Assembly (NCBI RefSeq): GCF_000219725.1
Contig: NC_015732.1
Coordinates: 62,001-126,000, forward strand
Direction of reading: 5' to 3'
DNA length: 64,000 nucleotides
Source: Gracilinema caldarium DSM 7334
GTDB lineage: Bacteria; Spirochaetota; Spirochaetia; Treponematales; Breznakiellaceae
In this document: piece after piece, positions 1 to 64,000 of the stretch
Layout of the letters: the number at the start of each line of letters is the position of its first letter
Numbering within the stretch: the stretch's first letter is position 1
The notes under the pieces: model-generated
What the model saw: the letters and a program-made list of their open reading frames with translations, nothing else
Databases searched by the model: none
Told to the model about the DNA's origin: nothing
Program-made: the position numbers and the translations under genes

Positions 1-950
1 GAATGGGCCATGGCGACCGGCTTGCCATCGGGGGTCATCACTACATCAATCTCTTCATGGGGTTTTGAGAGGCTTTTTTCCAGCACAATCATAGCAAAGA
101 CTGAGGTCCCCGCGGAAACATTCCCCGTATTGGGTCTGATGCTGTTGGTAGCCACCATGCCGGTTCCGGCATCACCTTCAGGCGGGCAGAGAGGGATCCC
201 CGGCTCCAGAGTCCCTGAAGGATCCAGCAAGCGGGCTCCTTCAACGCTGAGCCGGCCTGCTTCAACTCCGGCAGGAAGAACTCTTGGCAGTATGTCCCGC
301 AGTTTCCAGGGGTAGCCCCGGGAAGCTACCAGAACATCAAAAGCCTTGAGCATAGTTTCATCATAATCACCGGTTTCCGGATTGATAGGAAACATCCCCG
401 ATGCATCTCCGATACCCAATACCCGCTGGCCGGTCAATTTCCAGTGTACATAGCCCGCCAGAGTCGTCATATAATCAATTTGGGACACATGGTCCTGGTT
501 TTCCAGAATGGACTGATAGAGATGGGCAATGCTCCACCGCTGCGGTATGGCAAACTGAAAAAGTTTGGTCAGTTCCTCACAAGCCTGGGCAGTGATATTG
601 TTTCGCCAGGTGCGGAAGGGGGTAAGCAGCGTACCAGCTTTGTCATGGACAATATAGCCATGCATCATGGCACTAAAGCCAAGGGCAGCGTAACGGCGGG
701 GTATGAGCCCATAGGCAGCCTGAACGTGGTTCACCAGATCCGTATAACAGCCCGCTAGCCCCTTCCAAACCTCATCAAGATCGTAGGTCCAGATACCGTC
801 CTTAAGCGCGTTTTCCCACTCGTAAGTTCCCGATGCCAGAGGGGTTCCTTCGGTCGTTATGAGCGATGCCTTGATCCGAGTCGAACCGAACTCAATGCCA
901 AGTACGGCTTCCCCTGCGCTTATCAGTTTCTTATATGCTGTGTTGTCCAT
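1..950 (-). CDS. FGGY-family carbohydrate kinase (partial, C-terminus outside window)
   Basis: Reading the minus strand from the ATG at 950 gives 316 residues running off the left edge. The N-terminus [14 protein letters not shown] is the FGGY phosphate-binding strand-loop (GxDxGxxxxK type), with E in place of the usual D. A later stretch, [12 protein letters not shown], fits the second lobe. These ATP-dependent cytoplasmic kinases phosphorylate pentoses, ketoses or polyols. GGAG lies seven bases before the ATG. The palindrome at 977-988 resembles an AraR operator and hints at an arabinose- or ribulose-type substrate, but the substrate cannot be read from the sequence. Xylulo-, fuculo- and rhamnulokinase remain possible. 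Confidence 0.85.
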
Positions 951-976
951 AGAAGGCTCCTTTTAGTGAAATGTGC

Positions 977-988
977 GTGTACGTACAC
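977..988. promoter_or_regulatory. AraR-like operator palindrome upstream of FGGY kinase
   Basis: GTGTACGTACAC is a perfect 12-bp palindrome 27 bases before the kinase start. It matches the core of the GntR/LacI-hybrid AraR operator (TTGTACGTACAA type). Position and match are seen; the identity of the regulator is inferred and no araR is in the window. Confidence 0.5.
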
Positions 989-1079
989 ATATAGCATAAC
1001 ATGGTATCAACCAGTATGCAAGGATTTTTAAAGTCTTTCCTATCAATGCAGAATACAGTAAACTTAGATACAGAAGATT

Positions 1080-1772
1080 ATGGTAACGGTAACTCAGGAA
1101 TGGAACCCCAAGCAAAAAATGCTGTCTCAGCTGTTATCATCAAGCGATGGTTTTAAGGAAGGTATTTCCTTATGCCTGCACATGCATAACGAACTTCACG
1201 ATATTCGACAAGAGACTGCTTTGACCATATACCAAAGATTAATTACAGGACTTAGCCCAGAAGCAATAAAAAATCGACCGGCTAATTCCTTTAGCTCAAT
1301 TGCATGGAATCTATGGCATATTACAAGAATAGAAGATGCAATTTCTAATATTCTTATAAATAATTCTGATCAAATTCTGAATACTGAGTGGATGAATAGA
1401 CTTAATGTAAAAGTTACTGATACTGGCAATGCCTTTACCAAAGATGATGTTGATGCATTTGATGCGTTAATCAATACTAATGAATTGTTAGAGTATCGGA
1501 AAGCGGTAGGCAGAAATACTCAACAAGTGATTCTGGCAATTGATGAACGTGAAAAAAAGAGAAAACCATCAAAAGAACAATTAAATCGGCTCGTGTCAGA
1601 ACAGGTTTTAACAAACGAAAAAGAATCTATTTGGTTATTGGAGTTTTGGGGTAAAAAGACACTTATAGGATTAATTCTCATGCCGTTAACACGACATCAA
1701 ATGGTGCATATAAACGATAGTTTTAAACTGAAAGATATATATTCCAGAACAGTTCATTCTATTTCTTTTTAA
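1080..1772 (+). CDS. DinB-like (DfsB/YfiT superfamily) protein
   Basis: A 230-residue cytoplasmic protein. The segment SSIAWNLWHITRIEDAISN looks like the DinB four-helix-bundle helix carrying a metal-ligand histidine (WHI-x-RIED), and TRHQMVHIND near residue 208 supplies the expected C-terminal histidines. DinB-like proteins bind a divalent metal and often act as thiol-dependent transferases or are damage-inducible with unknown role. The ATG at 1080 is the first in frame but has no convincing Shine-Dalgarno. The gene is more A+T-rich than its neighbours. Function beyond the family is not clear. Confidence 0.6.
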   Translation: MVTVTQEWNPKQKMLSQLLSSSDGFKEGISLCLHMHNELHDIRQETALTIYQRLITGLSPEAIKNRPANSFSSIAWNLWHITRIEDAISNILINNSDQILNTEWMNRLNVKVTDTGNAFTKDDVDAFDALINTNELLEYRKAVGRNTQQVILAIDEREKKRKPSKEQLNRLVSEQVLTNEKESIWLLEFWGKKTLIGLILMPLTRHQMVHINDSFKLKDIYSRTVHSISF

Positions 1773-1869
1773 AATCTATCAAGATATTAACAATTGATAT
1801 TTCTGCCAAAACAAATATCATGTGGAGAGATAGAAGCCCTTATTAATATACGAACAGGATTTCTATAAA

Positions 1870-2286
1870 ATGATAGCGGTTACGGCAGCAGTTATTCTGC
1901 ATGATGGAAAAGTGTTGATAGCCCAAAGAGCTTTAGATAAAAAGCTGGCTGGTAAATGGGAGTTCCCGGGGGGGAAAATAGAACCTGGCGAAACACCAGA
2001 AGCATGCCTTATCCGTGAAATTCAGGAAGAGCTGGGTGTGACCATCGAAGTGGAACGATTTTTTACCGAAACGGAGTACCATTATGACACCGAAGCAATA
2101 AGATTGCTTGCATATATCGCCCGATGGATTGATGGCAATTTCCAATTGACCGCCCACAGTCAAATACAATGGGTAACCCCATCGGAATTAGAAAGCTATG
2201 ATTTTGCCCCCGCGGATGTTCCTATTGTTAAGAAGCTAAAGGATATTTTATCAAAAAACTCAAATGTTTATATTGTTATTAAATAG
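1870..2286 (+). CDS. MutT-type Nudix hydrolase
   Basis: 138 residues. The Nudix box is complete at about residues 35-57: GGKIEPGETPEACLIREIQE followed by ELGV (GX5EX7REUXEEXGU). The sequence around it (AVILHDGKVLIAQRA, KWEFPGG) is that of the MutT/8-oxo-dGTP diphosphatase branch, which hydrolyses oxidised nucleotides to the monophosphate and limits mutation. The ATG at 1870 leads directly into the first strand. It stands alone, about 100 bp after the DinB-like gene and facing the sugar transporter. A CTP or other NTP pyrophosphatase role cannot be excluded. Confidence 0.85.
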   Translation: MIAVTAAVILHDGKVLIAQRALDKKLAGKWEFPGGKIEPGETPEACLIREIQEELGVTIEVERFFTETEYHYDTEAIRLLAYIARWIDGNFQLTAHSQIQWVTPSELESYDFAPADVPIVKKLKDILSKNSNVYIVIK

Positions 2287-2460
2287 ATGGGATTTTTATA
2301 TTATACAAACAATATTTCGCTAGAAGGTATTTCGTAAGTAAGAAATCTTTTATCATCGAAATTAAAAATTTTCTAATAGGGACTGTGAAGAATTAACCAT
2401 AATTTTGTCTTTTAAGACTTTTTAAGATAAGTTCTATAAGCAACTTTTTTCTGTTTTTTC

Positions 2461-2489
2461 TTGACAACCTTATTTTTCAGTGCTAGAAT
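2461..2489 (+). promoter_or_regulatory. Sigma70-type promoter of sugar ABC transporter 1
   Basis: TTGACA (2461-2466), a 17-bp spacer and TAGAAT (2484-2489), preceded by TG at 2481-2482 as an extended -10. It is the best promoter match in the 337-bp gap 2287-2623; the rest of that gap is A+T-rich with no gene seen. The leader to the ATG is about 130 bases. Confidence 0.75.
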
Positions 2490-2593
2490 TGGTTTGTACA
2501 GCGAGCGAACAATAATGATATATAAATTACATAACCCTAAGTCTAGAGTCCAAAAGAGGCTGACCTGCCGTATGGAAGGTCAAAATTTATAAG

Positions 2594-2609
2594 CTTCTAT
2601 TAATAGAAG
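2594..2609 (+). promoter_or_regulatory. Perfect 16-bp palindrome abutting the ribosome-binding site
   Basis: CTTCTATTAATAGAAG is self-complementary and its last base is the first G of the Shine-Dalgarno (GGGAGG, 2609-2614) of the binding-protein gene. It could be an operator or an mRNA hairpin that shields the 5' end; the sequence alone does not decide. Confidence 0.45.
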
Positions 2610-2623
2610 GGAGGAAAAGAAAG

Positions 2624-3964
2624 ATGTCCATGTACAAGAAAGCAAGTGCATTGGTCTGTATGGTACTGCTTGGTGTGACCCTGGTGTTTGCCGGCGGTTC
2701 CCAGCAGGGCGGAGCTCAGTCTGGGTCTGATGTGGTGACCCTCAAGGTGCTTAATTATCTTGATGCATCCCAAGCCAACTCCGACAGGGATATTAACGAA
2801 ATTTGGGGTGAGTTTGCAAAACGATACCCTAACATCAAAATTGAACGGGAAGATTTGTTTAATGAACCCTTCCACCAAAAAACATCGGCCTATATCGCGT
2901 CGGGTCAGCTCCCTGATGTGCTGTATATGTGGCCCAGTGGAAGGTCTTCAGAGCTTCATGCTAAAAAACTCGTAAAGGATCTGACACCTTTCCTGAAGGC
3001 TGACAATCTGTTGGATAAGTATATTCCTGCAGCGGTCGCTCCCCAGTTTGGCGGTTTCCTTGGTGAACTTCCCAGTGGCGTTACCTTTACCCATGTGCTC
3101 TATGTGAATACAAAGCTACTAAAAGACAATGGGCTTGCCATGCCGAAAACCTATGAAGAACTTAAGGCTATGGTCCCTGTTCTGAAAGCTAAAGGGCTCG
3201 ACACGGTTTTAATCGCCGCTCAGGATGATTGGGTTATGCAAAGCTGTCTCTTCTCTATGATTGTTGGTCGTATTGCAGGGGATGAGTTTATTGATAACGT
3301 GCTTGCTGGTAAGGCTAAATTCACCGATAAGCCCTTTGTCGATGCCCTGGCCCTTGTGCAGGATATGTTTAAGAGTGGCGTGATTTCACAGAAGGCTCTG
3401 CAGACTCCCTATGGTGAGGTTCCTGCCCTCTTTGCCGCCGGCAAAGCACCCTTCCTTATCGATGGGGATTGGCGGTCCGGAGCTTTCCAGACTGATGTCT
3501 CCACCGGTGTTGCCTTAATTCCGGTAAAGGATCAGCCCAATATTGCCATGACCGTATTCCCGGCTCTTCCTGGAGAAAAGAATAAAAATACCAGTTCTTC
3601 TGTTGTTGGAGCCGGTTTTGGTATGAGCGCCAGTATTCCTGCTGGTTCTGCTAAGGAGAAGGCTGCCTGGGAACTGATAAAATTCCTCCAGTCAGAGTAT
3701 GTCCAGAAGATCAGACTGGAAACAGGTGCTTCCTTCCCCTCACTGAAAGGTGTAACAGTTCCCAATCTTGAACCCATCAGCCAGACCCGGGCAAAGTTCT
3801 ATGAAAACTATAAGGGTACCTATGTTCTGGATGGTGTGCTTGATGCAAAGGTCTATGCACCCATCAATATAGGACTTCAGGAAATTGGTCTGGGGACAGC
3901 TACCCCTGCTCAGGTTGCTGAAAAGACTCAGAAAGCCTTTGAAGCCTGGAAAGCCGGGAAATAA
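2624..3964 (+). CDS. CUT1 ABC transporter, extracellular sugar-binding protein (family 1)
   Basis: 446 residues, usual for family 1 solute-binding proteins (MalE/UgpB-like). Basic MYKK, a hydrophobic stretch to about residue 24 and VFA before GGSQQGG form a Sec signal. The only early cysteine lies inside the hydrophobic core, so there is no lipobox and the protein is probably periplasmic, not a lipoprotein. Mature features are LKVLNYLD, an IWGEFAKRYPNIKI helix and the C-terminal FLQSEYVQKIRLETG region. GGGAGG precedes the ATG closely. It heads a binding protein-permease-permease operon whose ATPase is not in the window. The sugar is unknown; an oligosaccharide is likely for this family. Confidence 0.92.
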   Translation: MSMYKKASALVCMVLLGVTLVFAGGSQQGGAQSGSDVVTLKVLNYLDASQANSDRDINEIWGEFAKRYPNIKIEREDLFNEPFHQKTSAYIASGQLPDVLYMWPSGRSSELHAKKLVKDLTPFLKADNLLDKYIPAAVAPQFGGFLGELPSGVTFTHVLYVNTKLLKDNGLAMPKTYEELKAMVPVLKAKGLDTVLIAAQDDWVMQSCLFSMIVGRIAGDEFIDNVLAGKAKFTDKPFVDALALVQDMFKSGVISQKALQTPYGEVPALFAAGKAPFLIDGDWRSGAFQTDVSTGVALIPVKDQPNIAMTVFPALPGEKNKNTSSSVVGAGFGMSASIPAGSAKEKAAWELIKFLQSEYVQKIRLETGASFPSLKGVTVPNLEPISQTRAKFYENYKGTYVLDGVLDAKVYAPINIGLQEIGLGTATPAQVAEKTQKAFEAWKAGK

Positions 3965-3999
3965 ATGGTTGTGCTAGAGTAGTTCATCAGTAGTTCATC

Positions 4000-4033
4000 G
4001 GGCGCTTCGCAATTTTTACGGAGCGCCCATTTT
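4000..4033 (+). terminator. Intrinsic terminator/attenuator between binding protein and permeases
   Basis: GGGCGCT (4000-4006) pairs with AGCGCCC (4022-4028) and is followed by ATTTTTAC. It lies 36 bp after the binding-protein stop and 18 bp before the permease start, a place where partial termination gives more binding protein than permease. Confidence 0.7.
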
Positions 4034-4050
4034 TACTATGGAGTAGCGTT

Positions 4051-4953
4051 GTGAGTAGTATAACGTCGAAAGGGGAACAGACAAGGGCGTATTGGATATT
4101 AGTGCTTCCTGCGGTGCTTATCTATTTTGCTGTTCTTGCGTTCCCTACCATTTTTTCTATTGTTCTTTCTCTTACTAATTTTAATGGTGGAAAAGTATTT
4201 GGGGCACAAATGGATTTTGTAGGACTGAAACATTATGTACGTATGTTTCAGGATCAGTATTTCTGGATCGCATTAAAAAATAATTTTTTAATTATTTTAA
4301 TTTCTGTATTTGGACAGATTCCGATTGGCTTTGCTCTAGCCTATATTTTATTTCGTCGGATCATACGGTATGAAGGCTTTTTTCAGACCATGACCTATTT
4401 GCCCAATACAATTTCTACCATTGTTATCGGGGTAATGTTCCAATCTTTTTTTTCACCCTATGGGGCATTTACCCAGCTTGGAAAAATAATTGACCCAACC
4501 TTTGAAAATACACTTATGCTCAACCCCAATATGGCCATGATTCCGGTATTGCTGGTTATTCTCTGGATGTATACCGGTTACTATATGATTATTTTTCTTG
4601 CAAATATGCAGAAAATAGACCAGTCTGTAATAGAAGCCTGCCGTATTGATGGAGCCAACGAATTCCAAACCCTCCGGTATCTCATTTTACCTGCCCTATC
4701 CGGTGTGATTGTGACGACCGCAATTCTGGCAATTTCCGGTTCGTTAAAAAGTTTCGATTTAATATTCGCCATGACCGCAGGTAATCCGGCCCGGCGAACC
4801 AGTGTGCTATCCCTGTATATGTTTGATAATGCATTCCGCGGTGCACCGGATTATCCTCTGGCAAATGCTATTTCGACCTTTATGGTAGCATTGAGTTTTC
4901 TGTTGATTATTGTGGTTCGTGTTGTAGAAAAACGTTTTGGCGGGAGAGAGTAA
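4051..4953 (+). CDS. CUT1 ABC transporter permease, MalF-type
   Basis: 300 residues with six predicted membrane spans (first WILVLPAVLIYFAVLAFPTIF). The cytoplasmic EAA loop reads IEACRIDGANEFQTLRYLILP at about residues 193-213, the contact for the ATPase. The start is GTG at 4051; an ATG at 4038 runs into a stop at once. It carries no large periplasmic insertion, unlike the MalF at 47.6-49.5 kb. It is the second gene of transporter 1 and pairs with the permease 12 bp downstream to form the inner-membrane channel. Confidence 0.93.
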   Translation: MSSITSKGEQTRAYWILVLPAVLIYFAVLAFPTIFSIVLSLTNFNGGKVFGAQMDFVGLKHYVRMFQDQYFWIALKNNFLIILISVFGQIPIGFALAYILFRRIIRYEGFFQTMTYLPNTISTIVIGVMFQSFFSPYGAFTQLGKIIDPTFENTLMLNPNMAMIPVLLVILWMYTGYYMIIFLANMQKIDQSVIEACRIDGANEFQTLRYLILPALSGVIVTTAILAISGSLKSFDLIFAMTAGNPARRTSVLSLYMFDNAFRGAPDYPLANAISTFMVALSFLLIIVVRVVEKRFGGRE

Positions 4954-4965
4954 GGAGAGCGTACT

Positions 4966-5817
4966 ATGGGTAAAGAAATTCGGCAGAACAAAGGCGCTGC
5001 CCTGGTATACAGATTTATCATGTATCTTATTTTTGGCGTTATTACCTTTTTAACCATTTATCCCCTTTTGTGGCTGGTGATGTCGTCTTTAAAAACTACC
5101 CAGGCTTTTCAGATGGATCGCCTGGGCTTCCCGAATCCGCTGTTTTTTAAAAACTATCCAATGGCCTGGAAGATTGGTCATTTTGATGTACTTTTTTCCA
5201 ATTCGGTGTTCTATACCATCACCACAACCGTTGTAGTGCTGGTACTTGCTTTTGCAGCCTCTTTTGGGTTTGCAAAAATACCATCCCGGGCTACCGGTTT
5301 TCTGCATGGAAGTTTTGTAATCGGGATCCTTTTAACCCTCCAGTCTATTATGGTGCCCCTCTTTTTAATGACCAATGCGGTGGGGCTCTATAATACCCGA
5401 TTAGGAATATTGATTCCCTATATTGGTATTGGGCTGCCCATGGGTATTTATCTTGGAACAGAATATATAAAATCCATTCCCGATGCACTGATAGAATCGG
5501 CCAGAATTGAAGGGGCAGGGTACCTGCGGATTTTCTTTTCGATCATTGCACCGATGACAAAACCGGTGGCGATGACGCTGGCAATAATTTCTTTTACCGG
5601 AATCTGGAATGAGTTTATGTTGATAAACATCCTCGCATCCAAAGAGGCGATTAAGAGTCTTCCGGTAGGCATTCTTAAGTTTTCAGGGGCCCTGGCTACG
5701 GACTACGGAAAGCAGTTTGCAGCCCTCAGTATCGGTATGGCGCCGATGCTTGCCTTTTATGCACTGTTCCATAAACAGATAACCCAGGGTGTATCTGCGG
5801 GTGCGGTGAAAGGGTAA
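4966..5817 (+). CDS. CUT1 ABC transporter permease, MalG-type
   Basis: 283 residues, six membrane spans, EAA loop IESARIEGAGYLRIFFSIIAP near residue 180. MalG-type features are the N-terminal YRFIMYLIFGVITFLTIYPLLWLVMSSLKT and a short C-terminal tail. AAGGAG sits eight bases before the ATG. It closes the operon. No ATP-binding gene follows, so transporter 1 must borrow an MsmK/UgpC-like ATPase encoded elsewhere. Downstream, 5818-5903 holds nothing recognised before the convergent HD-GYP gene. Confidence 0.93.
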   Translation: MGKEIRQNKGAALVYRFIMYLIFGVITFLTIYPLLWLVMSSLKTTQAFQMDRLGFPNPLFFKNYPMAWKIGHFDVLFSNSVFYTITTTVVVLVLAFAASFGFAKIPSRATGFLHGSFVIGILLTLQSIMVPLFLMTNAVGLYNTRLGILIPYIGIGLPMGIYLGTEYIKSIPDALIESARIEGAGYLRIFFSIIAPMTKPVAMTLAIISFTGIWNEFMLINILASKEAIKSLPVGILKFSGALATDYGKQFAALSIGMAPMLAFYALFHKQITQGVSAGAVKG

Positions 5818-5903
5818 AGGGCTGTGTTAGGAATTGCTTACGTGCATTATAAATTTAACTTGGTTTTTAAACATTTAAAAGCATGCGGCTATAATACGGG
5901 GTG

Positions 5904-7499
5904 TTATGCTGAGATCTCTGCTTTGTCGCCTGCTAAATAGTGCATTAACTGTACGAGGTTGCTATCCAGGCGGCCTCGTTCAGCTTCATCATCTAGAATG
6001 GCGAGAGCTTTGGGGATGGGGACTGCCTTTTTATAGGGCCGGTCTGCGGCGGTAAGAGCATCGTATACATCGGCTACAGCGATAATTCTTCCCTGGATGG
6101 GAATTGCATCACCTCTGAGCCCATCTGGGTAGCCTGAGCCATCAAGCATTTCATGATGCACCTTTATATAATCTGGTATATGACGGTATTCCTCCGGCCA
6201 GGGAATGCGGCGAACAAATTCATAGGATCGGACCACATGTTGTTCCATCTCCTTTCGCTCCCTGGCATTAAGGCTTCCTCTTTTAATTTTAAGGTTCTCA
6301 ATCTCTTCTGGAGTAAGAAGGGGGATTGGTTCATTTTCGACGCCATAAACAGGTGGAAGGGGAGTAGAAAGAATTCTCGAGATGGCTTCTTCAGGATCAA
6401 TTTCGGTTACTGTAGGTATATTAATGGTTTCTATCAGATGAGCAATTTCCATAATTTCTTTAATAGTCTTATCTCGTTCTTTATTAAGGCGATCGAGGGC
6501 GTCCCGTTGTAAATGAGATTCTCGGAGGGCAAAATCGAGCTCCAGAGAACGGCGTAGATATTTCAGTCTGAGCTGAAGTTTTTCAAAATCCTCAGGGTAT
6601 AATTTTCGTTCCTTGAGAAAGATTGCGGGGTCAATATAAACTTTTCCAAAATCATGAAGCAGGGCGGCATATTCCAGTTCTTTGATGTGATATTCTGAAA
6701 ATCGGGGGAGATGACCTTCCTGCTCGTCCTGACTGTTTAAAAGTCGGGCTAATTTAACCGAGGTCATAGCAACCCGATAGGAGTGGCCGCTTGTAGCCGG
6801 ATCCCGTTGTTCAACAGCCTCAATAGCAGCAAGGACAAAGTGTTCGAACTGATCCTGTATTCGTTTCAGCATCTGGGCATTTTCCAGGGCCACCGTGGCT
6901 TGGGAAGCGATAGCTTCCATCAAAGCCTCGTAACGTTTTTTAAAAGGGACTACACAGGTATCGAAATCTTCGGGGGTTGCCAGAATAATACTCTGTAAAT
7001 CCATACAGCTCTCATGGTCCTTTTCTTTAGAGTTTATGAGCTGAATCACACCAACTATAGTACCAGTGTGGTCTGACATGGGAACTGCCAGCATTGATTT
7101 GCTTCGGTACCCCGTTTGCTGGTCGAAAATTTTATTAAAGCCATAGGGTACATTAGGGGGCAGTTTATAAACATCGTCCAAATTAAGGGTTTTGCCGGTA
7201 AGTGACACATAGCCTGCAATGGATGCGGTAGTCCGGGGTATGCTAAACTCTTCATAGTTTTTTGTTTTTAAGGATTGATTTATAGAGTACTTGAATCTGA
7301 GATAGGATCCCTGTTCACCTGTTTCTACGAGAAAAATGCTTCCCGCATCGGCTCCGGTTATATGCTGGCTGATTTCGAGAATATTTCTTAAGAGAATGTC
7401 GATGTTGCGCTGGCGAACTAATTCCTGGCCAATTTGTATGAGAAGTTCCTGGTCATGGTAGGCATCGAGCAGTTCTTCATAGGTAAGGTTAGGTTGCAT
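5904..7499 (-). CDS. GAF / HD-GYP cyclic-di-GMP phosphodiesterase
   Basis: About 531 residues from the ATG at 7499, chosen because GGGAG precedes it and it overlaps the addA end; an upstream start at 7535 would lie inside addA. A GAF domain (residues about 10-205; ADAGSIFLVE, SMLAVPM) is followed by an HD-GYP domain: LLHDFGK near 283 and HHEMLDGSGYPDGLRGDAIP near 450, then DVYDALTAADRPYKK. HD-GYP enzymes hydrolyse c-di-GMP. Between the HD and GYP halves lie over 100 extra residues, highly charged and helical (coiled-coil-like), about 300-430, which common HD-GYP proteins lack. Last gene of the addB-addA run; it probably senses a cytoplasmic ligand, as no membrane span is present. Confidence 0.88.
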   Translation of the reverse strand: MQPNLTYEELLDAYHDQELLIQIGQELVRQRNIDILLRNILEISQHITGADAGSIFLVETGEQGSYLRFKYSINQSLKTKNYEEFSIPRTTASIAGYVSLTGKTLNLDDVYKLPPNVPYGFNKIFDQQTGYRSKSMLAVPMSDHTGTIVGVIQLINSKEKDHESCMDLQSIILATPEDFDTCVVPFKKRYEALMEAIASQATVALENAQMLKRIQDQFEHFVLAAIEAVEQRDPATSGHSYRVAMTSVKLARLLNSQDEQEGHLPRFSEYHIKELEYAALLHDFGKVYIDPAIFLKERKLYPEDFEKLQLRLKYLRRSLELDFALRESHLQRDALDRLNKERDKTIKEIMEIAHLIETINIPTVTEIDPEEAISRILSTPLPPVYGVENEPIPLLTPEEIENLKIKRGSLNARERKEMEQHVVRSYEFVRRIPWPEEYRHIPDYIKVHHEMLDGSGYPDGLRGDAIPIQGRIIAVADVYDALTAADRPYKKAVPIPKALAILDDEAERGRLDSNLVQLMHYLAGDKAEISA

Positions 7500-10400
7500 C
7501 GGTAGCTCCCTGGGCAATACTATATAGTTTGGCATCGCTCAAAATCGGCTTTATTTCTATGGTGTTCATACTCCGCAGATATACCAGCAAAGTTTTAACC
7601 GGTTTATCAGAAAAAGCCTTCCCTGCCCGATGGTAGCATTCGAGCTGAATCCGGTGGATTTCGGGCTGTAAGGTTTTATCGGTCTTAAAATCGATAATAA
7701 CACAGTGGTTTTCGGTTTCATAGATGAGGTCTATACTGCCTTTTACCAGAATAGGGCGTTGATCACTATTCTGGAGGGGAAGCAGAAAGCTGTATTCGGT
7801 TCGGAGCTTTGGTTTTGCGTTGAAGGCTGCCTTACCATACTCGGTTTTTAAAAATTGCTGGGCAAGATTTTGAGCTTCCTCAATGAAAAGCTTTTGGTGT
7901 TCTTTGGAAAGCTCGATAGTTTTAAACTCCGCCAGTAATTCCCGGGGAGGTTCCATACCTTTACCTTCTAGGGTGTGCTGAATGATAGTATGGCAGAGGG
8001 TGCCGAACAGGGTTTCCAGGTCGTTTTTGGAAGAAGCGATCAGGTGGTCTACCGTAAGTGTTGGTAAGGGTAAAGCCCCTTCTTCTGAAATGTTTGTACT
8101 GCGAGCTTTCTGATAGGTCTCTTCCATTATTGTTGGGCTTGTTATCCGGGGCGCATACCTTGGTATTGAGATGGCTGGCTGGTTGTAAAAGGATTTTTCT
8201 GAGCTTAGTGCCTGTTGTAGCTGTAGAGCCTCATCACTGAGCCCGGCACGTTTTTTAGCTCGTTCTTTAAGTCTTGCCAGTTCTTTGCCGCGCTCAGCTA
8301 TGGTAAGAGGTTGTATGGATTGCAAGGTATAAAGGGTCTGAGATACCTGGTCTATACCGAGGGAGATGAGTTCCAGGAAACTCTGTTTTTTCTTATCCGG
8401 TTTGGGTGTTGCAAAAAGTGTGGCTTGGAGATCACTGAGATTTCCGTTGTAAAGGGAACGGGTTTCATCAATTTTATCCTGATTTATTTTTTTGTTACCT
8501 GCGATAATTACCTTTTGCTCTGCCCTGGTGAGGGCTACATAGAAGAGCCGTTTTAATTCTGCCAGGTTTTGTCTGTTTTCTGTTTCCCGCAGTTCTTCGA
8601 AGAGGGGATTAGCAAGTTTATCCTTCTGATGTTTGCTGTAAGGTTTCCAGGAAATAACGGGGCCAAAGGTTGTACTGTAAAAGTAGGGTTTATCGTTTCT
8701 GAATGACTGACCTTCGGAACCAGCCTGGGGAACGATGACCACAGGAAATTGGAGGCCCTTACTTTTATGAATAGTCATAAATATAACTGCATCTGCCCGT
8801 GTATCCGTTTCGTCTCCTTCTACCTTTTCTGGGTTTCCGATAAGCGGTGCAAGCTCATCTAAAAAAGCAGCCAGCGTAAGGTGCCGCTGGTCAGCTTTGA
8901 GTGCCATATCGTAGAGCAGATCGAAGTGTCCAAGGGTAGCTGCCATATCGCTGTCCTGAAGAAGGCTTGTCCGGTACCCTGATTCATACCAGAGCCAGGC
9001 AACCAATTCAGCGATACCCTTGATATCGGCCATATGTAATAGGGTATCATAGAGCTCTGCCCCCAGATTATATCGGTCACGGTCGCTAACATACTCAGCA
9101 GTCCAAAAATCTTCGGACAGTTCTGAAAAGGGTTCATACCAGAGATTATCTTTTAGCTGGAGCATGAGCTTGAGAAATGTATGGTCGCTGATGTTTACGA
9201 AGGGTGAACGTAACACCGTAGCATAGGCATTGGTATCCTGCGGAGAAACTACTAATTGAAGAAAGGCATAGATATCATTGGCTGGAGCATCGACAAACAG
9301 CCCACGGGGGTCAGCGCTGACAAAGGGGATGCCGACGGTACGAAAGACTCGTTCATATACAGACTGATGGGTGGTGGTTCTGAAAAGGAGTGCCACATCA
9401 CTAAATTGGAATTCCTTCTTTTCTATACCCTGGATAATTCGTTGTGCTACGGCGATTGCTTCAGTTTCTGAAGGAGAGCAGTATTGTGATGGTTCAGTTT
9501 GTTCATTGCTGGTTTCTTCCTGAGAGATCTCTTCATCCAATTGGGTAGTGTTGATGAACAGTTCCACCGGTATGGTACCGCTCCGTTCCCGTTTAGGGGT
9601 TGCCCTGGCTTGTGTATAGGCCGCTTCATAGGGTTCACTGGGGGTGCCGAAAATCCCTGGGAAGAGCTGATTGAAAAAATCGATAAGTTCCGGTTCTGAA
9701 CGGTAGTTAGTGCTGATAGAAAGCTGACAATGGTGTTGTGGGTTAAATTGGTGGCTCAGTTCTTCAGAGAGCCGTTTAAATACGGAAACATCGGCGCCGC
9801 GGAATCGGTAAATGGATTGTTTTTCATCACCCACAAAGAACAGTTTATCCGGTGCGAGCTGTTCCGGTGAAGGTATACCATGACTGGCTTCATACTCAGC
9901 TTCTGCAAGGAGGTAGAGCAGGTCCTTTTGTTTTTCATTGTTGTCCTGGAACTCATCAATCATGATTGCCCGGATCTGTTGTTTATAGTATGTACGAAGG
10001 GGTAGTGATGTTTTTAAGATGTCCACCGCTAGATCGATGAGGTCGCCGAAGGAGAGTAATCCTTCATTGCGTTTATTTCGATTAAAACGCTGGGCAAGCT
10101 CATCGAGTAATTCGCCAATGCGTTCTATATAACCACGTTTGTTATAAAAAACTAACAGGGGCGTAAGTTCAACACAGATATCCTTTCCTTCTGAAAAGAG
10201 TTCCTTGGCACGGGCCATTTCGGTTCCCGGTGTTACCTTAGACGGTTTCCTTATGGCGGTAATATCCTTACACAGGTTGATAAGATAATCATACTCTTGT
10301 TCCTGTTCCGGGTATGCCCTAGGACAGTTCTGATAATTTGAAAAGATAGCCTTAATTTCGAGAAGAGTTTTATGTTTGGTGCTGGTATCGAGGCTTGCGC

Positions 10401-11022
10401 CAGCACTACAAATTGCTGACAGTCGAGCCAGCCTAGCGTTGATACGGGAGAGAAATTCATCAACCTGCTTTCTGGCAAAATCTTTATAGGAAGGCACCTG
10501 CACGATGGGCAGCTGGTGCTGACAAAAATCGGCGAAGAAATCCTTTACAATGATGTCAAAGGAAAAAGTAGCTACCAGTTCTTGTAAGACCGGTTCGGTT
10601 TGATGTTCCATGAGAAATTCCAGAGCGGTTTGTTCTGCCAGATTTTTAAGCCGCCCTTCGTCGATAGTAAAATTCGGTGGAATGCCATAGTTTTGGCAGG
10701 AACCGCGAACGATGGAGGCGCAGAAAGAATCTAGGGTGTCGATCCGGGCTGTATTAAAACGTTCAAGCTGTTGTCGGACCCAGGGATCTTTATGCTTGCT
10801 GAGTTCCTGGTGAATACGGCTGAACATTTCTGCGGCGGCTTTCCGGGTAAAGGTCAGTGTTAAAATTGCATCGACGGGAAGCTTTTTGTTTTGTATGAGC
10901 CGCACATAGCGGTGGGAAAGGACGGTGGTTTTACCGGATCCAGCGCCGGCGGAAACGACTACGTTATAATCTGCCTCATAGGCTGCCTCTTGTTCTGTAT
11001 CGAGGATTTGCTGGGCGCTCAT
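7489..11022 (-). CDS. addA: AddA-type helicase-nuclease subunit
   Basis: 1177 residues. Superfamily 1A (UvrD/RecB) helicase motifs occur in order: Walker A SAGAGSGKT (24-32), IDEFQDNN (motif II), VGDEKQSIYRFRGAD (III), MTIHKSKGLQFPVV (V) and RLFYVALTRAEQKV (VI). The C-terminus has a RecB-family PD-(D/E)XK nuclease, GSIDLIYETENHCVIIDFKTD. With AddB it processes double-strand breaks and foreign linear DNA to load RecA. The ATG overlaps the addB stop as ATGA, giving translational coupling, and its own end overlaps the HD-GYP start. Length fits AddA (about 1200). Confidence 0.95.
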   Translation of the reverse strand: MSAQQILDTEQEAAYEADYNVVVSAGAGSGKTTVLSHRYVRLIQNKKLPVDAILTLTFTRKAAAEMFSRIHQELSKHKDPWVRQQLERFNTARIDTLDSFCASIVRGSCQNYGIPPNFTIDEGRLKNLAEQTALEFLMEHQTEPVLQELVATFSFDIIVKDFFADFCQHQLPIVQVPSYKDFARKQVDEFLSRINARLARLSAICSAGASLDTSTKHKTLLEIKAIFSNYQNCPRAYPEQEQEYDYLINLCKDITAIRKPSKVTPGTEMARAKELFSEGKDICVELTPLLVFYNKRGYIERIGELLDELAQRFNRNKRNEGLLSFGDLIDLAVDILKTSLPLRTYYKQQIRAIMIDEFQDNNEKQKDLLYLLAEAEYEASHGIPSPEQLAPDKLFFVGDEKQSIYRFRGADVSVFKRLSEELSHQFNPQHHCQLSISTNYRSEPELIDFFNQLFPGIFGTPSEPYEAAYTQARATPKRERSGTIPVELFINTTQLDEEISQEETSNEQTEPSQYCSPSETEAIAVAQRIIQGIEKKEFQFSDVALLFRTTTHQSVYERVFRTVGIPFVSADPRGLFVDAPANDIYAFLQLVVSPQDTNAYATVLRSPFVNISDHTFLKLMLQLKDNLWYEPFSELSEDFWTAEYVSDRDRYNLGAELYDTLLHMADIKGIAELVAWLWYESGYRTSLLQDSDMAATLGHFDLLYDMALKADQRHLTLAAFLDELAPLIGNPEKVEGDETDTRADAVIFMTIHKSKGLQFPVVIVPQAGSEGQSFRNDKPYFYSTTFGPVISWKPYSKHQKDKLANPLFEELRETENRQNLAELKRLFYVALTRAEQKVIIAGNKKINQDKIDETRSLYNGNLSDLQATLFATPKPDKKKQSFLELISLGIDQVSQTLYTLQSIQPLTIAERGKELARLKERAKKRAGLSDEALQLQQALSSEKSFYNQPAISIPRYAPRITSPTIMEETYQKARSTNISEEGALPLPTLTVDHLIASSKNDLETLFGTLCHTIIQHTLEGKGMEPPRELLAEFKTIELSKEHQKLFIEEAQNLAQQFLKTEYGKAAFNAKPKLRTEYSFLLPLQNSDQRPILVKGSIDLIYETENHCVIIDFKTDKTLQPEIHRIQLECYHRAGKAFSDKPVKTLLVYLRSMNTIEIKPILSDAKLYSIAQGATDAT

Positions 11023-13892
11023 GCTTTATCTCCGCCAGAAAAATTGATACGACAGACTGCCTTAACCGGGCAGGATGTACAGATCCCTCGATTTGCAGGA
11101 TGTACTACAGGATAGTTTCCTATTTTGAGGTAGTCTACCATAAGGGCTAGGGTTTCATCTAATTTGGTGAGTACCGGTTCATAGTCTGTTCGTTTTACTG
11201 GTAGGATGGTATTTTTTTTGGAAGGGCCCTCAGGATCGATAACCTTAACATTCATGCGTTGTTCAATCGAATAAAAGGCAGCCCGACTCACGGTGGTTTT
11301 TAATTGTTGTTCTGCCATTTTAATATATGCAGCAATCTGAAAATTAGAAACCATTCCGCTACTATCTAGCCAGAGTTCACGTTTTTTTGGTGCATTATTT
11401 GTTTTAAAATCGATGATAATAAGCTGGCCTTCGGTATCCATGAGGATGAGATCTGCAGTCCCTGCAAGGTAAATATCCAGTTCCGGATAGTGACGCCGCA
11501 GGTGATATTCGGAGCCTAAAACCGAGCAAGAGTCGAGCGTGGGGATTTCGTTGGTAAGGTAGATGATGAGGTTCTCCTTAATTCGTTGAAAAAGCATTTC
11601 GTAGACCGATTCCTGAAAAGCCCCTTCTTCATTTTGCTGATCTGCTATTTTATCTTTGATGATTGTCTTAAGAATTCTATTGTAGTTTTCAATCTCGCTG
11701 GCCCGTATCCGTCTACCCGGTGTTTCTTGGAGATGGTTAAAAAAGGCTTCCAGGATGGCGTGATACAGGATACCAATTTCTTTCTGTCCTATGGTTTCTA
11801 TTTCCAGTTGGGGCTCACGAATGGCGAGACCCCTGGTTAAAAGCCATTGATGAGGACAGGTAATAAATTGGTTGATATCTGTTGGTGAAATATGGTTGGG
11901 GTCCCTTTTGGTTGTAAGGCGTGTATACATAGTGTCCCGGAGAACTGCCTCATCGATGGGGGCCTTACGGATATCCTGAGAGAGAACATAGGGTCTATAA
12001 CTTTGTTGGCTCCGTTTCCAAGCAAGCTGTTGGATTGTATAGGGTGCGCTTGCTTCGAGACCGGTACCCAGTTCTTCAAGACGATAAGAGTCTTTGAGGA
12101 GAGGTGCCTCAGTTTCCCCTTTACATTGAATTTGGTTCTCTGAGGTAAGCGCCTGATGGGGTATGGTATGGCCGGTAACACCCCGATCCGGAGCGGTATA
12201 CACAATTATTGAAGACAAGCTATAGGCATCGATAAAGGCTTTTGAACGGTCTCTGGATACGCATTCCAGAGATTTTTTTCTATCCTCCCTGAGAAATGGT
12301 GCTGGGTCAACAATAACTGAGGCTCCGTCCTGGGTAACGTTCATCACAATGTGGAGTGTTGGAGCTATTCCTGCGGCAACCCGGTAGGGATAGACTGCAA
12401 TACCCTCTATATCAGATTGGTAAACATAGGTTGTAGTTTTCAGATGGGCTAAGAACAGCGGAAAGGCCTTACCGGTGGAACAATCGGCCAGATGTTCTTC
12501 GGTTTCTATGAGTCTGGCTAATTCTTCCATAGCCCTAGCATACACCTTGTCGGTATCAGGGTTTATACGTTCCCGATCAAAATGATTTCCAGCAAAAAGA
12601 ATAAGCTTTGTTCGTAGTTCGGTGAAATTATGAGCATTGACAACATCGCTTATGTCCCGTTGTAACTGCTGATAAAATTGTTTCAGGTCGATTATTGAAA
12701 AGGGGGTACCAATATTTGCTTCAAGAATATGTTTGAAGGTTTCGAGCCACACATCGGTAATGCGGTTATTGTTTTTGTAGCCGCTCAAACACCGATATTC
12801 CAGACCAAAGTTGAGTAACTGCTGAATGAGTTGTGGTTCTTTCCAGGGTAATGATTGGTCAGTGAGGAGATTTTTCATAGCCCGGTAGGACCAGTGGGTT
12901 TGGTAACAATCCTGTAGCAGGGGAAAAAGCCGTCCTCCGCTCTGATCGGTAAGTGCCTTACCCTGACGGATGCTGATAGGAATCCCACGTAATTTGCATT
13001 CCAGGCTAAGTTCTTCTGCATAGTTTTCCAGGTTGGGGATACTCAGGACAATTTCTTCTATGGAGAGGGTTTTACTGTGTACCAGCTGAGCAAGCAGGTT
13101 CGCCACATAGCGTATTTCTTCTCGCCAAGAAGGGAATTGTAGGAGACTTTGTTTTATCTTGATGAGCAGGTTGGAGGTTCTTTCGTAGGATTCTTCAGGA
13201 GATTTCTCTAGGGTAGATCCGCATATAGAGACCCTATTAACAGCATGGAGATGTTCATCAATTTGAATATCCTTGACCATAAAGATAAAGACCGATTGTT
13301 GAGATGAAAGCTCGTTTTCATAGGATTCCCAGTCGTCAGTAAGATCTGGAAGTATCAAAATCCAATGTCTGCCATGATCTTGAAAGGGAGAACGGATCCA
13401 ATCTGGTTCGTAGAGGTTGTGGGAGGCAAGGAAATCTGAATACCGGTGAAAAAGAATACGAAGGTCCCTGATGTACGTATCAGTCTTGAAGGTGATCTCT
13501 GAAGTGCGTTCTATGATGATTTTTAAAGATGGGAGCATACTGCTGATATGGCCTATAAAGGGAGTGTAGTCCGAGGCATAGGATGGGGGTAGTAGTTCTG
13601 CAAAAAGGGGTGTGCCTGATGTTGCTTCCTTGGCGTTTTCTTCTAAGAGATGGGATGTAAAGAGCATACGGATGAGGCTGTTTGCTGGTCGTTTTTCACT
13701 TTGATGTGCTGAGAGACATTGTTCTTTAAATTCATCCCAGGCGATGAAACGTTCAAGGGCAACCGGTTTTTGTGTTGTTTCACAAAGCCGCCGTGCCCAG
13801 AATTGGGCGGGCACGGCGGAAGGAAACACAAAGACCGCGTTGCGATTATCAAGATAGGAGTACAACAGTTCCTGGAGAGAAGATTTTCCCAT
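11019..13892 (-). CDS. addB: AddB-like nuclease subunit (RecC-like N-terminus, Fe-S nuclease)
   Basis: 957 residues. The N-terminus NAVFVFPSAVPAQFWARRL lacks a Walker A, unlike Bacillus AddB, so this half is a RecC-like inactivated helicase. The C-terminal nuclease has GTADLILMDTEGQLIIIDFKTN (D...DxK), and the iron-sulphur cysteines are in place: one in FITCPHQW near residue 680 and CTSCPVKAVC at about 937-946 (C-x2-C-x5-C). Partner of AddA in recombinational repair. The 43-bp gap after the uxaE-like gene and weak ribosome site leave open whether it has its own promoter. Spirochaete-type AddB proteins often diverge, hence the cautious name. Confidence 0.85.
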   Translation of the reverse strand: MGKSSLQELLYSYLDNRNAVFVFPSAVPAQFWARRLCETTQKPVALERFIAWDEFKEQCLSAHQSEKRPANSLIRMLFTSHLLEENAKEATSGTPLFAELLPPSYASDYTPFIGHISSMLPSLKIIIERTSEITFKTDTYIRDLRILFHRYSDFLASHNLYEPDWIRSPFQDHGRHWILILPDLTDDWESYENELSSQQSVFIFMVKDIQIDEHLHAVNRVSICGSTLEKSPEESYERTSNLLIKIKQSLLQFPSWREEIRYVANLLAQLVHSKTLSIEEIVLSIPNLENYAEELSLECKLRGIPISIRQGKALTDQSGGRLFPLLQDCYQTHWSYRAMKNLLTDQSLPWKEPQLIQQLLNFGLEYRCLSGYKNNNRITDVWLETFKHILEANIGTPFSIIDLKQFYQQLQRDISDVVNAHNFTELRTKLILFAGNHFDRERINPDTDKVYARAMEELARLIETEEHLADCSTGKAFPLFLAHLKTTTYVYQSDIEGIAVYPYRVAAGIAPTLHIVMNVTQDGASVIVDPAPFLREDRKKSLECVSRDRSKAFIDAYSLSSIIVYTAPDRGVTGHTIPHQALTSENQIQCKGETEAPLLKDSYRLEELGTGLEASAPYTIQQLAWKRSQQSYRPYVLSQDIRKAPIDEAVLRDTMYTRLTTKRDPNHISPTDINQFITCPHQWLLTRGLAIREPQLEIETIGQKEIGILYHAILEAFFNHLQETPGRRIRASEIENYNRILKTIIKDKIADQQNEEGAFQESVYEMLFQRIKENLIIYLTNEIPTLDSCSVLGSEYHLRRHYPELDIYLAGTADLILMDTEGQLIIIDFKTNNAPKKRELWLDSSGMVSNFQIAAYIKMAEQQLKTTVSRAAFYSIEQRMNVKVIDPEGPSKKNTILPVKRTDYEPVLTKLDETLALMVDYLKIGNYPVVHPANRGICTSCPVKAVCRINFSGGDKA

Positions 13893-13934
13893 ATTCCCAT
13901 TGTATCACAGGGTGGTGTGCTCCCAAAGAGTTTT

Positions 13935-15185
13935 TTATTGTATAAATATCGGTCTGATGTGTCGATCTAGAAGATTTTCTTTTACCTGGAGCGCAATATG
14001 ATGCTCATGAGCTTCGAGGGCTTTTAAATAGGTTTCACCCAGTTCAGCAGCGACTTTATACCCTACATGGAGCAGCTGTCGGAAATGAGGATTATATTGT
14101 GGATGGTTTTCTATGTGCCGTAACGCAGCTGCATAGGTTTCACCATTCCAGGCTTGGACCGAATTAGGCTCTGGTAATTTGTCTTTATGAATATCGATAA
14201 CCGTAGCATAGGGCGCACAAAGTTCATCAAATCTATAATAGGTTTCTCGATAAATCTGTTGTACGATCCTGAGGCCTTCATCTCCTGCGGATGCCAATCC
14301 TATTAGCTCTTCGAGCCAGGTGGTTCCAGCTGTTTTCAGATGGAGGCCTGCATGATGGGTGTAGATTGCTTTTTTAATGATAGGATATATAGAAAATTTA
14401 TCACTACCAGAGTGGACACTGAGTTTTAGATTTTTTGGTAAACCGAATTCTTTACTAGCATAGGCAATAACTAAGATATCCTGGTTAAATTCTCTTTCGA
14501 ATTGGGTCAGGTTACCTACATAATCGACCCCTTTATTAAAGCGGCCTGTAAATTTAGGTGCAATGGTCTGTGCCGGAATACCCTCATCGGCAATCATGGC
14601 GAGAATAAAAAGCAGGTCCTCAGGTCCCTGAGGCTGGTCGGTTTCATCAATAGATACTTCGGTTATAAAATTCTCTGGTCCTTTTTTATTAGCAATATGG
14701 CGATACAGTTTTCCTGCTTCTTGTATAGCGAGAAGGTATTTACGGGCTACTGAGGTAAGGGTGGTTTCGGTAATGGTAATGGGCTGTTCGATTCCAGGGA
14801 TCTGGAGTTTTCCGATACAATGTTGATGCTTTGCAACAAATCTGGCGATAGAAGCCTCGTCTGCAGCTTTACCGGTATAGTCTGCCACGTCGAGGGTAAA
14901 AAAGTCACTGGAATCCAGAAAAAGGTCCACGGTTTTCATGCTGATATGATCCGCATCGACATGATAAGGATCTTGCCAGCCCAGGGCAGCCACTGCCCAG
15001 TCCGCTTCCTTACGGACCTGGCCTGGTTCGGTGTGGATGATAGAATGTTCTCGATAAGATTTGTTCCATACAGGAATAATGGTGCAACCAAGGTGTTTTG
15101 CTTCTGCGAGGGCTTCTAATTGAGCCTTTCCTTGATGCCCAAAACGATCGCCAATACCCATGGAAAAACGTTCTAATTGTTTCAT
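13935..15185 (-). CDS. uxaE: Tagaturonate epimerase family protein (UxaE-type)
   Basis: 416 residues. The signature N-terminus MGIGDRFGHQGKAQL, the segment YHVDADHISMKTVDLFLDSSDFFTLDVAD and KLSVHSGSDKFSIYPII fit the UxaE family, which interconverts D-tagaturonate and D-fructuronate in galacturonate breakdown. Histidine and aspartate residues in HVDADH and VHSGSDK are plausible metal ligands of a TIM-barrel active site. It follows an SDR reductase by 69 bp, the same pairing as UxaE-UxaD in Thermotoga. The enzyme is cytoplasmic. The family name is from memory of these motifs and the neighbourhood; substrate is inferred. Confidence 0.75.
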   Translation of the reverse strand: MKQLERFSMGIGDRFGHQGKAQLEALAEAKHLGCTIIPVWNKSYREHSIIHTEPGQVRKEADWAVAALGWQDPYHVDADHISMKTVDLFLDSSDFFTLDVADYTGKAADEASIARFVAKHQHCIGKLQIPGIEQPITITETTLTSVARKYLLAIQEAGKLYRHIANKKGPENFITEVSIDETDQPQGPEDLLFILAMIADEGIPAQTIAPKFTGRFNKGVDYVGNLTQFEREFNQDILVIAYASKEFGLPKNLKLSVHSGSDKFSIYPIIKKAIYTHHAGLHLKTAGTTWLEELIGLASAGDEGLRIVQQIYRETYYRFDELCAPYATVIDIHKDKLPEPNSVQAWNGETYAAALRHIENHPQYNPHFRQLLHVGYKVAAELGETYLKALEAHEHHIALQVKENLLDRHIRPIFIQ

Positions 15186-15254
15186 GATGCTCTCCTAAAT
15201 AATAATAGAATTGGAGGTACTTTTCGGAACACAGATGCTGTTTGAATCACCTGG

Positions 15255-16091
15255 TTAGATATTATCCACCAAAAAGCCTCCATCTACTGGAATAGAAACT
15301 CCGGTGATAAAACCGGAAGCCTGATCGCTACAGAGAAAAATGGTAGCACCGACAAGTTCTTCATTTTTACCAAACCGACCAAAGGGGGTGCGGGCAATAA
15401 TCGATTTACCCCGATCAGTAAGCTCGGTCATTGTCTCGTCCTTGTAGAGAAGTAAGCGGTTCTGGTTGCCTACAAAAAAGCCCGGTGCGATGGCATTGAC
15501 CCGGATACCATAGGGCGCAAATTCTTTGGCAGTAGCCATGGTCAGATTGAGAACGGCACTTTTCGCTGCATTGTAAGCCCAGACTCCTGAGAGGGGAATA
15601 TAAGATCCCATAGATGTAAGGTTAATGATGGTTCCCCGTACTTTTTGTGAAATCCAATAGGCTGCGAGGTGTTTTGTAGGAATGACCAACCCTGCAAAGA
15701 GATTGTTTTCGAGAATTTCTGAAAACAGATTGATATCCACTTCTGTAAAAGGACTTTTCCCCTTATTTCCACCAGCTGCATTGATTAATATATTGGGGGG
15801 GCCCATAATTTTTTCTGTTTCTTCGATTGCCTTTTGAACCTCTGCCTCGATTCCTGTATCTACGGTGACTCCAAAACAGGCTTCTGGGTGCCCTGTTTTT
15901 TCTGCCAGAGCATAGACAGCTGCTGTTATTGGGTGGTGAGTACCACGACCCCAGAGACAAACCTTTGCCCCTGCTTTTATCAAAGCTTCTGCCATGGTAC
16001 TTGCGATTGCTCCAGCTCCACCAGTAATAATTACTCGTTTTTCCCGCAGAGCAAATAGCTGTTCTACAAAGGCCGTTGTATCGTTTGCCAT
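15255..16091 (-). CDS. SDR oxidoreductase, probable fructuronate/mannonate reductase (UxaD-type)
   Basis: 278 residues from the ATG at 16091, which follows AGGAGTGTTT; a further in-frame start 42 bp upstream lacks such a site. Classical short-chain dehydrogenase: TGGAGAIA cofactor loop, NAAGG, catalytic S in NLTSMGSY, YNAAK (Y-x3-K), and IRVNAIAPGFF. Such enzymes reduce D-fructuronate to D-mannonate with NAD(P)H. Position between a DeoR regulator and the UxaE-type epimerase supports a hexuronate pathway. No mannonate dehydratase or uronate isomerase is in the window, so the pathway must continue elsewhere. A gluconate 5-dehydrogenase-like activity is the main alternative. Confidence 0.8.
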   Translation of the reverse strand: MANDTTAFVEQLFALREKRVIITGGAGAIASTMAEALIKAGAKVCLWGRGTHHPITAAVYALAEKTGHPEACFGVTVDTGIEAEVQKAIEETEKIMGPPNILINAAGGNKGKSPFTEVDINLFSEILENNLFAGLVIPTKHLAAYWISQKVRGTIINLTSMGSYIPLSGVWAYNAAKSAVLNLTMATAKEFAPYGIRVNAIAPGFFVGNQNRLLLYKDETMTELTDRGKSIIARTPFGRFGKNEELVGATIFLCSDQASGFITGVSIPVDGGFLVDNI

Positions 16092-16128
16092 AAACACTCC
16101 TTTATTTAAAGAATAGTTTAAAATTCTA

Positions 16129-16151
16129 CTCAAAACATTGTTTGTTTTGAG
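16129..16151 (-). promoter_or_regulatory. Inverted repeat between deoR-type gene and SDR gene
   Basis: CTCAAAAC (16129-16136) and GTTTTGAG (16144-16151) are perfect 8-bp arms with a 7-base loop, between the regulator stop and the SDR start. No strong U-tract follows on the minus strand, so an operator or a processing/attenuation hairpin is more likely than a full terminator. Confidence 0.45.
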
Positions 16152-16162
16152 TTAGTGATTAA

Positions 16163-16915
16163 TTATGCAAGCACAATTTCGCAGGGAAATTGTGTAATAT
16201 CACATTTAGTTGCCAAATCTATGTCTGAAATTAAAATGTGAATGTCCAAGGTACTCGCAAAAACCGAAAAGGCTTCCGTACCATATTTTGAACTGTCTGC
16301 TAAGATAATCCTTCGTTTTGAACGTTGGAGGGCCTGTTTTTTTGTATCCGATTCGTAAATATTCTGAGCACTGAAGTATCCTTCAGAAGAAAAACCGGTA
16401 GTTCCAATAAAACAGGTGTCAATATGAAAGTTTCGCAAAGCTTCTAAGGTTTGGGGCCCAATAAAGGAACCTGCATCTTTGCGAAAATTACCTCCGAGGG
16501 AAAAAACTAGTACCTCCGGGGCATCCTGGAGGGCGATAAGTACGTCGATGGAATTCGTTACCACGCGAAGACTCATCTCTTTAATTTGCTGTGCTAATTC
16601 CTGGGTGGTGCTACCGGAATCGAGAAAAATGGTATCACCTTCATGAATAAACTCTCGGGCTTTGCGGGCGATACGTACCTTAGCCTCACGATGTTCTTCT
16701 CGTCGTACCAGGAGGGGGCGAATGAGTTCCTTTTTAGTGGCTGCGATGGCACCACCTCTGGTTCGAACCAAAAGTCCTGATGCTTCAAGAAAATTTAGAT
16801 CCTTCCGAAGGGTTACTTCAGATACACCAAGACGGTTATTCAATTCTTGAATGCTAACCTGGCCGCGGAGGGATATAATGCGAATAATTTCTTCTTGTCG
16901 TTCTTGATTTGTCAA
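16163..16915 (-). CDS. DeoR-family transcriptional regulator
   Basis: 250 residues. The N-terminal winged helix is typical: QERQEEIIRIISLRGQVSIQ, NRLGVSEVTLRKDLNFLEASG and LVRTRGGAI. The C-terminal DeoRC sensor domain (EGDTIFLDSGSTTQELAQQ, CFIGTTGFS, ILADSSKYG) binds a sugar phosphate and resembles an isomerase fold. It starts with TTG at 16915 and lacks a clear ribosome site. It is the first gene of the minus-strand hexuronate unit and is divergent from the PfkB gene. It probably represses its own operon through the TTTCG repeats just upstream. Confidence 0.9.
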   Translation of the reverse strand: MTNQERQEEIIRIISLRGQVSIQELNNRLGVSEVTLRKDLNFLEASGLLVRTRGGAIAATKKELIRPLLVRREEHREAKVRIARKAREFIHEGDTIFLDSGSTTQELAQQIKEMSLRVVTNSIDVLIALQDAPEVLVFSLGGNFRKDAGSFIGPQTLEALRNFHIDTCFIGTTGFSSEGYFSAQNIYESDTKKQALQRSKRRIILADSSKYGTEAFSVFASTLDIHILISDIDLATKCDITQFPCEIVLA

Positions 16916-16951
16916 TTTCGAAGCCTTTCGAAAATAATAATATTACGAAAG
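16916..16951. promoter_or_regulatory. Candidate DeoR operator: spaced TTTCG/CGAAA repeats
   Basis: TTTCGAAG (16916-16923), the palindrome TTTCGAAA (16926-16933) and ACGAAAG (16945-16951) lie directly upstream of the regulator start with 10- and 20-base spacing, that is, on one DNA face. Repeated short TTTCGAAA-like half-sites are usual for DeoR-family autoregulation. The link is inferred. Confidence 0.5.
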
Positions 16952-17068
16952 TTTTGTTGTGTCAAGAAAAAATCCTTGAGAGGCAGTGTGAATCCTAAAG
17001 CAAAGTAATTGTTGTAAATCCAGTGCAGAAGTAATAAATGGATACATATTTTAGTTTACAATAAATAC

Positions 17069-17086
17069 TAAACCGGTTTATACTAG
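17069..17086 (+). promoter_or_regulatory. LacI-type operator overlapping the PfkB/pullulanase promoter
   Basis: TAAACCGGTTTA (17069-17080) is a perfect palindrome with the central CG of LacI/GalR-family operators. TATACT (17081-17086) directly after it fits a -10, and TTTACA at 17055-17060 is a possible -35 although 20 bp away. Binding here would block transcription. The same core occurs at 43908-43917. Confidence 0.55.
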
Positions 17087-17093
17087 TAGTGTG

Positions 17094-18005
17094 ATGAGTA
17101 TTTTAGTATCCGGTCTTGTCAATATTGAGACGACCCTGCACATCGAGTCATTTCCGCTTGAATATGATCCGGTACGATATCCCTTTTGGGGAATCAATAC
17201 TACCGTATCTGGGGTTGGTGTGAATGTAAGTCTGGCCCTCCATACCCTCGGCAGGGATGTATATTTTTGTACGCTTCTTGGAAATGATTTTTTTGGTGAG
17301 ATGGCCCATGACTGGATACAACAGCAGGGGCTTGCCACAGAATTTTTTGTACAGCAGCTTCCTCAGACTGCCCAGTCGGTGATTCTCTATGACAAGATTG
17401 GACGCAGGCAAATACATGTGGATTTAAAAAATATACAGGAACAGCGGTATCCCCTTGAACTTTTTGAGTCTGCCCTGGAGCGAGTTTCTGCAGCGGTGCT
17501 GTGCAATATCAATTTTAACCGGAATCTGCTTGAAGTTGCAAAACGGAAAGGAATCAGCATTTTTACCGATGTGCATACTATTGCTGATCCTGATGATGAA
17601 TATAACCGGGATTTCATGGCAGCAGCGGATGTACTGTTTTTATCAGATGAAAAATTATGGACTACCCCGGAGAAGGCTGCCCAAGATTTAATGGCCCGGT
17701 ACGGAAATAAAATGATTGTTATTGGCCAGGGAGAACGGGGCGCCCTGCTGCTTGAGCAGCATAGCAGGCCTGTGCAGCTGCCAGCAATAAAGACCCGCCC
17801 TATAGTCTCTACCATCGGCGCCGGGGACGCCCTCTTTGCTTCATTCATCAATTTTTATATTGATGGATTTTCCCCACTAGAATCCCTGAAACGGGCTATG
17901 GTGTTCGCCAGCTGGAAAATTGGTACCGCCGGAGCGTCTCAAGGTTTTCTTAATTCCTATGAGCTTGAAAAATTATATACGCAAGACATGCCGTCTGCGA
18001 TATAG
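17094..18005 (+). CDS. PfkB-family carbohydrate kinase
   Basis: About 303 residues. Ribokinase fold: GVGVNVSLALHTLGRDVYFCTLLGNDFFG near the N-terminus is the sugar-binding PfkB signature 1, and STIGAGDALFASFINFYIDG near residue 244 is signature 2 with the catalytic D in GAGD (S replaces the common D of DTxGAGD). Start: GTG at 17091 and ATG at 17094 are adjacent; neither has a Shine-Dalgarno, and the -10 ends at 17086, so the message may be leaderless. Twelve bases before pulA, so co-transcribed with it. Substrate unknown: KDG, fructose or a hexose released from alpha-glucans are all possible. Confidence 0.85.
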   Translation: MSILVSGLVNIETTLHIESFPLEYDPVRYPFWGINTTVSGVGVNVSLALHTLGRDVYFCTLLGNDFFGEMAHDWIQQQGLATEFFVQQLPQTAQSVILYDKIGRRQIHVDLKNIQEQRYPLELFESALERVSAAVLCNINFNRNLLEVAKRKGISIFTDVHTIADPDDEYNRDFMAAADVLFLSDEKLWTTPEKAAQDLMARYGNKMIVIGQGERGALLLEQHSRPVQLPAIKTRPIVSTIGAGDALFASFINFYIDGFSPLESLKRAMVFASWKIGTAGASQGFLNSYELEKLYTQDMPSAI

Positions 18006-18017
18006 GAGGAGTATAGA

Positions 18018-20819
18018 ATGATACAGAAACGGATAGCTGTTCTGCTTGCAGGCAGCTTGTTGGTAGGTCTCTTGTTTGGCTGTGCCAGCACGAAGGATGC
18101 TGCAGAGAAGCAACCTCAGGCAGCTGGCCCTGCATATCAGACCGTCGAAGCCGGAACTATTGAGAACATGGGGCACCCCAAGATGGATAAAATTATCCCT
18201 GCCCATGAAGCTCTAAAACCAGCATCTGATGAAATCGTTATTTATTACCTCAGAAACGATGCTAAATATGAGCCCTGGGGATTCTGGCTCTGGGCTGTTC
18301 CTGGCGGTGACGGCGCAACCGTATGGGATAAGTCTAAAAACCTTGAAGTTGTAGAAGGGGTAGGTTATCTGCGCTTTAAGAAAGACGGATCCACCTTTGG
18401 TGTAAAAACTGTTGGTGCCGATGGCCTCATGGGTCTCATCCCCCGAAAGGATGATGCCTGGGATAAGGACGGAAACGACGACCGGATTATCGATACCAAG
18501 GCTAGTAACGAATGGGTAGTGTTCCAGAACGATCAGAAAACCTATCCCTATGGCCCCTATGTGCCTACCATCGATACGGCCCGTCTTTTGTCTCAGACAG
18601 AAATTTTGATCGATTTTTCCGGCCGTTATGGTCTTTCTACAGAAAAGGGCGATAGCGGCTTTGTGGTCCAATATGCAGATGGAACTAAAACCCTCACGGT
18701 TCTGGATGCGGTAAATAATGCGGATCCGGAAAATAAGCTTAATAACTATACAAAACGGGTAAAGCTCATTTTGACGGAAGCGGCCCCTCTAGATGCGCCC
18801 CTCGTAGTATCCCATCCGAAATTTTTAGCCCCCGTTCCTGTGGATAGCGGAGCCCTGGCTGCATCGATGGCCGATTCCATTGTTCCACCTGAGGGTTACC
18901 AGCTCGGAGCCATATATAATGGAACTTCCAAATCGGTTGAATTCCGTCTGTGGACACCCTTTGCAAGCAAAGTTCAAGTACGGCTATATAAAAAGAGCCT
19001 TGCAGAAAAGGCTGACTATAGCCTGGAACTTTCCAAGGATGCTAAAACCGGTGTCTGGACCGGTACCTTTAATACGGTTGATCCGGATGGCCTTTTCTAT
19101 GAATATTCGGTCTTCTTTGGTAATAAAGAAAAGATTGCTCTTGATCCCTATGCCAAGAGCATGGATGCCTTTATTGGCAGCGGCCTTGGACGAGGTGCAA
19201 TCATCAATCCTGCTAAGGCTCAACCGATAGGCGGTTGGGAAGGCTATACCGATGTCCAGCTTGCAAAGCGGGAAGATGCCATTATCTACGAAATGTCCGT
19301 GCGGGACTTTACGATTTCCCCCGATTCCGGTGTCAAAGCCCGGCCTGGTTCGTACCTGGCGTTCATAGAAAAAATTCCCTATCTCAAATCCCTCGGTGTA
19401 ACCCATGTACAGCTTATGCCGGTGATGAATTTCTATTACACCGATGAAACGAAAACAGCCTATGAAGCGACAGGCCGTTCCAGCGATAACAACTATAACT
19501 GGGGGTACGATCCCCATAGCTATTTTACCCCTGAAGGATGGTATGCCCAGGACCCGAAGGACCCCTACAGCCGGGTTGTAGAACTGAAAACCCTGATTAA
19601 AGAACTGCATAAAGCTGGTATTGGGGTCATCCTTGATGTGGTTTATAACCATACGGCAAATACTGCTATTTTTGAAAATGTGGTTCCCGGTTATTATTAC
19701 CGGCGGGATAGCAAGGGTGGTTTTATCGGTCAATCCGGCTGTGGCAACGATGTAGCTACCGAACGGGTAATGGCAGGCCGGCTTATGCGGGATTCCCTGT
19801 ATTATTGGGTTGATGAATATAAGGTGGATGGTTTCCGCTTTGACCTCATGGGGCTCATCGATGCCAAGGCAATACTGAAAGCCCGGGAAGCCATTGCAAA
19901 GATTCCTGGCAAAGAAGATATCCTCTTCCAGGGCGAAGGCTGGAAAATGTACCGGGGTCCTGCTCTGGAAGTGATGGATCAGAACTACATGACCAAAACC
20001 AATGAAGTTTCAGTCTTTAATGATGAGTTCCGGGATATTATGAAAGGCGGCGGTATGGATGATAAGCGGAAGGGTTTTGTGACAGGCCGACCGATGAATA
20101 CAACCATGATTTTCAACAACCTGAAGGGCCAGCCCATGCTGAACTATAAGGCCGACGATCCCGGAGATTCGATGAATTACGTATCAGCCCATGACAACCT
20201 GACCCTGACGGACAACATCGCCTTTAATACGGGCCTTAATGCGAAGTATCCTGAAGAACGGGCAGAAATAGCTAAGCGGGCAAAGCTTGCCAATTTTATG
20301 GTGCTTACGGGGCAGCCGATTGCATTCCTTCATGGGGGCTGTGAACGGGGCCGGAGCAAGCCGAAGCTCAATTCAAAAAGCGAAGTTATCGGCGATTATG
20401 TCCACAACAGTTACGATTCATCCGATGACATTAACCAGTTTATCTGGAATGTCCCCAAGGAATACGATGCTATGGGCAAATGGGTCGCGGGCGTTATCGC
20501 TGTGCGGCGGGCAGAAGAGGGGCTCCGTATTGGAGATATGGCCACCATCGATGCAAGCATGAAACAGGTCCAACATGCGGACCAGTTATCCATGGGATGG
20601 ACCGTAACCTACAAGGGTACTACTCTGGTTATGATGGTGAACGCCAACTTTGATCAGGCCATGGATTTTAAGACCGGCCTTAACCTTGCAAATGCAACCG
20701 TATTGGTGGATGACGACGAAGCTTCACCTGCAGGTGTAACCCGGGTTTCCGGAATGACCATATCGGGCCAGACGGTAACCGTAGAACCTTTAACCGCAGT
20801 CATGCTGAAACTGAAATAA
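18018..20819 (+). CDS. pulA: Type I pullulanase, surface lipoprotein
   Basis: 933 residues. A signal peptide with lipobox LLFGC makes Cys22 the lipidated residue. About residues 70-200 resemble CBM41 (IVIYYLRNDAKYEPWGFWLW), a CBM48-like domain follows near 295-385 (VEFRLWTPFASKVQVRLY), then the GH13_14 barrel: YNWGYDP signature near 493, DVVYNH, nucleophile D in GFRFDLMG near 607, acid/base E in FQGEGW near 640, and SAHDNLTL near 724. It cleaves alpha-1,6 branches in pullulan, starch or glycogen outside the cell. Strong AGGAGGAG precedes the ATG. In one unit with the PfkB kinase and under the LacI-type operator. Confidence 0.93.
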   Translation: MIQKRIAVLLAGSLLVGLLFGCASTKDAAEKQPQAAGPAYQTVEAGTIENMGHPKMDKIIPAHEALKPASDEIVIYYLRNDAKYEPWGFWLWAVPGGDGATVWDKSKNLEVVEGVGYLRFKKDGSTFGVKTVGADGLMGLIPRKDDAWDKDGNDDRIIDTKASNEWVVFQNDQKTYPYGPYVPTIDTARLLSQTEILIDFSGRYGLSTEKGDSGFVVQYADGTKTLTVLDAVNNADPENKLNNYTKRVKLILTEAAPLDAPLVVSHPKFLAPVPVDSGALAASMADSIVPPEGYQLGAIYNGTSKSVEFRLWTPFASKVQVRLYKKSLAEKADYSLELSKDAKTGVWTGTFNTVDPDGLFYEYSVFFGNKEKIALDPYAKSMDAFIGSGLGRGAIINPAKAQPIGGWEGYTDVQLAKREDAIIYEMSVRDFTISPDSGVKARPGSYLAFIEKIPYLKSLGVTHVQLMPVMNFYYTDETKTAYEATGRSSDNNYNWGYDPHSYFTPEGWYAQDPKDPYSRVVELKTLIKELHKAGIGVILDVVYNHTANTAIFENVVPGYYYRRDSKGGFIGQSGCGNDVATERVMAGRLMRDSLYYWVDEYKVDGFRFDLMGLIDAKAILKAREAIAKIPGKEDILFQGEGWKMYRGPALEVMDQNYMTKTNEVSVFNDEFRDIMKGGGMDDKRKGFVTGRPMNTTMIFNNLKGQPMLNYKADDPGDSMNYVSAHDNLTLTDNIAFNTGLNAKYPEERAEIAKRAKLANFMVLTGQPIAFLHGGCERGRSKPKLNSKSEVIGDYVHNSYDSSDDINQFIWNVPKEYDAMGKWVAGVIAVRRAEEGLRIGDMATIDASMKQVQHADQLSMGWTVTYKGTTLVMMVNANFDQAMDFKTGLNLANATVLVDDDEASPAGVTRVSGMTISGQTVTVEPLTAVMLKLK

Positions 20820-20865
20820 AAAAACAGGACAATTGTACGACAAAGAACTGACAAAATGATTAGTA

Positions 20866-20897
20866 ATAGGGTACCATTCTCACTGGAGGTACCCTAT
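20866..20897 (+). promoter_or_regulatory. Hairpin sequestering the start of the ECF S-component gene
   Basis: ATAGGGTACC (20866-20875) and GGTACCCTAT (20888-20897) are perfect 10-bp arms with a 12-base loop. The 3' arm covers the second half of the GGAGG Shine-Dalgarno (20885-20889) and the first two bases of the ATG (20896). Closed, it should block ribosome entry; as DNA it could also be an operator. Confidence 0.6.
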
Positions 20898-21435
20898 GTC
20901 AGATTCCATAGTTTTAAATCCGCCCTTAATTAAGCTGAATAACCCAGCTCGTCTTGCCGTTGAGCTTGGTTTTATCTTAGTTGCAGCCCTGCTTCCGGCC
21001 TTTGTACACACCATGGGCTGGAATGGGGCGGTTCTGCTCCCCATGCATTGGACGGTCCTGCTGGCCGGGCTTGTCTTCGGTCCCCTGGGCGGTTTTGCAG
21101 CTGGTCTATTAAGCCCCCTCGCTAGCTATAGCCTCTCTGGCCTTCCTGCCCTGCCCATGCTGTTGCCTATGACCATAGAAACCGCTACCTATGGCCTTAC
21201 CGCCGGGCTTTTCCGGAAAGTTAAGCTGAATGTGTATATCAGCACCCTGCTGGCCATGCTGGCGGGACGACTAGCCTATACTCTCGTATTTCTTGGCCTC
21301 GGGCGTATATCAGGCTCTCTCCTTGCATTCTGGCAGAAAGCCTTTATGCCTGGCCTCCTGTCAGCATTGATTATGCTTCTGGGTCTTCCCCTGCTTGCAA
21401 GCGGACTCAGTTCGTTATTGAAAGACAAGGAATAA
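20896..21435 (+). CDS. ECF transporter S-component-like membrane protein
   Basis: 179 residues, almost entirely hydrophobic, about five to six spans. The run LPMHWTVLLAGLVFGPLGGFAAGLLSP resembles the substrate-binding loop and helices of ECF S-components (PF12822-like), and further Gly/Ala-rich helices (AMLAGRLAYTLVFLGLG) could pack on an EcfT. These proteins capture vitamins or metals and hand them to a shared EcfAA'T module. None of the module genes is here. Substrate unknown. Translation is probably limited by the hairpin over its start. Its last 21 bases overlap the convergent GH79 gene. Confidence 0.7.
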   Translation: MSDSIVLNPPLIKLNNPARLAVELGFILVAALLPAFVHTMGWNGAVLLPMHWTVLLAGLVFGPLGGFAAGLLSPLASYSLSGLPALPMLLPMTIETATYGLTAGLFRKVKLNVYISTLLAMLAGRLAYTLVFLGLGRISGSLLAFWQKAFMPGLLSALIMLLGLPLLASGLSSLLKDKE

Positions 21436-22959
21436 TACTGAAAGGGGCGGTACCTGGTAGGTAGCCTGTTCTGTGGATGGAGAAAGCTGTTCTATATTGT
21501 ATTGTTTACGGGTTTTCTTTTTTCCCCATCTCAGGATGAAATCTTCTTCGAGGGAAATACCGTTGAGGAGTACTGTGGGGGATAGGAGTCCCCCCTGACC
21601 TTGCAGCAGGTACTGGTCAACCCCATGGAGAGGTACATAACCGGTTAGATCGATCTCCAGACGAGCCGCATGAGTTCTATCAATATTGATAAGCAGTAGG
21701 CTTGTCCGCATATCTTCATCCCGGTGGACATAGAGCCTCAGTTTTGAGCTAGTAGAACTTATAATCCTTGGAACAAAAACAGCATTTCCCATGAGACGTT
21801 CCCAGAGAAAGCTGGCGTAATAATCGGGACGTAATTGCAGGGTTGTTTCGTCTAAAAGACCATAATTTGATCCTATAAGGGATTGGCGAAATACCCGGTC
21901 CACTCCATGCCGTGCAAGGAGCCCCAATTCATCAAGCCACCAGAGGGCTGAAGCAAAAGTATCTGAAAGACCCGGTTCGCCTCCATACAGGGCGTGTCCT
22001 GTTTCAGTAACCCAGTTTTGGGTTGATTGTAACAAAGGCCGAATGGTGTTTGCCCTTTGTATATGGTTCAGCATTCTGGTATTCCACCGAAGGATCTGAT
22101 TCAGTTCTCGGGGGTTTAAAAGACCATAGGATTTTGCACGTTTTGTGGCAACCCTGCCTCTGCTGGATTGCTGGGGATAGTAATGCCAGGAAAGGGCATC
22201 GAGGAATACAACGGATGGACTTTTGCAAAGGGCTCTTGTGATTGGGTATGGTTCACCGATAACAGGCCAAACCGCAGATGCGGGGCCGACTATGAGGCTG
22301 TCCGGCGTAAGACCTTTCACAAGATGTCCAAAACGGGCAAAGTCCCGGATATACTGGGCTGGTTTTACCCGATGTTTCCATCCATAAATAAAGGGAAATC
22401 CATTAATTTCATTTCCAAATTCCCAAGCAGCTACTTTATAGCCCTTTTTTGCGGTATAGGCTAAGAGTTTTTGTGCATTCGTTTCGATCCATTTTCCATC
22501 GGTATCCCGATCTGCCAGGCCTGCACTGATGGTAAACAGGAGTTCCATGCCAGTTTCATCAAGAAATTGATGAATGGTTTGCCAAAGTTCCTTGGTTAGC
22601 TGGTACTCATGACTTTGTTTTCTCTGTATATTGTCAGAAAGCAGGGGAGAATAGAGCTTTTGTATCAGTTTTTCACCGGGTTTATAGAAAAGCCGGTCCG
22701 CTTCGGTTCCCCCAATACGGATCATGGCGGGGCCGAGCTGTCGGGTAAAGTCGATAAGCCGGGGATTAAGCAGATCAAGGGCTTGTACTCTATCGGAAGC
22801 CACTCCCTGGTGCATTTTTTTTGAACTGCCCCACCAGTGCCCCCCGAGAATCAGGGAAATATCAATGGTATAGGATAAAAAGTGGGGATGTAAAAACCGT
22901 ACAGGTTTGTCTATACTACGAGGAAGCTTAATGTGTATGATAGGCTGCTTTTGTTTCAT
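21415..22959 (-). CDS. GH79 heparanase-like glycoside hydrolase
   Basis: 514 residues with clear resemblance to animal heparanase: HPHFLSYTIDISL, GPAMIRIGGTEADRLFY, and GGEPGLSDTFASALWWLDEL followed by GLLARHGVDRVFRQSLIGSNYGLLD, which in heparanase carries the barrel end. Acid/base E is in AAWEFGNEING near residue 184 and nucleophile E in NWVTETGHALYGG near 318. GH79 enzymes are endo- or exo-beta-glucuronidases. No signal peptide is visible, so the enzyme looks cytoplasmic, which fits an exo-acting beta-glucuronidase on imported oligosaccharides. The hexuronate genes at 13.9-16.9 kb could use the glucuronate. Convergent with the S-component, divergent from GH31. Confidence 0.8.
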   Translation of the reverse strand: MKQKQPIIHIKLPRSIDKPVRFLHPHFLSYTIDISLILGGHWWGSSKKMHQGVASDRVQALDLLNPRLIDFTRQLGPAMIRIGGTEADRLFYKPGEKLIQKLYSPLLSDNIQRKQSHEYQLTKELWQTIHQFLDETGMELLFTISAGLADRDTDGKWIETNAQKLLAYTAKKGYKVAAWEFGNEINGFPFIYGWKHRVKPAQYIRDFARFGHLVKGLTPDSLIVGPASAVWPVIGEPYPITRALCKSPSVVFLDALSWHYYPQQSSRGRVATKRAKSYGLLNPRELNQILRWNTRMLNHIQRANTIRPLLQSTQNWVTETGHALYGGEPGLSDTFASALWWLDELGLLARHGVDRVFRQSLIGSNYGLLDETTLQLRPDYYASFLWERLMGNAVFVPRIISSTSSKLRLYVHRDEDMRTSLLLINIDRTHAARLEIDLTGYVPLHGVDQYLLQGQGGLLSPTVLLNGISLEEDFILRWGKKKTRKQYNIEQLSPSTEQATYQVPPLSVLFLVFQ

Positions 22960-22985
22960 CCCTATTACTATATGGAGAACTATAA

Positions 22986-25367
22986 ATGAACTACCGTAAA
23001 ATTGATACTCCTGAAAATTATGTTTTTGAAAATATCCCGGTGCAACTTACCCTGTCAGTTGCAGCGCCTGGGGTGTTCCGTCTCCAGGGTCGATCAGAAC
23101 GGTGGCCCCATGGAAGCAGCAGTATGGCAGGGCTTTCCTGGCAGGCCCTCTCTGAGGATGCTTCAGAAGGAAGCCCTCAGGGTACGGGAGTCCCACAGAC
23201 AGCGATAGACCGGGACTTAGCCGATTGTACCTGCACCGTGGATGACCGGGGGATTCTCAACCTTTCTCTGAAGGGTACGACCCTGCTTGCAGGCAAAGGC
23301 TTTGGTATCTGCGGCACTAAGTGGATACTTCGTTTTGTCTATGATGAAAAGACCAAATTTTTTGGTCTTGGCGGCAAAAATCTCGGCTTTGAACTTTCCG
23401 GTAAACGGACCCTCTTCTGGAATACGGACCTCTTTGCCGAGTTTGATTGGGCCGAAATCGCCGATTCCCGGGCGGATCCCCTGTATGCAAGCTTTCCTGT
23501 TCTCATAGGCAGGACCCCCGCCGATGAAGGCAGTCCGGCACAGACACCCCTCTGGTGGGCCATCGTTATGGATAATCCCTGGCCCGGTTTTATGAATATC
23601 GGCGCCGGCGAAGGCATATTTGCCGCCGGTTCGACACCTTTCCAGAAATACCTCTATCTGGGTGCCCATAACGGAGAACCCGACGTCTGGTTCTTCGCTG
23701 AAACCACGCCCCAGCGGCTGATACAGAAAATCCAAACCTTGCAGGGCCGCTTCGCCCTGCCGCCCCTCTGGGCCCTGGGCCACCACCAATGCCGCTGGGG
23801 CTACCGGTCCTCTGCTGACCTGAACCGCATTGCCGGGGAATACGAAAAGCGGCAGATTCCCAATGACGGCCTCTGGCTCGATATCGACTATATGGAGGGC
23901 TTCCGGGTATTCACCATCAATAAGGAGCATTTTAAGAAGCCCAGAGAAGAAATTGCTGCTCTTACTGACAGAGGATACCGGGTTGTTCCCATACTGGATC
24001 CGGGACTGCGGCGGGATGAAGCCTTTCATCAATATAAAGAAGCTAAGAACCGGGACATCCTCTGTAAAACCCCTGAAGGCCAGGACTATATCGGTTTTGT
24101 GTGGCCCGGTTATACGGTTTTCCCCGATTTTTCGCTGGAAGAGGCCCGCACTTGGTGGGCAGAACAGGTTACCGCCTTTACCGAATTCGGTTTTTCCGGC
24201 TATTGGATTGATATGAATGATCCTGCAACCGGTTCGGTTCCCCTGGAGGACATGCGGTTCCAGCGGGGCGAGCTGGACCATGGAGGTTTTCATAACCAGT
24301 ACGCCCTGGGTATGGCCATGGCAACCCGGCAGGGGCTTGAACAGGCTCGGCCTCAGAAGCGGCCCTTTATTATCAGCCGTTCGGCCTATCTTGGTATGGC
24401 TAAGTATAGCGGGATGTGGACCGGCGACAATGTGTCGAACAAAACTCATCTGGCTAAAAGCCTACCCTTTAGCCTTAACCTGTCTGTGTCCGGTATGCCC
24501 TTTAACGGACCCGATGTGCCTGGTTTTGCAGGGGATGCGGATGCCAGGTTGATGGAATGCTGGTACAAGGCGGGTTTCCTCTTTCCCTTCCTGCGGAACC
24601 ACAATGTGGCTGGTGCCAAAGATCAGGAACCCTGGACGCGGGGGCCGGCAACCGAAAAGGTCGTAGCCGAATATATTCGTTCACGATATAAACTGCTCCC
24701 CTATATTTACCAGCTCTGGATTGCCCAGGAAGAGCGGGGAGAGCCCGTACTGCGGCCCCTCTGGTACCACTGGCCCGAAGCGGACTGGACCTGTTCCTGC
24801 GATAATGAGTACCTGCTTGGACCGGCGCTGCTTCACGCACCGGTCCTGGATCCCGGGCAGACAAAACGGGAAGTGCAGCTTCCGGAGGGGACCTGGTACG
24901 ATTGGAACCGGGGCCGCTTCCTCACCGGGGACCGGACCTTGAGGGTAAGAACTTCCCGTTTAGAGACGCCCCTCTATTTCAAATCAGGTTCGGTAATTCC
25001 CCTGTTGCCGGGTATTCGGACCACCAACGAAAAGGACCTCCGCAGGGTCGATTTCCTCTTTATACTAAGCGAGGGTGAAACAGGCTCTTACCGATACTGT
25101 ACCGATGATGGTGAGACCTTGGCATACCGGGAGGGGCAACGGAGTGAGCTTGAGCTTCGCTACCATCTCACAGACGGGGTTCTGCATCTGGAAGCAGCGG
25201 TAACCAATGCCGCCTATGGTCCCATCAATTACCGTATCATGGTCCCCTGTGTCTCAGGGGTCCGCATCGTAGAGGTGAACGGAAAGGAACTTCCCCTGGT
25301 TCGGGAAAAGCTCCGCTTTGCCGGTAGGGAAAACCGGGTAAAAACCAGTGAGATCCTGTTGGCGTAA
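22986..25367 (+). CDS. GH31 alpha-glucosidase
   Basis: 793 residues, no signal peptide. Family features: WALGHHQCRWGYRS near 260, WLDIDYMEGFRVFT near 296 (substrate-binding aspartates), nucleophile D in GYWIDMNDP near 408, acid/base D in WTGDN near 480, and PFLRNHN. Such enzymes release alpha-glucose from non-reducing ends; an alpha-xylosidase cannot be fully excluded. The N-terminal beta-sandwich and the C-terminal PLWYHWPEA and GSVIPLLP regions are complete. The 26-bp divergent gap to the GH79 gene contains only a weak ribosome site (GGAG). Cytoplasmic action on maltodextrins fits the other alpha-glucan genes. Confidence 0.92.
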   Translation: MNYRKIDTPENYVFENIPVQLTLSVAAPGVFRLQGRSERWPHGSSSMAGLSWQALSEDASEGSPQGTGVPQTAIDRDLADCTCTVDDRGILNLSLKGTTLLAGKGFGICGTKWILRFVYDEKTKFFGLGGKNLGFELSGKRTLFWNTDLFAEFDWAEIADSRADPLYASFPVLIGRTPADEGSPAQTPLWWAIVMDNPWPGFMNIGAGEGIFAAGSTPFQKYLYLGAHNGEPDVWFFAETTPQRLIQKIQTLQGRFALPPLWALGHHQCRWGYRSSADLNRIAGEYEKRQIPNDGLWLDIDYMEGFRVFTINKEHFKKPREEIAALTDRGYRVVPILDPGLRRDEAFHQYKEAKNRDILCKTPEGQDYIGFVWPGYTVFPDFSLEEARTWWAEQVTAFTEFGFSGYWIDMNDPATGSVPLEDMRFQRGELDHGGFHNQYALGMAMATRQGLEQARPQKRPFIISRSAYLGMAKYSGMWTGDNVSNKTHLAKSLPFSLNLSVSGMPFNGPDVPGFAGDADARLMECWYKAGFLFPFLRNHNVAGAKDQEPWTRGPATEKVVAEYIRSRYKLLPYIYQLWIAQEERGEPVLRPLWYHWPEADWTCSCDNEYLLGPALLHAPVLDPGQTKREVQLPEGTWYDWNRGRFLTGDRTLRVRTSRLETPLYFKSGSVIPLLPGIRTTNEKDLRRVDFLFILSEGETGSYRYCTDDGETLAYREGQRSELELRYHLTDGVLHLEAAVTNAAYGPINYRIMVPCVSGVRIVEVNGKELPLVREKLRFAGRENRVKTSEILLA

Positions 25368-25415
25368 CAGATTTTCCTTGTAATTTGCTGACTATAAACT
25401 AAAATTCTACTTATC

Positions 25416-26582
25416 ATGAAGGTCGATGTTACTCGACTTAGAAAATTCGTAGCCCCCGAATTTATTTTGGGGGCAGGGGCTCTCGCACGATGTGCTGATT
25501 ATATTACGCTCCTAGGTGCAACAAAGGTTTTTATTGTAACCGATCCAGGGCTTGTACAGGCAGGTTGGGTTTCGAAAGTCGAAGCATTACTGGTTCAAAA
25601 TCAAATCACCTTTGAACGGTTCGAACAGGTTAGTCCCAATCCTAGGGATTATGAGGTTATGCAGGGTGCCCACATGTATCGTGAGAAGCGATGCGATCTT
25701 ATCATAGCCATTGGCGGTGGGAGCCCGATTGATTGTGCTAAGGGTATAGGTATTGTTGTCTCAAATGGGGGATCAATCCTTGATTATGAGGGGGTTGATA
25801 AAATTAATGTTCCAATTCCACCCCTCATTTGTATTCCCACCACCGCAGGCACAGGGGCAGATATTTCTCAATTTGCTATTATTCTTGATACTACTCGAAA
25901 TGTTAAAATTGCGATAATCAGTAAAAGTATCGTTCCTGATGTGAGCCTCATCGATCCCCTCTGTACTACCACTATGAATGCTAACCTCACCGCTACTACT
26001 GGGATGGATGCCTTGACCCATGCTTTCGAAGCCTATGTATCGAATGCTTCAAGCCCAATGACAGATGTCCTTGCTTTGAGTGCTATAGAATATATAGCAG
26101 AGCATCTGGTCGAAGCATATCACAACCCTATCGATATGGACGCCCGAACGGGAATGATGGTTGGTAGCCTTTTTGCAGGGCTGGCATTTTCTAATGCCAG
26201 TTTAGGGATAGTCCATGCAATGGCCCATGCTTTAGGAGGCCTCCTCGATTTACCTCATGGACTCTGTAATGCCCTGATTCTGGAACATTCTATTTCTTAT
26301 AATTTTTCGGCCGCTTCCGAACGGTACAGAAAGATTGCAGAGATAATTTTAAAAACCCCCTGTACAGAACAAAGTGATGTATGGATTGAACAGGAATTAC
26401 GACAATTTTTACATAATCTTCGGCATTCTCTTAGTTTAGGAGATACAATTGAGAGGATACTCGTTGATGATACAATTATTTTCCAGCTTTCCAATTTAGC
26501 TTTACAAGACCCCTGCATCGTTACCAATCCAAGACGTCCTACCATTGATGATATAGAGGCTATCTATGCCCGACTTTTCTGA
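25416..26582 (+). CDS. Iron-containing alcohol dehydrogenase
   Basis: 388 residues, normal for group III (Fe-dependent) dehydrogenases. NAD-binding IIAIGGGSPIDCAKGIG near residue 97; metal ligands in TGMDALTHAFEAY (D and H) and IVHAMAHALGGLLDLPHG (two H). It oxidises or reduces primary alcohols or lactaldehyde-like carbonyls, for example at the end of sugar fermentation. Starts 49 bp after the GH31 stop. Its last 17 bases overlap the next gene, a histidine kinase, in another frame, implying coupled translation. An odd point is the long C-terminal tail with little likeness to FucO. Substrate is not inferable. Confidence 0.92.
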   Translation: MKVDVTRLRKFVAPEFILGAGALARCADYITLLGATKVFIVTDPGLVQAGWVSKVEALLVQNQITFERFEQVSPNPRDYEVMQGAHMYREKRCDLIIAIGGGSPIDCAKGIGIVVSNGGSILDYEGVDKINVPIPPLICIPTTAGTGADISQFAIILDTTRNVKIAIISKSIVPDVSLIDPLCTTTMNANLTATTGMDALTHAFEAYVSNASSPMTDVLALSAIEYIAEHLVEAYHNPIDMDARTGMMVGSLFAGLAFSNASLGIVHAMAHALGGLLDLPHGLCNALILEHSISYNFSAASERYRKIAEIILKTPCTEQSDVWIEQELRQFLHNLRHSLSLGDTIERILVDDTIIFQLSNLALQDPCIVTNPRRPTIDDIEAIYARLF

Positions 26583-27384
26583 TTCTGAATATGATGAGAT
26601 TAGAGAAAAAATTATAGGCATGGGAGAACGGTCAGCAAGGAAAAGTTATTATCCGGAATTACAAAAACGAATTAAAGAGCTAGAAGAAAAACAACAAACC
26701 CTTATGGAGCTAGTAAGAACCCTTGAAGAACAGGGGACGTTACTAGAAAATACGATCCTTGAAAAGGATCTAGCTATTCGGGAATTACACCATCGGATTA
26801 AGAATAATTTTCAAATCATTCAAAGTATTATGGGCCTCGGTATAAACAGCATACGCAATCCTGAATATCGCGAAGATTTTTTAAAGACCAAGGGGCGTAT
26901 TGATATTTTAGCACGAATATATATCATTCAATTAGAAAAAGAACAATTTTCTGAGATAGCACTTGCTGAACTTATTCAAAATGTAATCGATTATATAAAA
27001 TACAACAGGAATAATAAATCATACAATATAAAGTTTGATATTTTACTAAATAAAATAGAAGCCTTAAAACAAGAGCCTATGATCGACATAGATAAGGCGC
27101 TCTATTTTTCACTGCTTATCAATGAAGTGCTTATGAATTGTATCGATTTTGGGATATCAGATGAGCATCCAGAAATCCGGGTGCGTCTAGCGCAATTTGG
27201 TTTTACTATATCAGTTTCTATTGAAGATGATGGCCCTGGTATACAACCAGAAGATTTGCAAAAAGAAACTGTGGGTATCTCTCTTATACGAGCCCTTTCT
27301 CAGCAAATACATGCAGTCTGGCAATATACAAAAGGAAAAAACGGCGGAAGTTATTTTTCACTTAGTCTTAAACGTGATCATTAG
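26566..27384 (+). CDS. Sensorless HisKA_2/HWE-like histidine kinase
   Basis: 272 residues, soluble. Residues about 25-73 are a charged coiled coil (ELQKRIKELEEKQQTLMELV). The phospho-acceptor box is ELHHRIKNNFQIIQSIMGL near residue 74, the HisKA_2 type. The ATPase domain has a degenerate N box (INEVLMNCIDFG in place of NELxxNAxKH), G1 IEDDGPGI, and a G2-like GISLIRAL. No PAS, GAF or membrane segment is present, so the signal must come through a partner protein. It overlaps the alcohol dehydrogenase end by 17 bases, which makes that enzyme a candidate partner (inference). No response regulator adjoins; one lies at 37.1 kb. Confidence 0.8.
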   Translation: MPDFSDSEYDEIREKIIGMGERSARKSYYPELQKRIKELEEKQQTLMELVRTLEEQGTLLENTILEKDLAIRELHHRIKNNFQIIQSIMGLGINSIRNPEYREDFLKTKGRIDILARIYIIQLEKEQFSEIALAELIQNVIDYIKYNRNNKSYNIKFDILLNKIEALKQEPMIDIDKALYFSLLINEVLMNCIDFGISDEHPEIRVRLAQFGFTISVSIEDDGPGIQPEDLQKETVGISLIRALSQQIHAVWQYTKGKNGGSYFSLSLKRDH

Positions 27385-27429
27385 GGAAATAGCCCCCGAA
27401 AATGATTCGGGGGTTGTACCAAGGAAGGC

Positions 27430-28887
27430 CTAAAAACTGAATTTCAATTCTATGTAATAGTAGCCCCTATCGATGGTGCTGGCTTTGCTGAAGGTTCCTA
27501 GTTCCCGATCAGGATCGCTTTCGGCAAGGAAAGATCCATACTGAACTGTTCCAGCTTTGAGGCTGATGCCATCAGCAAGTTGGTAGCTTATTGAGGCTGT
27601 ACCAAGCCAGTCTCGGGCACTGGTTTCTACAAGGAAGAGGAGTTCCGGTTGTAAGGTTTCATTGAAGTACTTACCCGCAAGACGGAGGCTTAATCCATTT
27701 TCTTCCTGGTAGGCCTGGCCGTCATACTGGCGTATCATAATCGCGGCTTGCTGGTCAGAAATGCTCGAGTAGTCTTCAGGGGCCTTGTAATTCAGCACAT
27801 ACCGGGGGGCCCAAGCAAGGGACAGGGTGGTAGTACTGTTGATGAAGGACCGGGAGGCCTGGAGCACTCCCTGGAGGTATGGGTTCTTTTCGGTTACCTC
27901 TATTCCCTCCAAATCCTTGGTAAAAATCAGTGCCCATTCACTACGGATATCAAAACCGGCAATTACATAGGCCGCATCTAAGCCAAACTGGTGGATCCGG
28001 TTATGTACTGGTGTGTAGGTGATGGTAGTACTTGGGCCACCTACTACGGCAGCTGAAAAGTCGGGGTACCGGTCCAGAAAGGTAAAGTAGCTCGCGGAGA
28101 ATGAAAGGTTCCCCAGATAGAAGAGGCTCTGCAGTCCCCCTTCTATGTTTTCCAGGGCAAACTCAGGATAGGAGTCTTCTTTTATAACAATGGTTGGTGC
28201 AGAGCCTGAACCAGGAATAGTCATCGCAATCGAAGGCAAGTCGTTTGGTATGCTAATCGGCAATATAAGAGCCTGGATGGTGCCTAAATTGTTTGGTAAA
28301 TAATAGGTTCCATTGAACATCCAGCTTGAAATCTTTTGTTCATCTAGGGTGGTAGTGTACCGGGTCCCCTGATGCCGGGCATTGATAGTGTCGGTGGGGT
28401 TATTGCCATCTGCAAGACCCCAGGCAATAAGCTGTTTCCCAAGCCGGAGGTCCAGGTCGCCGAGGCTCGTTTCTAGCCAGGCTTCTTTTAGTTCTACCGT
28501 TCCGCCGAGGCGACTATTGCCCCAGAGGCTGGCCGAAAGCAGGTGGGTGTCGGTGCTGCTTTCCCAGCTGGAGCTTTCGGCCAAGCCAGCGCTGTTAATG
28601 TATGTCTCAGCTGAAAAGCGGTAACTTGTGTTGTCCCCCAGGTGGCCCTGGAGAAAGCCAGTGCCTCGCAGGCCGGTAAAGGCAACAGCCGGTTTCTGAG
28701 CGGGAAGAGCAAAGACTGAAGGTGACAGACTGCCCCCAAGCTGGATGTCCTGAGCAGAGAGCAAACCAGCCAGGCCTGCAGCAAAGAGCAGTAGAGCGAG
28801 GTTATAAAGTAAAGGGCTTCGAAACCGTTTTATGAAAAGTAGAGGGGCGTGAAGCTGTTGATAGGTACAATACGCGATGTAGTTCAT
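27430..28887 (-). CDS. DUF1302-like outer-membrane beta-barrel protein
   Basis: About 485 residues. ATG at 28887 follows GGGGAG; a TTG one codon earlier is also possible. A long basic N-terminus leads to the hydrophobic LLYNLALLLFAAGLAGLLSAQD, an export signal of about 45 residues. The rest alternates hydrophobic and polar residues (LDLRLGKQLIAWGLADGNNPTDTINARH is typical of DUF1302 barrels) and ends with Phe (YIELKFSF), the barrel-assembly signature. Probably the outer-membrane part of the MMPL/LolA-like transport module encoded upstream on the same strand. The cargo is unknown, likely a lipid or hydrophobic compound. Confidence 0.75.
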   Translation of the reverse strand: MNYIAYCTYQQLHAPLLFIKRFRSPLLYNLALLLFAAGLAGLLSAQDIQLGGSLSPSVFALPAQKPAVAFTGLRGTGFLQGHLGDNTSYRFSAETYINSAGLAESSSWESSTDTHLLSASLWGNSRLGGTVELKEAWLETSLGDLDLRLGKQLIAWGLADGNNPTDTINARHQGTRYTTTLDEQKISSWMFNGTYYLPNNLGTIQALILPISIPNDLPSIAMTIPGSGSAPTIVIKEDSYPEFALENIEGGLQSLFYLGNLSFSASYFTFLDRYPDFSAAVVGGPSTTITYTPVHNRIHQFGLDAAYVIAGFDIRSEWALIFTKDLEGIEVTEKNPYLQGVLQASRSFINSTTTLSLAWAPRYVLNYKAPEDYSSISDQQAAIMIRQYDGQAYQEENGLSLRLAGKYFNETLQPELLFLVETSARDWLGTASISYQLADGISLKAGTVQYGSFLAESDPDRELGTFSKASTIDRGYYYIELKFSF

Positions 28888-28892
28888 CAATA

Positions 28893-29708
28893 TTATCTCC
28901 CCCGTTCGATAAAACGGACCGTAAAATATTTATCATCGATGGTGGGTAGAATAGTTGTTTTCACAAATCGCCAGATAGTTTTACCCCCTGTCTCAAGGTT
29001 TTGCATTTCCATAGCATCAAACTGCCAATATTTGCCGTCTACGAGGTGTTGATTCTGAATTATAAGCCGTTTTATCAATTTACCAGATGAATCATAATAT
29101 TCACTTTGTTTTGTAGTGGCATTCTCAAGATCGATCCAGCGGACAATTTTAGTGTAACCATAATTTTTTACAACCTGAGGAGACTTTGCGGTGTATTCAA
29201 CCTTGGCATATTGTTGGCCGCCTATGGAGTCGGTTCCGAGAAATTTCACTGAAAAATCTTTACGGTCAAGGGATCCAATGTCGGCAAAGGTAAAGTCTGA
29301 ACCAAGGAAGGCTCCTGTTTTTGAATCGCCGCCGCTGGTACCAATAGTGCGAACCTTGCGAAGGGCTGGTATATATATATATTGTTCATCATCTTTGGCT
29401 GGATCCTTGTAATCGATGGTGAGGAACCGGGTGTCCCGAACATCCGCTGGAGAGAGAAAAATAAGGGATTGTTTGGTTGTATCGTCGGTCTCAGTTTTAG
29501 AATAGGCTTTAATATCTCGGACCCGTTCTTGACCTGTCTTGTTAATGATGATCATTTTCATGTCTCCCTCTGTAGCAGGGGGTCGGAGTTGATTTTCATT
29601 TTTCAGAAGCAAAGCCTCTAGGTTGATATCCTGGGGGTAGATCTGTAGGGTGGAAATCATAGTGATGAGTACTGTAACCAAGAGAATCTGTCCTAAATGT
29701 TCTTTCAT
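28893..29708 (-). CDS. LolA-like outer-membrane lipoprotein-sorting protein
   Basis: 271 residues. Signal peptide ILLVTVLITMISTLQIYPQD. The body, ATEGDMKMIIINKTGQERVRDIKAYSK, then IFLSPADVRDTRFLTIDYKD, IYIPALRKVRTI and FLGSDFTFADIG, is the pattern of the LolA-like beta-sheet family that accompanies MMPL transporters. Such proteins shuttle lipids or lipoproteins across the periplasm. AGGAGG lies ahead of the ATG. It stands between the MMPL gene (107-bp gap) and the barrel gene (5-bp gap), matching the order inner membrane, periplasm, outer membrane. Confidence 0.85.
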   Translation of the reverse strand: MKEHLGQILLVTVLITMISTLQIYPQDINLEALLLKNENQLRPPATEGDMKMIIINKTGQERVRDIKAYSKTETDDTTKQSLIFLSPADVRDTRFLTIDYKDPAKDDEQYIYIPALRKVRTIGTSGGDSKTGAFLGSDFTFADIGSLDRKDFSVKFLGTDSIGGQQYAKVEYTAKSPQVVKNYGYTKIVRWIDLENATTKQSEYYDSSGKLIKRLIIQNQHLVDGKYWQFDAMEMQNLETGGKTIWRFVKTTILPTIDDKYFTVRFIERGR

Positions 29709-29815
29709 AAAAACCTCCTAAGATCTTTAAAAAGCGAACCTTTTAAAAGTCTTCGCTATGTATTGTATTACCGGGGATCAGAAAGGCTGATCCGTTCCGG
29801 TATGATCCTTTATTG

Positions 29816-32689
29816 TTACAAATTTTCTTCACAGGCAGTCTTGAGTGCTTCTTTATGAAGAAATTGAGGTTTTATTAATTTAAGCAAGGCAGGTAACAAC
29901 GTAACTGCAAAAGTTGAACTTGTGATCATAATGAGCGAGAGAAGGAGGCCCATAAAGATGTTACCCCGAAGCTGGCTGAACATGAGCGCGGCAAAACCCG
30001 CTGCAACGGCCAGAGCATTAAAGAAAATTCCCTTGCCTGTAGTTTCCATAGTTGCCTTAACTGCTTCGTTGTATTCCATGTTGCAAAGAAAGCTTTTAAG
30101 CCGTTCAAGGAAATGGAGGGTATAGTCGATACCAACACCTATTCCGATAGAGGCAATCGTGGCTGTAGAAATATCGATTGGTATGTTAAAGAGCCCCATA
30201 AAGCCGAAGTTAAAGAGGAGGGCTGCGCTGAGGGGAATAATAGAGAAGAAGCCTTCCACAAAGCTTCGGGACAGGAGGGTAATGAAGAAGAATACAATAA
30301 TAAGGGATGAAAGTACCGAGGATATCTGGCTTTCTATGAGCAGCCGCAGAACAGCTAAAGTTAAGTTAGAAAGTCCTGTAATATCCGCAGAAACATCTTT
30401 GGGGAAATTGTGGGCAATATAAGTTCTTGCTTCTTTCTGTATTTGACCGATAAGGGTTGAACTGGCGGTCTTGATAAAGACATTAATTTTAACAGTTTTT
30501 CGAGGATTATCGAGAAAAGCTTCGATATTCTCTGGTTTTCCTGAGTTCTCATACTGGAATACTAATTGTCCCACATAGATTCTTCCTGGGATACTATCTA
30601 TAGCTTTTCCGGTTGAAAGGTCTACCTTCCTCGTGTAGTCCCCCATATTAAGGACTGCATACCCATCGACCACCGTAAAATCACTGCCCTCATTATAGGT
30701 GGTAAGGACTTCGCCGGTTTCGGAGTCCTTTTCAGTTAATGTCCCCTTTGTGTAAGAGTAGACTTCGGTACTGACGGAAACCGGATTTTCTTCATCGGGG
30801 ACTTTGTTAAAGGCTTCATTGTCATTGTTAAATGCTTTATTGATGCCCTTGATAAAGGTAACAATGGACTGGGAACCCCCAACTATTTCAGTCCCCTTGA
30901 ACCAGTCAGAATTTTCAGGACCAATAACTTTTCCTTTGTAAAGTCTGAGCTGTTCAAGCCTGGTCTGTAGTCCATCTATCGCTTTCAGTGTGGCTGGTTC
31001 CAGGATGGCCCCATCTTCATTGGTACTGGCTATGATGGTCATTACGGTGATACCGGTAAAATTTTCATTCAGATATTCAGATGCGGTTCGAACTTCGCTG
31101 CTCTTTTTAAAAGAATTAATGGTATTGGTTTCGAACTTTACCCGAGGTACAAATACTGCAAGTCCTGCGAGCAGAAGCAGACTAATACCAACAGTTGTCT
31201 TTGGGTGCTGTACCACCAGTGAACCCAAGATTCCTAATGTCTCGGCTAAGCGTCCTTTTGGTTCGGTTAAACGAGGTAAAGCCTTTTTGGGGGGACGTAA
31301 TATAACCATAATGGCCGGTGTAAGGGTTAAACTTAGAATGAGGGCAAACAAGATTCCCAGGGCTGAAAGGATACCGAACATGCGAAGGGCATCGATACGG
31401 GAAACAGTCAGGGACATAAAGCCGATAAAGGTCGTCGCCCCCGCCAGGAATACCGGCAGAGCTACATGGGTTATTGTTTCTTCTATGGCGGTCTTTTTAT
31501 CGCTAGTTTTTCCCAATTCTTCGTAATACCGATTGATCACATGGATGGTATAAGCGGTTCCTACTGCAATGAGGATGATAGGAAGCACCATAGTGGCGTT
31601 GGATATGGCCTGGTTCAGCCAGCCCATAAGACCCATGGCCCAGATAACCGAGATGATCACGTTCCCCAGAGGTAGAAGAACACCCCGAAGAGACCGGAAG
31701 CTGAGGTAGAGAATCACAGTGATGATGAGAATTACTATGGGGAAAAGGAGCGACAGGTCCTGTACTAAAAGCCGGGTAACAATTCCACTTACCGCACGGG
31801 ATCCGGAAATGTAGGTTTTCCCATCGGTCTTGTTTTCCAGAAGGGGAAGGGTTTTGATGATGCGATCATAAAAAGGAATCCCCTTATTGGAGTAGGTAAC
31901 CTTTCCATACTTTGTATCAATTTCTTTAACAAGGCTCTCGAGTGTAGTCTGAAGCGCTTTAGGCTCTGCACCTTCGGCAGGAACTATAAGTAAGGTTTGT
32001 CTACCCTTTTTAGCCAATACTGAAGGATCTAAGGCATAAACGGAAGCGAGGGTAAAGCGTTCTTCGGCGGTAGCACCCCTTATAACTGCCGCCACTCCTT
32101 CGGTTGTAGCAAGAGCTTCTGTGAGGGAATCTGCCTTGTCCTCTGAAACTTGAATGATAAATCGAGATACAGGTGTGGTGTCGAGGTTTTCTTTCAGGGT
32201 GATGATAAGAGCAGTCGATTTGCCATCCTTACCGATCAGGGTTTTGGTAAGATCGTTGGTTTCGATAACGGTTTTAAAGGTCTCAACAGCCTCCGGAGTA
32301 ACAGGCACTTCCTGCATAGCTGGCTCAATCTGAATACCCGCTTCGGTGCCCTTAATTAAACTTGCTGAACTGAGAGAGAGGACCGATTTGACTCCGGGAA
32401 TTGCTTCGATGGTATCGCTCCAGCTTTTTACCTGGGAGAGAACCTCCGGGGTAAATATCCCCTTTGAATTGGTAAGTGCGATAAGGAGAAAATCATCGGA
32501 TGGGAATATTGTACCTACTTGGTCATAGAAAGCCTTTTCAGGTATGGTTGATGGGATATCGTCGGTCAGGTCTGTATCAACCTGTAAGCGGAACATTCCA
32601 CTGCCCAATCCAAGAGTTAAAATCATAATAGCAGTGATGATAAACAATGGATGTTGGGTAATATATCGAGCAATAGGACGAAAATTCAT
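29816..32689 (-). CDS. MMPL/RND-family transporter
   Basis: 957 residues with the duplicated RND layout: TM1 (FIITAIMILTLGLGSGMF), a large periplasmic loop, TMs 2-6, TM7 near 510, a second large loop and TMs 8-12. The second half keeps ATIASIGIGVDYTLHFLERL with an Asp in TM10; the equivalent in the first half reads VGTAYTIHVINRYYE, without the Asp. MMPL proteins move lipids or hydrophobic molecules with the proton gradient. The ATG overlaps the TetR gene stop. Cargo is unknown; a hopanoid-, glycolipid- or fatty-acid-like substrate would fit the family. Confidence 0.9.
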   Translation of the reverse strand: MNFRPIARYITQHPLFIITAIMILTLGLGSGMFRLQVDTDLTDDIPSTIPEKAFYDQVGTIFPSDDFLLIALTNSKGIFTPEVLSQVKSWSDTIEAIPGVKSVLSLSSASLIKGTEAGIQIEPAMQEVPVTPEAVETFKTVIETNDLTKTLIGKDGKSTALIITLKENLDTTPVSRFIIQVSEDKADSLTEALATTEGVAAVIRGATAEERFTLASVYALDPSVLAKKGRQTLLIVPAEGAEPKALQTTLESLVKEIDTKYGKVTYSNKGIPFYDRIIKTLPLLENKTDGKTYISGSRAVSGIVTRLLVQDLSLLFPIVILIITVILYLSFRSLRGVLLPLGNVIISVIWAMGLMGWLNQAISNATMVLPIILIAVGTAYTIHVINRYYEELGKTSDKKTAIEETITHVALPVFLAGATTFIGFMSLTVSRIDALRMFGILSALGILFALILSLTLTPAIMVILRPPKKALPRLTEPKGRLAETLGILGSLVVQHPKTTVGISLLLLAGLAVFVPRVKFETNTINSFKKSSEVRTASEYLNENFTGITVMTIIASTNEDGAILEPATLKAIDGLQTRLEQLRLYKGKVIGPENSDWFKGTEIVGGSQSIVTFIKGINKAFNNDNEAFNKVPDEENPVSVSTEVYSYTKGTLTEKDSETGEVLTTYNEGSDFTVVDGYAVLNMGDYTRKVDLSTGKAIDSIPGRIYVGQLVFQYENSGKPENIEAFLDNPRKTVKINVFIKTASSTLIGQIQKEARTYIAHNFPKDVSADITGLSNLTLAVLRLLIESQISSVLSSLIIVFFFITLLSRSFVEGFFSIIPLSAALLFNFGFMGLFNIPIDISTATIASIGIGVGIDYTLHFLERLKSFLCNMEYNEAVKATMETTGKGIFFNALAVAAGFAALMFSQLRGNIFMGLLLSLIMITSSTFAVTLLPALLKLIKPQFLHKEALKTACEENL

Positions 32690-33297
32690 GATTGTACTCC
32701 TTTAAGTATAATATGGCTTACCATACGACTCAGTGTTTCTGGAGGCATATTTTGTATTCCTGGCATACTACTGTGCAGTAATACTCCGCTTAACATGCTA
32801 AGTATTAAGGTTCCCAGTGTCATAGGATCCATTTGGATGAATTCGCCTGCTTGTATTCCAGTTTGAATAAAACTCATAATTATTTGGGGAATCATTGCAG
32901 ATTTCTTTTTAATTTGTTCTTTTTCTGGTGATGAGGGGAGTAGCTCAAGTAAATTATTAATATGATGCTCAAGGTAGAAATAACCTGGATCTAGTTTTCC
33001 TTGAATAATATAATATTCTAACAGTTTTTGTAATCTTTCTTGATAAGAGTAAGACCCATGATATAAAATTGTATCGATTTCTTTGATTGCTTGTTCTAGA
33101 TAATGAAGCGTGAGTTGAATAAGGATATCATTTTTATTTTTAAAATAGTGATACAGCGCAGGTTTGGTAATGTGAAGACGATGAGCTATTTTTGCAATAG
33201 TAAGACCTTCAAATCCTTCAATAGCAGAAATTGATAGGGCAGCATGTAAAATATTTTGTTTTGTTTCATTATAGTGTTCTTCAGAAAAAGTTCGCAT
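32686..33297 (-). CDS. TetR-family transcriptional regulator
   Basis: 203 residues. The N-terminal helix-turn-helix is classical: ILHAALSISAIEGFEGLTIAKIA then HRLHITKPALYHYFKNKNDIL. The C-terminal ligand domain is helical and unassigned. It overlaps the MMPL gene by four bases, so it heads the four-gene unit and probably represses it. An inverted repeat at 33341-33354 upstream is a likely operator. A+T content is higher than in the MMPL gene. Confidence 0.9.
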   Translation of the reverse strand: MRTFSEEHYNETKQNILHAALSISAIEGFEGLTIAKIAHRLHITKPALYHYFKNKNDILIQLTLHYLEQAIKEIDTILYHGSYSYQERLQKLLEYYIIQGKLDPGYFYLEHHINNLLELLPSSPEKEQIKKKSAMIPQIIMSFIQTGIQAGEFIQMDPMTLGTLILSMLSGVLLHSSMPGIQNMPPETLSRMVSHIILKGVQS

Positions 33298-33340
33298 TTG
33301 CTTGCCTCTTTATACACCATCCCTTTGACAAACCATTAAT

Positions 33341-33354
33341 TTAACTAATGTTAA
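33341..33354. promoter_or_regulatory. Candidate TetR operator
   Basis: TTAAC-TAAT-GTTAA is a perfect 5-bp inverted repeat within a longer A+T-rich near-palindrome (33334-33357), 44 bases upstream of the TetR start. Autoregulation is inferred. The remaining bases to 33480 are A+T-rich with no gene seen. Confidence 0.4.
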
Positions 33355-33544
33355 AATAACAAAGTATTGAATAAAAATCAAATGAAAAATTGAATATTAT
33401 CTGAATTCGTAGTATAGCCAAGTTCCAATGTTGAATGATAAAGATGAAAAAATCAGCTAATTATAGAGCAAAACATACATAGGGCCTACTGAAAATGTCT
33501 AAAAATGATATTTCAAAACTTTTTTACGTTAAAATGGGTTTAAT

Positions 33545-34579
33545 TTAGTATACTAAAACTTTCAAATATGATTTATGAGGTTTAAAACCAAGTAAAAATA
33601 AAAAGCGCATAAAAAGATCCCTCAGGATCTTTTCACAGTTGGTCAGCAATACACATACCATGATTGCTGTTTCACTAGTTTCGCGTAATTTTTCATAGAT
33701 TGTACCAAGACCAAACTTTCGTTTCATATATCCAAAGCCACCTTCAATCGCTTGTCGAATGGCTTCGTCAAGTCTTTGAATCTTTCGTAGCTGTCGTACT
33801 ATCTTTTTATTCTCTAATGTTTCTTTAATCGGTCTGCCTAAGGGTGGTCCAGACAATCGTATTCCTCGAGCTTCACAATAGGCTCGGTTTGCTCGTGTCC
33901 GATATATTTTATCGGCATGCACCGATTCCGGATATCGACCACATCGCCTCTTATATTTTTCTATTTGTGTTGGCAAATCTTCTTGTTCGTTATAGGGTTC
34001 CCATTGTAATCGATCTATAAAAATCATCCCGTGTTCGGTCATCGATGCTGATAGTTTTGCTCCGAATTCAAAGGCCGCTTTTGCTTTACCTCGGGCTATT
34101 GGTCGTACATGGGGTTGACTGATACTGACGATTTTTCCCGATATCGAATGGGTCTTTCCCTTATACATCTGTACCTGTTGCCGGTAAACCTCATGTATCA
34201 CGATAAGATCACGTCGCTGTTTTGCACTCAACGTTGTACTGGGAACCTTGTTTTGTAATTCATTGATAGTCCGTAAATTACGTCGTATGTATTGGAGTTG
34301 GGTCCGAATCGCTCTGCGTATTTCTTTTTTTGTTCTTCGTCGCCCTCGTATAAAATTGAGATATTTGATACGGGCCTGTTTTCTATAGGTTCGTGGTTTT
34401 ATGGTGAGCTCACTCGCTTCATATAACGTATCAATTATCTTTTCTGTTTTCCTTCGCGCTTCATCCAATAAAGTGACATCATGGGGATGCCGGATATCCT
34501 GGGGGACGCACGTGGCATCTATAATGAGTTGCCCTCGATTTCCATGATCATGGTCATCCTTTTGGTTTTCTTTGTTCTG
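33545..34579 (-). CDS. IS5-like transposase, catalytic part (second frame)
   Basis: In the -1 frame relative to the upstream part, translation from 34579 gives QNKENQKDDHDHGNRGQLII, then DATCVPQDIRHP, without a stop to 33545. The catalytic triad is visible: D in IIDATC, D in VHADKIYRTRANRAY and E in IEGGFGYMKRKFGLG. The first ATG in this frame (34468) would omit the first D, so this part is probably made only as a fusion with the upstream frame. The fusion would be about 487 residues, normal for this transposase group. Confidence 0.75.
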   Translation of the reverse strand, partial: QNKENQKDDHDHGNRGQLIIDATCVPQDIRHPHDVTLLDEARRKTEKIIDTLYEASELTIKPRTYRKQARIKYLNFIRGRRRTKKEIRRAIRTQLQYIRRNLRTINELQNKVPSTTLSAKQRRDLIVIHEVYRQQVQMYKGKTHSISGKIVSISQPHVRPIARGKAKAAFEFGAKLSASMTEHGMIFIDRLQWEPYNEQEDLPTQIEKYKRRCGRYPESVHADKIYRTRANRAYCEARGIRLSGPPLGRPIKETLENKKIVRQLRKIQRLDEAIRQAIEGGFGYMKRKFGLGTIYEKLRETSETAIMVCVLLTNCEKILRDLFMRFLFLLGFKPHKSYLKVLVY

Positions 34580-35007
34580 TTTTTTTCAGATTCTGCTTCT
34601 ACCTGTTCTTGATACCGTTTCGCTATCAACTCATTTATCTGTGCTATTGCATCAGGTCCAAGCCGTTTTCGAAAATGAACCATCATGCTTGGATCAAAGG
34701 GTTTTTCATCTTTGTAAGATTCATATCCTAAAAAATATTGCAGGTAATGGTTCTCTCGTATTGTTTCTACCGTTTCTTCATCTGTTAATTGTAATTTCTC
34801 TTTTATCAATAATGATCCCAAGGCGAGCCGTACGGTCTTGGCTGTTCTTCCAATTCGTTTTGAAAAACATTTTTTATATTCAGCTTCTATCTCTTCCCAT
34901 GGAATAATTGCGGCTAATCGTACCCATCGATTATCTTCTCGTAAATGTCCTCCGAAGGGTACATAAAAGTCTTCAAACTCAGGTACCTGTTCCTTTTCCT
35001 TATACAT
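34519..35007 (-). CDS. IS5-like transposase, N-terminal part (first frame)
   Basis: 162 residues: the N-terminal DUF772-like DNA-binding region (IPWEEIEAEYKKCFSKRIGRTAKTVRLALGSLLIKEKL, then DEETVETIRENHYLQYFLGYE and DPSMMVHFRKRLG). The reading frame ends 20 codons past the slippery site at codon 141-143. Read alone it would be a transposition inhibitor-like short product; by frameshift it is fused to the catalytic part. Confidence 0.75.
   Translation of the reverse strand: MYKEKEQVPEFEDFYVPFGGHLREDNRWVRLAAIIPWEEIEAEYKKCFSKRIGRTAKTVRLALGSLLIKEKLQLTDEETVETIRENHYLQYFLGYESYKDEKPFDPSMMVHFRKRLGPDAIAQINELIAKRYQEQVEAESEKNRTKKTKRMTMIMEIEGNSL
34579..34586 (-). promoter_or_regulatory. Candidate -1 programmed frameshift site (A AAA AAC)
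   Basis: In the first frame the codons are GAA AAA AAC (34587 down to 34579), so the heptamer A-AAA-AAC sits exactly in X-XXY-YYZ register. A -1 slip continues as CAG AAC AAA into the catalytic frame. It may be true recoding, transcriptional slippage on seven A, or a mutation. Confidence 0.6.
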
Positions 35008-35107
35008 CGTTACCCCATAGTAAAGTGCACGCTTTTTAAGGCCTTACCCCTTTCTTCCGTGCACTTCTTATTGAGATTATCTCTGTATTTGCTTCTTTTG
35101 TAAAGAG

Positions 35108-35376
35108 TTGTTTGTTTTTCAGGAAGCCCTACATACGGAAGTCCAACTTTGTATGGTACACAGGGTGCCTATAATAAGGCCCGGGAAATGGAAAATGTAT
35201 TGGGCAGAAGTAGTGCCATTTTTTAAATACCCGGAACCATTACGCAAAGTGATCTACACCACGAATGCGATTGAATTATTACATTACTCAATTCGAAGAA
35301 TGACTAAAGACAGGTTGAGCTTTCCCACGACCGATGTAAAAAATGGACTATGCTGTTTACACAAATTTAGGGATAG
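35108..35376 (+). pseudogene. IS256-family transposase remnant with right terminal repeat
   Basis: QEALHTEVQLCMVHRVPI is the conserved IS256 segment before the central domain. It jumps, with about 100 residues missing, to WAEVVPFFKYPEPLRKVIYTTNAIELLHYSIRRMTK, the segment before the catalytic E region. The terminal sequence CTGTTTACACAAATTTAGGG and GATAGGCTC (about 35349-35377) matches, in inverse orientation, 58171-58198. No intact reading frame; inactive. Confidence 0.75.
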
Positions 35377-35426
35377 GCTCGTAAATAATATTTTTTTAAA
35401 AATTGACTATTGTCATTTTTATTTAT

Positions 35427-36389
35427 TTACTGTCCGACTTTGCTCCCAAGTACCCACCCCTTATATGGGTTTGAAATGTGGAGCCATTCTACACCACTTA
35501 TAGTATCCCTTTCTTCTATAGACACCTGTGTTCCAGATTCAAAAGTACCAACTACTTGAGATGTGATATCAGGGTTTTCATACACTTCCACTTGTGAAGT
35601 CGCGGTTTGTATCGAAGTATTACTATTGCCAGAAAGGGCATTAATTTCTTCCTGAATTAAATTAGTAAAAACACTAAATGGGTATTTTTTTCTAGCTTCA
35701 TTTAATATTTCTAATTTTGCTTTAACAAGATTTTCCATGCGTTTGGGATCATCTTTTGCTTTGGGATCATTTAAATTTTTTGCTATATAATAGAGGAGAT
35801 ACCCCTGAACATCCTGCTCCTGTGTCGATATATCACTGTTTTTTAAATAAACATTACCAATGTACCGAATTGTATCTTCATCTCTATAAACAGCATAGGC
35901 TCTACAATAATCTGAACTAAGATCTTCTGCTGGAATAGTTAATAAAGTACCTTTAGGCAGCGCTTTATCAGAGACAACACCAGTAATTTCAGGCGATTTA
36001 AAACGCATCGCACCGTCAGTGGTGATGACCGCAAGGGTATCAAAGGTACCAATATAATATTTCATTACATAACCTTTTTTACCATTATAAAGAACATGAT
36101 ACCATTCAAGCTCATCGTTACCTTTTTTTAACCTAATTGGTTCTTGATCTAAAAGCTCTACCTTTTTACCGGCTGTCATTGCGAGAAGCCATTCCCATTG
36201 TTTTGAAGGTTCTTTGGTTTCATCATATGCCCATAATGACTGTCCATCGAGAAGTACGTATCCAAAAGGTTTATTAGACTTTCCAATATTTTTATTATCA
36301 GCGTTATTAAAATCAGTACTCTCTTTTTTTTCACATGAAATAATAGAAAACAATCCGAGAAGTATTACTAATATTCCTAACTTTTTCAT
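35427..36389 (-). CDS. Lipoprotein with SH3-like domains
   Basis: 320 residues. MKKLGILVILLGLFSIISC is a lipoprotein signal; Cys19 is the acylation site. Two bacterial SH3 (SH3b)-like stretches appear: about 65-120 (VELLDQEPIRL..GKKGYVMKYYIG) and the last 60 residues (VEVYENPDITSQVVGTFESGTQVSIEERD, WLHISNPYKGWVLGSKVG). SH3b domains usually bind cell-wall or protein ligands; here the protein is probably anchored in the periplasm or at the surface. The A+T-rich sequence and single-gene setting among IS debris suggest accessory DNA. Function unknown. Confidence 0.8.
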   Translation of the reverse strand: MKKLGILVILLGLFSIISCEKKESTDFNNADNKNIGKSNKPFGYVLLDGQSLWAYDETKEPSKQWEWLLAMTAGKKVELLDQEPIRLKKGNDELEWYHVLYNGKKGYVMKYYIGTFDTLAVITTDGAMRFKSPEITGVVSDKALPKGTLLTIPAEDLSSDYCRAYAVYRDEDTIRYIGNVYLKNSDISTQEQDVQGYLLYYIAKNLNDPKAKDDPKRMENLVKAKLEILNEARKKYPFSVFTNLIQEEINALSGNSNTSIQTATSQVEVYENPDITSQVVGTFESGTQVSIEERDTISGVEWLHISNPYKGWVLGSKVGQ

Positions 36390-36427
36390 CCTTATGTTTC
36401 CTTTTTCTTTATAAGGTTGAATTAATT

Positions 36428-36736
36428 TTAAATTATAAAATCAAAATATGTCAAATAAAAAATATTAAAATTAAAAAAAACAGCCACGTTAAGTTGGTAA
36501 CCATACCCCCAAGATGTAAAACGAGTTGAGGAGCTATTGGCAAGGCGTCCTCCATTTTCAATATGGATGCCAACATTACTGCCTAACAATTTAACAGCGC
36601 CATTTGCTGCAATGGTAAGTGTTCCTGTTGCTTCAATATATGCGAAAATGACAGTATGATAAGTTGTTGGAATTGGATCCGATATGAATCCACAGATAAT
36701 ACCAATCACCCTTGGCTGGTTCTGTTGTGGCGTCAT
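36428..36736 (-). pseudogene. Fragment resembling a beta-helix surface protein
   Basis: The minus strand encodes EATGTLTIAANGAVKLLGSN, VGIHIENGGRLANSSSTRFTSWG, which has the rhythm of right-handed beta-helix repeats (GTLTI..G..V....GI.IE.GG.L.) found in large surface proteins. It stops in A+T-rich sequence without a signal peptide or the missing repeats. Most likely a leftover of a longer gene; it may also be chance. Confidence 0.3.
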
Positions 36737-36747
36737 TGGTTATAGAA

Positions 36748-36930
36748 TCACCGCCAACGATATCCCGGTTTGGTCCCTAAGGCCGAATAGATATCCCCAC
36801 CGATCAGTAACATAAAGTCATGACGGTCCAGTTTAATAGCTGAAAGGGTGTTTCGGTGTATCCCCAGGGATCCTGCGAGATCCTGGATAGATAAACATCG
36901 TGCAACTCGTTTGACAATAAATTCTTCACC
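36748..36930 (-). pseudogene. Fragment of a helix-turn-helix protein
   Basis: Minus-strand translation gives EEFIVKRVARCLSIQDLAGS and LGIHRNTLSAIKLDRHDFML, an HTH-like pattern (SIQDLAGSLGIHRNTLSAIK), ending at a stop at 36748. A stop precedes it directly and there is no start codon, so it is a remnant. The gap 36931-37084 shows nothing else. Confidence 0.35.
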
Positions 36931-37084
36931 CTACTGATGGAGATAGGTCTTTTCCCAATTATGCATTTGTGTATTATAAGTCACATTTAAAGGGTCAGAT
37001 AAGTGGAAAAACCATTTTATACAACTAACAATTAGTCTTCATATACCCTTGCCAGTTTTTGAAACTGTTATAACAATATTAACT

Positions 37085-37813
37085 ATGAAAACCAGTCAAC
37101 ATAAACACATTCTGATTGTAGAAGACAGCTATGTTCAGGCAGCGGGGCTGCAAAAGATTCTGGAACAAGCAGGTTATTCTATTGTACGAGCGGAGCATGG
37201 GCTTGAAGCTCTGGAACTCCTACAAAAGGAACATTTCGATCTTGTGATCAGCGATGTGATGATGCCCAAAATGGATGGGTATACCCTCTGTAAAACCATT
37301 AAAACCAATGAACTATATAAGCATCTGCCGGTAATCCTGGTAACGAGTCTTTCTGAACCGGCGGATATTATCCGGGGTATTGAAAGTGGTGCCGATAGTT
37401 TTATTCCCAAGCCTTATAAGGCAGATTTTTTGCTTGAGCGGGTGGAGGCTCATCTTGCGGGAAAAATTGGTGATCCTGCGGGGGATACCCATTCCTCATT
37501 CCGGGTCAGTATGGGTGGGTCTGTTTATACATTAAATGCTGATCGGGCTCAGCTGTTTAACCTCCTCATCGCTTCTTATGAAATATCGTTGCAGAAAGCA
37601 AAGGAACTGGAAAAAATGTACCGGGATTTGATCTTGGCCCAGCAAAAGATTGCAAAGCTGGAAGGTATTTTACCGATTTGCGGCAGCTGCAAACGGATTA
37701 AAGGCGAAGATGGTCAGTGGCATCCTGTAGAGGACTATATCGAAGTAAAGACAAAAAGGAGTGTCAGCCATGGTCTCTGTCCTGACTGTGCAAAAAAAGT
37801 GCTCAATACGTAA
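37085..37813 (+). CDS. Response regulator with C-terminal zinc-ribbon-like domain
   Basis: About 242 residues from the ATG at 37085, whose product begins directly before the receiver; a TTG at 37049 is less likely. Receiver domain 7-122: ILIVEDSY, phospho-acceptor D in LVISDVMMPKMDGY near residue 56, T/S in VILVTS and K in FIPKPYK. After a helical linker the C-terminus has ICGSCKRIKGEDGQWHPVED and SHGLCPDCAKKVL, four cysteines in two CxxC pairs (about 199/202 and 231/234), as in zinc ribbons. No DNA-binding or enzymatic output is seen. Orphan, no kinase adjacent. Confidence 0.88.
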   Translation: MKTSQHKHILIVEDSYVQAAGLQKILEQAGYSIVRAEHGLEALELLQKEHFDLVISDVMMPKMDGYTLCKTIKTNELYKHLPVILVTSLSEPADIIRGIESGADSFIPKPYKADFLLERVEAHLAGKIGDPAGDTHSSFRVSMGGSVYTLNADRAQLFNLLIASYEISLQKAKELEKMYRDLILAQQKIAKLEGILPICGSCKRIKGEDGQWHPVEDYIEVKTKRSVSHGLCPDCAKKVLNT

Positions 37814-37911
37814 AATACCATTACAAACTGAAGTTTCTAGTGGCACTCAGTAAATCTATTTTTATTGCCTTTCAAAAATGCTTAGTATACAATGAGCCTC
37901 CAGGAGGAACC

Positions 37912-39027
37912 TTGCATAATCTTGAGGGAGAAAATCCGGCCTATCTTTCCGAGCAGCTCATCACCTATATTGGGAATAAACGGGCCCTCTTATCCTTTAT
38001 CGCCCAGGGGCTCGACCTGGTTCGGGAGCGGCTTGGAAAGGACCGGATTACTGCCTTTGATGTTTTTTCAGGAAGCGGAGTGGTAGCCCGTCTCCTGAAA
38101 CGGTATGCTGAACGGCTTTATGTAAATGATATTGAAGCCTATTCATCTATCATCAATTCTTGTTACCTCGCCAATAAAAGCACCCTCGACTCTAAGGAAC
38201 TCGACCATTGGTACCATTGGCTCAAGGCACAGCTTACCGAAGATGCCCTACGCCCCGGTTTTATCAGCGAACTCTATGCACCCCAGTGTATGGAACAGGT
38301 ACAGCCGGGAGAACGGTGTTTTTATACCCCCCGAAATGCCTGGTATCTTGATACGGCCCGACAGCTTATCGAATTGGTTCCGGTCCGTCTGCAGTCCTTT
38401 TTTATCGGCCCCCTCCTGGCGGAAGCCTCGGTTCATGCAAATACCGCCGGTGTGTTTAAGGGATTTTATAAAGATGCCCATACCGGCCGCGGACAGTTTG
38501 GGGGTAAAAACCGGGATGCCCTGAGCCGTATCCTGGGACCCATCGAGTTACAACTCCCCGTGTTCAGCAACTTTAACTCAGAAGTACATATCTTCAGGCA
38601 GGATGCTAACAGCCTCATTCATCATATTGATGAAGTGGATCTGGCTTATATCGACCCCCCTTACAATCAGCATCCCTATGGGTCTAACTACTTTATGCTC
38701 AATCTCATTGCGGAATACCGCCGGCCCTTTGCTGTAAGCCCTGTATCAGGTATTCCGGTAGACTGGCAGCGGTCGAACTACAACAAACGGCACAGGGCTT
38801 TCGAGGCTTTTCAGGAGCTTGTTTCGTCCATAAGAGCCAGGTATCTTCTCATTTCCTTTAATTCCGAAGGTTTCATTACCCTCTCGGAAATGCTCGATCT
38901 ACTCCAGTGTGTTGGGAAAACCCAGGTGCTGGAAACGAAATATAACGCCTTCCGGGGCAGCCGAAACCTGAGGAACCGGCCGGTCCATGTGACTGAGTAC
39001 CTCTACCTGGTTGAGAAAAGCCGGTAA
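37912..39027 (+). CDS. DNA adenine (N6) methyltransferase, D12 class, orphan
   Basis: 371 residues from TTG at 37912, chosen because AGGAGG lies at 37902-37907; a GTG at 37840 has no ribosome site. Motif order is alpha-class: YIGNKRALLSFI (X), AFDVFSGSGVVARLL (I) near residue 48, and LAYIDPPYNQHPYGSNYF (IV, DPPY) near 247. It transfers methyl from SAM to adenine in a DpnIIA-like recognition site. No endonuclease adjoins it, so it may serve regulation or protection. Alone between the response regulator and the convergent debranching fusion. Confidence 0.85.
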   Translation: MHNLEGENPAYLSEQLITYIGNKRALLSFIAQGLDLVRERLGKDRITAFDVFSGSGVVARLLKRYAERLYVNDIEAYSSIINSCYLANKSTLDSKELDHWYHWLKAQLTEDALRPGFISELYAPQCMEQVQPGERCFYTPRNAWYLDTARQLIELVPVRLQSFFIGPLLAEASVHANTAGVFKGFYKDAHTGRGQFGGKNRDALSRILGPIELQLPVFSNFNSEVHIFRQDANSLIHHIDEVDLAYIDPPYNQHPYGSNYFMLNLIAEYRRPFAVSPVSGIPVDWQRSNYNKRHRAFEAFQELVSSIRARYLLISFNSEGFITLSEMLDLLQCVGKTQVLETKYNAFRGSRNLRNRPVHVTEYLYLVEKSR

Positions 39028-39033
39028 GCGGTT

Positions 39034-42000
39034 TCAGGGTTTCTGCTGGTAAAGGATAAGCGCTCCCTTGGCAGGAATCTCCAGCCTATGGTTTACCAGG
39101 GGGCCCTGGTCCGGTTCCCAGGTTTCGGCGGTGGCGCTGTTTGCTACAAGCCTCCAATCGCTATCGGGACCGGGTGCAGCCGGGATGGCCAGGGATACAG
39201 CTTCGGACCGGCTCGATGCGGCGATGAGCAGATGGTAGTGGCCCCGCTCCGCTTCATGTTCATCAAGCTGCCATGCGATAATGCCCTCCGAATCCTTGAT
39301 AAACTTCAGGGCCTTGCGGATCTCCGTTCCCGTTGCAAGCCGGAGTACCCTCAGAGTGGTCCTGAGATGAAGCAGATGCTGCACATAGTGTACAGTGGCG
39401 GTCTCTTCCCCGGCCCGTTCCCAGTTAAGGCCGTTCAGGAGGTCCCCTGCCTTGTATGAGTCGTGGCAGAACTGCCGCTTGGTTACCGGATCGGTAACGC
39501 ATTTATCAATCCCGCCGAGCCTGATCCATGCTTCGGGTACTTCTTTGGTTCGCAGGAATTCCATGCCGGCATGAAGCACCGGGATACCCTGACTGGTGAG
39601 CAGTAAGGTCATGGCAAGCCGCTGGAGCTGGGCATAATAGGCTCGATCCCGGCCCGGTTCCACAAGCTGGAGCTTGTCAAAGAGGGTAAAGTTATCATGT
39701 ACTTCCAGATAGTTGATGGATGCCCAGCTTCGTTCATCCCATGGAGCTGGATGTGCGGTCCCCGTTACCTGATGGTTATGGACCTGGTGATGATGGACTG
39801 CCCCCACGAGGCCGAATTTTACACTTTCCACCGTACGGCCGTCGTGAATCCAGCCCGGACCTGCGGCATCGAACACGGAGCCTTTTACGCCATCGCGGAA
39901 GGCATCGTTAAACATGCCGAAGTCTTGTAGTTTGTGAATGGTATGCTGGCTTGCCATTTCAAGCCTGGTTTTACCGGATTTTTTGTCTTGGTTGCCGCCG
40001 TACATATTCCAGCCTTCGCCATAAAGCAGAATGTCCGGTTTTATACCCCTGAGGGCTTTACTAATAGCCTGCATGGTCTCCACATCGTGAAGACCCATCA
40101 AATCGAAACGGAAACCTGAAAGTTTAAAAGCGGAAAGCCACCAGGAGAGGGTGTCGATCATATATTTCCGGAACATGTAGCGTTCGCTGGCCGTATCATC
40201 TCCGGCACCGGAATCCCGCCTGCCGCGGAAATAATAGCCTGGTACACAGGCTTCCAGGGCTGAGCGGCGCCGGTCCGGGACATGGTTATAGACCACATCC
40301 ATAATAACGCCTATGTCTGCCTGTCCCAGGGCTTGAACCAGTCGGCGCAGTTCCAGGAACCGGCTTAAACCATCGGCGGGATTTGTTGCATAGGACCCTT
40401 CCGGTGCAGCGTAGTTTCCCGGGTCGTAGCCCCAATTAAAGGCACCATGTTGCGGGCGTGATTGATATTCCGGATCTTTGACACGGCCTTCGTCCACAGA
40501 AACAAAGTCGAAGATGGGGAGCATCTGTATATGGGTAATTCCTAGAGCCCGGATATAGTCAAAACCTGTAGGCATTCCCTTGTATGCCGTGCCGGGATAT
40601 GCGGCACCCAGATAGGTGCACCGCTGTTCCTCCGGTCCCTGCCAGGAAGGATGGCTCGTGAGGTCTCGGATATGGGCTTCCCAGACGATTGCATCGGTCG
40701 GGGATGCGAGTGCGGGGGGGTGCCAGGTGTTCCATCCCTCTGGTTCAAGGCGCCGGGAATCCAGGATCATGCCCCGTTTCCCGTTGAGTCCCGCACTTTT
40801 TGCATAGGGGTCTATGGTTTCCCGGTCCAGACCGTGGATTCTCAGTCGGTAGGTGTAATAGACTCCGTGAAAATCGCCGTGGAGCCTCACGTGCCAGACC
40901 CCATGGTTCTGCCGGTACATACGGTGCACTGCCAGGGGCTCTTCTTGAAGGTCCCACTGTGACACCTTGTCTCCGGGGCCGCTGGCCATGGTTTCACCGG
41001 TGGCATCGGCAGTATAATCGTGGGCTACCGGGGTTCCCGATTTCCAGAGGAAGAGCTCTACTTCCGCGGCAGTAGGAGCCCAGATTTTAAAATCCGTATA
41101 GTAGGGGGTGCAAGAGGCCCCCAGTTCTTCGTCGGTGTGGAACTGCCGGGCAAATGCTTTTGAATCATACCAGGTGCGGAGGCTTTCGATGGGGCCCTTA
41201 TTGTAAAAACCATGGAGTATCTGTTGTTCGAGGTAATTCTTTTCCCGGCTGGGGCCATTAAAGGGCGGCAGTTCAGGACTGGCTTCCTGCAAGGCTCTGC
41301 CCGGCGAACGTTGACCGTGGAAGCCCATGTTCGAGTGGAGCCTGTCCTGCAGGCTGGGCAGGGGAGGGAGGTCACTGGCGGAAGCGAGGCTGTCAGGCAA
41401 TGTAAGGACGATCTCCTGGTGAGAGATGAGCTTTGCATTCAGCCCGGCAGATGATAGGGAGTCAGCAGTACCCGCAGTAGCGGATGGGCCAAAGAGGACG
41501 GTCAGCTCTGCCGGATCCTTTTCTCCCCGCTGGTCCCAGAGGAGCGAAAGACTGAAGTGTGCACCGGTTCTGCTGAGGCGCACCTGAAGCCGGCTTCCCT
41601 GTCCGAAGGACAGGGTGCCGGAGAAGCCCCATGGGGCTACAGGGGTCTGTTCAGCGTGATCCTTATGGCCATTTTGCACACCCTGAGGTGTCTGTACCGG
41701 CGGCAGTCGGGGACTACAGAGAATACAGCCCTCAGCGAGTCGGAACTGGATTCCCAGCCAGCCCTGCAGTCCGGTACGCACAAACTCAGAAACACTCCAT
41801 GCCTGGGCAAAGGTACCTGAATGCCGGGGAAGCCCGTCGGCGTCCAGCAGGGCATGGAGATTTTCGCTTAAGGTCCCGACTGCCGCATCATCCATTATTT
41901 GGCGGGCCAGTTCCTGCTGGAGCCTCCAGGCCGCTGCGTTCTGACCGAACATAAGAAGAGCCTGGATGGTAAAGCCCGCATTCCAGCCCCAGATGGTCCC

Positions 42001-43896
42001 GTTATGGTACGCCGCATCCTTGTGGTAGAGGGGATGCCCATCATGGTGGGGATGGAAATAGGGATCCTGCTGGGAAAGGCTTGCAACCCCATAGGGATAC
42101 ACAAGCTCTTTGTAAACGTCGGCCAGCACGAAGGCCTGGATATCCCTTGGCAGCAGGGCCTCTTCTTCGGGGAGGATTGAGGGAACGGTGATCGCCAAAA
42201 GTGCATTGGGCCTGCTGCGAAGATCCGGCTCTACGGGGCTTCTTGCTTCCGGGTCAGCGGGATCTAAAAGCCGGTCCGCAAGCCGCCGATGTTCCGGATA
42301 CCAGAAGTGAGTTACAAAGGCCCTGCGTAGTTTTTCCGCGTGGGTACGGTAGTTTTCAGAGCGGGTAAGATCATTGGCAAGCCTGGCAATCCGCTCACCA
42401 CAGCGCAGGGCGGTGTAAAAGAGGGCCTGCACTTCTACAGCCCGGTCGCTCCGTTCGGACCAGGGCGCCTTACCGCGGATCCGGGCATCCATCCAGGTAT
42501 CCGCAGGTCCATGGGTTAAAAAACCGTACTGGTCACAGCGGGTTAGATCTGCCTCCAGGGCCCGGTCCACAAAGGGTTTTATAGACAGGGCAAAGGCATG
42601 GTCGCCGGTATACTGAACATATTCCCATACCTCCCTGATAAACCAGGGAGTCCCATCGACGGTGTTAAAAATGACATCTTCGGGATTGCGCCAGCGGTTC
42701 GGAATGCGTCCGTAGTTGGGACTGGCCGGATCCTGGTCCTGCCGTTCAGCAAAGGTCGCAAGGACTTCCCGGGCCGCATCGAATTGGCCTGTTGCGAGGA
42801 GTATCCCCGGCAGGGCGATAAAGGTATCCCGGCCCCAGTTGTCCCGGAACCAGGGAAGTCCCGCCCAGATACCCAGCCCGTATTCTCTGGTTACCAGAGT
42901 CCAGCCGGAAAAGGCCGCCCATGCAAGGGCCTGGTCGAAGCGCTTGTCGCCGGAGCGAAACGAGAAGCCATGGAAAAACTGTTCTATTTTAGATTGATGA
43001 AGGGAGCGGCCGTTCTGGCACACCAGTTCCTCTGCTTTGGCGCAGGCCCCGGCAGAATCCTCCGCCCAGGCCATATACACCTCAGTGCAGCCGGGGGGCG
43101 CTGTACTTGGGGTACTCTGGGGGTGATGTGCGCTGGCGGGGGTTGTGTCGGCAGGGCCTCCGCTGGCAGGGGGTGCGCTGGCCGGGACATTGCTGGTGGG
43201 GCTACCGCTGGCCTGGCCGCCGATGGCGGATGTTGCGCTGGCGGGGGTTGCGTCGGCAGGGCCTCCGCTGGCAGGGGGTGCGCTGGCCGGGACATTGCTG
43301 GTGGGGCTACCGCTGGCCTGGCCGCCGCCGGCGGGGCCTATGATGAGGTACAGGCCGTAGTCTTCAGGTATCGCAACATGGCTATGGATTTCCTGTATGG
43401 TGAGGGGATACTCTGAAGCAAGGGCCAGGGCTTCGGAGGAGGGTTCAATTTCATCGCGGTACCCCATTTTTTTCTTGCTAGGGCCCTTTTCTGCTTCCCG
43501 ATATACCAGGTAAACGGTCTTGCCCTGAACCGTTTCTCTTTTTTCTTTCCATGCCGAACCGGTTTTGGGGAGCAGGATAACACAGGTTGATGAAAAGCTC
43601 ATCCAGAAGGCGCTGGAGCCAAGTAAAAGCGCCCCTTCCACCTGATGTTCATCAACCTGAATGGATATTTCACCGGGAATGACCGACAGGCTTCTTTGTT
43701 TGAAAGTTGGAAGGCCCTCTTTGTCAGGTATGGTCAGGTCTTTAAGCCGGCAGTAATTGCCATGAACATAACCAGCTCCTTTTCCAAACTCGCTGGAATA
43801 TATATCAATATAGCCCCCGATCTGATCAGCCCAGGCAATACGCCGACTGCTGCCAGCAGGAATGAAATAGTGTAAAGCATTGATAAAATTATCCAT
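39034..43896 (-). CDS. Debranching fusion: amylo-alpha-1,6-glucosidase (GDE) + type I pullulanase
   Basis: 1620 residues from ATG 43896 (GGAG seven bases before it; TTG at 43908 is the alternative). No signal peptide: cytoplasmic. Residues 1-190: GDE N-terminal beta domain. About 195-290: Ala/Pro/Ser/Gly linker with a 35-residue tandem repeat. About 300-760: GDE catalytic (alpha/alpha)6 domain (PWFRDNWGRDTFIALPG, GTIWGWNAG). About 940-1620: CBM48 (DFKIWAPTAAEVELFLW) and a GH13_14 barrel with FNWGYDP near 1153, nucleophile D in GFRFDLMG near 1264, acid/base E in YGEGWNMY near 1293 and EVHDNFTL near 1400. Both parts attack alpha-1,6 bonds; they probably clear branched maltodextrin stubs of different length. 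Divergent from the alpha-amylase gene. Confidence 0.92.
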   Translation of the reverse strand: MDNFINALHYFIPAGSSRRIAWADQIGGYIDIYSSEFGKGAGYVHGNYCRLKDLTIPDKEGLPTFKQRSLSVIPGEISIQVDEHQVEGALLLGSSAFWMSFSSTCVILLPKTGSAWKEKRETVQGKTVYLVYREAEKGPSKKKMGYRDEIEPSSEALALASEYPLTIQEIHSHVAIPEDYGLYLIIGPAGGGQASGSPTSNVPASAPPASGGPADATPASATSAIGGQASGSPTSNVPASAPPASGGPADTTPASAHHPQSTPSTAPPGCTEVYMAWAEDSAGACAKAEELVCQNGRSLHQSKIEQFFHGFSFRSGDKRFDQALAWAAFSGWTLVTREYGLGIWAGLPWFRDNWGRDTFIALPGILLATGQFDAAREVLATFAERQDQDPASPNYGRIPNRWRNPEDVIFNTVDGTPWFIREVWEYVQYTGDHAFALSIKPFVDRALEADLTRCDQYGFLTHGPADTWMDARIRGKAPWSERSDRAVEVQALFYTALRCGERIARLANDLTRSENYRTHAEKLRRAFVTHFWYPEHRRLADRLLDPADPEARSPVEPDLRSRPNALLAITVPSILPEEEALLPRDIQAFVLADVYKELVYPYGVASLSQQDPYFHPHHDGHPLYHKDAAYHNGTIWGWNAGFTIQALLMFGQNAAAWRLQQELARQIMDDAAVGTLSENLHALLDADGLPRHSGTFAQAWSVSEFVRTGLQGWLGIQFRLAEGCILCSPRLPPVQTPQGVQNGHKDHAEQTPVAPWGFSGTLSFGQGSRLQVRLSRTGAHFSLSLLWDQRGEKDPAELTVLFGPSATAGTADSLSSAGLNAKLISHQEIVLTLPDSLASASDLPPLPSLQDRLHSNMGFHGQRSPGRALQEASPELPPFNGPSREKNYLEQQILHGFYNKGPIESLRTWYDSKAFARQFHTDEELGASCTPYYTDFKIWAPTAAEVELFLWKSGTPVAHDYTADATGETMASGPGDKVSQWDLQEEPLAVHRMYRQNHGVWHVRLHGDFHGVYYTYRLRIHGLDRETIDPYAKSAGLNGKRGMILDSRRLEPEGWNTWHPPALASPTDAIVWEAHIRDLTSHPSWQGPEEQRCTYLGAAYPGTAYKGMPTGFDYIRALGITHIQMLPIFDFVSVDEGRVKDPEYQSRPQHGAFNWGYDPGNYAAPEGSYATNPADGLSRFLELRRLVQALGQADIGVIMDVVYNHVPDRRRSALEACVPGYYFRGRRDSGAGDDTASERYMFRKYMIDTLSWWLSAFKLSGFRFDLMGLHDVETMQAISKALRGIKPDILLYGEGWNMYGGNQDKKSGKTRLEMASQHTIHKLQDFGMFNDAFRDGVKGSVFDAAGPGWIHDGRTVESVKFGLVGAVHHHQVHNHQVTGTAHPAPWDERSWASINYLEVHDNFTLFDKLQLVEPGRDRAYYAQLQRLAMTLLLTSQGIPVLHAGMEFLRTKEVPEAWIRLGGIDKCVTDPVTKRQFCHDSYKAGDLLNGLNWERAGEETATVHYVQHLLHLRTTLRVLRLATGTEIRKALKFIKDSEGIIAWQLDEHEAERGHYHLLIAASSRSEAVSLAIPAAPGPDSDWRLVANSATAETWEPDQGPLVNHRLEIPAKGALILYQQKP
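43130..43327 (+). repeat. 105-bp tandem repeat encoding the Ala/Pro linker
   Basis: Two nearly identical 93-bp copies begin at 43130 and 43235 (105-bp period, 35 codons) and differ at one base (T or C in TTGYGTCGG). On the coding minus strand each encodes GGQASGSPTSNVPASAPPAS and GGPAD(A/T)TPASA. High G+C and identity suggest recent duplication. Confidence 0.9.
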
Positions 43897-43907
43897 AAAA
43901 TGCTCCA

Positions 43908-43955
43908 AAACCGGTTTAGTTATGATATACTAGCCCCAGAATTCTGCATAAGCAA
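43908..43955. promoter_or_regulatory. Divergent promoter region with LacI-type operator
   Basis: AAACCGGTTT (43908-43917) is a palindrome. For the minus-strand fusion gene, TTGCTT (43955-43950), 17 bases and TAGTAT (43932-43927) form a promoter whose start lies just before the operator. On the plus strand TATGAT/TATACT (43921-43931) are possible -10 boxes for the amylase, with no good -35. One regulator could govern both genes. Confidence 0.6.
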
Positions 43956-43986
43956 GTGTTTCTGAACCAATTTTGGAGGAATTGTA

Positions 43987-45696
43987 ATGAATCTTTTAGT
44001 TCTAGGTCTCCTATCAATGATTATTTCCTGGATCAGGCCAGCAGTGCTTGAAGCTCAGGACCTCCCTTGGTGGAAGGATGCTTCTGGCCCTGCATATCAG
44101 GTACTGGTGTATTCCTTTGCCGATTCGGATGGAAACGGGTATGGAGACCTGAAGGGTCTTACTCAGGCGCTGGATTATTTGAATGATGGGAATCCGGCTA
44201 CCTATTCGGATTTGAACATTTCGGCCATCTGGCTTTCGCCGGTTAATCCGGCCAGTTCATACCATGGGTATGATGTAAAGGATTATAAGGCGATAGACCC
44301 CAAACTGGGAACGATGGAAGACTTTGATACCCTGATTAGAGAAGCCCATAAGCGGGGTATTAAGATCATTATGGACATGGTATTTAATCATACTTCCCGG
44401 GAACATCCCTGGTTCCTGGAGGCGATGAAGTCCGCCTCCAGTCCCTATGTAAACTACTACCGGACCAAACAAAACGGCGTTTCCTATGGGGCAAGCGGAA
44501 TGGGCCGCTTTTACAAATATACCCGGCCCGATGGATCTGTGTTTGAATACTTTTCCGCCTTCTGGGAGGGTATGCCGGATCTGAACCTGGATAATACCGA
44601 TGTGGTCAATGAACTAAAGGATATCCTCGCCTTCTGGCTGAACCGCGGGGTCGATGGCTTCCGCTTTGATGCGGCTAAACATGCCTTTGACCCGAACGAA
44701 ATGCCCTCAGGGACTCCAACCCTGGCTTTGAATAAAACCTTCTGGAATGACCTCCGGCGCTCTGCCCGGCGGGTAAAACCGGATGTCTACTTTATTGGCG
44801 AGGTGCTCACGGAAAATCTGGCCGAAGTGACAGCCTACACCGGTGTGTTCGATGGCCTCTTTGATTTTCCCTCCGCACGGCAGGTCATTGATGCGGTCCG
44901 GCGGATGAGTGGAACCGGTTTTATTCAGGCTTATCAGAACATTTACAGCCAATACAGCCGAATATCGGCTTTTCAGAGTGCTCCCCTTTTATCTAACCAT
45001 GACCAGGACCGGTACATCAGTTCTCTTTTAACGAGTATGAGTCTGGATGCAGTTAAGGGCCTCCAGGTGGAAGCCGGTGATACAGAAGTGGTGCGGAGTG
45101 CCAAAGCCTTTGCATTAACCAAGGCAAAAATGGCAGCCTCCATCTATCAGACCCTGCCGGGACTCCCTTATATCTACTACGGCGAAGAGCTGGGGATGAC
45201 CGGGCGGCGTTATAAAAATGATGATGTGGCCCGCCGGGATGCCTTTAAGTGGAATGATACAGGGACCCTGCCCACGGTAACCTGGCTGCAAAAAAGCAAT
45301 AAATTAGAACCGAGCCAGAACAGCCTGACCGCCTCAGCAGAAAGCCAGATGAAGGACCCGGGGAGTCTTTTGCGGCATTATCAAAGTTTGGCAGCTCTGC
45401 GCCAGAACAGCTCGGCCCTCAGGCAGGGGACCTTTGCGGCGCCCTCCTGGCCGGGCTTTAATTCGGGGTACCTGCTTGCCTGGCTCAGGGAAAGCGACAC
45501 CCAGCGGGTGCTGGTACTGCATAACCTGGACAGTTTACCCTTTGTCGCTAAGGTCCCTGAAGGGGTCCGCTTTGTAGCCCTCTGGAATAGCCAGCAGGGC
45601 TTCCTGGATGAAAAGTCCCGCCCAAGTTTACAAAGCGGCGTAGAACTCAGGCTGGAACCAGCCCAATCGGCGGTATACGAAGTGCTGAATCCTTAG
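43987..45696 (+). CDS. Exported alpha-amylase (GH13)
   Basis: 569 residues. Signal peptide LLVLGLLSMIISWIRPAVLEA, cleavage likely before QDLPWW. No lipobox, so it is periplasmic or secreted. GH13 regions: VFADSDGNGYGDL-type start, MDMVFNH, DGFRFDAAKHAF (nucleophile D near 226), YFIGEVLTE (acid/base E near 271), LSNHDQDR (D near 338). QGLPYIYYGEELGM-like and a C-terminal beta domain follow. It produces maltodextrins for MalEFG. GGAGG lies seven bases before the ATG. Convergent with the DUF1189-like gene. Confidence 0.93.
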   Translation: MNLLVLGLLSMIISWIRPAVLEAQDLPWWKDASGPAYQVLVYSFADSDGNGYGDLKGLTQALDYLNDGNPATYSDLNISAIWLSPVNPASSYHGYDVKDYKAIDPKLGTMEDFDTLIREAHKRGIKIIMDMVFNHTSREHPWFLEAMKSASSPYVNYYRTKQNGVSYGASGMGRFYKYTRPDGSVFEYFSAFWEGMPDLNLDNTDVVNELKDILAFWLNRGVDGFRFDAAKHAFDPNEMPSGTPTLALNKTFWNDLRRSARRVKPDVYFIGEVLTENLAEVTAYTGVFDGLFDFPSARQVIDAVRRMSGTGFIQAYQNIYSQYSRISAFQSAPLLSNHDQDRYISSLLTSMSLDAVKGLQVEAGDTEVVRSAKAFALTKAKMAASIYQTLPGLPYIYYGEELGMTGRRYKNDDVARRDAFKWNDTGTLPTVTWLQKSNKLEPSQNSLTASAESQMKDPGSLLRHYQSLAALRQNSSALRQGTFAAPSWPGFNSGYLLAWLRESDTQRVLVLHNLDSLPFVAKVPEGVRFVALWNSQQGFLDEKSRPSLQSGVELRLEPAQSAVYEVLNP

Positions 45697-45714
45697 GGCT
45701 CCCCTGGCCGCCTC

Positions 45715-46581
45715 TTAGCTCGAGCGAGCACTGCGATACCGGCTGGTGTAGAGCATGATGACCCGGATACCCGCAAGGAGCGAGTAGGCTAACCATAAAA
45801 AGGGAGCCTTAAAAGCAGGAATAAAAAGCCCCACAAGACCGATTAAAAAGGCTGGCCCCGCCATGATGGCGGCGGCCATTTTTATACCCTCCAGGGGCTT
45901 TAGTTTTACTGAGCTTTGGTTTCCCGGCGCCTTTCCGTAGACTGCAAAGGAAAGCATCATACCTAAAATGACAACAAAGGCTAGGTTTTGCACAAGCATC
46001 AATAAACCTAAGGTCAGCAATATAGAAGGAATAGATGAAAAGGCTGCGGTATACAGCACCCCTTCTATCAATTGGGACAGGGTGCGGCGGTTTTCGGCGG
46101 CCCTTTTAATGGTGTCCGATGAGAGGCCATTAAAGGGTTGTAAGCTGGAACTCACCTGGGTTCCGGTTGAGCCATTGCGAATGAGCAGGGTAGAAGTTCC
46201 GATTTGTAAAACCCGCTGTGTATCCCCAGTATGATCCCTATTGTGCCCCAGTTCAACAATCCAATCCTTTGCAGTCAGAGCCTCCGGGGCGGGTGGATCT
46301 AGTTGTAAGGCTCCATTGGCGATGGTAAAAGAAAATGGAGCCTGGGCTAAGGCTTCGAAGGCGTAGCCTAAACCGGGATACTGGTTTGTTTGTGAAGCTA
46401 TGTTTGCTTCGCGCCAACGGTTTGCCCCAAAGGGTAGGCTTATTGCGATAGAAGATGCAAGAAAGAGCACAATAATAAACAGCCAGTGAAAAGAAGCACA
46501 GTCCTGGGCGGCTGAGTCGGACCACCAGGCCCGGGCGGCGGTCCAGAGTATGGGTGTTGTATGAGTCTTTTTTTGTTTCAT
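45715..46581 (-). CDS. DUF1189-like membrane protein
   Basis: 288 residues. An N-terminal span (WLFIIVLFLASSIAISLPFG), a periplasmic domain of about 120 residues, and four C-terminal spans (SIPSILLTLGLLMLVQNLAFV, VILGMMLSFAVYG, AAAIMAGPAFLIGLVGLFI, LWLAYSLLAGIRVIMLY). This is the layout of DUF1189 proteins, which sit beside maltodextrin transporters in several bacteria. It follows malG but beyond a terminator, so it depends on readthrough or an own promoter. Role in sugar uptake is inferred; family assignment is moderate. Confidence 0.6.
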   Translation of the reverse strand: MKQKKTHTTPILWTAARAWWSDSAAQDCASFHWLFIIVLFLASSIAISLPFGANRWREANIASQTNQYPGLGYAFEALAQAPFSFTIANGALQLDPPAPEALTAKDWIVELGHNRDHTGDTQRVLQIGTSTLLIRNGSTGTQVSSSLQPFNGLSSDTIKRAAENRRTLSQLIEGVLYTAAFSSIPSILLTLGLLMLVQNLAFVVILGMMLSFAVYGKAPGNQSSVKLKPLEGIKMAAAIMAGPAFLIGLVGLFIPAFKAPFLWLAYSLLAGIRVIMLYTSRYRSARSS

Positions 46582-46621
46582 GAATCCAATATTACTGATC
46601 TGTGGTACAGATTTCTATGTA

Positions 46622-46656
46622 TAAAAAGAGTCCTCCGGAAACAACCGGAGAACTCT
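46622..46656 (-). terminator. Intrinsic terminator after malG
   Basis: On the minus strand AGAGTTCTCCGG (46656-46645) pairs with CCGGAGGACTCT (46638-46627), one G-U pair, and runs into five T (46626-46622). It lies 20 bp after the malG stop. Confidence 0.85.
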
Positions 46657-46675
46657 GACGGATATAGATTGTTCC

Positions 46676-47590
46676 TTAGCCCTTTTCAGCACCGGAGGCC
46701 ATGCCGTACACAATAAAGCGTTGCATGTAGAACTGAACCAGGGTGATGGGGGTTGCCAGTACCAGAGCCCCAGCCATGAAGTTCAGCGGGTTATAGTACA
46801 GGGTGATCATCGGATCCGTAAGCCGGTACAGGAAGATCGCTACGGTCTGGTTCTGCATGTTCAACAGCTTATTAGGCAACATGTAGTCCATCCAGGGAGC
46901 CATAAAGGCGTTCACCGCAATAAAGCCGATGATAGGCGTAGACAGCGGCAGAACAATTTTGGTGAATATCTGGGTTTTGCTTGCCCCATCGATAATGGCC
47001 GCTTCATCAATAGAAAGCGGAATGGACCGCATGTATCCCCGGATAAGATAGGTGTTATAGGGGATAGCTCCGGCTGCATAGATAAATACCAGCATTATGG
47101 GTTTGTTAAGCCATCCAAAGGTCCGGTAAATCATGAAGAGGGCGATCATTCCCATAAAGGAAGGGAACATCTGGAGCAGGAGGAAGGAAACAAGAATAGG
47201 CTTTTTACCACGGAACTTAAAGCGGCTGAATACAAACCCAGTAATGGTGGTGAAGAGCACCACCGTAAAGGTGTTTACAATCGCAATCTGCAGGGATCGC
47301 AGGAAGGCTGCCACAAAGTCCGAGTACTGAGCGCCGCTTTGGCTTTTATAGGTAAACAGGTATTCATAGTGCTCCAGGGAAAATTTGCTGAAATCCGGGA
47401 TCAGGGGGACTCCAGAAAGCAGTTTTCCCTTGGTAAGGGATGCAGAAATCATCCATAAAATAGGAATAAGCACTGTAAAGCATGTGAGGGTTAACCACAG
47501 GTAGTGGAGAAAGCGCAAAATGGAATTGCGCATCAGTGCTGCCTGGGTCTGTCTCCCCTTTACTAAGGTTAAAGGCCGGTTTTCGCTCAT
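46676..47590 (-). CDS. malG: Maltodextrin ABC permease, MalG-type
   Basis: 304 residues with six spans. EAA loop EAAIIDGASKTQIFTKIVLP near residue 205. N-terminal LTCFTVLIPILWMISASLTKGKL and the C-terminal tail IVYGMASGAEKG are like E. coli MalG, whose last residues insert into the ATPase. Its ATG overlaps the malF stop. With MalF it forms the membrane channel for maltodextrins from MalE. No malK in the window. Confidence 0.93.
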   Translation of the reverse strand: MSENRPLTLVKGRQTQAALMRNSILRFLHYLWLTLTCFTVLIPILWMISASLTKGKLLSGVPLIPDFSKFSLEHYEYLFTYKSQSGAQYSDFVAAFLRSLQIAIVNTFTVVLFTTITGFVFSRFKFRGKKPILVSFLLLQMFPSFMGMIALFMIYRTFGWLNKPIMLVFIYAAGAIPYNTYLIRGYMRSIPLSIDEAAIIDGASKTQIFTKIVLPLSTPIIGFIAVNAFMAPWMDYMLPNKLLNMQNQTVAIFLYRLTDPMITLYYNPLNFMAGALVLATPITLVQFYMQRFIVYGMASGAEKG

Positions 47591-49452
47591 TCGCCTGCCT
47601 CCTCTTGGAATGATTTAGATTTAAGCAGGTTGTATACCGAGAAGCCGCCGACGATAAAGAATATCAAGATGGAATACACGGCGGCCACATTATACTGCTC
47701 AAAATCCTTGGTAAAGGACAATTTGTAAATCCAGGAAATGAGAATATCTGTTTGTCCTGGAAGGGCAGAACCAACGATGCGCATACTATCCGGTATTTTT
47801 GCCGGATCCCAGGTTGGGCCGCCACCGGTGAGGAAGTAGACCGCCCCAAAGTTATTAAAGTTAAAGCTGAAGGTCATGATGAGGGCTGGCATAGTAGCGG
47901 CAAGAACCATTGGCCAGGTTATATACTTAAAGCGCTGCCAACCGCTTGCCCCATCGATAGCAGCTGCTTCATAGAGTTCCCGGGGAATGGTTGAAAGGGT
48001 ACCAATAATCATCATCATGTGGTAGGGAGCTCCGAGCCACAGGTTAACCAGCATTACCACAAAACGGGCAAGTCGTCCATTATAAATTGGCTGGAACCAG
48101 AATATTGGCTGATCAGGTTTGCCCTGCAGACCAATGTTAAATAAGAAATTGGAAACCGGTTCCATGAGTCCAGTGGCGAAGAGAAACTGGTTTACAAGAC
48201 CATCCTTGTCAAAGGCGTTGCGGAACATCATAAGGCTGACGAGAGAGGGAATTGCCCAGGGGAGTATCATGAGGGTGCGCCAGACCCGTTTATGGTTCAC
48301 CAAGGGTGACTCAACGATCATGGCATTAAAGAAGCCAAGGCCATAGACCGTGAAAGAGGACATAAGCGCCCAAAGTATGGTCCAGAGGAAAATCTGACCA
48401 AAAATAGAAAGCCATCCCGGGTCCATGGCAAGGAAGCCAAAGGTGCGGAACCCTGCCCACTCAATAAGCTTGGCACCAAGCTTTATCTTATAGGTGTAGT
48501 TAGTAAATGCAAGAAAGAAGGTAAAGAAAATAGGAATAACCGTAAAAAAGAGGATCATCACAAAGGCTGGGGCTGAGACTACATACACATACAGGCTATC
48601 CCAAATTCTGAACCAGAATTCCTTGGAACTTTCTCGAACACCGGTTTTCTGAAAGGCAATATTTGTTTTATAGGCATCGATCACACCTAAAACCCAGAGG
48701 GTGATAAATACTACGAGGACAGCCATAGCAATGAGGCCGTTCCCTAACAGTACGATTGAGTTGTCGGCGGTAAGCCAGGGCGTTACTTTGTTATAGAGTT
48801 CAATTACTCCACCAGCATATTCTGCATCGATAGGGAGCCGTCCCAGGGTTACTAGGCCCCAGACGCCGCGGGTAAAGAAACCGCCAAAATCCCGGAAGGG
48901 ATAATGTTTTTCGCTTTCTATAAAATAATTAGGATACAAATATTGGGCTGTAAAATAATTGGCCTGACGGTCTCCCATTTGAGACTCTGCCTCGATGTCC
49001 GCAAAGGGGTCCCCAGAACTGGTATCCGCAGCAACATCTGCAAAGGGATCGCCAGAGTCTGAGGCCTCTGCAGTAGTATCGGCAAAGGGGTCTCCGGAAC
49101 CAGCCGCTTCGGTAGTGTCTTCCTCTGCTGCAAAAAGGGCCCCTAATGAATCGGCCTGGTTAAGTTCAGCTCCGGTGGTATTGTTGTGGAGCCCATTGGT
49201 TGATTGATTTGCAATTAATTCAGCGGGAACTTTCCCGTTCATCAATCTGATAAATCTATCCCATTGGGAAGTAGATAACTCTATAGTCACAAGTAACAGA
49301 GGAACCATAAACCAGGCAATAGCCTTGGTTTTTTGTCTGTTCAGCAATTGTCCCAATCCAGGCAAGAGGAGGGACGCGGCCGCTGTTGCATAGGCAGAGC
49401 CTTTGTTAATCTGTCCCGATTCGGCCGTGGACATCCCTGAATCCTTTTCCAT
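47587..49452 (-). CDS. malF: Maltodextrin ABC permease, MalF-type, with acidic repeat insertion
   Basis: About 621 residues from ATG 49452 after GGAGGAGGAG; an earlier in-frame start at 49557 lies in the terminator. Larger than usual MalF (about 510). After the first spans comes a periplasmic loop with an acidic insertion near residues 105-155: GDPFAD occurs three times (GSGDPFADTTAEASDSGDPF, then ADVAADTSSGDPFADIEAES). Then six core spans and the EAA loop ELYEAAAIDGASGWQRFKYITWP near residue 520. The insertion is absent from MalF of other bacteria as far as I know; its role is not known. Confidence 0.92.
   Translation of the reverse strand: MEKDSGMSTAESGQINKGSAYATAAASLLLPGLGQLLNRQKTKAIAWFMVPLLLVTIELSTSQWDRFIRLMNGKVPAELIANQSTNGLHNNTTGAELNQADSLGALFAAEEDTTEAAGSGDPFADTTAEASDSGDPFADVAADTSSGDPFADIEAESQMGDRQANYFTAQYLYPNYFIESEKHYPFRDFGGFFTRGVWGLVTLGRLPIDAEYAGGVIELYNKVTPWLTADNSIVLLGNGLIAMAVLVVFITLWVLGVIDAYKTNIAFQKTGVRESSKEFWFRIWDSLYVYVVSAPAFVMILFFTVIPIFFTFFLAFTNYTYKIKLGAKLIEWAGFRTFGFLAMDPGWLSIFGQIFLWTILWALMSSFTVYGLGFFNAMIVESPLVNHKRVWRTLMILPWAIPSLVSLMMFRNAFDKDGLVNQFLFATGLMEPVSNFLFNIGLQGKPDQPIFWFQPIYNGRLARFVVMLVNLWLGAPYHMMMIIGTLSTIPRELYEAAAIDGASGWQRFKYITWPMVLAATMPALIMTFSFNFNNFGAVYFLTGGGPTWDPAKIPDSMRIVGSALPGQTDILISWIYKLSFTKDFEQYNVAAVYSILIFFIVGGFSVYNLLKSKSFQEEAGE
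48990..49110 (-). repeat. Three-copy GDPFAD-coding repeat in malF
   Basis: Three units of roughly 45, 51 and 42 bp encode GDPFAD followed by acidic Thr/Ala/Ser stretches. Imperfect at DNA level, conserved at protein level, inside the first periplasmic loop of MalF. Confidence 0.8.
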
Positions 49453-49512
49453 GTAAACTCCTCCTCCCGCAAGGTCTTTTGAAAGTCCTCTACGGTCGAG
49501 CTTATAAAATGT

Positions 49513-49543
49513 AAAAAAGGAGCTTCCGCAGGGAAAGCTCCTT
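49513..49543 (-). terminator. Intrinsic terminator between malE and malF
   Basis: On the minus strand AAGGAGCTTTCC (49543-49532) pairs with GGAAGCTCCTT (49527-49517), followed by TTTT. It lies 39 bp after the malE stop, the same arrangement as in transporter 1. Confidence 0.85.
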
Positions 49544-49581
49544 GGTAAGAACATCAAACGATGCGGAACATTTGATGAAAA

Positions 49582-50925
49582 CTATTTATTGTTTTCTGCG
49601 TACCACTTTTTATACAAATCTATGATAGTAGCCTGGGCTTGAGCAGGGGTCTTTTCACCATCCCAGACAGCTCGGAGTTCCAGGTTAAGTCCGATACCAT
49701 AGTAACCGTCCATGGCCTTCTTTTTGGGATTGGCGGGGAGGGTAACGGTGGGTTCCGGATAGTTAAAGGCGAAGGCTGCAGACATTTCTGCCTTGTTGGG
49801 ATCCTTGCGGTAGTTGGGAGTATTGGTTGCTTTAGCTTTAAGAGCAGGAATATATGCGGAGTTGTCTACCATAGTCTGCATACCATCCTTGGTAAAGAGG
49901 ATCCGATAGAGCTCGTGGGCAGCAGAAGGATATTTTGTAAAGCCATTGATGACCCATCCCTTGGTTTTTACGAAGGGGGTAAGGCGGATACCTTTCCAGG
50001 TGGGCATGGGGCCGAACTTAATGTCATAGCCGCCCTTGGTTTCGGCACCATTGACATCCATCCAGGTACCAACCAAGAAGAAGGGTGCAGTTTCGTTGTT
50101 GAGGGCATCGTCCCAGCGCCAGGTCATGGATGCACCGGGGGTCTTAACACCGTTAGCTTCGACGCTGATCATGGCATCGGCAGCGGCTTTGATAAATTCA
50201 AGACCGGCGCGGAAGCCATCCTGATCAAAGCCGGCTTTATCCGCTTCTTTGGTGGGGAAAATTTTCCAGCCTCCTGCAGTGAGGTTAGAGTAGCCGGACC
50301 AGATTTCATCCAGACACATGGGGTATACGATATTAACCGGTTTCCCCTTATAGGTGGGGCGGTTGGTCTGCCATTTCTTGGATAGAGCAAAAATTTCTTC
50401 CCAGGTGTCAAAAGCATCGGGAAGCCCGTCATTATTTTTATCGGTGGTATCTAGCTTAAGGGCTTCCATCATGGTCTTGTTCCATGCAAAGGCCATACCG
50501 TCGTAGGCGACAGGAACAAACTTAATGGTCTTGCTGTTAGCCCCGCTATAGAAAGGTTCCATCGCAAAGCTGGTAGCAGCTTTGGTAATGACCGCATCCA
50601 GAGCTAAGAGAGACTGTTCATTACGGCTTACTTCCCCGTCGATTACCAGGGCTACATCGGGAGCTTCACCCTGCAAAGCGGTAATTTGGTCCGTACCACC
50701 AGCGGCTCCGAAGTTTACATATTCTACTGCACCGACTGCTTCGGGATGCAGCTTATCCCAGAGAGCGACAATAGCCTTACCCAGAATGTCGCTATCCACA
50801 CCAAGACGTATCTTAGCTCCCTTTTCAACCTGGAACTGATTGCCCCGCCATACTGCCTTGGATTGGGCAAAGGCACCACCCGCAACAAGACTGATACCCA
50901 GTACCAGTGCTACGAATCGTTTCAT
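49582..50925 (-). CDS. malE: Maltodextrin-binding protein MalE-type
   Basis: 447 residues. Sec signal FVALVLGISLVAGGAFA with cleavage before QSK; no lipobox cysteine. Family 1 solute-binding layout with LALDAVITKAATSF, VAYDGMAFAWNKTMM and DIKFGPMPTWKG, as in maltose-binding proteins. AGGAGG sits five bases before the ATG. Strong promoter upstream and a terminator downstream predict high expression relative to malFG. Being next to amylase and cyclomaltodextrinase genes, maltodextrin is the likely ligand (inference). Confidence 0.9.
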   Translation of the reverse strand: MKRFVALVLGISLVAGGAFAQSKAVWRGNQFQVEKGAKIRLGVDSDILGKAIVALWDKLHPEAVGAVEYVNFGAAGGTDQITALQGEAPDVALVIDGEVSRNEQSLLALDAVITKAATSFAMEPFYSGANSKTIKFVPVAYDGMAFAWNKTMMEALKLDTTDKNNDGLPDAFDTWEEIFALSKKWQTNRPTYKGKPVNIVYPMCLDEIWSGYSNLTAGGWKIFPTKEADKAGFDQDGFRAGLEFIKAAADAMISVEANGVKTPGASMTWRWDDALNNETAPFFLVGTWMDVNGAETKGGYDIKFGPMPTWKGIRLTPFVKTKGWVINGFTKYPSAAHELYRILFTKDGMQTMVDNSAYIPALKAKATNTPNYRKDPNKAEMSAAFAFNYPEPTVTLPANPKKKAMDGYYGIGLNLELRAVWDGEKTPAQAQATIIDLYKKWYAENNK

Positions 50926-50945
50926 ATAATCCTCCTAGATTAACA

Positions 50946-50997
50946 ACTAAAACGGTTTACTTGTATATAGCATAAGGTGTAAAATACAAACCGTCAA
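50946..50997 (-). promoter_or_regulatory. malE promoter with degenerate LacI-type operator
   Basis: On the minus strand TTGACG (50997-50992), 17 bases and TATGCT (50974-50969) form a promoter. GTAAACCGTTTTAG (50960-50947) follows the expected start site; it is AAACCGGTTT lacking one G. A repressor bound there would block elongation. Operator assignment is tentative. Confidence 0.6.
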
Positions 50998-51094
50998 GAG
51001 AAATTTTATTGAAAGGGTGACCAGGTCCTGTAAGGTCCCGAAAGAACATGGGCTCATTGATGCATAGCCCAGTCAAAAACAGCAAGGAGTCTTT

Positions 51095-52915
51095 ATGAAC
51101 GGTGCCGCGATCTATCACAGAGCAACAGATTCGTTTTGTTATTCCCCCGATGGGACAAGTCTTGTCATCCGATTGCAGAGTGCGGTTGATGATATAGTAT
51201 CGATTCAGCTATGGGCTGGGGATCCCCATGATTGGGGACGGCGGCCGGAAGCGGACGGCGGTGCCTGGCATTGGCGGTGTGCTTCGCAGGAACTCCAAAA
51301 AATTGGCAGTGACGGTATGCGGGACTTTTGGGAAATTCGCTGGACCCCGCCTTACAAACGGGCCCGGTATTTTTTTAGGATTACCTTTAGAGACGGAAGC
51401 CGCTATGACTACGGCGAAAAGGGCCTCCTCCCCACCAGCCCCAAAGCGGAGGCCAGCCCCACTGGCGATTACTGGAACGCTTTTGTGTTTCCCTATATTA
51501 ACGAGGTTGATGTATTTAAGGCCCCCGATTGGGTTGCAGGAACAGTCTGGTACCAAATTTTTCCCGAACGGTTCCGGAACGGAAATAAGGCCAATGACCC
51601 CGCTGGCACCAAGAGCTGGAAGCGGGGCCCCGTAACGAACCATGAATGGTACGGCGGCGACCTGCAGGGCATTATCGACGGTCTGGACCACATTGCAAGC
51701 CTGGGCTGTACCGGCATCTACCTGACGCCTATTTTTGCTTCCCCCTCGGTTCACAAGTACGATACGGAGGACTACCTCCGGATCGACCCCGCCTTTGGCA
51801 CCGACGAAGACTTAAAAAATCTGGTACAGGCCTGCCATACCCGGGGCATACGGCTCATGCTGGACGCGGTGTTCAACCACTGCGGGAAAACCTTCGGCCC
51901 CTGGCTCGATGTGGTCGAAAAGGGCGAAGCCTCGGCCTATAAAGACTGGTTCCACATCAATGCATTCCCCCTCTTCCCCAAGGGTAAAGACACCGGAGAC
52001 AGCCGGGACGCCAATTTCGAAACCTTTGCCTTTACGACCCGGATGCCCAAACTCAACACCGCAAACCCCGAAGTGCGGGAATATTTACTCAAGGTCGCGG
52101 AACGGTACATACAGGAATTTGATATTGATGGATGGCGGCTCGATGTTTCCAATGAAATTGACCATGTGTTTTGGCGGGAGTTCCGTAGGCGGGTAAAGGC
52201 CCTGAAACCGGATGCCTACATCGTAGGCGAAATATGGCACGATGCCATGCCCTGGCTCAGGGGGGACCAGTATGATGCGGTGATGAACTATCCCTTTGGG
52301 AATGCCATTGTAGACTTTTTGCTCACCAAAGACTGGAGCAAAACCGCCAGTGATTTTGTGTACCGGATTTCAGAAATATCCTTTATGTATCCCGATAGGG
52401 TGATCCGATCGGCTTTTAACCTGTTGGATTCCCATGATACGGACCGCATTGTCCACCTCTTGGGCGGCCGGGCCATGGCCAAACTTGCCCTGACCATGCT
52501 CTTTACCCTGCCGGGCTCTCCCTGCATCTATTACGGCACCGAATATGCCCTGGAAGGGGGCGGAGACCCGGACAACCGCCGCTGTATGATTTGGGACCCC
52601 ACTCCGGAAGAAGAAGCCTTTGCCCGCTTTGTCCGCTCCCTCATAGCCCTGCGCCGCGAGCACTGGTCCCTCTGTGCCGACGGCAGGCGGCAGTATGTAA
52701 CTGATCCTGCACACCCAGGTTTTTTGGGTATAACCATACACCATGATACGGATAGGCTCAGGGTGCTCATCAACCGGGATGAGAAACCGATACCAGCCAC
52801 GGTCTGGAAGGGCCTTTTAGGTCTTGACCCCTCAGAGTCGGTGCAGAACCTGCTTGCCGAGAGCCCCCTGGGACCTGAGGATGCACTTCCCGGGCGAGGT
52901 GCGGCGGTGTTCTGA
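51095..52915 (+). CDS. Cyclomaltodextrinase / neopullulanase (GH13_20)
   Basis: 606 residues, no signal peptide: cytoplasmic. CBM34-type N-domain (1-130; VSIQLWAGDPHDWGRRPE), then the barrel: WYQIFPERFRNGN, LMLDAVFNHCG, GWRLDVSNEIDHVFW (nucleophile D near 349), VGEIWHDAMPWL (acid/base E near 378), LLDSHDTDR (near 446), and a C-domain. GH13_20 enzymes hydrolyse cyclodextrins, pullulan and maltodextrins to maltose. AAGGAG precedes the ATG by seven bases. Divergent from malE with which it probably shares function; the 169-bp gap holds both promoters. Confidence 0.92.
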   Translation: MNGAAIYHRATDSFCYSPDGTSLVIRLQSAVDDIVSIQLWAGDPHDWGRRPEADGGAWHWRCASQELQKIGSDGMRDFWEIRWTPPYKRARYFFRITFRDGSRYDYGEKGLLPTSPKAEASPTGDYWNAFVFPYINEVDVFKAPDWVAGTVWYQIFPERFRNGNKANDPAGTKSWKRGPVTNHEWYGGDLQGIIDGLDHIASLGCTGIYLTPIFASPSVHKYDTEDYLRIDPAFGTDEDLKNLVQACHTRGIRLMLDAVFNHCGKTFGPWLDVVEKGEASAYKDWFHINAFPLFPKGKDTGDSRDANFETFAFTTRMPKLNTANPEVREYLLKVAERYIQEFDIDGWRLDVSNEIDHVFWREFRRRVKALKPDAYIVGEIWHDAMPWLRGDQYDAVMNYPFGNAIVDFLLTKDWSKTASDFVYRISEISFMYPDRVIRSAFNLLDSHDTDRIVHLLGGRAMAKLALTMLFTLPGSPCIYYGTEYALEGGGDPDNRRCMIWDPTPEEEAFARFVRSLIALRREHWSLCADGRRQYVTDPAHPGFLGITIHHDTDRLRVLINRDEKPIPATVWKGLLGLDPSESVQNLLAESPLGPEDALPGRGAAVF

Positions 52916-52932
52916 GATTGCGGAAATAGCCC

Positions 52933-53337
52933 TTACTCCAGCCTCTGGATAATCCGCGGGAAAAAGCCCCTGTATTCGACAATTTGTTTATAGAGCTCTA
53001 CAAAAACGGAATGATTGTAAATATGATTGCAGGAGTTACGGATATCCAGGGCGTGAAGGAACACATCAAGTTCATCATACTGTAAATACCCCAGCTCGAA
53101 AAATTTTTTTATAACCATTTTTGGGCTTGCAAGGTCGAACCCATGGATTTCATACAAAAATTGCTTAATAGTTTTCCAGCATATTTCAACGGCTATTTCA
53201 AATTTTTGCACCTGCCCGTTTTGTATAACATCGATGAGCTGGGCATCCAGCCTGGTAAGGTCGATGTCGAGGGCTTTCTCGAAATCTTGGACTGCGGCAA
53301 AACATTGGTTTCGTAAATTATCTAATTTTTCTTCCAT
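52933..53337 (-). CDS. HEPN-like (HI0074 family) toxin of MNT/HEPN pair
   Basis: 134 residues, all helical. The HEPN motif R-x4-H is RNSCNH near residue 100. HI0074-type proteins are the HEPN partner of a minimal nucleotidyltransferase. In studied pairs HEPN is an RNase toxin kept inactive by AMPylation from the MNT. The ATG overlaps the MNT end by 16 bases, showing coupled translation. Role as toxin-antitoxin is inferred from family. Confidence 0.85.
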   Translation of the reverse strand: MEEKLDNLRNQCFAAVQDFEKALDIDLTRLDAQLIDVIQNGQVQKFEIAVEICWKTIKQFLYEIHGFDLASPKMVIKKFFELGYLQYDELDVFLHALDIRNSCNHIYNHSVFVELYKQIVEYRGFFPRIIQRLE

Positions 53338-53651
53338 ATTATAGCATCCTTTTTCGCATGGATTACAAAGACCGGATCGGCATGGGAAAAGTCAATAACA
53401 TCTATAGTATGGGGGATTGGGCTTTCTTCTAACCAGTCTTGCAGAGCAATTTTCAACCTTCTAAAGGTTTGGGTATCCAGCCCTTCAATACCAATATCAA
53501 AGTCTGAACTGCGCCGTGCCTGTTTTCTGGCTCGGGATCCAAAGAGGTATATGGTACAGGGTAACCCTGCACAGAGGCTGAGCACCCGTTCCCGAAGCAA
53601 GGCTTCATAGGCCTGTTCTCGTTCTGTATCAACATAGGCAGAATCGTTCAT
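53322..53651 (-). CDS. Minimal nucleotidyltransferase (MNT) antitoxin
   Basis: 109 residues from ATG 53651; an upstream start at 53669 would add six residues. The nucleotidyltransferase motif is complete: GSRARKQARRSSDFDIG (GS-x10-DxD), with a third acidic residue in TIDVIDF. Such proteins transfer AMP to the HEPN partner. No Shine-Dalgarno is visible. Forms a two-gene unit with the HEPN gene. Confidence 0.87.
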   Translation of the reverse strand: MNDSAYVDTEREQAYEALLRERVLSLCAGLPCTIYLFGSRARKQARRSSDFDIGIEGLDTQTFRRLKIALQDWLEESPIPHTIDVIDFSHADPVFVIHAKKDAIIWKKN

Positions 53652-53752
53652 CAATATAAGTATAACCAAATAGGTGATGGTTAACCATAGTTTCTTTACC
53701 CCCAGGGGGATTTGCGGTGGCGCGGTTCAGGGGAATATGCTAGGATGGGCCC

Positions 53753-54388
53753 ATGTCAGACAAACAGAATGAACAGGTACTCTGCGTAGCCCGCAGTGCC
53801 CTAGCCGAGCTCATCGATCTGAGCCAGGAATTATTTCATATTGATGAACATACAGCTTTTCAGGCGATGCAGCGGGGCGGTGCGGCCTTTATAATCCGCA
53901 GGCAGGCTGAGCAGGATCCTTCGTATAAACAGCTCATCCCCTATTGTATCCTGCAGGACCCGGAGGGGCGGTTCCTTTGTTATCCCCGGCAGGGAACGGA
54001 AAAGCGGCTCCATGGCTTATACTCCCTTGGTATTGGGGGACACATCAATCCGGAAGATGCAGTCTTGCAGGATGATCAGATTGATGTAGAGCGGACGGTC
54101 ATGCGGGCCCTGGTGCGGGAAGCGTCGGAAGAAGCGGGCTTGCAGGGGCATGGTATGAAAAGCCAATTCCGGGGCCTTATTCACGAGGAGCGAAGTCCCG
54201 TCGGCATGGTGCACCTGGGCCTGGTGTACACCATACAAACCAGGAGCGAATTGCTTAAGCCGGGGGAGGAGTTGGCGGGCAGTCTCTGGCTCAGCCCTGA
54301 AGCCCTTAAGGAAAAACTGGAAACTGAATCGGCAAGCCTCGAAACCTGGTCCACCCTGGCCTTAGAGCTTATAGGGCAGGGGATGTAG
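53753..54388 (+). CDS. Nudix-like phosphohydrolase
   Basis: 211 residues. The Nudix motif is split by an insertion: SLGIGGHINPED, about 20 residues (AVLQDDQIDVERTVMRAL), then VREASEEAGL. So REASEEAGL keeps the catalytic glutamates while the G-x5-E spacing is enlarged. N-terminal 70 residues are an extra domain. A subset of spirochaete and clostridial Nudix proteins has this form; the substrate is not known. ATG is 53753. Single gene. Confidence 0.75.
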   Translation: MSDKQNEQVLCVARSALAELIDLSQELFHIDEHTAFQAMQRGGAAFIIRRQAEQDPSYKQLIPYCILQDPEGRFLCYPRQGTEKRLHGLYSLGIGGHINPEDAVLQDDQIDVERTVMRALVREASEEAGLQGHGMKSQFRGLIHEERSPVGMVHLGLVYTIQTRSELLKPGEELAGSLWLSPEALKEKLETESASLETWSTLALELIGQGM

Positions 54389-54464
54389 AAAAATTATACA
54401 TATTGAGTTTTCTAGTCCAGAAATGTATAGTTTTACATGATTGGGTTTATATAGGAGGCTCCAG

Positions 54465-55640
54465 ATGGCAACCTACATTCGGCGCAGGATGGAAAGAGTA
54501 GCCTTGGACATGGCAAAGAGCTTTCCGGTGGTCACCATTATCGGTCCCCGACAATCAGGCAAGACAACCCTGGTCCGGAAGGTATTTCCTGAGTATGGCT
54601 ATGTTAATCTGGAACAGCCCGATATACGACTGTTTGCGGAACAGGATCCTCGAGCCTTTTTAAAGCGCTATGCTCCACCGATTATTATAGATGAAATTCA
54701 GCGGGTTCCGGACCTGCTCAGTTATATCCAGGTTATGGTGGATGAAGACCGGACCCGTCGGGGCCAATTTATACTGACGGGAAGTCACCAAATCGGTCTC
54801 AGGGCGGCGATAAGTCAATCTTTAGTGGGGAGGACAGCGCTTTTGCGCCTGCTACCCCTCTCTGTGTCGGAACTGTATGACGCGGGTATTATACTAGACC
54901 GGGATGAGTACCTGTACCGTGGTTGTATGCCCAGACTGTATGAAGATGAGCTATCACCGACCATCCTGTACGGCCAGTATTATCAAACCTATGTTGAGCG
55001 GGATGTCCGGCAAATTGCTAATATCCGTAATATCATAGCCTTTGAGACCTTTATCCGGTTGCTTGCCGGCCGGATTGGCCAGGTAGTGAATATGAGCGAT
55101 TTAGCTAACTCGACAGGGATGAGTGCCTCTACCCTTACCGAATGGTTAGGAATTTTGGAAGCCTCATTTATCATTTTCCGATTGCCCCCTTATTTTGAAA
55201 ATTTTGGCAAGCGGCTCATCAAGTCGCCTAAGATCTTCTTTACCGAACCCGGCCTTGCCGCATGGCTCCTGGGAATACAGGAGGCCAGGCAAATCGGGAT
55301 CAGTCCCTATCTCGGTGGTCTTTTTGAAAATCTCGTGGTTGTAGAAGCTCTGAAAGCACGGTTCAACGACGGCAAAGAGTCCAATCTCTATTTCTGGCGG
55401 GACAACAACGGCTTGGAAGCGGACCTGCTAGCCAGCAACTTTGGGGGACTTACGCCCATCGAGATTAAGGCATCAATGACCTTTTCAAAGGATTTTGGCA
55501 AAGCTTTTCCCCGACTCAGAAAAGCAAGCGATACTATTAAGGCGGGCTACGTCATCTATGCGGGAGACTTGGAGGCAGAAGTTTCCGGGACCCGGTTCAT
55601 CAACTTTACCAAAACAGAAAAGGTCATACGGGAAGTTTAA
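54465..55640 (+). CDS. AAA ATPase with DUF4143
   Basis: 391 residues from ATG 54465 (TAGGAGG six bases upstream); an earlier in-frame start at 54441 is less likely. Walker A IIGPRQSGKTTL near residue 30, Walker B PPIIIDEIQRVPDLL near 85, sensor FILTGSHQ. C-terminal DUF4143 (YVERDVRQIANIRN, GLEADLLAS..PIEIKAS) resembles a degenerate PD-(D/E)XK nuclease fold. Widespread accessory family of unclear role, often strain-variable. Stands alone before the hicB gene. Confidence 0.88.
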   Translation: MATYIRRRMERVALDMAKSFPVVTIIGPRQSGKTTLVRKVFPEYGYVNLEQPDIRLFAEQDPRAFLKRYAPPIIIDEIQRVPDLLSYIQVMVDEDRTRRGQFILTGSHQIGLRAAISQSLVGRTALLRLLPLSVSELYDAGIILDRDEYLYRGCMPRLYEDELSPTILYGQYYQTYVERDVRQIANIRNIIAFETFIRLLAGRIGQVVNMSDLANSTGMSASTLTEWLGILEASFIIFRLPPYFENFGKRLIKSPKIFFTEPGLAAWLLGIQEARQIGISPYLGGLFENLVVVEALKARFNDGKESNLYFWRDNNGLEADLLASNFGGLTPIEIKASMTFSKDFGKAFPRLRKASDTIKAGYVIYAGDLEAEVSGTRFINFTKTEKVIREV

Positions 55641-55859
55641 GCACTCAAAATAAGTCAAGATATATTACGCCCACGTATTTTTTTATAGATAGAAGAAAGG
55701 TTTTTAATTACTTTTCGATCAAAGGGAAGACCGACTGACTAAAAGGTGTTAAAATATTAACTAGTTGTCGGAGCTGAACAAATGTGCGATAATTAAACTG
55801 ATGTCCGTTGTAATCAGAACTTACAAAATGTTTCTTTGTTGATTGAGAGGTATTTGTTT
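55641..55859. other. Intergenic gap before hicB
   Basis: 219 A+T-rich bases. No gene, RNA or clear terminator was recognised; a hicBA promoter should lie here. Confidence 0.5.
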
Positions 55860-56072
55860 ATGATGTTTCATGTCATTCTGGAACAGGATGAAGATGGTTG
55901 GGTTGTTGCTGAATGCCCTGCATTGCCCGGTTGTATTTCGCAAGGTAAAGATGAAAAAGAAGCACTCGATAATATTCGTGAAGCTATACAAGCGTGGCTC
56001 TGGGCTGAAGATCAGAAATCGCTTGATGTTGTTCAACGATCCGGAAAAGAACCTATCCTTATCACCGTATGA
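55860..56072 (+). CDS. hicB: HicB-like antitoxin
   Basis: 70 residues from ATG 55860, after GAGAGG. The pattern FHVILEQDEDGWVVAECPAL followed by PGCISQGKDEKEALDNIREAI is the HicB partial RNase H-like fold. The stop overlaps the hicA start as ATGA. HicB binds and silences the HicA RNase and represses the operon. A short HicB like this has no separate DNA-binding domain. Its toxin partner is destroyed, see next entry. Confidence 0.87.
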   Translation: MMFHVILEQDEDGWVVAECPALPGCISQGKDEKEALDNIREAIQAWLWAEDQKSLDVVQRSGKEPILITV

Positions 56073-56155
56073 GCTATTTACCAAGAATCTCTGGAAAACA
56101 AGCTGTACAGGCTATGGTGAGCCCACCTGTCAAGACCATTTTAAAGAAAAAATAA
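56069..56155 (+). pseudogene. hicA: hicA toxin, truncated by insertion sequence
   Basis: MSYLPRISGKQAVQAM is the HicA N-terminus (LPRISGKEx2KAL pattern). It breaks off at 56116, where the IS3-like element begins, and 12 foreign codons lead to a stop at 56155. The catalytic His of the GSHxxxR-type motif is missing, so no active toxin is made here. Confidence 0.8.
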
Positions 56156-56176
56156 GGTGGATAAGAGGATGGGGGC

Positions 56177-56865
56177 TTAAGCAGTGAGAGCCTCCTCTGA
56201 TGCTATGGCAGCTTTAAATGCCTGAGCATAGATTTCATCTGGTGTAGCATAGTCCAACGATTGATGGTACCGTTTACTGTTGTAAAAAGTTACATAGGTT
56301 TTTAGTCCCTCCTTGAGTTCAGTCATGGTTTGATAGTCTTTGATATAAATATCTTCATACTTGATGGTACGCCAGACCCGTTCCATGTAAATATTATCAA
56401 GAGCTCGATTTTTGCTATCCATACTGATACGAATGCCATACGATTCAAGGACTGAAATAAAAGCATCGCTGGTAAACTGACTCCCCTGATCCGTATTGAA
56501 GATAGCCGGGATCCCCCACTGTTTGATTGATTCTTCAAGGGAAGCTACACAAAAGTCCGTATCCATGGTATTTGAGACCTTCCAGGACAATATCTTACGA
56601 GAATACAGGTCGAGTATGACCACCAGGTACACAAAGCCCGTATCGATTTCCGTGTTACCCCCATATCTGCTAAGGCACGAGCTATTTTGCGATACCCATA
56701 AAACGGGTGAACTTTGAGCTCTTCCAGGATGGCATTCAAAATGGCAAGGTCTCTATCTTCGTCCTTTTCTACGGCCTTGTAGTAATAACTTGCTCGAGTT
56801 ATTCCCAGTATTCGGCATTGCTCTCGTATCGATAATTCTGGATAGTCCGGTTCTATAGCGGCGGT
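56177..56865 (-). pseudogene. IS3 orfB transposase, internal deletion
   Basis: The 5' part, IEPDYPELSIREQCRILGIT, continues to ADMGVTRKSI near 56640, then joins out of frame to DTGFVYLVVILDLYSRKILSW (orfB frame of 56177-56650). About 60 residues, including the first catalytic D (the WxTDITY region), are gone. The second D (NTDQGSQF) and E (NIYMERVWR) remain. Cannot catalyse transposition. Confidence 0.8.
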
Positions 56866-57154
56866 TCGGTCCCGTATAATTGTTTGTACTTTTTTTTAAG
56901 AATTCGTTCTCTATCTGGAGCTTACCGATTTGCTTATACAACTCATCCTGTTTCTGCTCCATCTCGTGCCGTTCCGTATCCTTCCCTGGCTTTTCAAAGA
57001 GCACTTCAGCTCCTTCAAGAAGCTGTTTCTTCCAGAGGGTCACCATGTTTGGATGAACCTCATAAAGAGCTGCTAGTTCCTGGACCGTTTTATCACCCCG
57101 AAGGGCTTCGAGAGCCACCTTCGCTTTAAATGCCTTATCGTATCGTTTCCTCAT
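56753..57154 (-). CDS. IS3 orfA helix-turn-helix protein
   Basis: RKRYDKAFKAKVALEALRGD with KTVQELAALYEVHPNMVTLWKKQL is the IS3 OrfA DNA-binding helix-turn-helix, followed by a leucine-zipper-like stretch (LYKQIGKLQIENEFLKK). After FLKK at an A8 tract (56897-56890) the frame continues with unrelated sequence; normal OrfA stops about here. AGGAG precedes the ATG. Confidence 0.75.
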   Translation of the reverse strand: MRKRYDKAFKAKVALEALRGDKTVQELAALYEVHPNMVTLWKKQLLEGAEVLFEKPGKDTERHEMEQKQDELYKQIGKLQIENEFLKKSTNNYTGPNRRYRTGLSRIIDTRAMPNTGNNSSKLLLQGRRKGRR

Positions 57155-57214
57155 GTTGGTAGTTTACTCCTGATTCGCAGGTTGTTTCTGTACTCCTACC
57201 ACCTTATTGCTAAG

Positions 57215-57252
57215 CAGAAATCCCTTCCAGCTTTTGCTGGAGGGGATTTCTG
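57215..57252. terminator. Long hairpin (bidirectional)
   Basis: CAGAAATCCC and GGGATTTCTG, with inner arms TCCAGC and GCTGGA around TTTT, form a stem of about 17 bp with one G-U pair. No long T-tract follows on either side, so termination efficiency is uncertain. Confidence 0.55.
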
Positions 57253-57278
57253 CATACAATAAATATTCCTTGCGCAAC

Positions 57279-57317
57279 CAACAACCCCGCAACTTGCTGC
57301 GGGGTTGTTGATTTTTA
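57279..57317 (+). terminator. Strong intrinsic terminator
   Basis: CAACAACCCCGCA (57279-57291) pairs perfectly with TGCGGGGTTGTTG (57298-57310), loop of six, followed by ATTTTT and a second T-run. Plus-strand orientation; probably once ended the interrupted hicBA transcript or isolates the next gene. Confidence 0.85.
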
Positions 57318-57375
57318 CATTTTTTTGGCCCAGTTTCCAGGGCTCATTATATACGGCCAGAGGGTAAAAATAGAA

Positions 57376-57405
57376 TTGACAATGTAGCCATTGTGGCTAT
57401 ATATT
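57376..57405 (+). promoter_or_regulatory. Promoter and operator of the Phd/VapC operon
   Basis: TTGACA (57376-57381), 18 bases, TATATT (57400-57405). Between them TAGCCA-TTG-TGGCTA (57385-57399) is a perfect inverted repeat. The start codon lies at the expected transcription start, so the message may be leaderless. Autoregulation through the repeat is usual for antitoxins. Confidence 0.65.
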
Positions 57406-57411
57406 ATAAGT

Positions 57412-57696
57412 ATGATTGCAGTTGGCGTAAGAGAATTGAAGAATCAGCTTTCTCAGTACCTACAATATGTTAAGCGTGGTGAGAAGGTGCTTATTACAGA
57501 ACACAATCGGGTTATAGCAGAAATCTCCTTACCTGTAAAAGAGGTTTCGAATACGGATGTAGAGATGGAGTTGGAAAAACTAACTGCCGTTGGAAAGTTG
57601 ATTAAAGCAAAAAGAAACAATTCTATTCAGTTAAAAACAGAAACGCCTACTGGTATTGATTGGATTTCAATCTATAAAGAAAACCGAGAGTCTTAA
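57412..57696 (+). CDS. Phd/YefM-type antitoxin
   Basis: 94 residues from ATG 57412; an upstream in-frame start at 57391 lies within the promoter. MIAVGVRELKNQLSQYLQYV and KRGEKVLITEHNRVIAEI are the Phd/YefM DNA-binding fold. The C-terminal half, with TGIDWISIYKENRES, should wrap the toxin. One base separates its stop from the toxin start. Binds its own promoter at the inverted repeat (inference). Confidence 0.9.
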   Translation: MIAVGVRELKNQLSQYLQYVKRGEKVLITEHNRVIAEISLPVKEVSNTDVEMELEKLTAVGKLIKAKRNNSIQLKTETPTGIDWISIYKENRES

Positions 57697-57697
57697 T

Positions 57698-58156
57698 ATG
57701 TTATATTATTTTGATTCAAGTGTTCTATTAGCAATTCTCCTTGACGAAAAAAGAAAAGATAAGGCATTGGATTTATGGAATGAAGCTTCTATACGGGTGA
57801 GTTCAATTTTACTAAAATTAGAAACAATTACAGTTTTGAGGAGAACCTTTGAACATAACAAAACAAAACTTGAAACAAACTGGATTACAAAGAAAACTGC
57901 TGAATTACAAGAATTTTTAAAAGAAGTCAACTTTAGAATCATTGATGAAGATATTGAAAATATAATTGTACTAAGGAAGGAAATCGCAAAATGCAAAACT
58001 CTTGACGCTATACATATTGCTACAGCGTTAGAGTTTAGCAGTTTAATCCCTGCATCAGACTTATATTTTTATACATTTGATAAAAATATGTCAGAACTTG
58101 CAAAATCATGTAAGTTCAAAATCAATAAATTGGAAGAAGACCATTTCATTCAATAA
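57698..58156 (+). CDS. VapC-like PIN-domain toxin
   Basis: 152 residues from ATG 57698. PIN-domain acidic residues: D in YYFDSSVLLAI, E in LKLETITVLRR, D in KTLDAIHIATAL and D in TFDKNMSE. PIN toxins are Mg-dependent RNases, often cutting tRNA. Operon with the Phd-type antitoxin. A+T-rich like its partner and unlike the flanking genes, consistent with horizontal gain. Confidence 0.9.
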   Translation: MLYYFDSSVLLAILLDEKRKDKALDLWNEASIRVSSILLKLETITVLRRTFEHNKTKLETNWITKKTAELQEFLKEVNFRIIDEDIENIIVLRKEIAKCKTLDAIHIATALEFSSLIPASDLYFYTFDKNMSELAKSCKFKINKLEEDHFIQ

Positions 58157-58167
58157 GTGCTGTAACG

Positions 58168-58310
58168 GAGCCTATCCTTAATTTTGTGTAAACAGCAATT
58201 ATCATAGCGATACCCGATCGCCATAAAAGATACTGAATTGATGCATTGCCGTACCAGTTTTTGATACCAGGTCTTCTTTTTGTCTTATACGGGGTCATGG
58301 TATCGGTTAC
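58168..58310 (-). pseudogene. IS256-family transposase C-terminal remnant with terminal repeat
   Basis: Minus-strand translation gives DLVSKTGTAMHQFSIFYGDR then VSL and a stop, the IS256 C-terminus (W..AL.QFAI.FGDR). Beyond it GAGCCTATCCTTAATTTTG and TGTAAACAG (58171-58198) is the terminal repeat also seen, inverted, at 35349-35377. The rest of the element is missing. Confidence 0.7.
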
Positions 58311-58313
58311 GAA

Positions 58314-61300
58314 TTATCCATGTACCAGTTCCCACAGCTTTTCGTAACTGCTTACCACGTCATACTTCACATTCTCGCCACTGATGGCACGGAAATGTTC
58401 TCGTGCGCAATGAGCTTTTGCTTCCTCTATTTTGCGTAACTCCAGGGATGACATATCACCCTTCGTTTCTGCGACAAAATAGATGTGTTTTACCTTGCCC
58501 TCATAAAACGCAATCGCCCAGTCGGGGTTGTACTTGCCAACGGGCGTGTTGATATAAAAGCCCTTGGGCAGTTTTACATAAATTTCGACTTCCTTACTGT
58601 GTGCCTCCAGCTCTGTAGCAAAGTCGCGCTCATTTGTTGAGTCGTAGATAACGTAGTCATACAAATGCCGTTTCGCTTCTATAGCGTTTACACCCAAGGC
58701 TCCTTTTTTAAGGTCAGGTTCAGTAAAAATATTTGTGCTGAACACGGCAGTCAGTTTGTCGTATGTGATATGCTCAATAATCGCTGTAGCTTTCTGCTCG
58801 TTGATAATGTTTGCCGCACGAATGATAAATTCCTCGGGGTTATACACCCGAACTGTTCAAATACAGTTTTTTCAATACCAGCTAGTATGTTAACTACGGC
58901 TTTTCGAGTAAGTCCGGTTTCTGAAACGATGTTACCAACCAAGTCATAATGAACCGAACTGCTCGCTTTCATTTCCCTGTATGAAGGAGCTTCCTCTCGG
59001 ATCATTTCGGATCGTATAAAAGCCGTTCCTGCTTGCAATTGATCTTTGGACTCAATAGTCTTTGTCTGTTCGCCTTTCTCAACTCTGAAATAAATCTTGG
59101 ATACACGCAGTCTGGAATTGAGCTCTGTAATTGCCTTTTTGATTAGCTCTTCCTCGTTGAAGCTGACCGTGTAGTAGCTTTTGCTATTAATACGGGACCA
59201 GAGTTCCTGGAAAGCACGGCTGTTCATCTTATCCTTGTCTAGCGTCACATCGACCGTGTTTTTGCGAGCGTTCTCTGGCTTAGTTATGTTAGGATCGTAG
59301 ATGGAATCCAGTATAGAGACAACTTCAGCAATTCTCCCTTCCGCTTCCACAGGTAACTTCAGAGTGCCGTTCTTCTTTTCCTCATAATATTTATCAGTAA
59401 GTTCACCGCGTCTTACATAGCCATTTTCTATAAGACTTTCATAGATTGCAATTGCAGTCTCTTCGCTGAACTTCTCCTTAAACAACTTTGCCTCAACTTT
59501 GCAAGGCCTGTCAGCGACCGCCTCGGCAATCTCGCTTTGCAAGCCTTTGGCGAAACTGTCATAGCTTTCATTGGCAATAACGGTTAGCACATTGACATTG
59601 TGTATCTCGTCGTGAGAGAGGATATTCTCATCCATACGCTCGCCGTTTTGATTGACGGCAAGGCGCAGGCCGCGACCGACTTCCTGACGCTTGCGAACAT
59701 CGCTGCCGCTTTGCTTTAGTGTGCATATTTGAAACACATTCGGGTTATCCCAGCCCTCACGCAGGGCGGAGTGGCTGAATATGAACCGTACAGGCTCATT
59801 ACGGTCAAGCAGACGCTCCTTATCCTTCATAATAAGATCGTAAGCATCGGCATCGTCGGATGTGCGCTCCTTCTTGTCGTTAAGCTCGCTGTCAATCATT
59901 CGACCGCTTTTCTTGTCTATGGAAAAGTATCCGGCGTGTGTCCGTTCGGCGGGTATGCCGTCCAGGTATCTCAAATACTCCTCCGAATCCTCAAGCTTAA
60001 GCCTCATATTGCCGATAACGGACTTATATTCTTCCTCAAAAATCTGCGCGTACGCGCCGCCCATGGCGTTGCCGTGTGCGTCATACTGTTTGTACTTTGC
60101 CACCTCGTCAATAAAGAACAAGGACAAGACCTTGATTCCTTTGGTGAAAAGCTGACGCTCCCGCTCGATGTGGGAGAGGATTGTTTCTCTTATTTGAATG
60201 CGGCGCAGCTGCTCTTCGCTGACCGAGCCTATAACGTCGCCCGCAAAAAGCTTTTTACCATTTGTGAACTCCACAGACGAATCACGTCCGTCAATCCGGA
60301 GAACAGTGTAGCCATCTTTATACTCGGCAAGTTCGCCGGAGTTCTCGTATAAACTGTAACCCTCGCACACCACGCGGGAGGCTTTGCGGATTCCCGTACC
60401 GCCCTTTACGTCAAACTCAATGGTGGCCGTAGGGTTGCCCTTGGAGAGGTTGATGCTCTGTACATAAACATACCCTTCCGTGGCGGTGTTTCCCGAAACT
60501 GATATACCTTTGACGGCAATCTTCTTAACAAGCTTTTTGTTGTAGGCTTCTATCGCGTCAAGGCGGTAAATCATGTTATATACGCTGTCCGCGCGGTGGG
60601 TTGCCGAGTAGCGCAGCGTAAACAACGGATTGAACTCCTTCAACCGCTCTTTTGTAGCCGCGCCCTCGACCGATTGCGGCTCATCGATAATGAGTATCGG
60701 ATTTGTTTTCGCTAAGATATCAATGGGGCGGCGGGAACGGAATTCATCCAGTTTCATATAAATACGCCTTGCGTCCTTGCCTCTGGCATTGAACGCCTGG
60801 CTGTTTATGATCATCGCATTTATCGCGCTGTCGGAGGCAAAACGGTCAATCTCGGTAAGCTGAGAGGAATTATAGATGAAGTAACGTATTTTCTTTCCAT
60901 AATCCTCGGTAAAATGTTCCTCCGTTATTTGGAACGACTTATACACTCCCTCGCGGATAGCGACGCTTGGCACGACAATGATGAATTTGCTCCACCCATA
61001 CCGTTTATTCAGTTCATACATCGTCTTGATATAGGTGTAGGTCTTGCCTACGCCGGTTTCCATTTCAATGGTTAGGTTATACCGCCCTTCAAGTTTTTCA
61101 GAGGGCTTTATCTGCCCCGCCCGTTGAATAGCTTTTATATGCTCCAGGATCCTGTCGTCACTGATAGCCACAGGCGCGTTATTAAAACCCTTCTGCCAAT
61201 AAGAGGGGTCAGAAAATTCGTTCACATTATCCAAACCGGGGTCGATCATATAAGTCGGCGCGTGGAAGGGCTGGCCTGCAAACACATCGCATACGGCATT

Positions 61301-61345
61301 GGCCGCATCAGACTGGAACTTTTGGTGCCGGAATTTCAGCTTCAT
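58314..61345 (-). pseudogene. res: Type III restriction endonuclease Res subunit, frameshifted
   Basis: Residues from 61345: helicase with Walker A METGVGKTYTYIKTM near 97, DEPQ box LIIDEPQSVEG near 226, VGRGLRLAVNQ (motif VI). The frame closes at 58751 after VFEQFGCITPRN. Another frame from GTG 58847 continues the protein: YNPEEFIIRAANIINEQKA, and NPDWAIAFYEGKVKHIYFVAETKG, the PD-(D/E)XK nuclease. One missing base near 58850 (QF-RVYNPEEF expected) separates the parts. The helicase may be made without the nuclease, or the break may be a sequence error. Restores to about 1010 residues, normal for Res. Confidence 0.85.
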
Positions 61346-61357
61346 CGTCGCACCCCT

Positions 61358-63259
61358 TTATATAACTTTGACCGTGGTATTCGGCGAAAGAAGTTTGAAA
61401 ATTTCAAACACGTTTATTTTCTCCGGGGAACTGGTAAAGCTGCTGTCCCGGAACACGGCGCGGAGGGGCTGGCGGCTTGCAATTTCGCGGATTGCCTTTT
61501 CGCTGATACGTTCTTCAAAGCAGGCGATCAGGTCACCGCCGTTGTAGGTATGGACGGTGAAACCGTCAATCTTCTCGTGGGTGTGGGGCATGGACAACGG
61601 CAGACCCCAGTCGAGCAGACAACCGAACAGCAGGTCCATATCGTTTCGTTCGGGCTTGATATTGCTTAACAGATTGGAAAGCATTTCCTGCGTGTAGTCG
61701 CCCGCCGCATAGTAGACGTCGTTCATGTTCGAGTCGTCGAGTTTAAGGACGCGGAAGCCGATGTCCAGATTTTCAATGCCGGGCTTGTCCTTGTTTTCCG
61801 TTTTGATTTTATCCCCGGCGCGGCGTATGCGCTCCTTGCCGATTTCGCAGATGTTTTTATAGCCGGCCTTGGCAGCTTCCGTACCCTCGGCGCACACCTC
61901 CGGCAGCTGCACCATGATAAACTTCCGTTTGCCCCCGTCCTCTGCGTTAAGCTGCATTACTGCGTGAGCTGTGGTGGCGGAACCTGAGAAGAAGTCGAGA
62001 ATGATTGAATCGTTATTTGTGTACAGCTCAAATAGCCGCTTGACTAACTCAACGGGCTTGGGATATGTGAAAACCGCCTTTTCATTAAACAGCTTCTTCA
62101 AATCCTGACTTGCCTTTTGGGAGTGTCCTACATCTTGATGCTTCCATATTGTCATCGGGGTTATACCTTGTTTAACTTCTGATAGAAACCTTTTTATCCT
62201 TGGCACACCATTTCCATCATCACCAAAATAAATTCTATTGTCTTTTAGAAATTCTGCAAAACGTGTTTTATTAAGTCTCCAACTATAGCCGCTCGGAGGC
62301 ATAACTCTGCGACCAGATGGTGTTACAATTTCATATATATTATTTTGAATAGCTGGTCCTACCGACAAGTCAGCAGAAGCCCAGTTCCCGCGAGGGTCAT
62401 TATCTGGATTTGAATAGCGGTTATCTGCTTCTTCACTTCGCGGTAATCCATTACAAATCAGATTATTAAAATCTTTAGCGTAACAGATGATGTAATCATG
62501 GCTTTCTGAAAAGTGCTTTTTTAAATTTACAGGTGAAAAAGCACGTTCCCAAATAACACTCGCGACAAAATTACTTTCACCGAAAACCTCATCGCACATC
62601 TTCCTTAATTGTGCAACCTCATTGTCATCAATACTAATAAAGATAACCCCATCAGGCGTAAGTAGATTCCTCGCCAGCACCAACCGTGGATACATCATAC
62701 TGCACCAGTCGGAATGAAAGCGTCCGTTGCTTTCAGTATTGCGAAACAGGCGGTCGCCGTCCTCGTCGTACATGCCCGCTTCTTCCTCGTAGTCTTCTCG
62801 GCTTTTTGCAAAATCATCACGGTAAATAAAATCGTTGCCTGTGTTATAAGGCGGGTCGATATATATCATCTTCACCTTGCCAAGATAGCTCTCCTGCAAA
62901 AGTTTTAATACATCAAGGTTGTCGCCCTCTATGTAAAGGTTCTCGGTGGTGTCCCAGTCGCGGCTGCCGCTGCTGCAATAGGGCTTTCCCGTACTGTCTG
63001 CACCGGTAGGAGTAGTTTCATCCTTAACAATAGGGCGAAGCGTCTTGCGGATAGGTCTGCCTGCCTCGGCAATGGCGGCGCGCTTGCCCACCCAGGTAAA
63101 CTCATAGGCTTCGTCTTTGAATATTTCCTCGCCCACATAGGAGCGCAAAAGGTCTACATTCACCTTGCCCTCGGCAACCACGCCGGGGAACAGCTCTGCA
63201 AGCTTCTTGCGGTTTTCGGCGGTAAGGTTCGGGGTCTCAAATTTCATTTTATCCATCAT
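61358..63259 (-). CDS. mod: Type III modification methyltransferase (Mod)
   Basis: 633 residues. Beta-class N6-adenine order: IYIDPPYNTGNDF (motif IV) near residue 134, and LDFFSGSATTAHAVMQLN (motif I) near 425. The part between about 225 and 390 is the target recognition domain and is markedly richer in A+T than both ends. Methylates adenine in an asymmetric site and gives Res its specificity. ATGATGG at 63259 overlaps the stop of the preceding gene. Followed by res 12 bp later. Confidence 0.92.
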   Translation of the reverse strand: MMDKMKFETPNLTAENRKKLAELFPGVVAEGKVNVDLLRSYVGEEIFKDEAYEFTWVGKRAAIAEAGRPIRKTLRPIVKDETTPTGADSTGKPYCSSGSRDWDTTENLYIEGDNLDVLKLLQESYLGKVKMIYIDPPYNTGNDFIYRDDFAKSREDYEEEAGMYDEDGDRLFRNTESNGRFHSDWCSMMYPRLVLARNLLTPDGVIFISIDDNEVAQLRKMCDEVFGESNFVASVIWERAFSPVNLKKHFSESHDYIICYAKDFNNLICNGLPRSEEADNRYSNPDNDPRGNWASADLSVGPAIQNNIYEIVTPSGRRVMPPSGYSWRLNKTRFAEFLKDNRIYFGDDGNGVPRIKRFLSEVKQGITPMTIWKHQDVGHSQKASQDLKKLFNEKAVFTYPKPVELVKRLFELYTNNDSIILDFFSGSATTAHAVMQLNAEDGGKRKFIMVQLPEVCAEGTEAAKAGYKNICEIGKERIRRAGDKIKTENKDKPGIENLDIGFRVLKLDDSNMNDVYYAAGDYTQEMLSNLLSNIKPERNDMDLLFGCLLDWGLPLSMPHTHEKIDGFTVHTYNGGDLIACFEERISEKAIREIASRQPLRAVFRDSSFTSSPEKINVFEIFKLLSPNTTVKVI

Positions 63260-63867
63260 CTTAATTCCTCCAGTTCTTTTCTTAGCCGTTTCAACTCGCT
63301 GTTTAGTTCAACCTGCCTATTAAACTGTTTCTCCCGCAGGACTTTCTTTTCTAACGCGGCGATATCACGTTCGAGTTTCTGTCGCTGTTTATCTCTTTCA
63401 ACTGCCTTGGCGATGTCATCCTCGGCGTCGAGCCGGCCGCCCGCAATCTGCCGCGCCAGATTCTCATACACGGCATCCAGATTCAACCCCTCAAATTTCA
63501 GCGTGAATCCCTCAAGCGTAAACCAGTCCGTGCTGTAGAATGTGCCGGAGGCTTCCATCCACGCCTGCGCCTCGCCTTCAAAGGTCAGTAGAAACAGAAT
63601 CTTGTACGGTATCGCCTTAGCTATGGCGGGCAGGATGCGCTTGTCCAAAGCCTTTTGCCTGAGGGCGATCTCGAAAATTTGAATTTCCTCGACTTTCTCC
63701 CCGGCGGCTACGCTCATGGTGCTGTCGGCCAGTTTGTTCCGCCAGACCACCGACTCTATCTGGTCTTTTATCATATCCTTTACCGAGGCAGTCAATGTGG
63801 CGTTGGCGTAAAGCTTCTCTTTTGCCACACGGCGGTTTACCTCGGTGGAACGGGGTAATCCCAGCAT
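63256..63867 (-). CDS. DUF4391-domain protein of type III RM island
   Basis: 203 residues. The first 140 form a mixed domain (LPRSTEVNRRVAKEKLYAN, SVVWRNKLADSTM, ILFLLTFEGEAQAWMEA); the rest is a coiled coil (EKKVLREKQFNRQVELNSELKRLRKELEEL). DUF4391 proteins occur almost only beside type III Mod/Res genes and an SNF2-like helicase. Function unknown; a structural or defence accessory role is likely. Overlaps mod by four bases. Confidence 0.8.
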   Translation of the reverse strand: MLGLPRSTEVNRRVAKEKLYANATLTASVKDMIKDQIESVVWRNKLADSTMSVAAGEKVEEIQIFEIALRQKALDKRILPAIAKAIPYKILFLLTFEGEAQAWMEASGTFYSTDWFTLEGFTLKFEGLNLDAVYENLARQIAGGRLDAEDDIAKAVERDKQRQKLERDIAALEKKVLREKQFNRQVELNSELKRLRKELEELR

Positions 63868-63871
63868 ATGA

Positions 63872-64000
63872 TTACCTCACTACAATAAAACAGACTAACT
63901 CGAAGTCTTCCAATCCGTCAATGCGGGTATCAAGAGCGGTCGTACCGCCCGGACTGAACAGGCTGTCAATATCGCTTTCCGCTTTTACTTCCACGATAGA
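63872..64000 (-). CDS. C-terminus of a large protein, probably the SNF2-like helicase of the island (partial)
   Basis: Only 42 residues are visible: SIVEVKAESDIDSLFSPGGT and TALDTRIDGLEDFELVCFIVVR, stop at 63872. In similar islands the gene upstream of DUF4391 is an SNF2/DEAD helicase; from these few residues that identity is an inference. Five bases separate its stop from the next start. Confidence 0.5.
   Translation of the reverse strand, partial: SIVEVKAESDIDSLFSPGGTTALDTRIDGLEDFELVCFIVVR

Follow-up and report, generated by a model that had tools for sequence, protein, structure and literature searches.

As reviewed elsewhere, amylo-1,6-glucosidase cuts single-glucose side chains only, and pullulanase requires at least two glucoses in each of two 1,6-linked chains (PMC3443597). 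This bears out the statement of an initial annotation of the DNA considered here that the two enzymes differ in the branch length they accept, the limits being one glucose versus two or more. Among debranching enzymes with two sites, the yeast GDE has been studied best; in that of Candida glabrata (CgGDE), two sequentially acting sites lie more than 50 Å apart; the enzyme has no preference for intramolecular transfer, and single-site mutants regain full activity when mixed (PMC4837477). Prokaryotic GDE_C proteins were described in 2014 as having the arrangement GDE_N-GDE_C, without direct functional evidence (PMC4236520). Here we analysed a stretch of 64,000 nucleotides from Gracilinema caldarium DSM 7334 (NC_015732.1, positions 62,001 to 126,000; hereafter the window), in which a GH133 glucosidase and a type I pullulanase are encoded as one protein. 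The fusion is real, conserved and of single origin. The enzyme families that it joins are both known; their combination and order are new in the searched literature, and the function of the fused protein is predicted from sequence. In the openly searchable literature (subscription papers and CAZy were outside the scope) we found no report of a GDE-pullulanase combination.

The open frame is unbroken from 39034 to 43908 on the minus strand, and an ATG at 43896 with GGAG six bases upstream yields a protein of 1620 residues, of which residues 1 to ~899 are glucosidase and ~909-1620 pullulanase (Table 1). Using Pfam, we obtained a GDE_C match (PF06202) with an E-value of 2.9e-62 and 211 bits against a gathering score of 21, a CBM_48 match at residues 989-1032 and an alpha-amylase domain from residue 1106. 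Among the NCBIfam models, TIGR02104 (type I pullulanase) scored 568 bits, above its cut-off of 504.5, and TIGR01561 (archaeal GDE) matched residues 341-646 with 137.7 bits, below its cut-off of 364. Together with the open frame, the GDE_C, CBM_48 and TIGR02104 matches confirm what the initial annotation had proposed, namely that one frame holds a GDE-type glucosidase and a CBM48 pullulanase. Its further label for the second half, GH13_14, stands as far as the type I pullulanase model and the motifs carry it. No Pfam match to the hDGE domains (hDGE_amylase) or to GDE_N (PF12439) was found in the fused protein, but the N-terminal domain still superposes on the structure 7vma together with the barrel, and as modelled neither enzyme is cut short, the N-terminal beta domain of the glucosidase being present as well. 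By eye, no signal peptide was seen in the fused protein. The two halves may be separated proteolytically inside the cell.

Table 1. Features of the fused gene and of the window around it (residue numbers refer to the 1620-residue protein).
Feature	Window position	Strand	Basis
Fused gene, GH133 glucosidase and type I pullulanase, 1620 residues	39034..43896, including stop codon	-	ORF and profile matches
N-terminal beta domain, residues 10-280	43057..43869	-	AF2 model; superposes on 7vma together with barrel
Pro/Ala/Ser-rich insert, residues ~191-264	43105..43326	-	Repeat units; predicted disordered
GDE_C (alpha/alpha)6 glucosidase domain, residues 338-707; D357, D470 (acid), E678 (putative base)	41776..42885	-	Pfam, alignments, fold
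Equivalent of C-terminal tail of stand-alone GDEs (..NYLxxIIxxGxYN), residues 873-899	41200..41280	-	Alignment
Junction, residues 900-908 (KGPIESLRT), from GDE tail to pullulanase start	41173..41199	-	Alignment
Type I pullulanase (TIGR02104), residues 915-1590; NWGYDP motif, D1265, E1294, D1401	39127..41154	-	NCBIfam, motifs, fold
Divergent GH13 enzyme, 569 aa, conserved neighbour	43987..45696	+	Pfam, locus comparison
288-aa protein of no known family, kept beside MalG-like gene in f1, f3 and f4	45715..46581	-	Without NCBIfam match
Sugar ABC transporter	46676..50925	-	Profile matches, locus comparison
MalG-like permease	46676-47590	-	Below curated cut-off
MalF-like permease	47587-49557	-	Below curated cut-off
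Putative binding protein, 447 aa	49582-50925	-	Position only; without Pfam or NCBIfam match
Cyclomaltodextrinase/neopullulanase-like GH13, 606 aa, conserved neighbour	51095..52915	+	Profile matches, locus comparison
Second pullulanase, 933 aa; PUD, CBM48, GH13, SpuA_C; not fused	18018..20819	+	Domains

The fusion occurs in four families of the order, referred to as f1 (the family of the source genome) to f4. In f1, f3 and f4 the fused gene adjoins the divergent GH13 gene, the gene for the 288-residue protein and the sugar-transporter permeases; beyond the permeases lie, where the contig reaches, the putative binding protein and the cyclomaltodextrinase-like GH13. Some f2 genomes have, of these genes, the cyclomaltodextrinase-like one alone next to the fused gene. 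An f2 genome in which the two genes are unfused (G203; L038:1905-11281) has a same-strand run made up of a pullulanase, three transporter genes, a 293-aa protein and a GDE, the separate pullulanase and GDE standing at opposite ends with the transporter genes between them. At its other side, the fused gene of the window meets a gene for a D12-class adenine methyltransferase (37840-39027), tail to tail and six bases apart, which occupies the same position in two genomes of the same genus (L123, L125). The source genome has one strong GDE_C gene and one further pullulanase, which, judging from its domains, is probably exported. The anaerobic Spirochaeta (Treponema) caldaria H1T lives by fermentation, with starch and maltose among its substrates (PMC3739177).

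From these data we infer an activity, a substrate, a location and a benefit for the fused protein: it is probably a cytoplasmic bifunctional debranching enzyme for imported maltodextrins, the two halves of which would work in parallel. The type I pullulanase half would remove side chains of at least two glucoses from imported branched maltodextrins, and the GH133 half would remove the single-glucose stubs that pullulanase cannot cut, thereby releasing glucose. The linear chains would then pass to the GH13 enzymes encoded next to it, to the GH77 transferases and to phosphorylase. In a mixture of imported dextrins, the two activities would thus proceed side by side on different branches, and the presumed benefit of the fusion would be equal amounts of, and one address for, two enzymes that are needed together. 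Alternatively, the enzyme could serve mainly the turnover of stored glycogen, as the presence of GlgA and GlgP in the genome would allow, but we consider this unlikely: a full GlgX and two GH77 proteins are encoded there as well, so that the fused enzyme does not have to act on stored glycogen, and in three families the gene stands beside a sugar ABC transporter and a cyclomaltodextrinase.

The initial annotation had stated that catalytic residues are visible in both halves. By alignment they are in place, the base of the glucosidase being assigned from its position. D357 aligns with D1078 of CgGDE and D470 with its general acid D1241 (catalytic residue roles and mutants of CgGDE: PMC4837477). 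E678 is invariant in 25 of 25 aligned proteins; the residue alignment to CgGDE E1492 stops short of it, and its position suggests that it is the putative general base and the counterpart of E1492. In the pullulanase half, the NWGYDP motif falls within residues 1153-1159, D1265 corresponds in the alignment to the residue replaced in 6jhh (D350A) and D1401 to that replaced in 6jhi (D470A), and E1294 sits in a GEGW motif. An AF2 model of residues 1-803 (pLDDT 81.6, pTM 0.85) has 7vma as its best structural match (Z 35.8 over 527 residues, rmsd 4.2) and reaches a Z of ~30 with CgGDE; in a model of residues 300-1499, the first half matches 7vma at Z 29.8 and the second half matches the pullulanase of Paenibacillus barengoltzii at Z 35 over 481 residues. 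Against the bifunctional reading stands that the GH133 half is ~19-22% identical to solved relatives and scores below the TIGR01561 cut-off; it may work like a GDE but falls outside that subfamily. The Pro/Ala/Ser-rich insert sits in the N-terminal domain of this half, is encoded by two 105-bp units that are almost identical and show a 15-bp sub-period (window 43125-43334), and is missing from relatives.

An alternative to two active halves is that one of them serves mainly as a binding domain or scaffold, the protein being a pullulanase whose GH133 domain holds the glucan or acts on another alpha-glucoside. The (alpha/alpha)6 fold is common to enzymes of many specificities, and the yeast main-chain contact R1123 is missing, with I409 read from the alignment at its position. 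Two fused relatives also fit such a role, since their glucosidase half evolves fast and their pullulanase half is kept: G514 (L138:5638-10032), the only fused copy in which the putative base E678 is replaced, by glycine, and G508 (L139:373-4725), in which the GDE half is strongly diverged. In these two genomes, decay of one half is possible. For the protein in the window we regard a scaffold role as improbable, as it keeps D357, D470 and E678 and its GH133 domain is under strong purifying selection. The dN/dS of the GH133 domain is ~0.11-0.12; comparison of the window with G378 gave 0.11 for the GH133 part and 0.12 for the pullulanase part, values that are rough because synonymous sites are near saturation, and both catalytic parts are under purifying selection. 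Wherever the sequence of a fused copy extends over the site, D357, D470 and the pullulanase residues are all retained.

How the two halves are joined bears on whether they could hand substrate to each other. The C-terminus of stand-alone GDEs is a tail with the pattern ..xNYLxxIIxxGxYN, and in the fused proteins this tail is followed within ~10 residues by the start of a type I pullulanase, WYDSxxFxxxFxTDxxLGA. In the window protein, the tail motif occupies residues 887-899 and the pullulanase start residues 909-927, with the junction at 900-908 between them. Since tail and start lie only ~10 residues apart, the two proteins are fused end to end, with no new domain in between. A conserved 'linker', SPELPPFNGPSREKNYLEQQIL, was considered as new sequence and rejected, as stand-alone GDEs have it as their C-terminal tail. 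In the two-domain model, residues ~855-903 have low pLDDT, and the junction is predicted to be flexible; the pTM of this model is only 0.54 and its alignment shallow, so that no rigid arrangement of the halves can be derived from it.

The initial annotation had suggested that the fusion channels limit dextrins from one active site to the next of the same molecule. Both sites do belong to the same chain, and relatives have conserved the fusion, but the idea does not hold up well and we consider it very unlikely. The substrate ranges of the two enzymes are complementary, which means that they act on different branches and that neither directly makes the substrate of the other; pullulanase takes the whole side chain and leaves no stub, so the ranges neither overlap nor form a series (PMC3443597). 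CgGDE, with its lack of intramolecular preference, does not hold the intermediate (PMC4837477). The predicted flexibility of the junction and the low overall pTM of the model also speak against channelling, and in relatives one half has been lost (Rectinema) or damaged (the exchange of E678 in G514). Two activities in parallel remain the reading that we prefer.

To describe the distribution of the fusion, 394 genomes of the order were searched, with E < 1e-30 taken as a strong GDE_C match. Such a match was present in 38 of the 394, and in 24 genomes of the four families, the source genome included, the pullulanase half was found at the GDE_C locus: five in f1, 12 in one frame plus Brucepastera parasyntrophica (G618) in f2, four in f3 and two in f4. 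Looking for other proteins with both halves, as the initial annotation had proposed, thus uncovered 23 further genomes, 22 of them with the fusion in one frame; the fused copy of one f3 genome (G312) is truncated by the contig end. In Brucepastera (L140:7835-12570 / L048:9224-13959), a frameshift in the pullulanase part splits the fused gene, which may reflect a sequencing error or a pseudogene. An artefact in the window, be it a missed stop, a frameshift or an assembly join, can be set aside, as nothing in the source genome points to one, the Brucepastera copy alone is frameshift-broken, the genome is a single contig of 3,239,340 bases and the same fused frame recurs in 22 other genomes. Beyond the order, Pfam searches of a phylum sample of 296 genomes yielded no GDE-pullulanase fusion, and none was among the matches of one pattern-limited, non-exhaustive scan of 84,980 species. 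In a metagenome-assembled genome of the Aeromonadaceae, the N-terminal extension of a GDE_C protein carries an AMPK1_CBM domain, which binds glycogen (L060:8441-11749).

Phylogenies of the two halves point to one event. The pullulanase tree contained 23 fused rows, which group in a single clade (100*) that includes none of the stand-alone pullulanases, and in the GDE tree all 24 fused rows fall inside a starred set of 26, together with two other rows. Independent fusions in different families were rejected for the sampled set on these grounds. One of these two, L147, breaks off where its contig ends. The other, an 832-aa protein of Rectinema subterraneum (L142/L049), ends just past the GDE tail, and its gene shares its neighbours with the fused genes; besides a 956-residue pullulanase next door, the Rectinema genome gave no match near the type I cut-off. 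A tree in which the fused GDE halves form a clade that shuts out L147 and Rectinema was rejected (AU p 0.003), which implies that both rows derive from fused ancestors. On this sequence evidence, it is clear that Rectinema lost the pullulanase half after the fusion. The fusion would accordingly have a single origin early in the order, at which a complete GDE gene became continuous with a complete pullulanase gene; at least one lineage would later have lost the pullulanase half.

These results have consequences for annotation as well as for enzymology. Under the curated NCBIfam models, the entire protein would be called 'type I pullulanase' and its first 900 residues would go without a name, so that such genomes may look as if they had no GH133 enzyme. 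Fusion and operon tie the GDE_C half to a pullulanase and a maltodextrin transporter, and these ties independently support the view that this branch of GDE_C proteins acts on alpha-1,6 branches. The fusion also offers a natural case in which to test whether a tether between two debranching activities is an advantage.

Each half has stand-alone counterparts. Along its entire length, the first half is matched best by the structure of the amylo-alpha-1,6-glucosidase of Thermococcus gammatolerans (7vma), but that enzyme is a separate protein of 620 residues with 19% identity, and the window protein, unlike it, lacks a GDE_N match and stays below the TIGR01561 cut-off. The second half, which passes the TIGR02104 cut-off, resembles the type I pullulanases of Paenibacillus barengoltzii (6jeq) and Bacillus subtilis (AmyX, 2e8y) in the NWGYDP motif, in the catalytic triad and in fold (Z 35), and those enzymes differ in standing alone, not behind a GDE. 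Other bacterial chains that hold two alpha-glucan enzymes, the GlgX/4-alpha-glucanotransferase PRK14510 and the Neisseria MalQ-GlgB fusion, combine different enzyme pairs. Another GH13/GH133 fusion exists within the phylum, a 1475-aa protein of the spirochaete G131 (L036:5695-10122), in which a GH13 of another type, with a GLGE_C match, comes first and the GDE is of the GDE_N type (order GH13, GLGE_C-like, GDE_N, GDE_C); it is a separate event, with the domain order of the eukaryotic GDE.

The eukaryotic enzyme (CgGDE, 5d06) offers a further parallel. In both proteins a GH13 barrel and a GH133 (alpha/alpha)6 barrel share one chain and jointly remove alpha-1,6 branches, as predicted in the case of the window protein, and the glucosidase folds correspond. 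It is conceivable, if rather doubtful, that the spirochaetes evolved a single-chain debrancher of their own, of separate origin from the eukaryotic GDE and with the domains reversed, which would strip alpha-1,6 branches of every length without a glucanotransferase and whose tether would bring a measurable gain over the two separate enzymes on densely branched dextrins. The order and the partner set the two systems apart: in the eukaryotic GDE the GH13 part lies N-terminal to GDE_C and is a 4-alpha-glucanotransferase, whereas here it lies C-terminal and is a direct-acting type I pullulanase.
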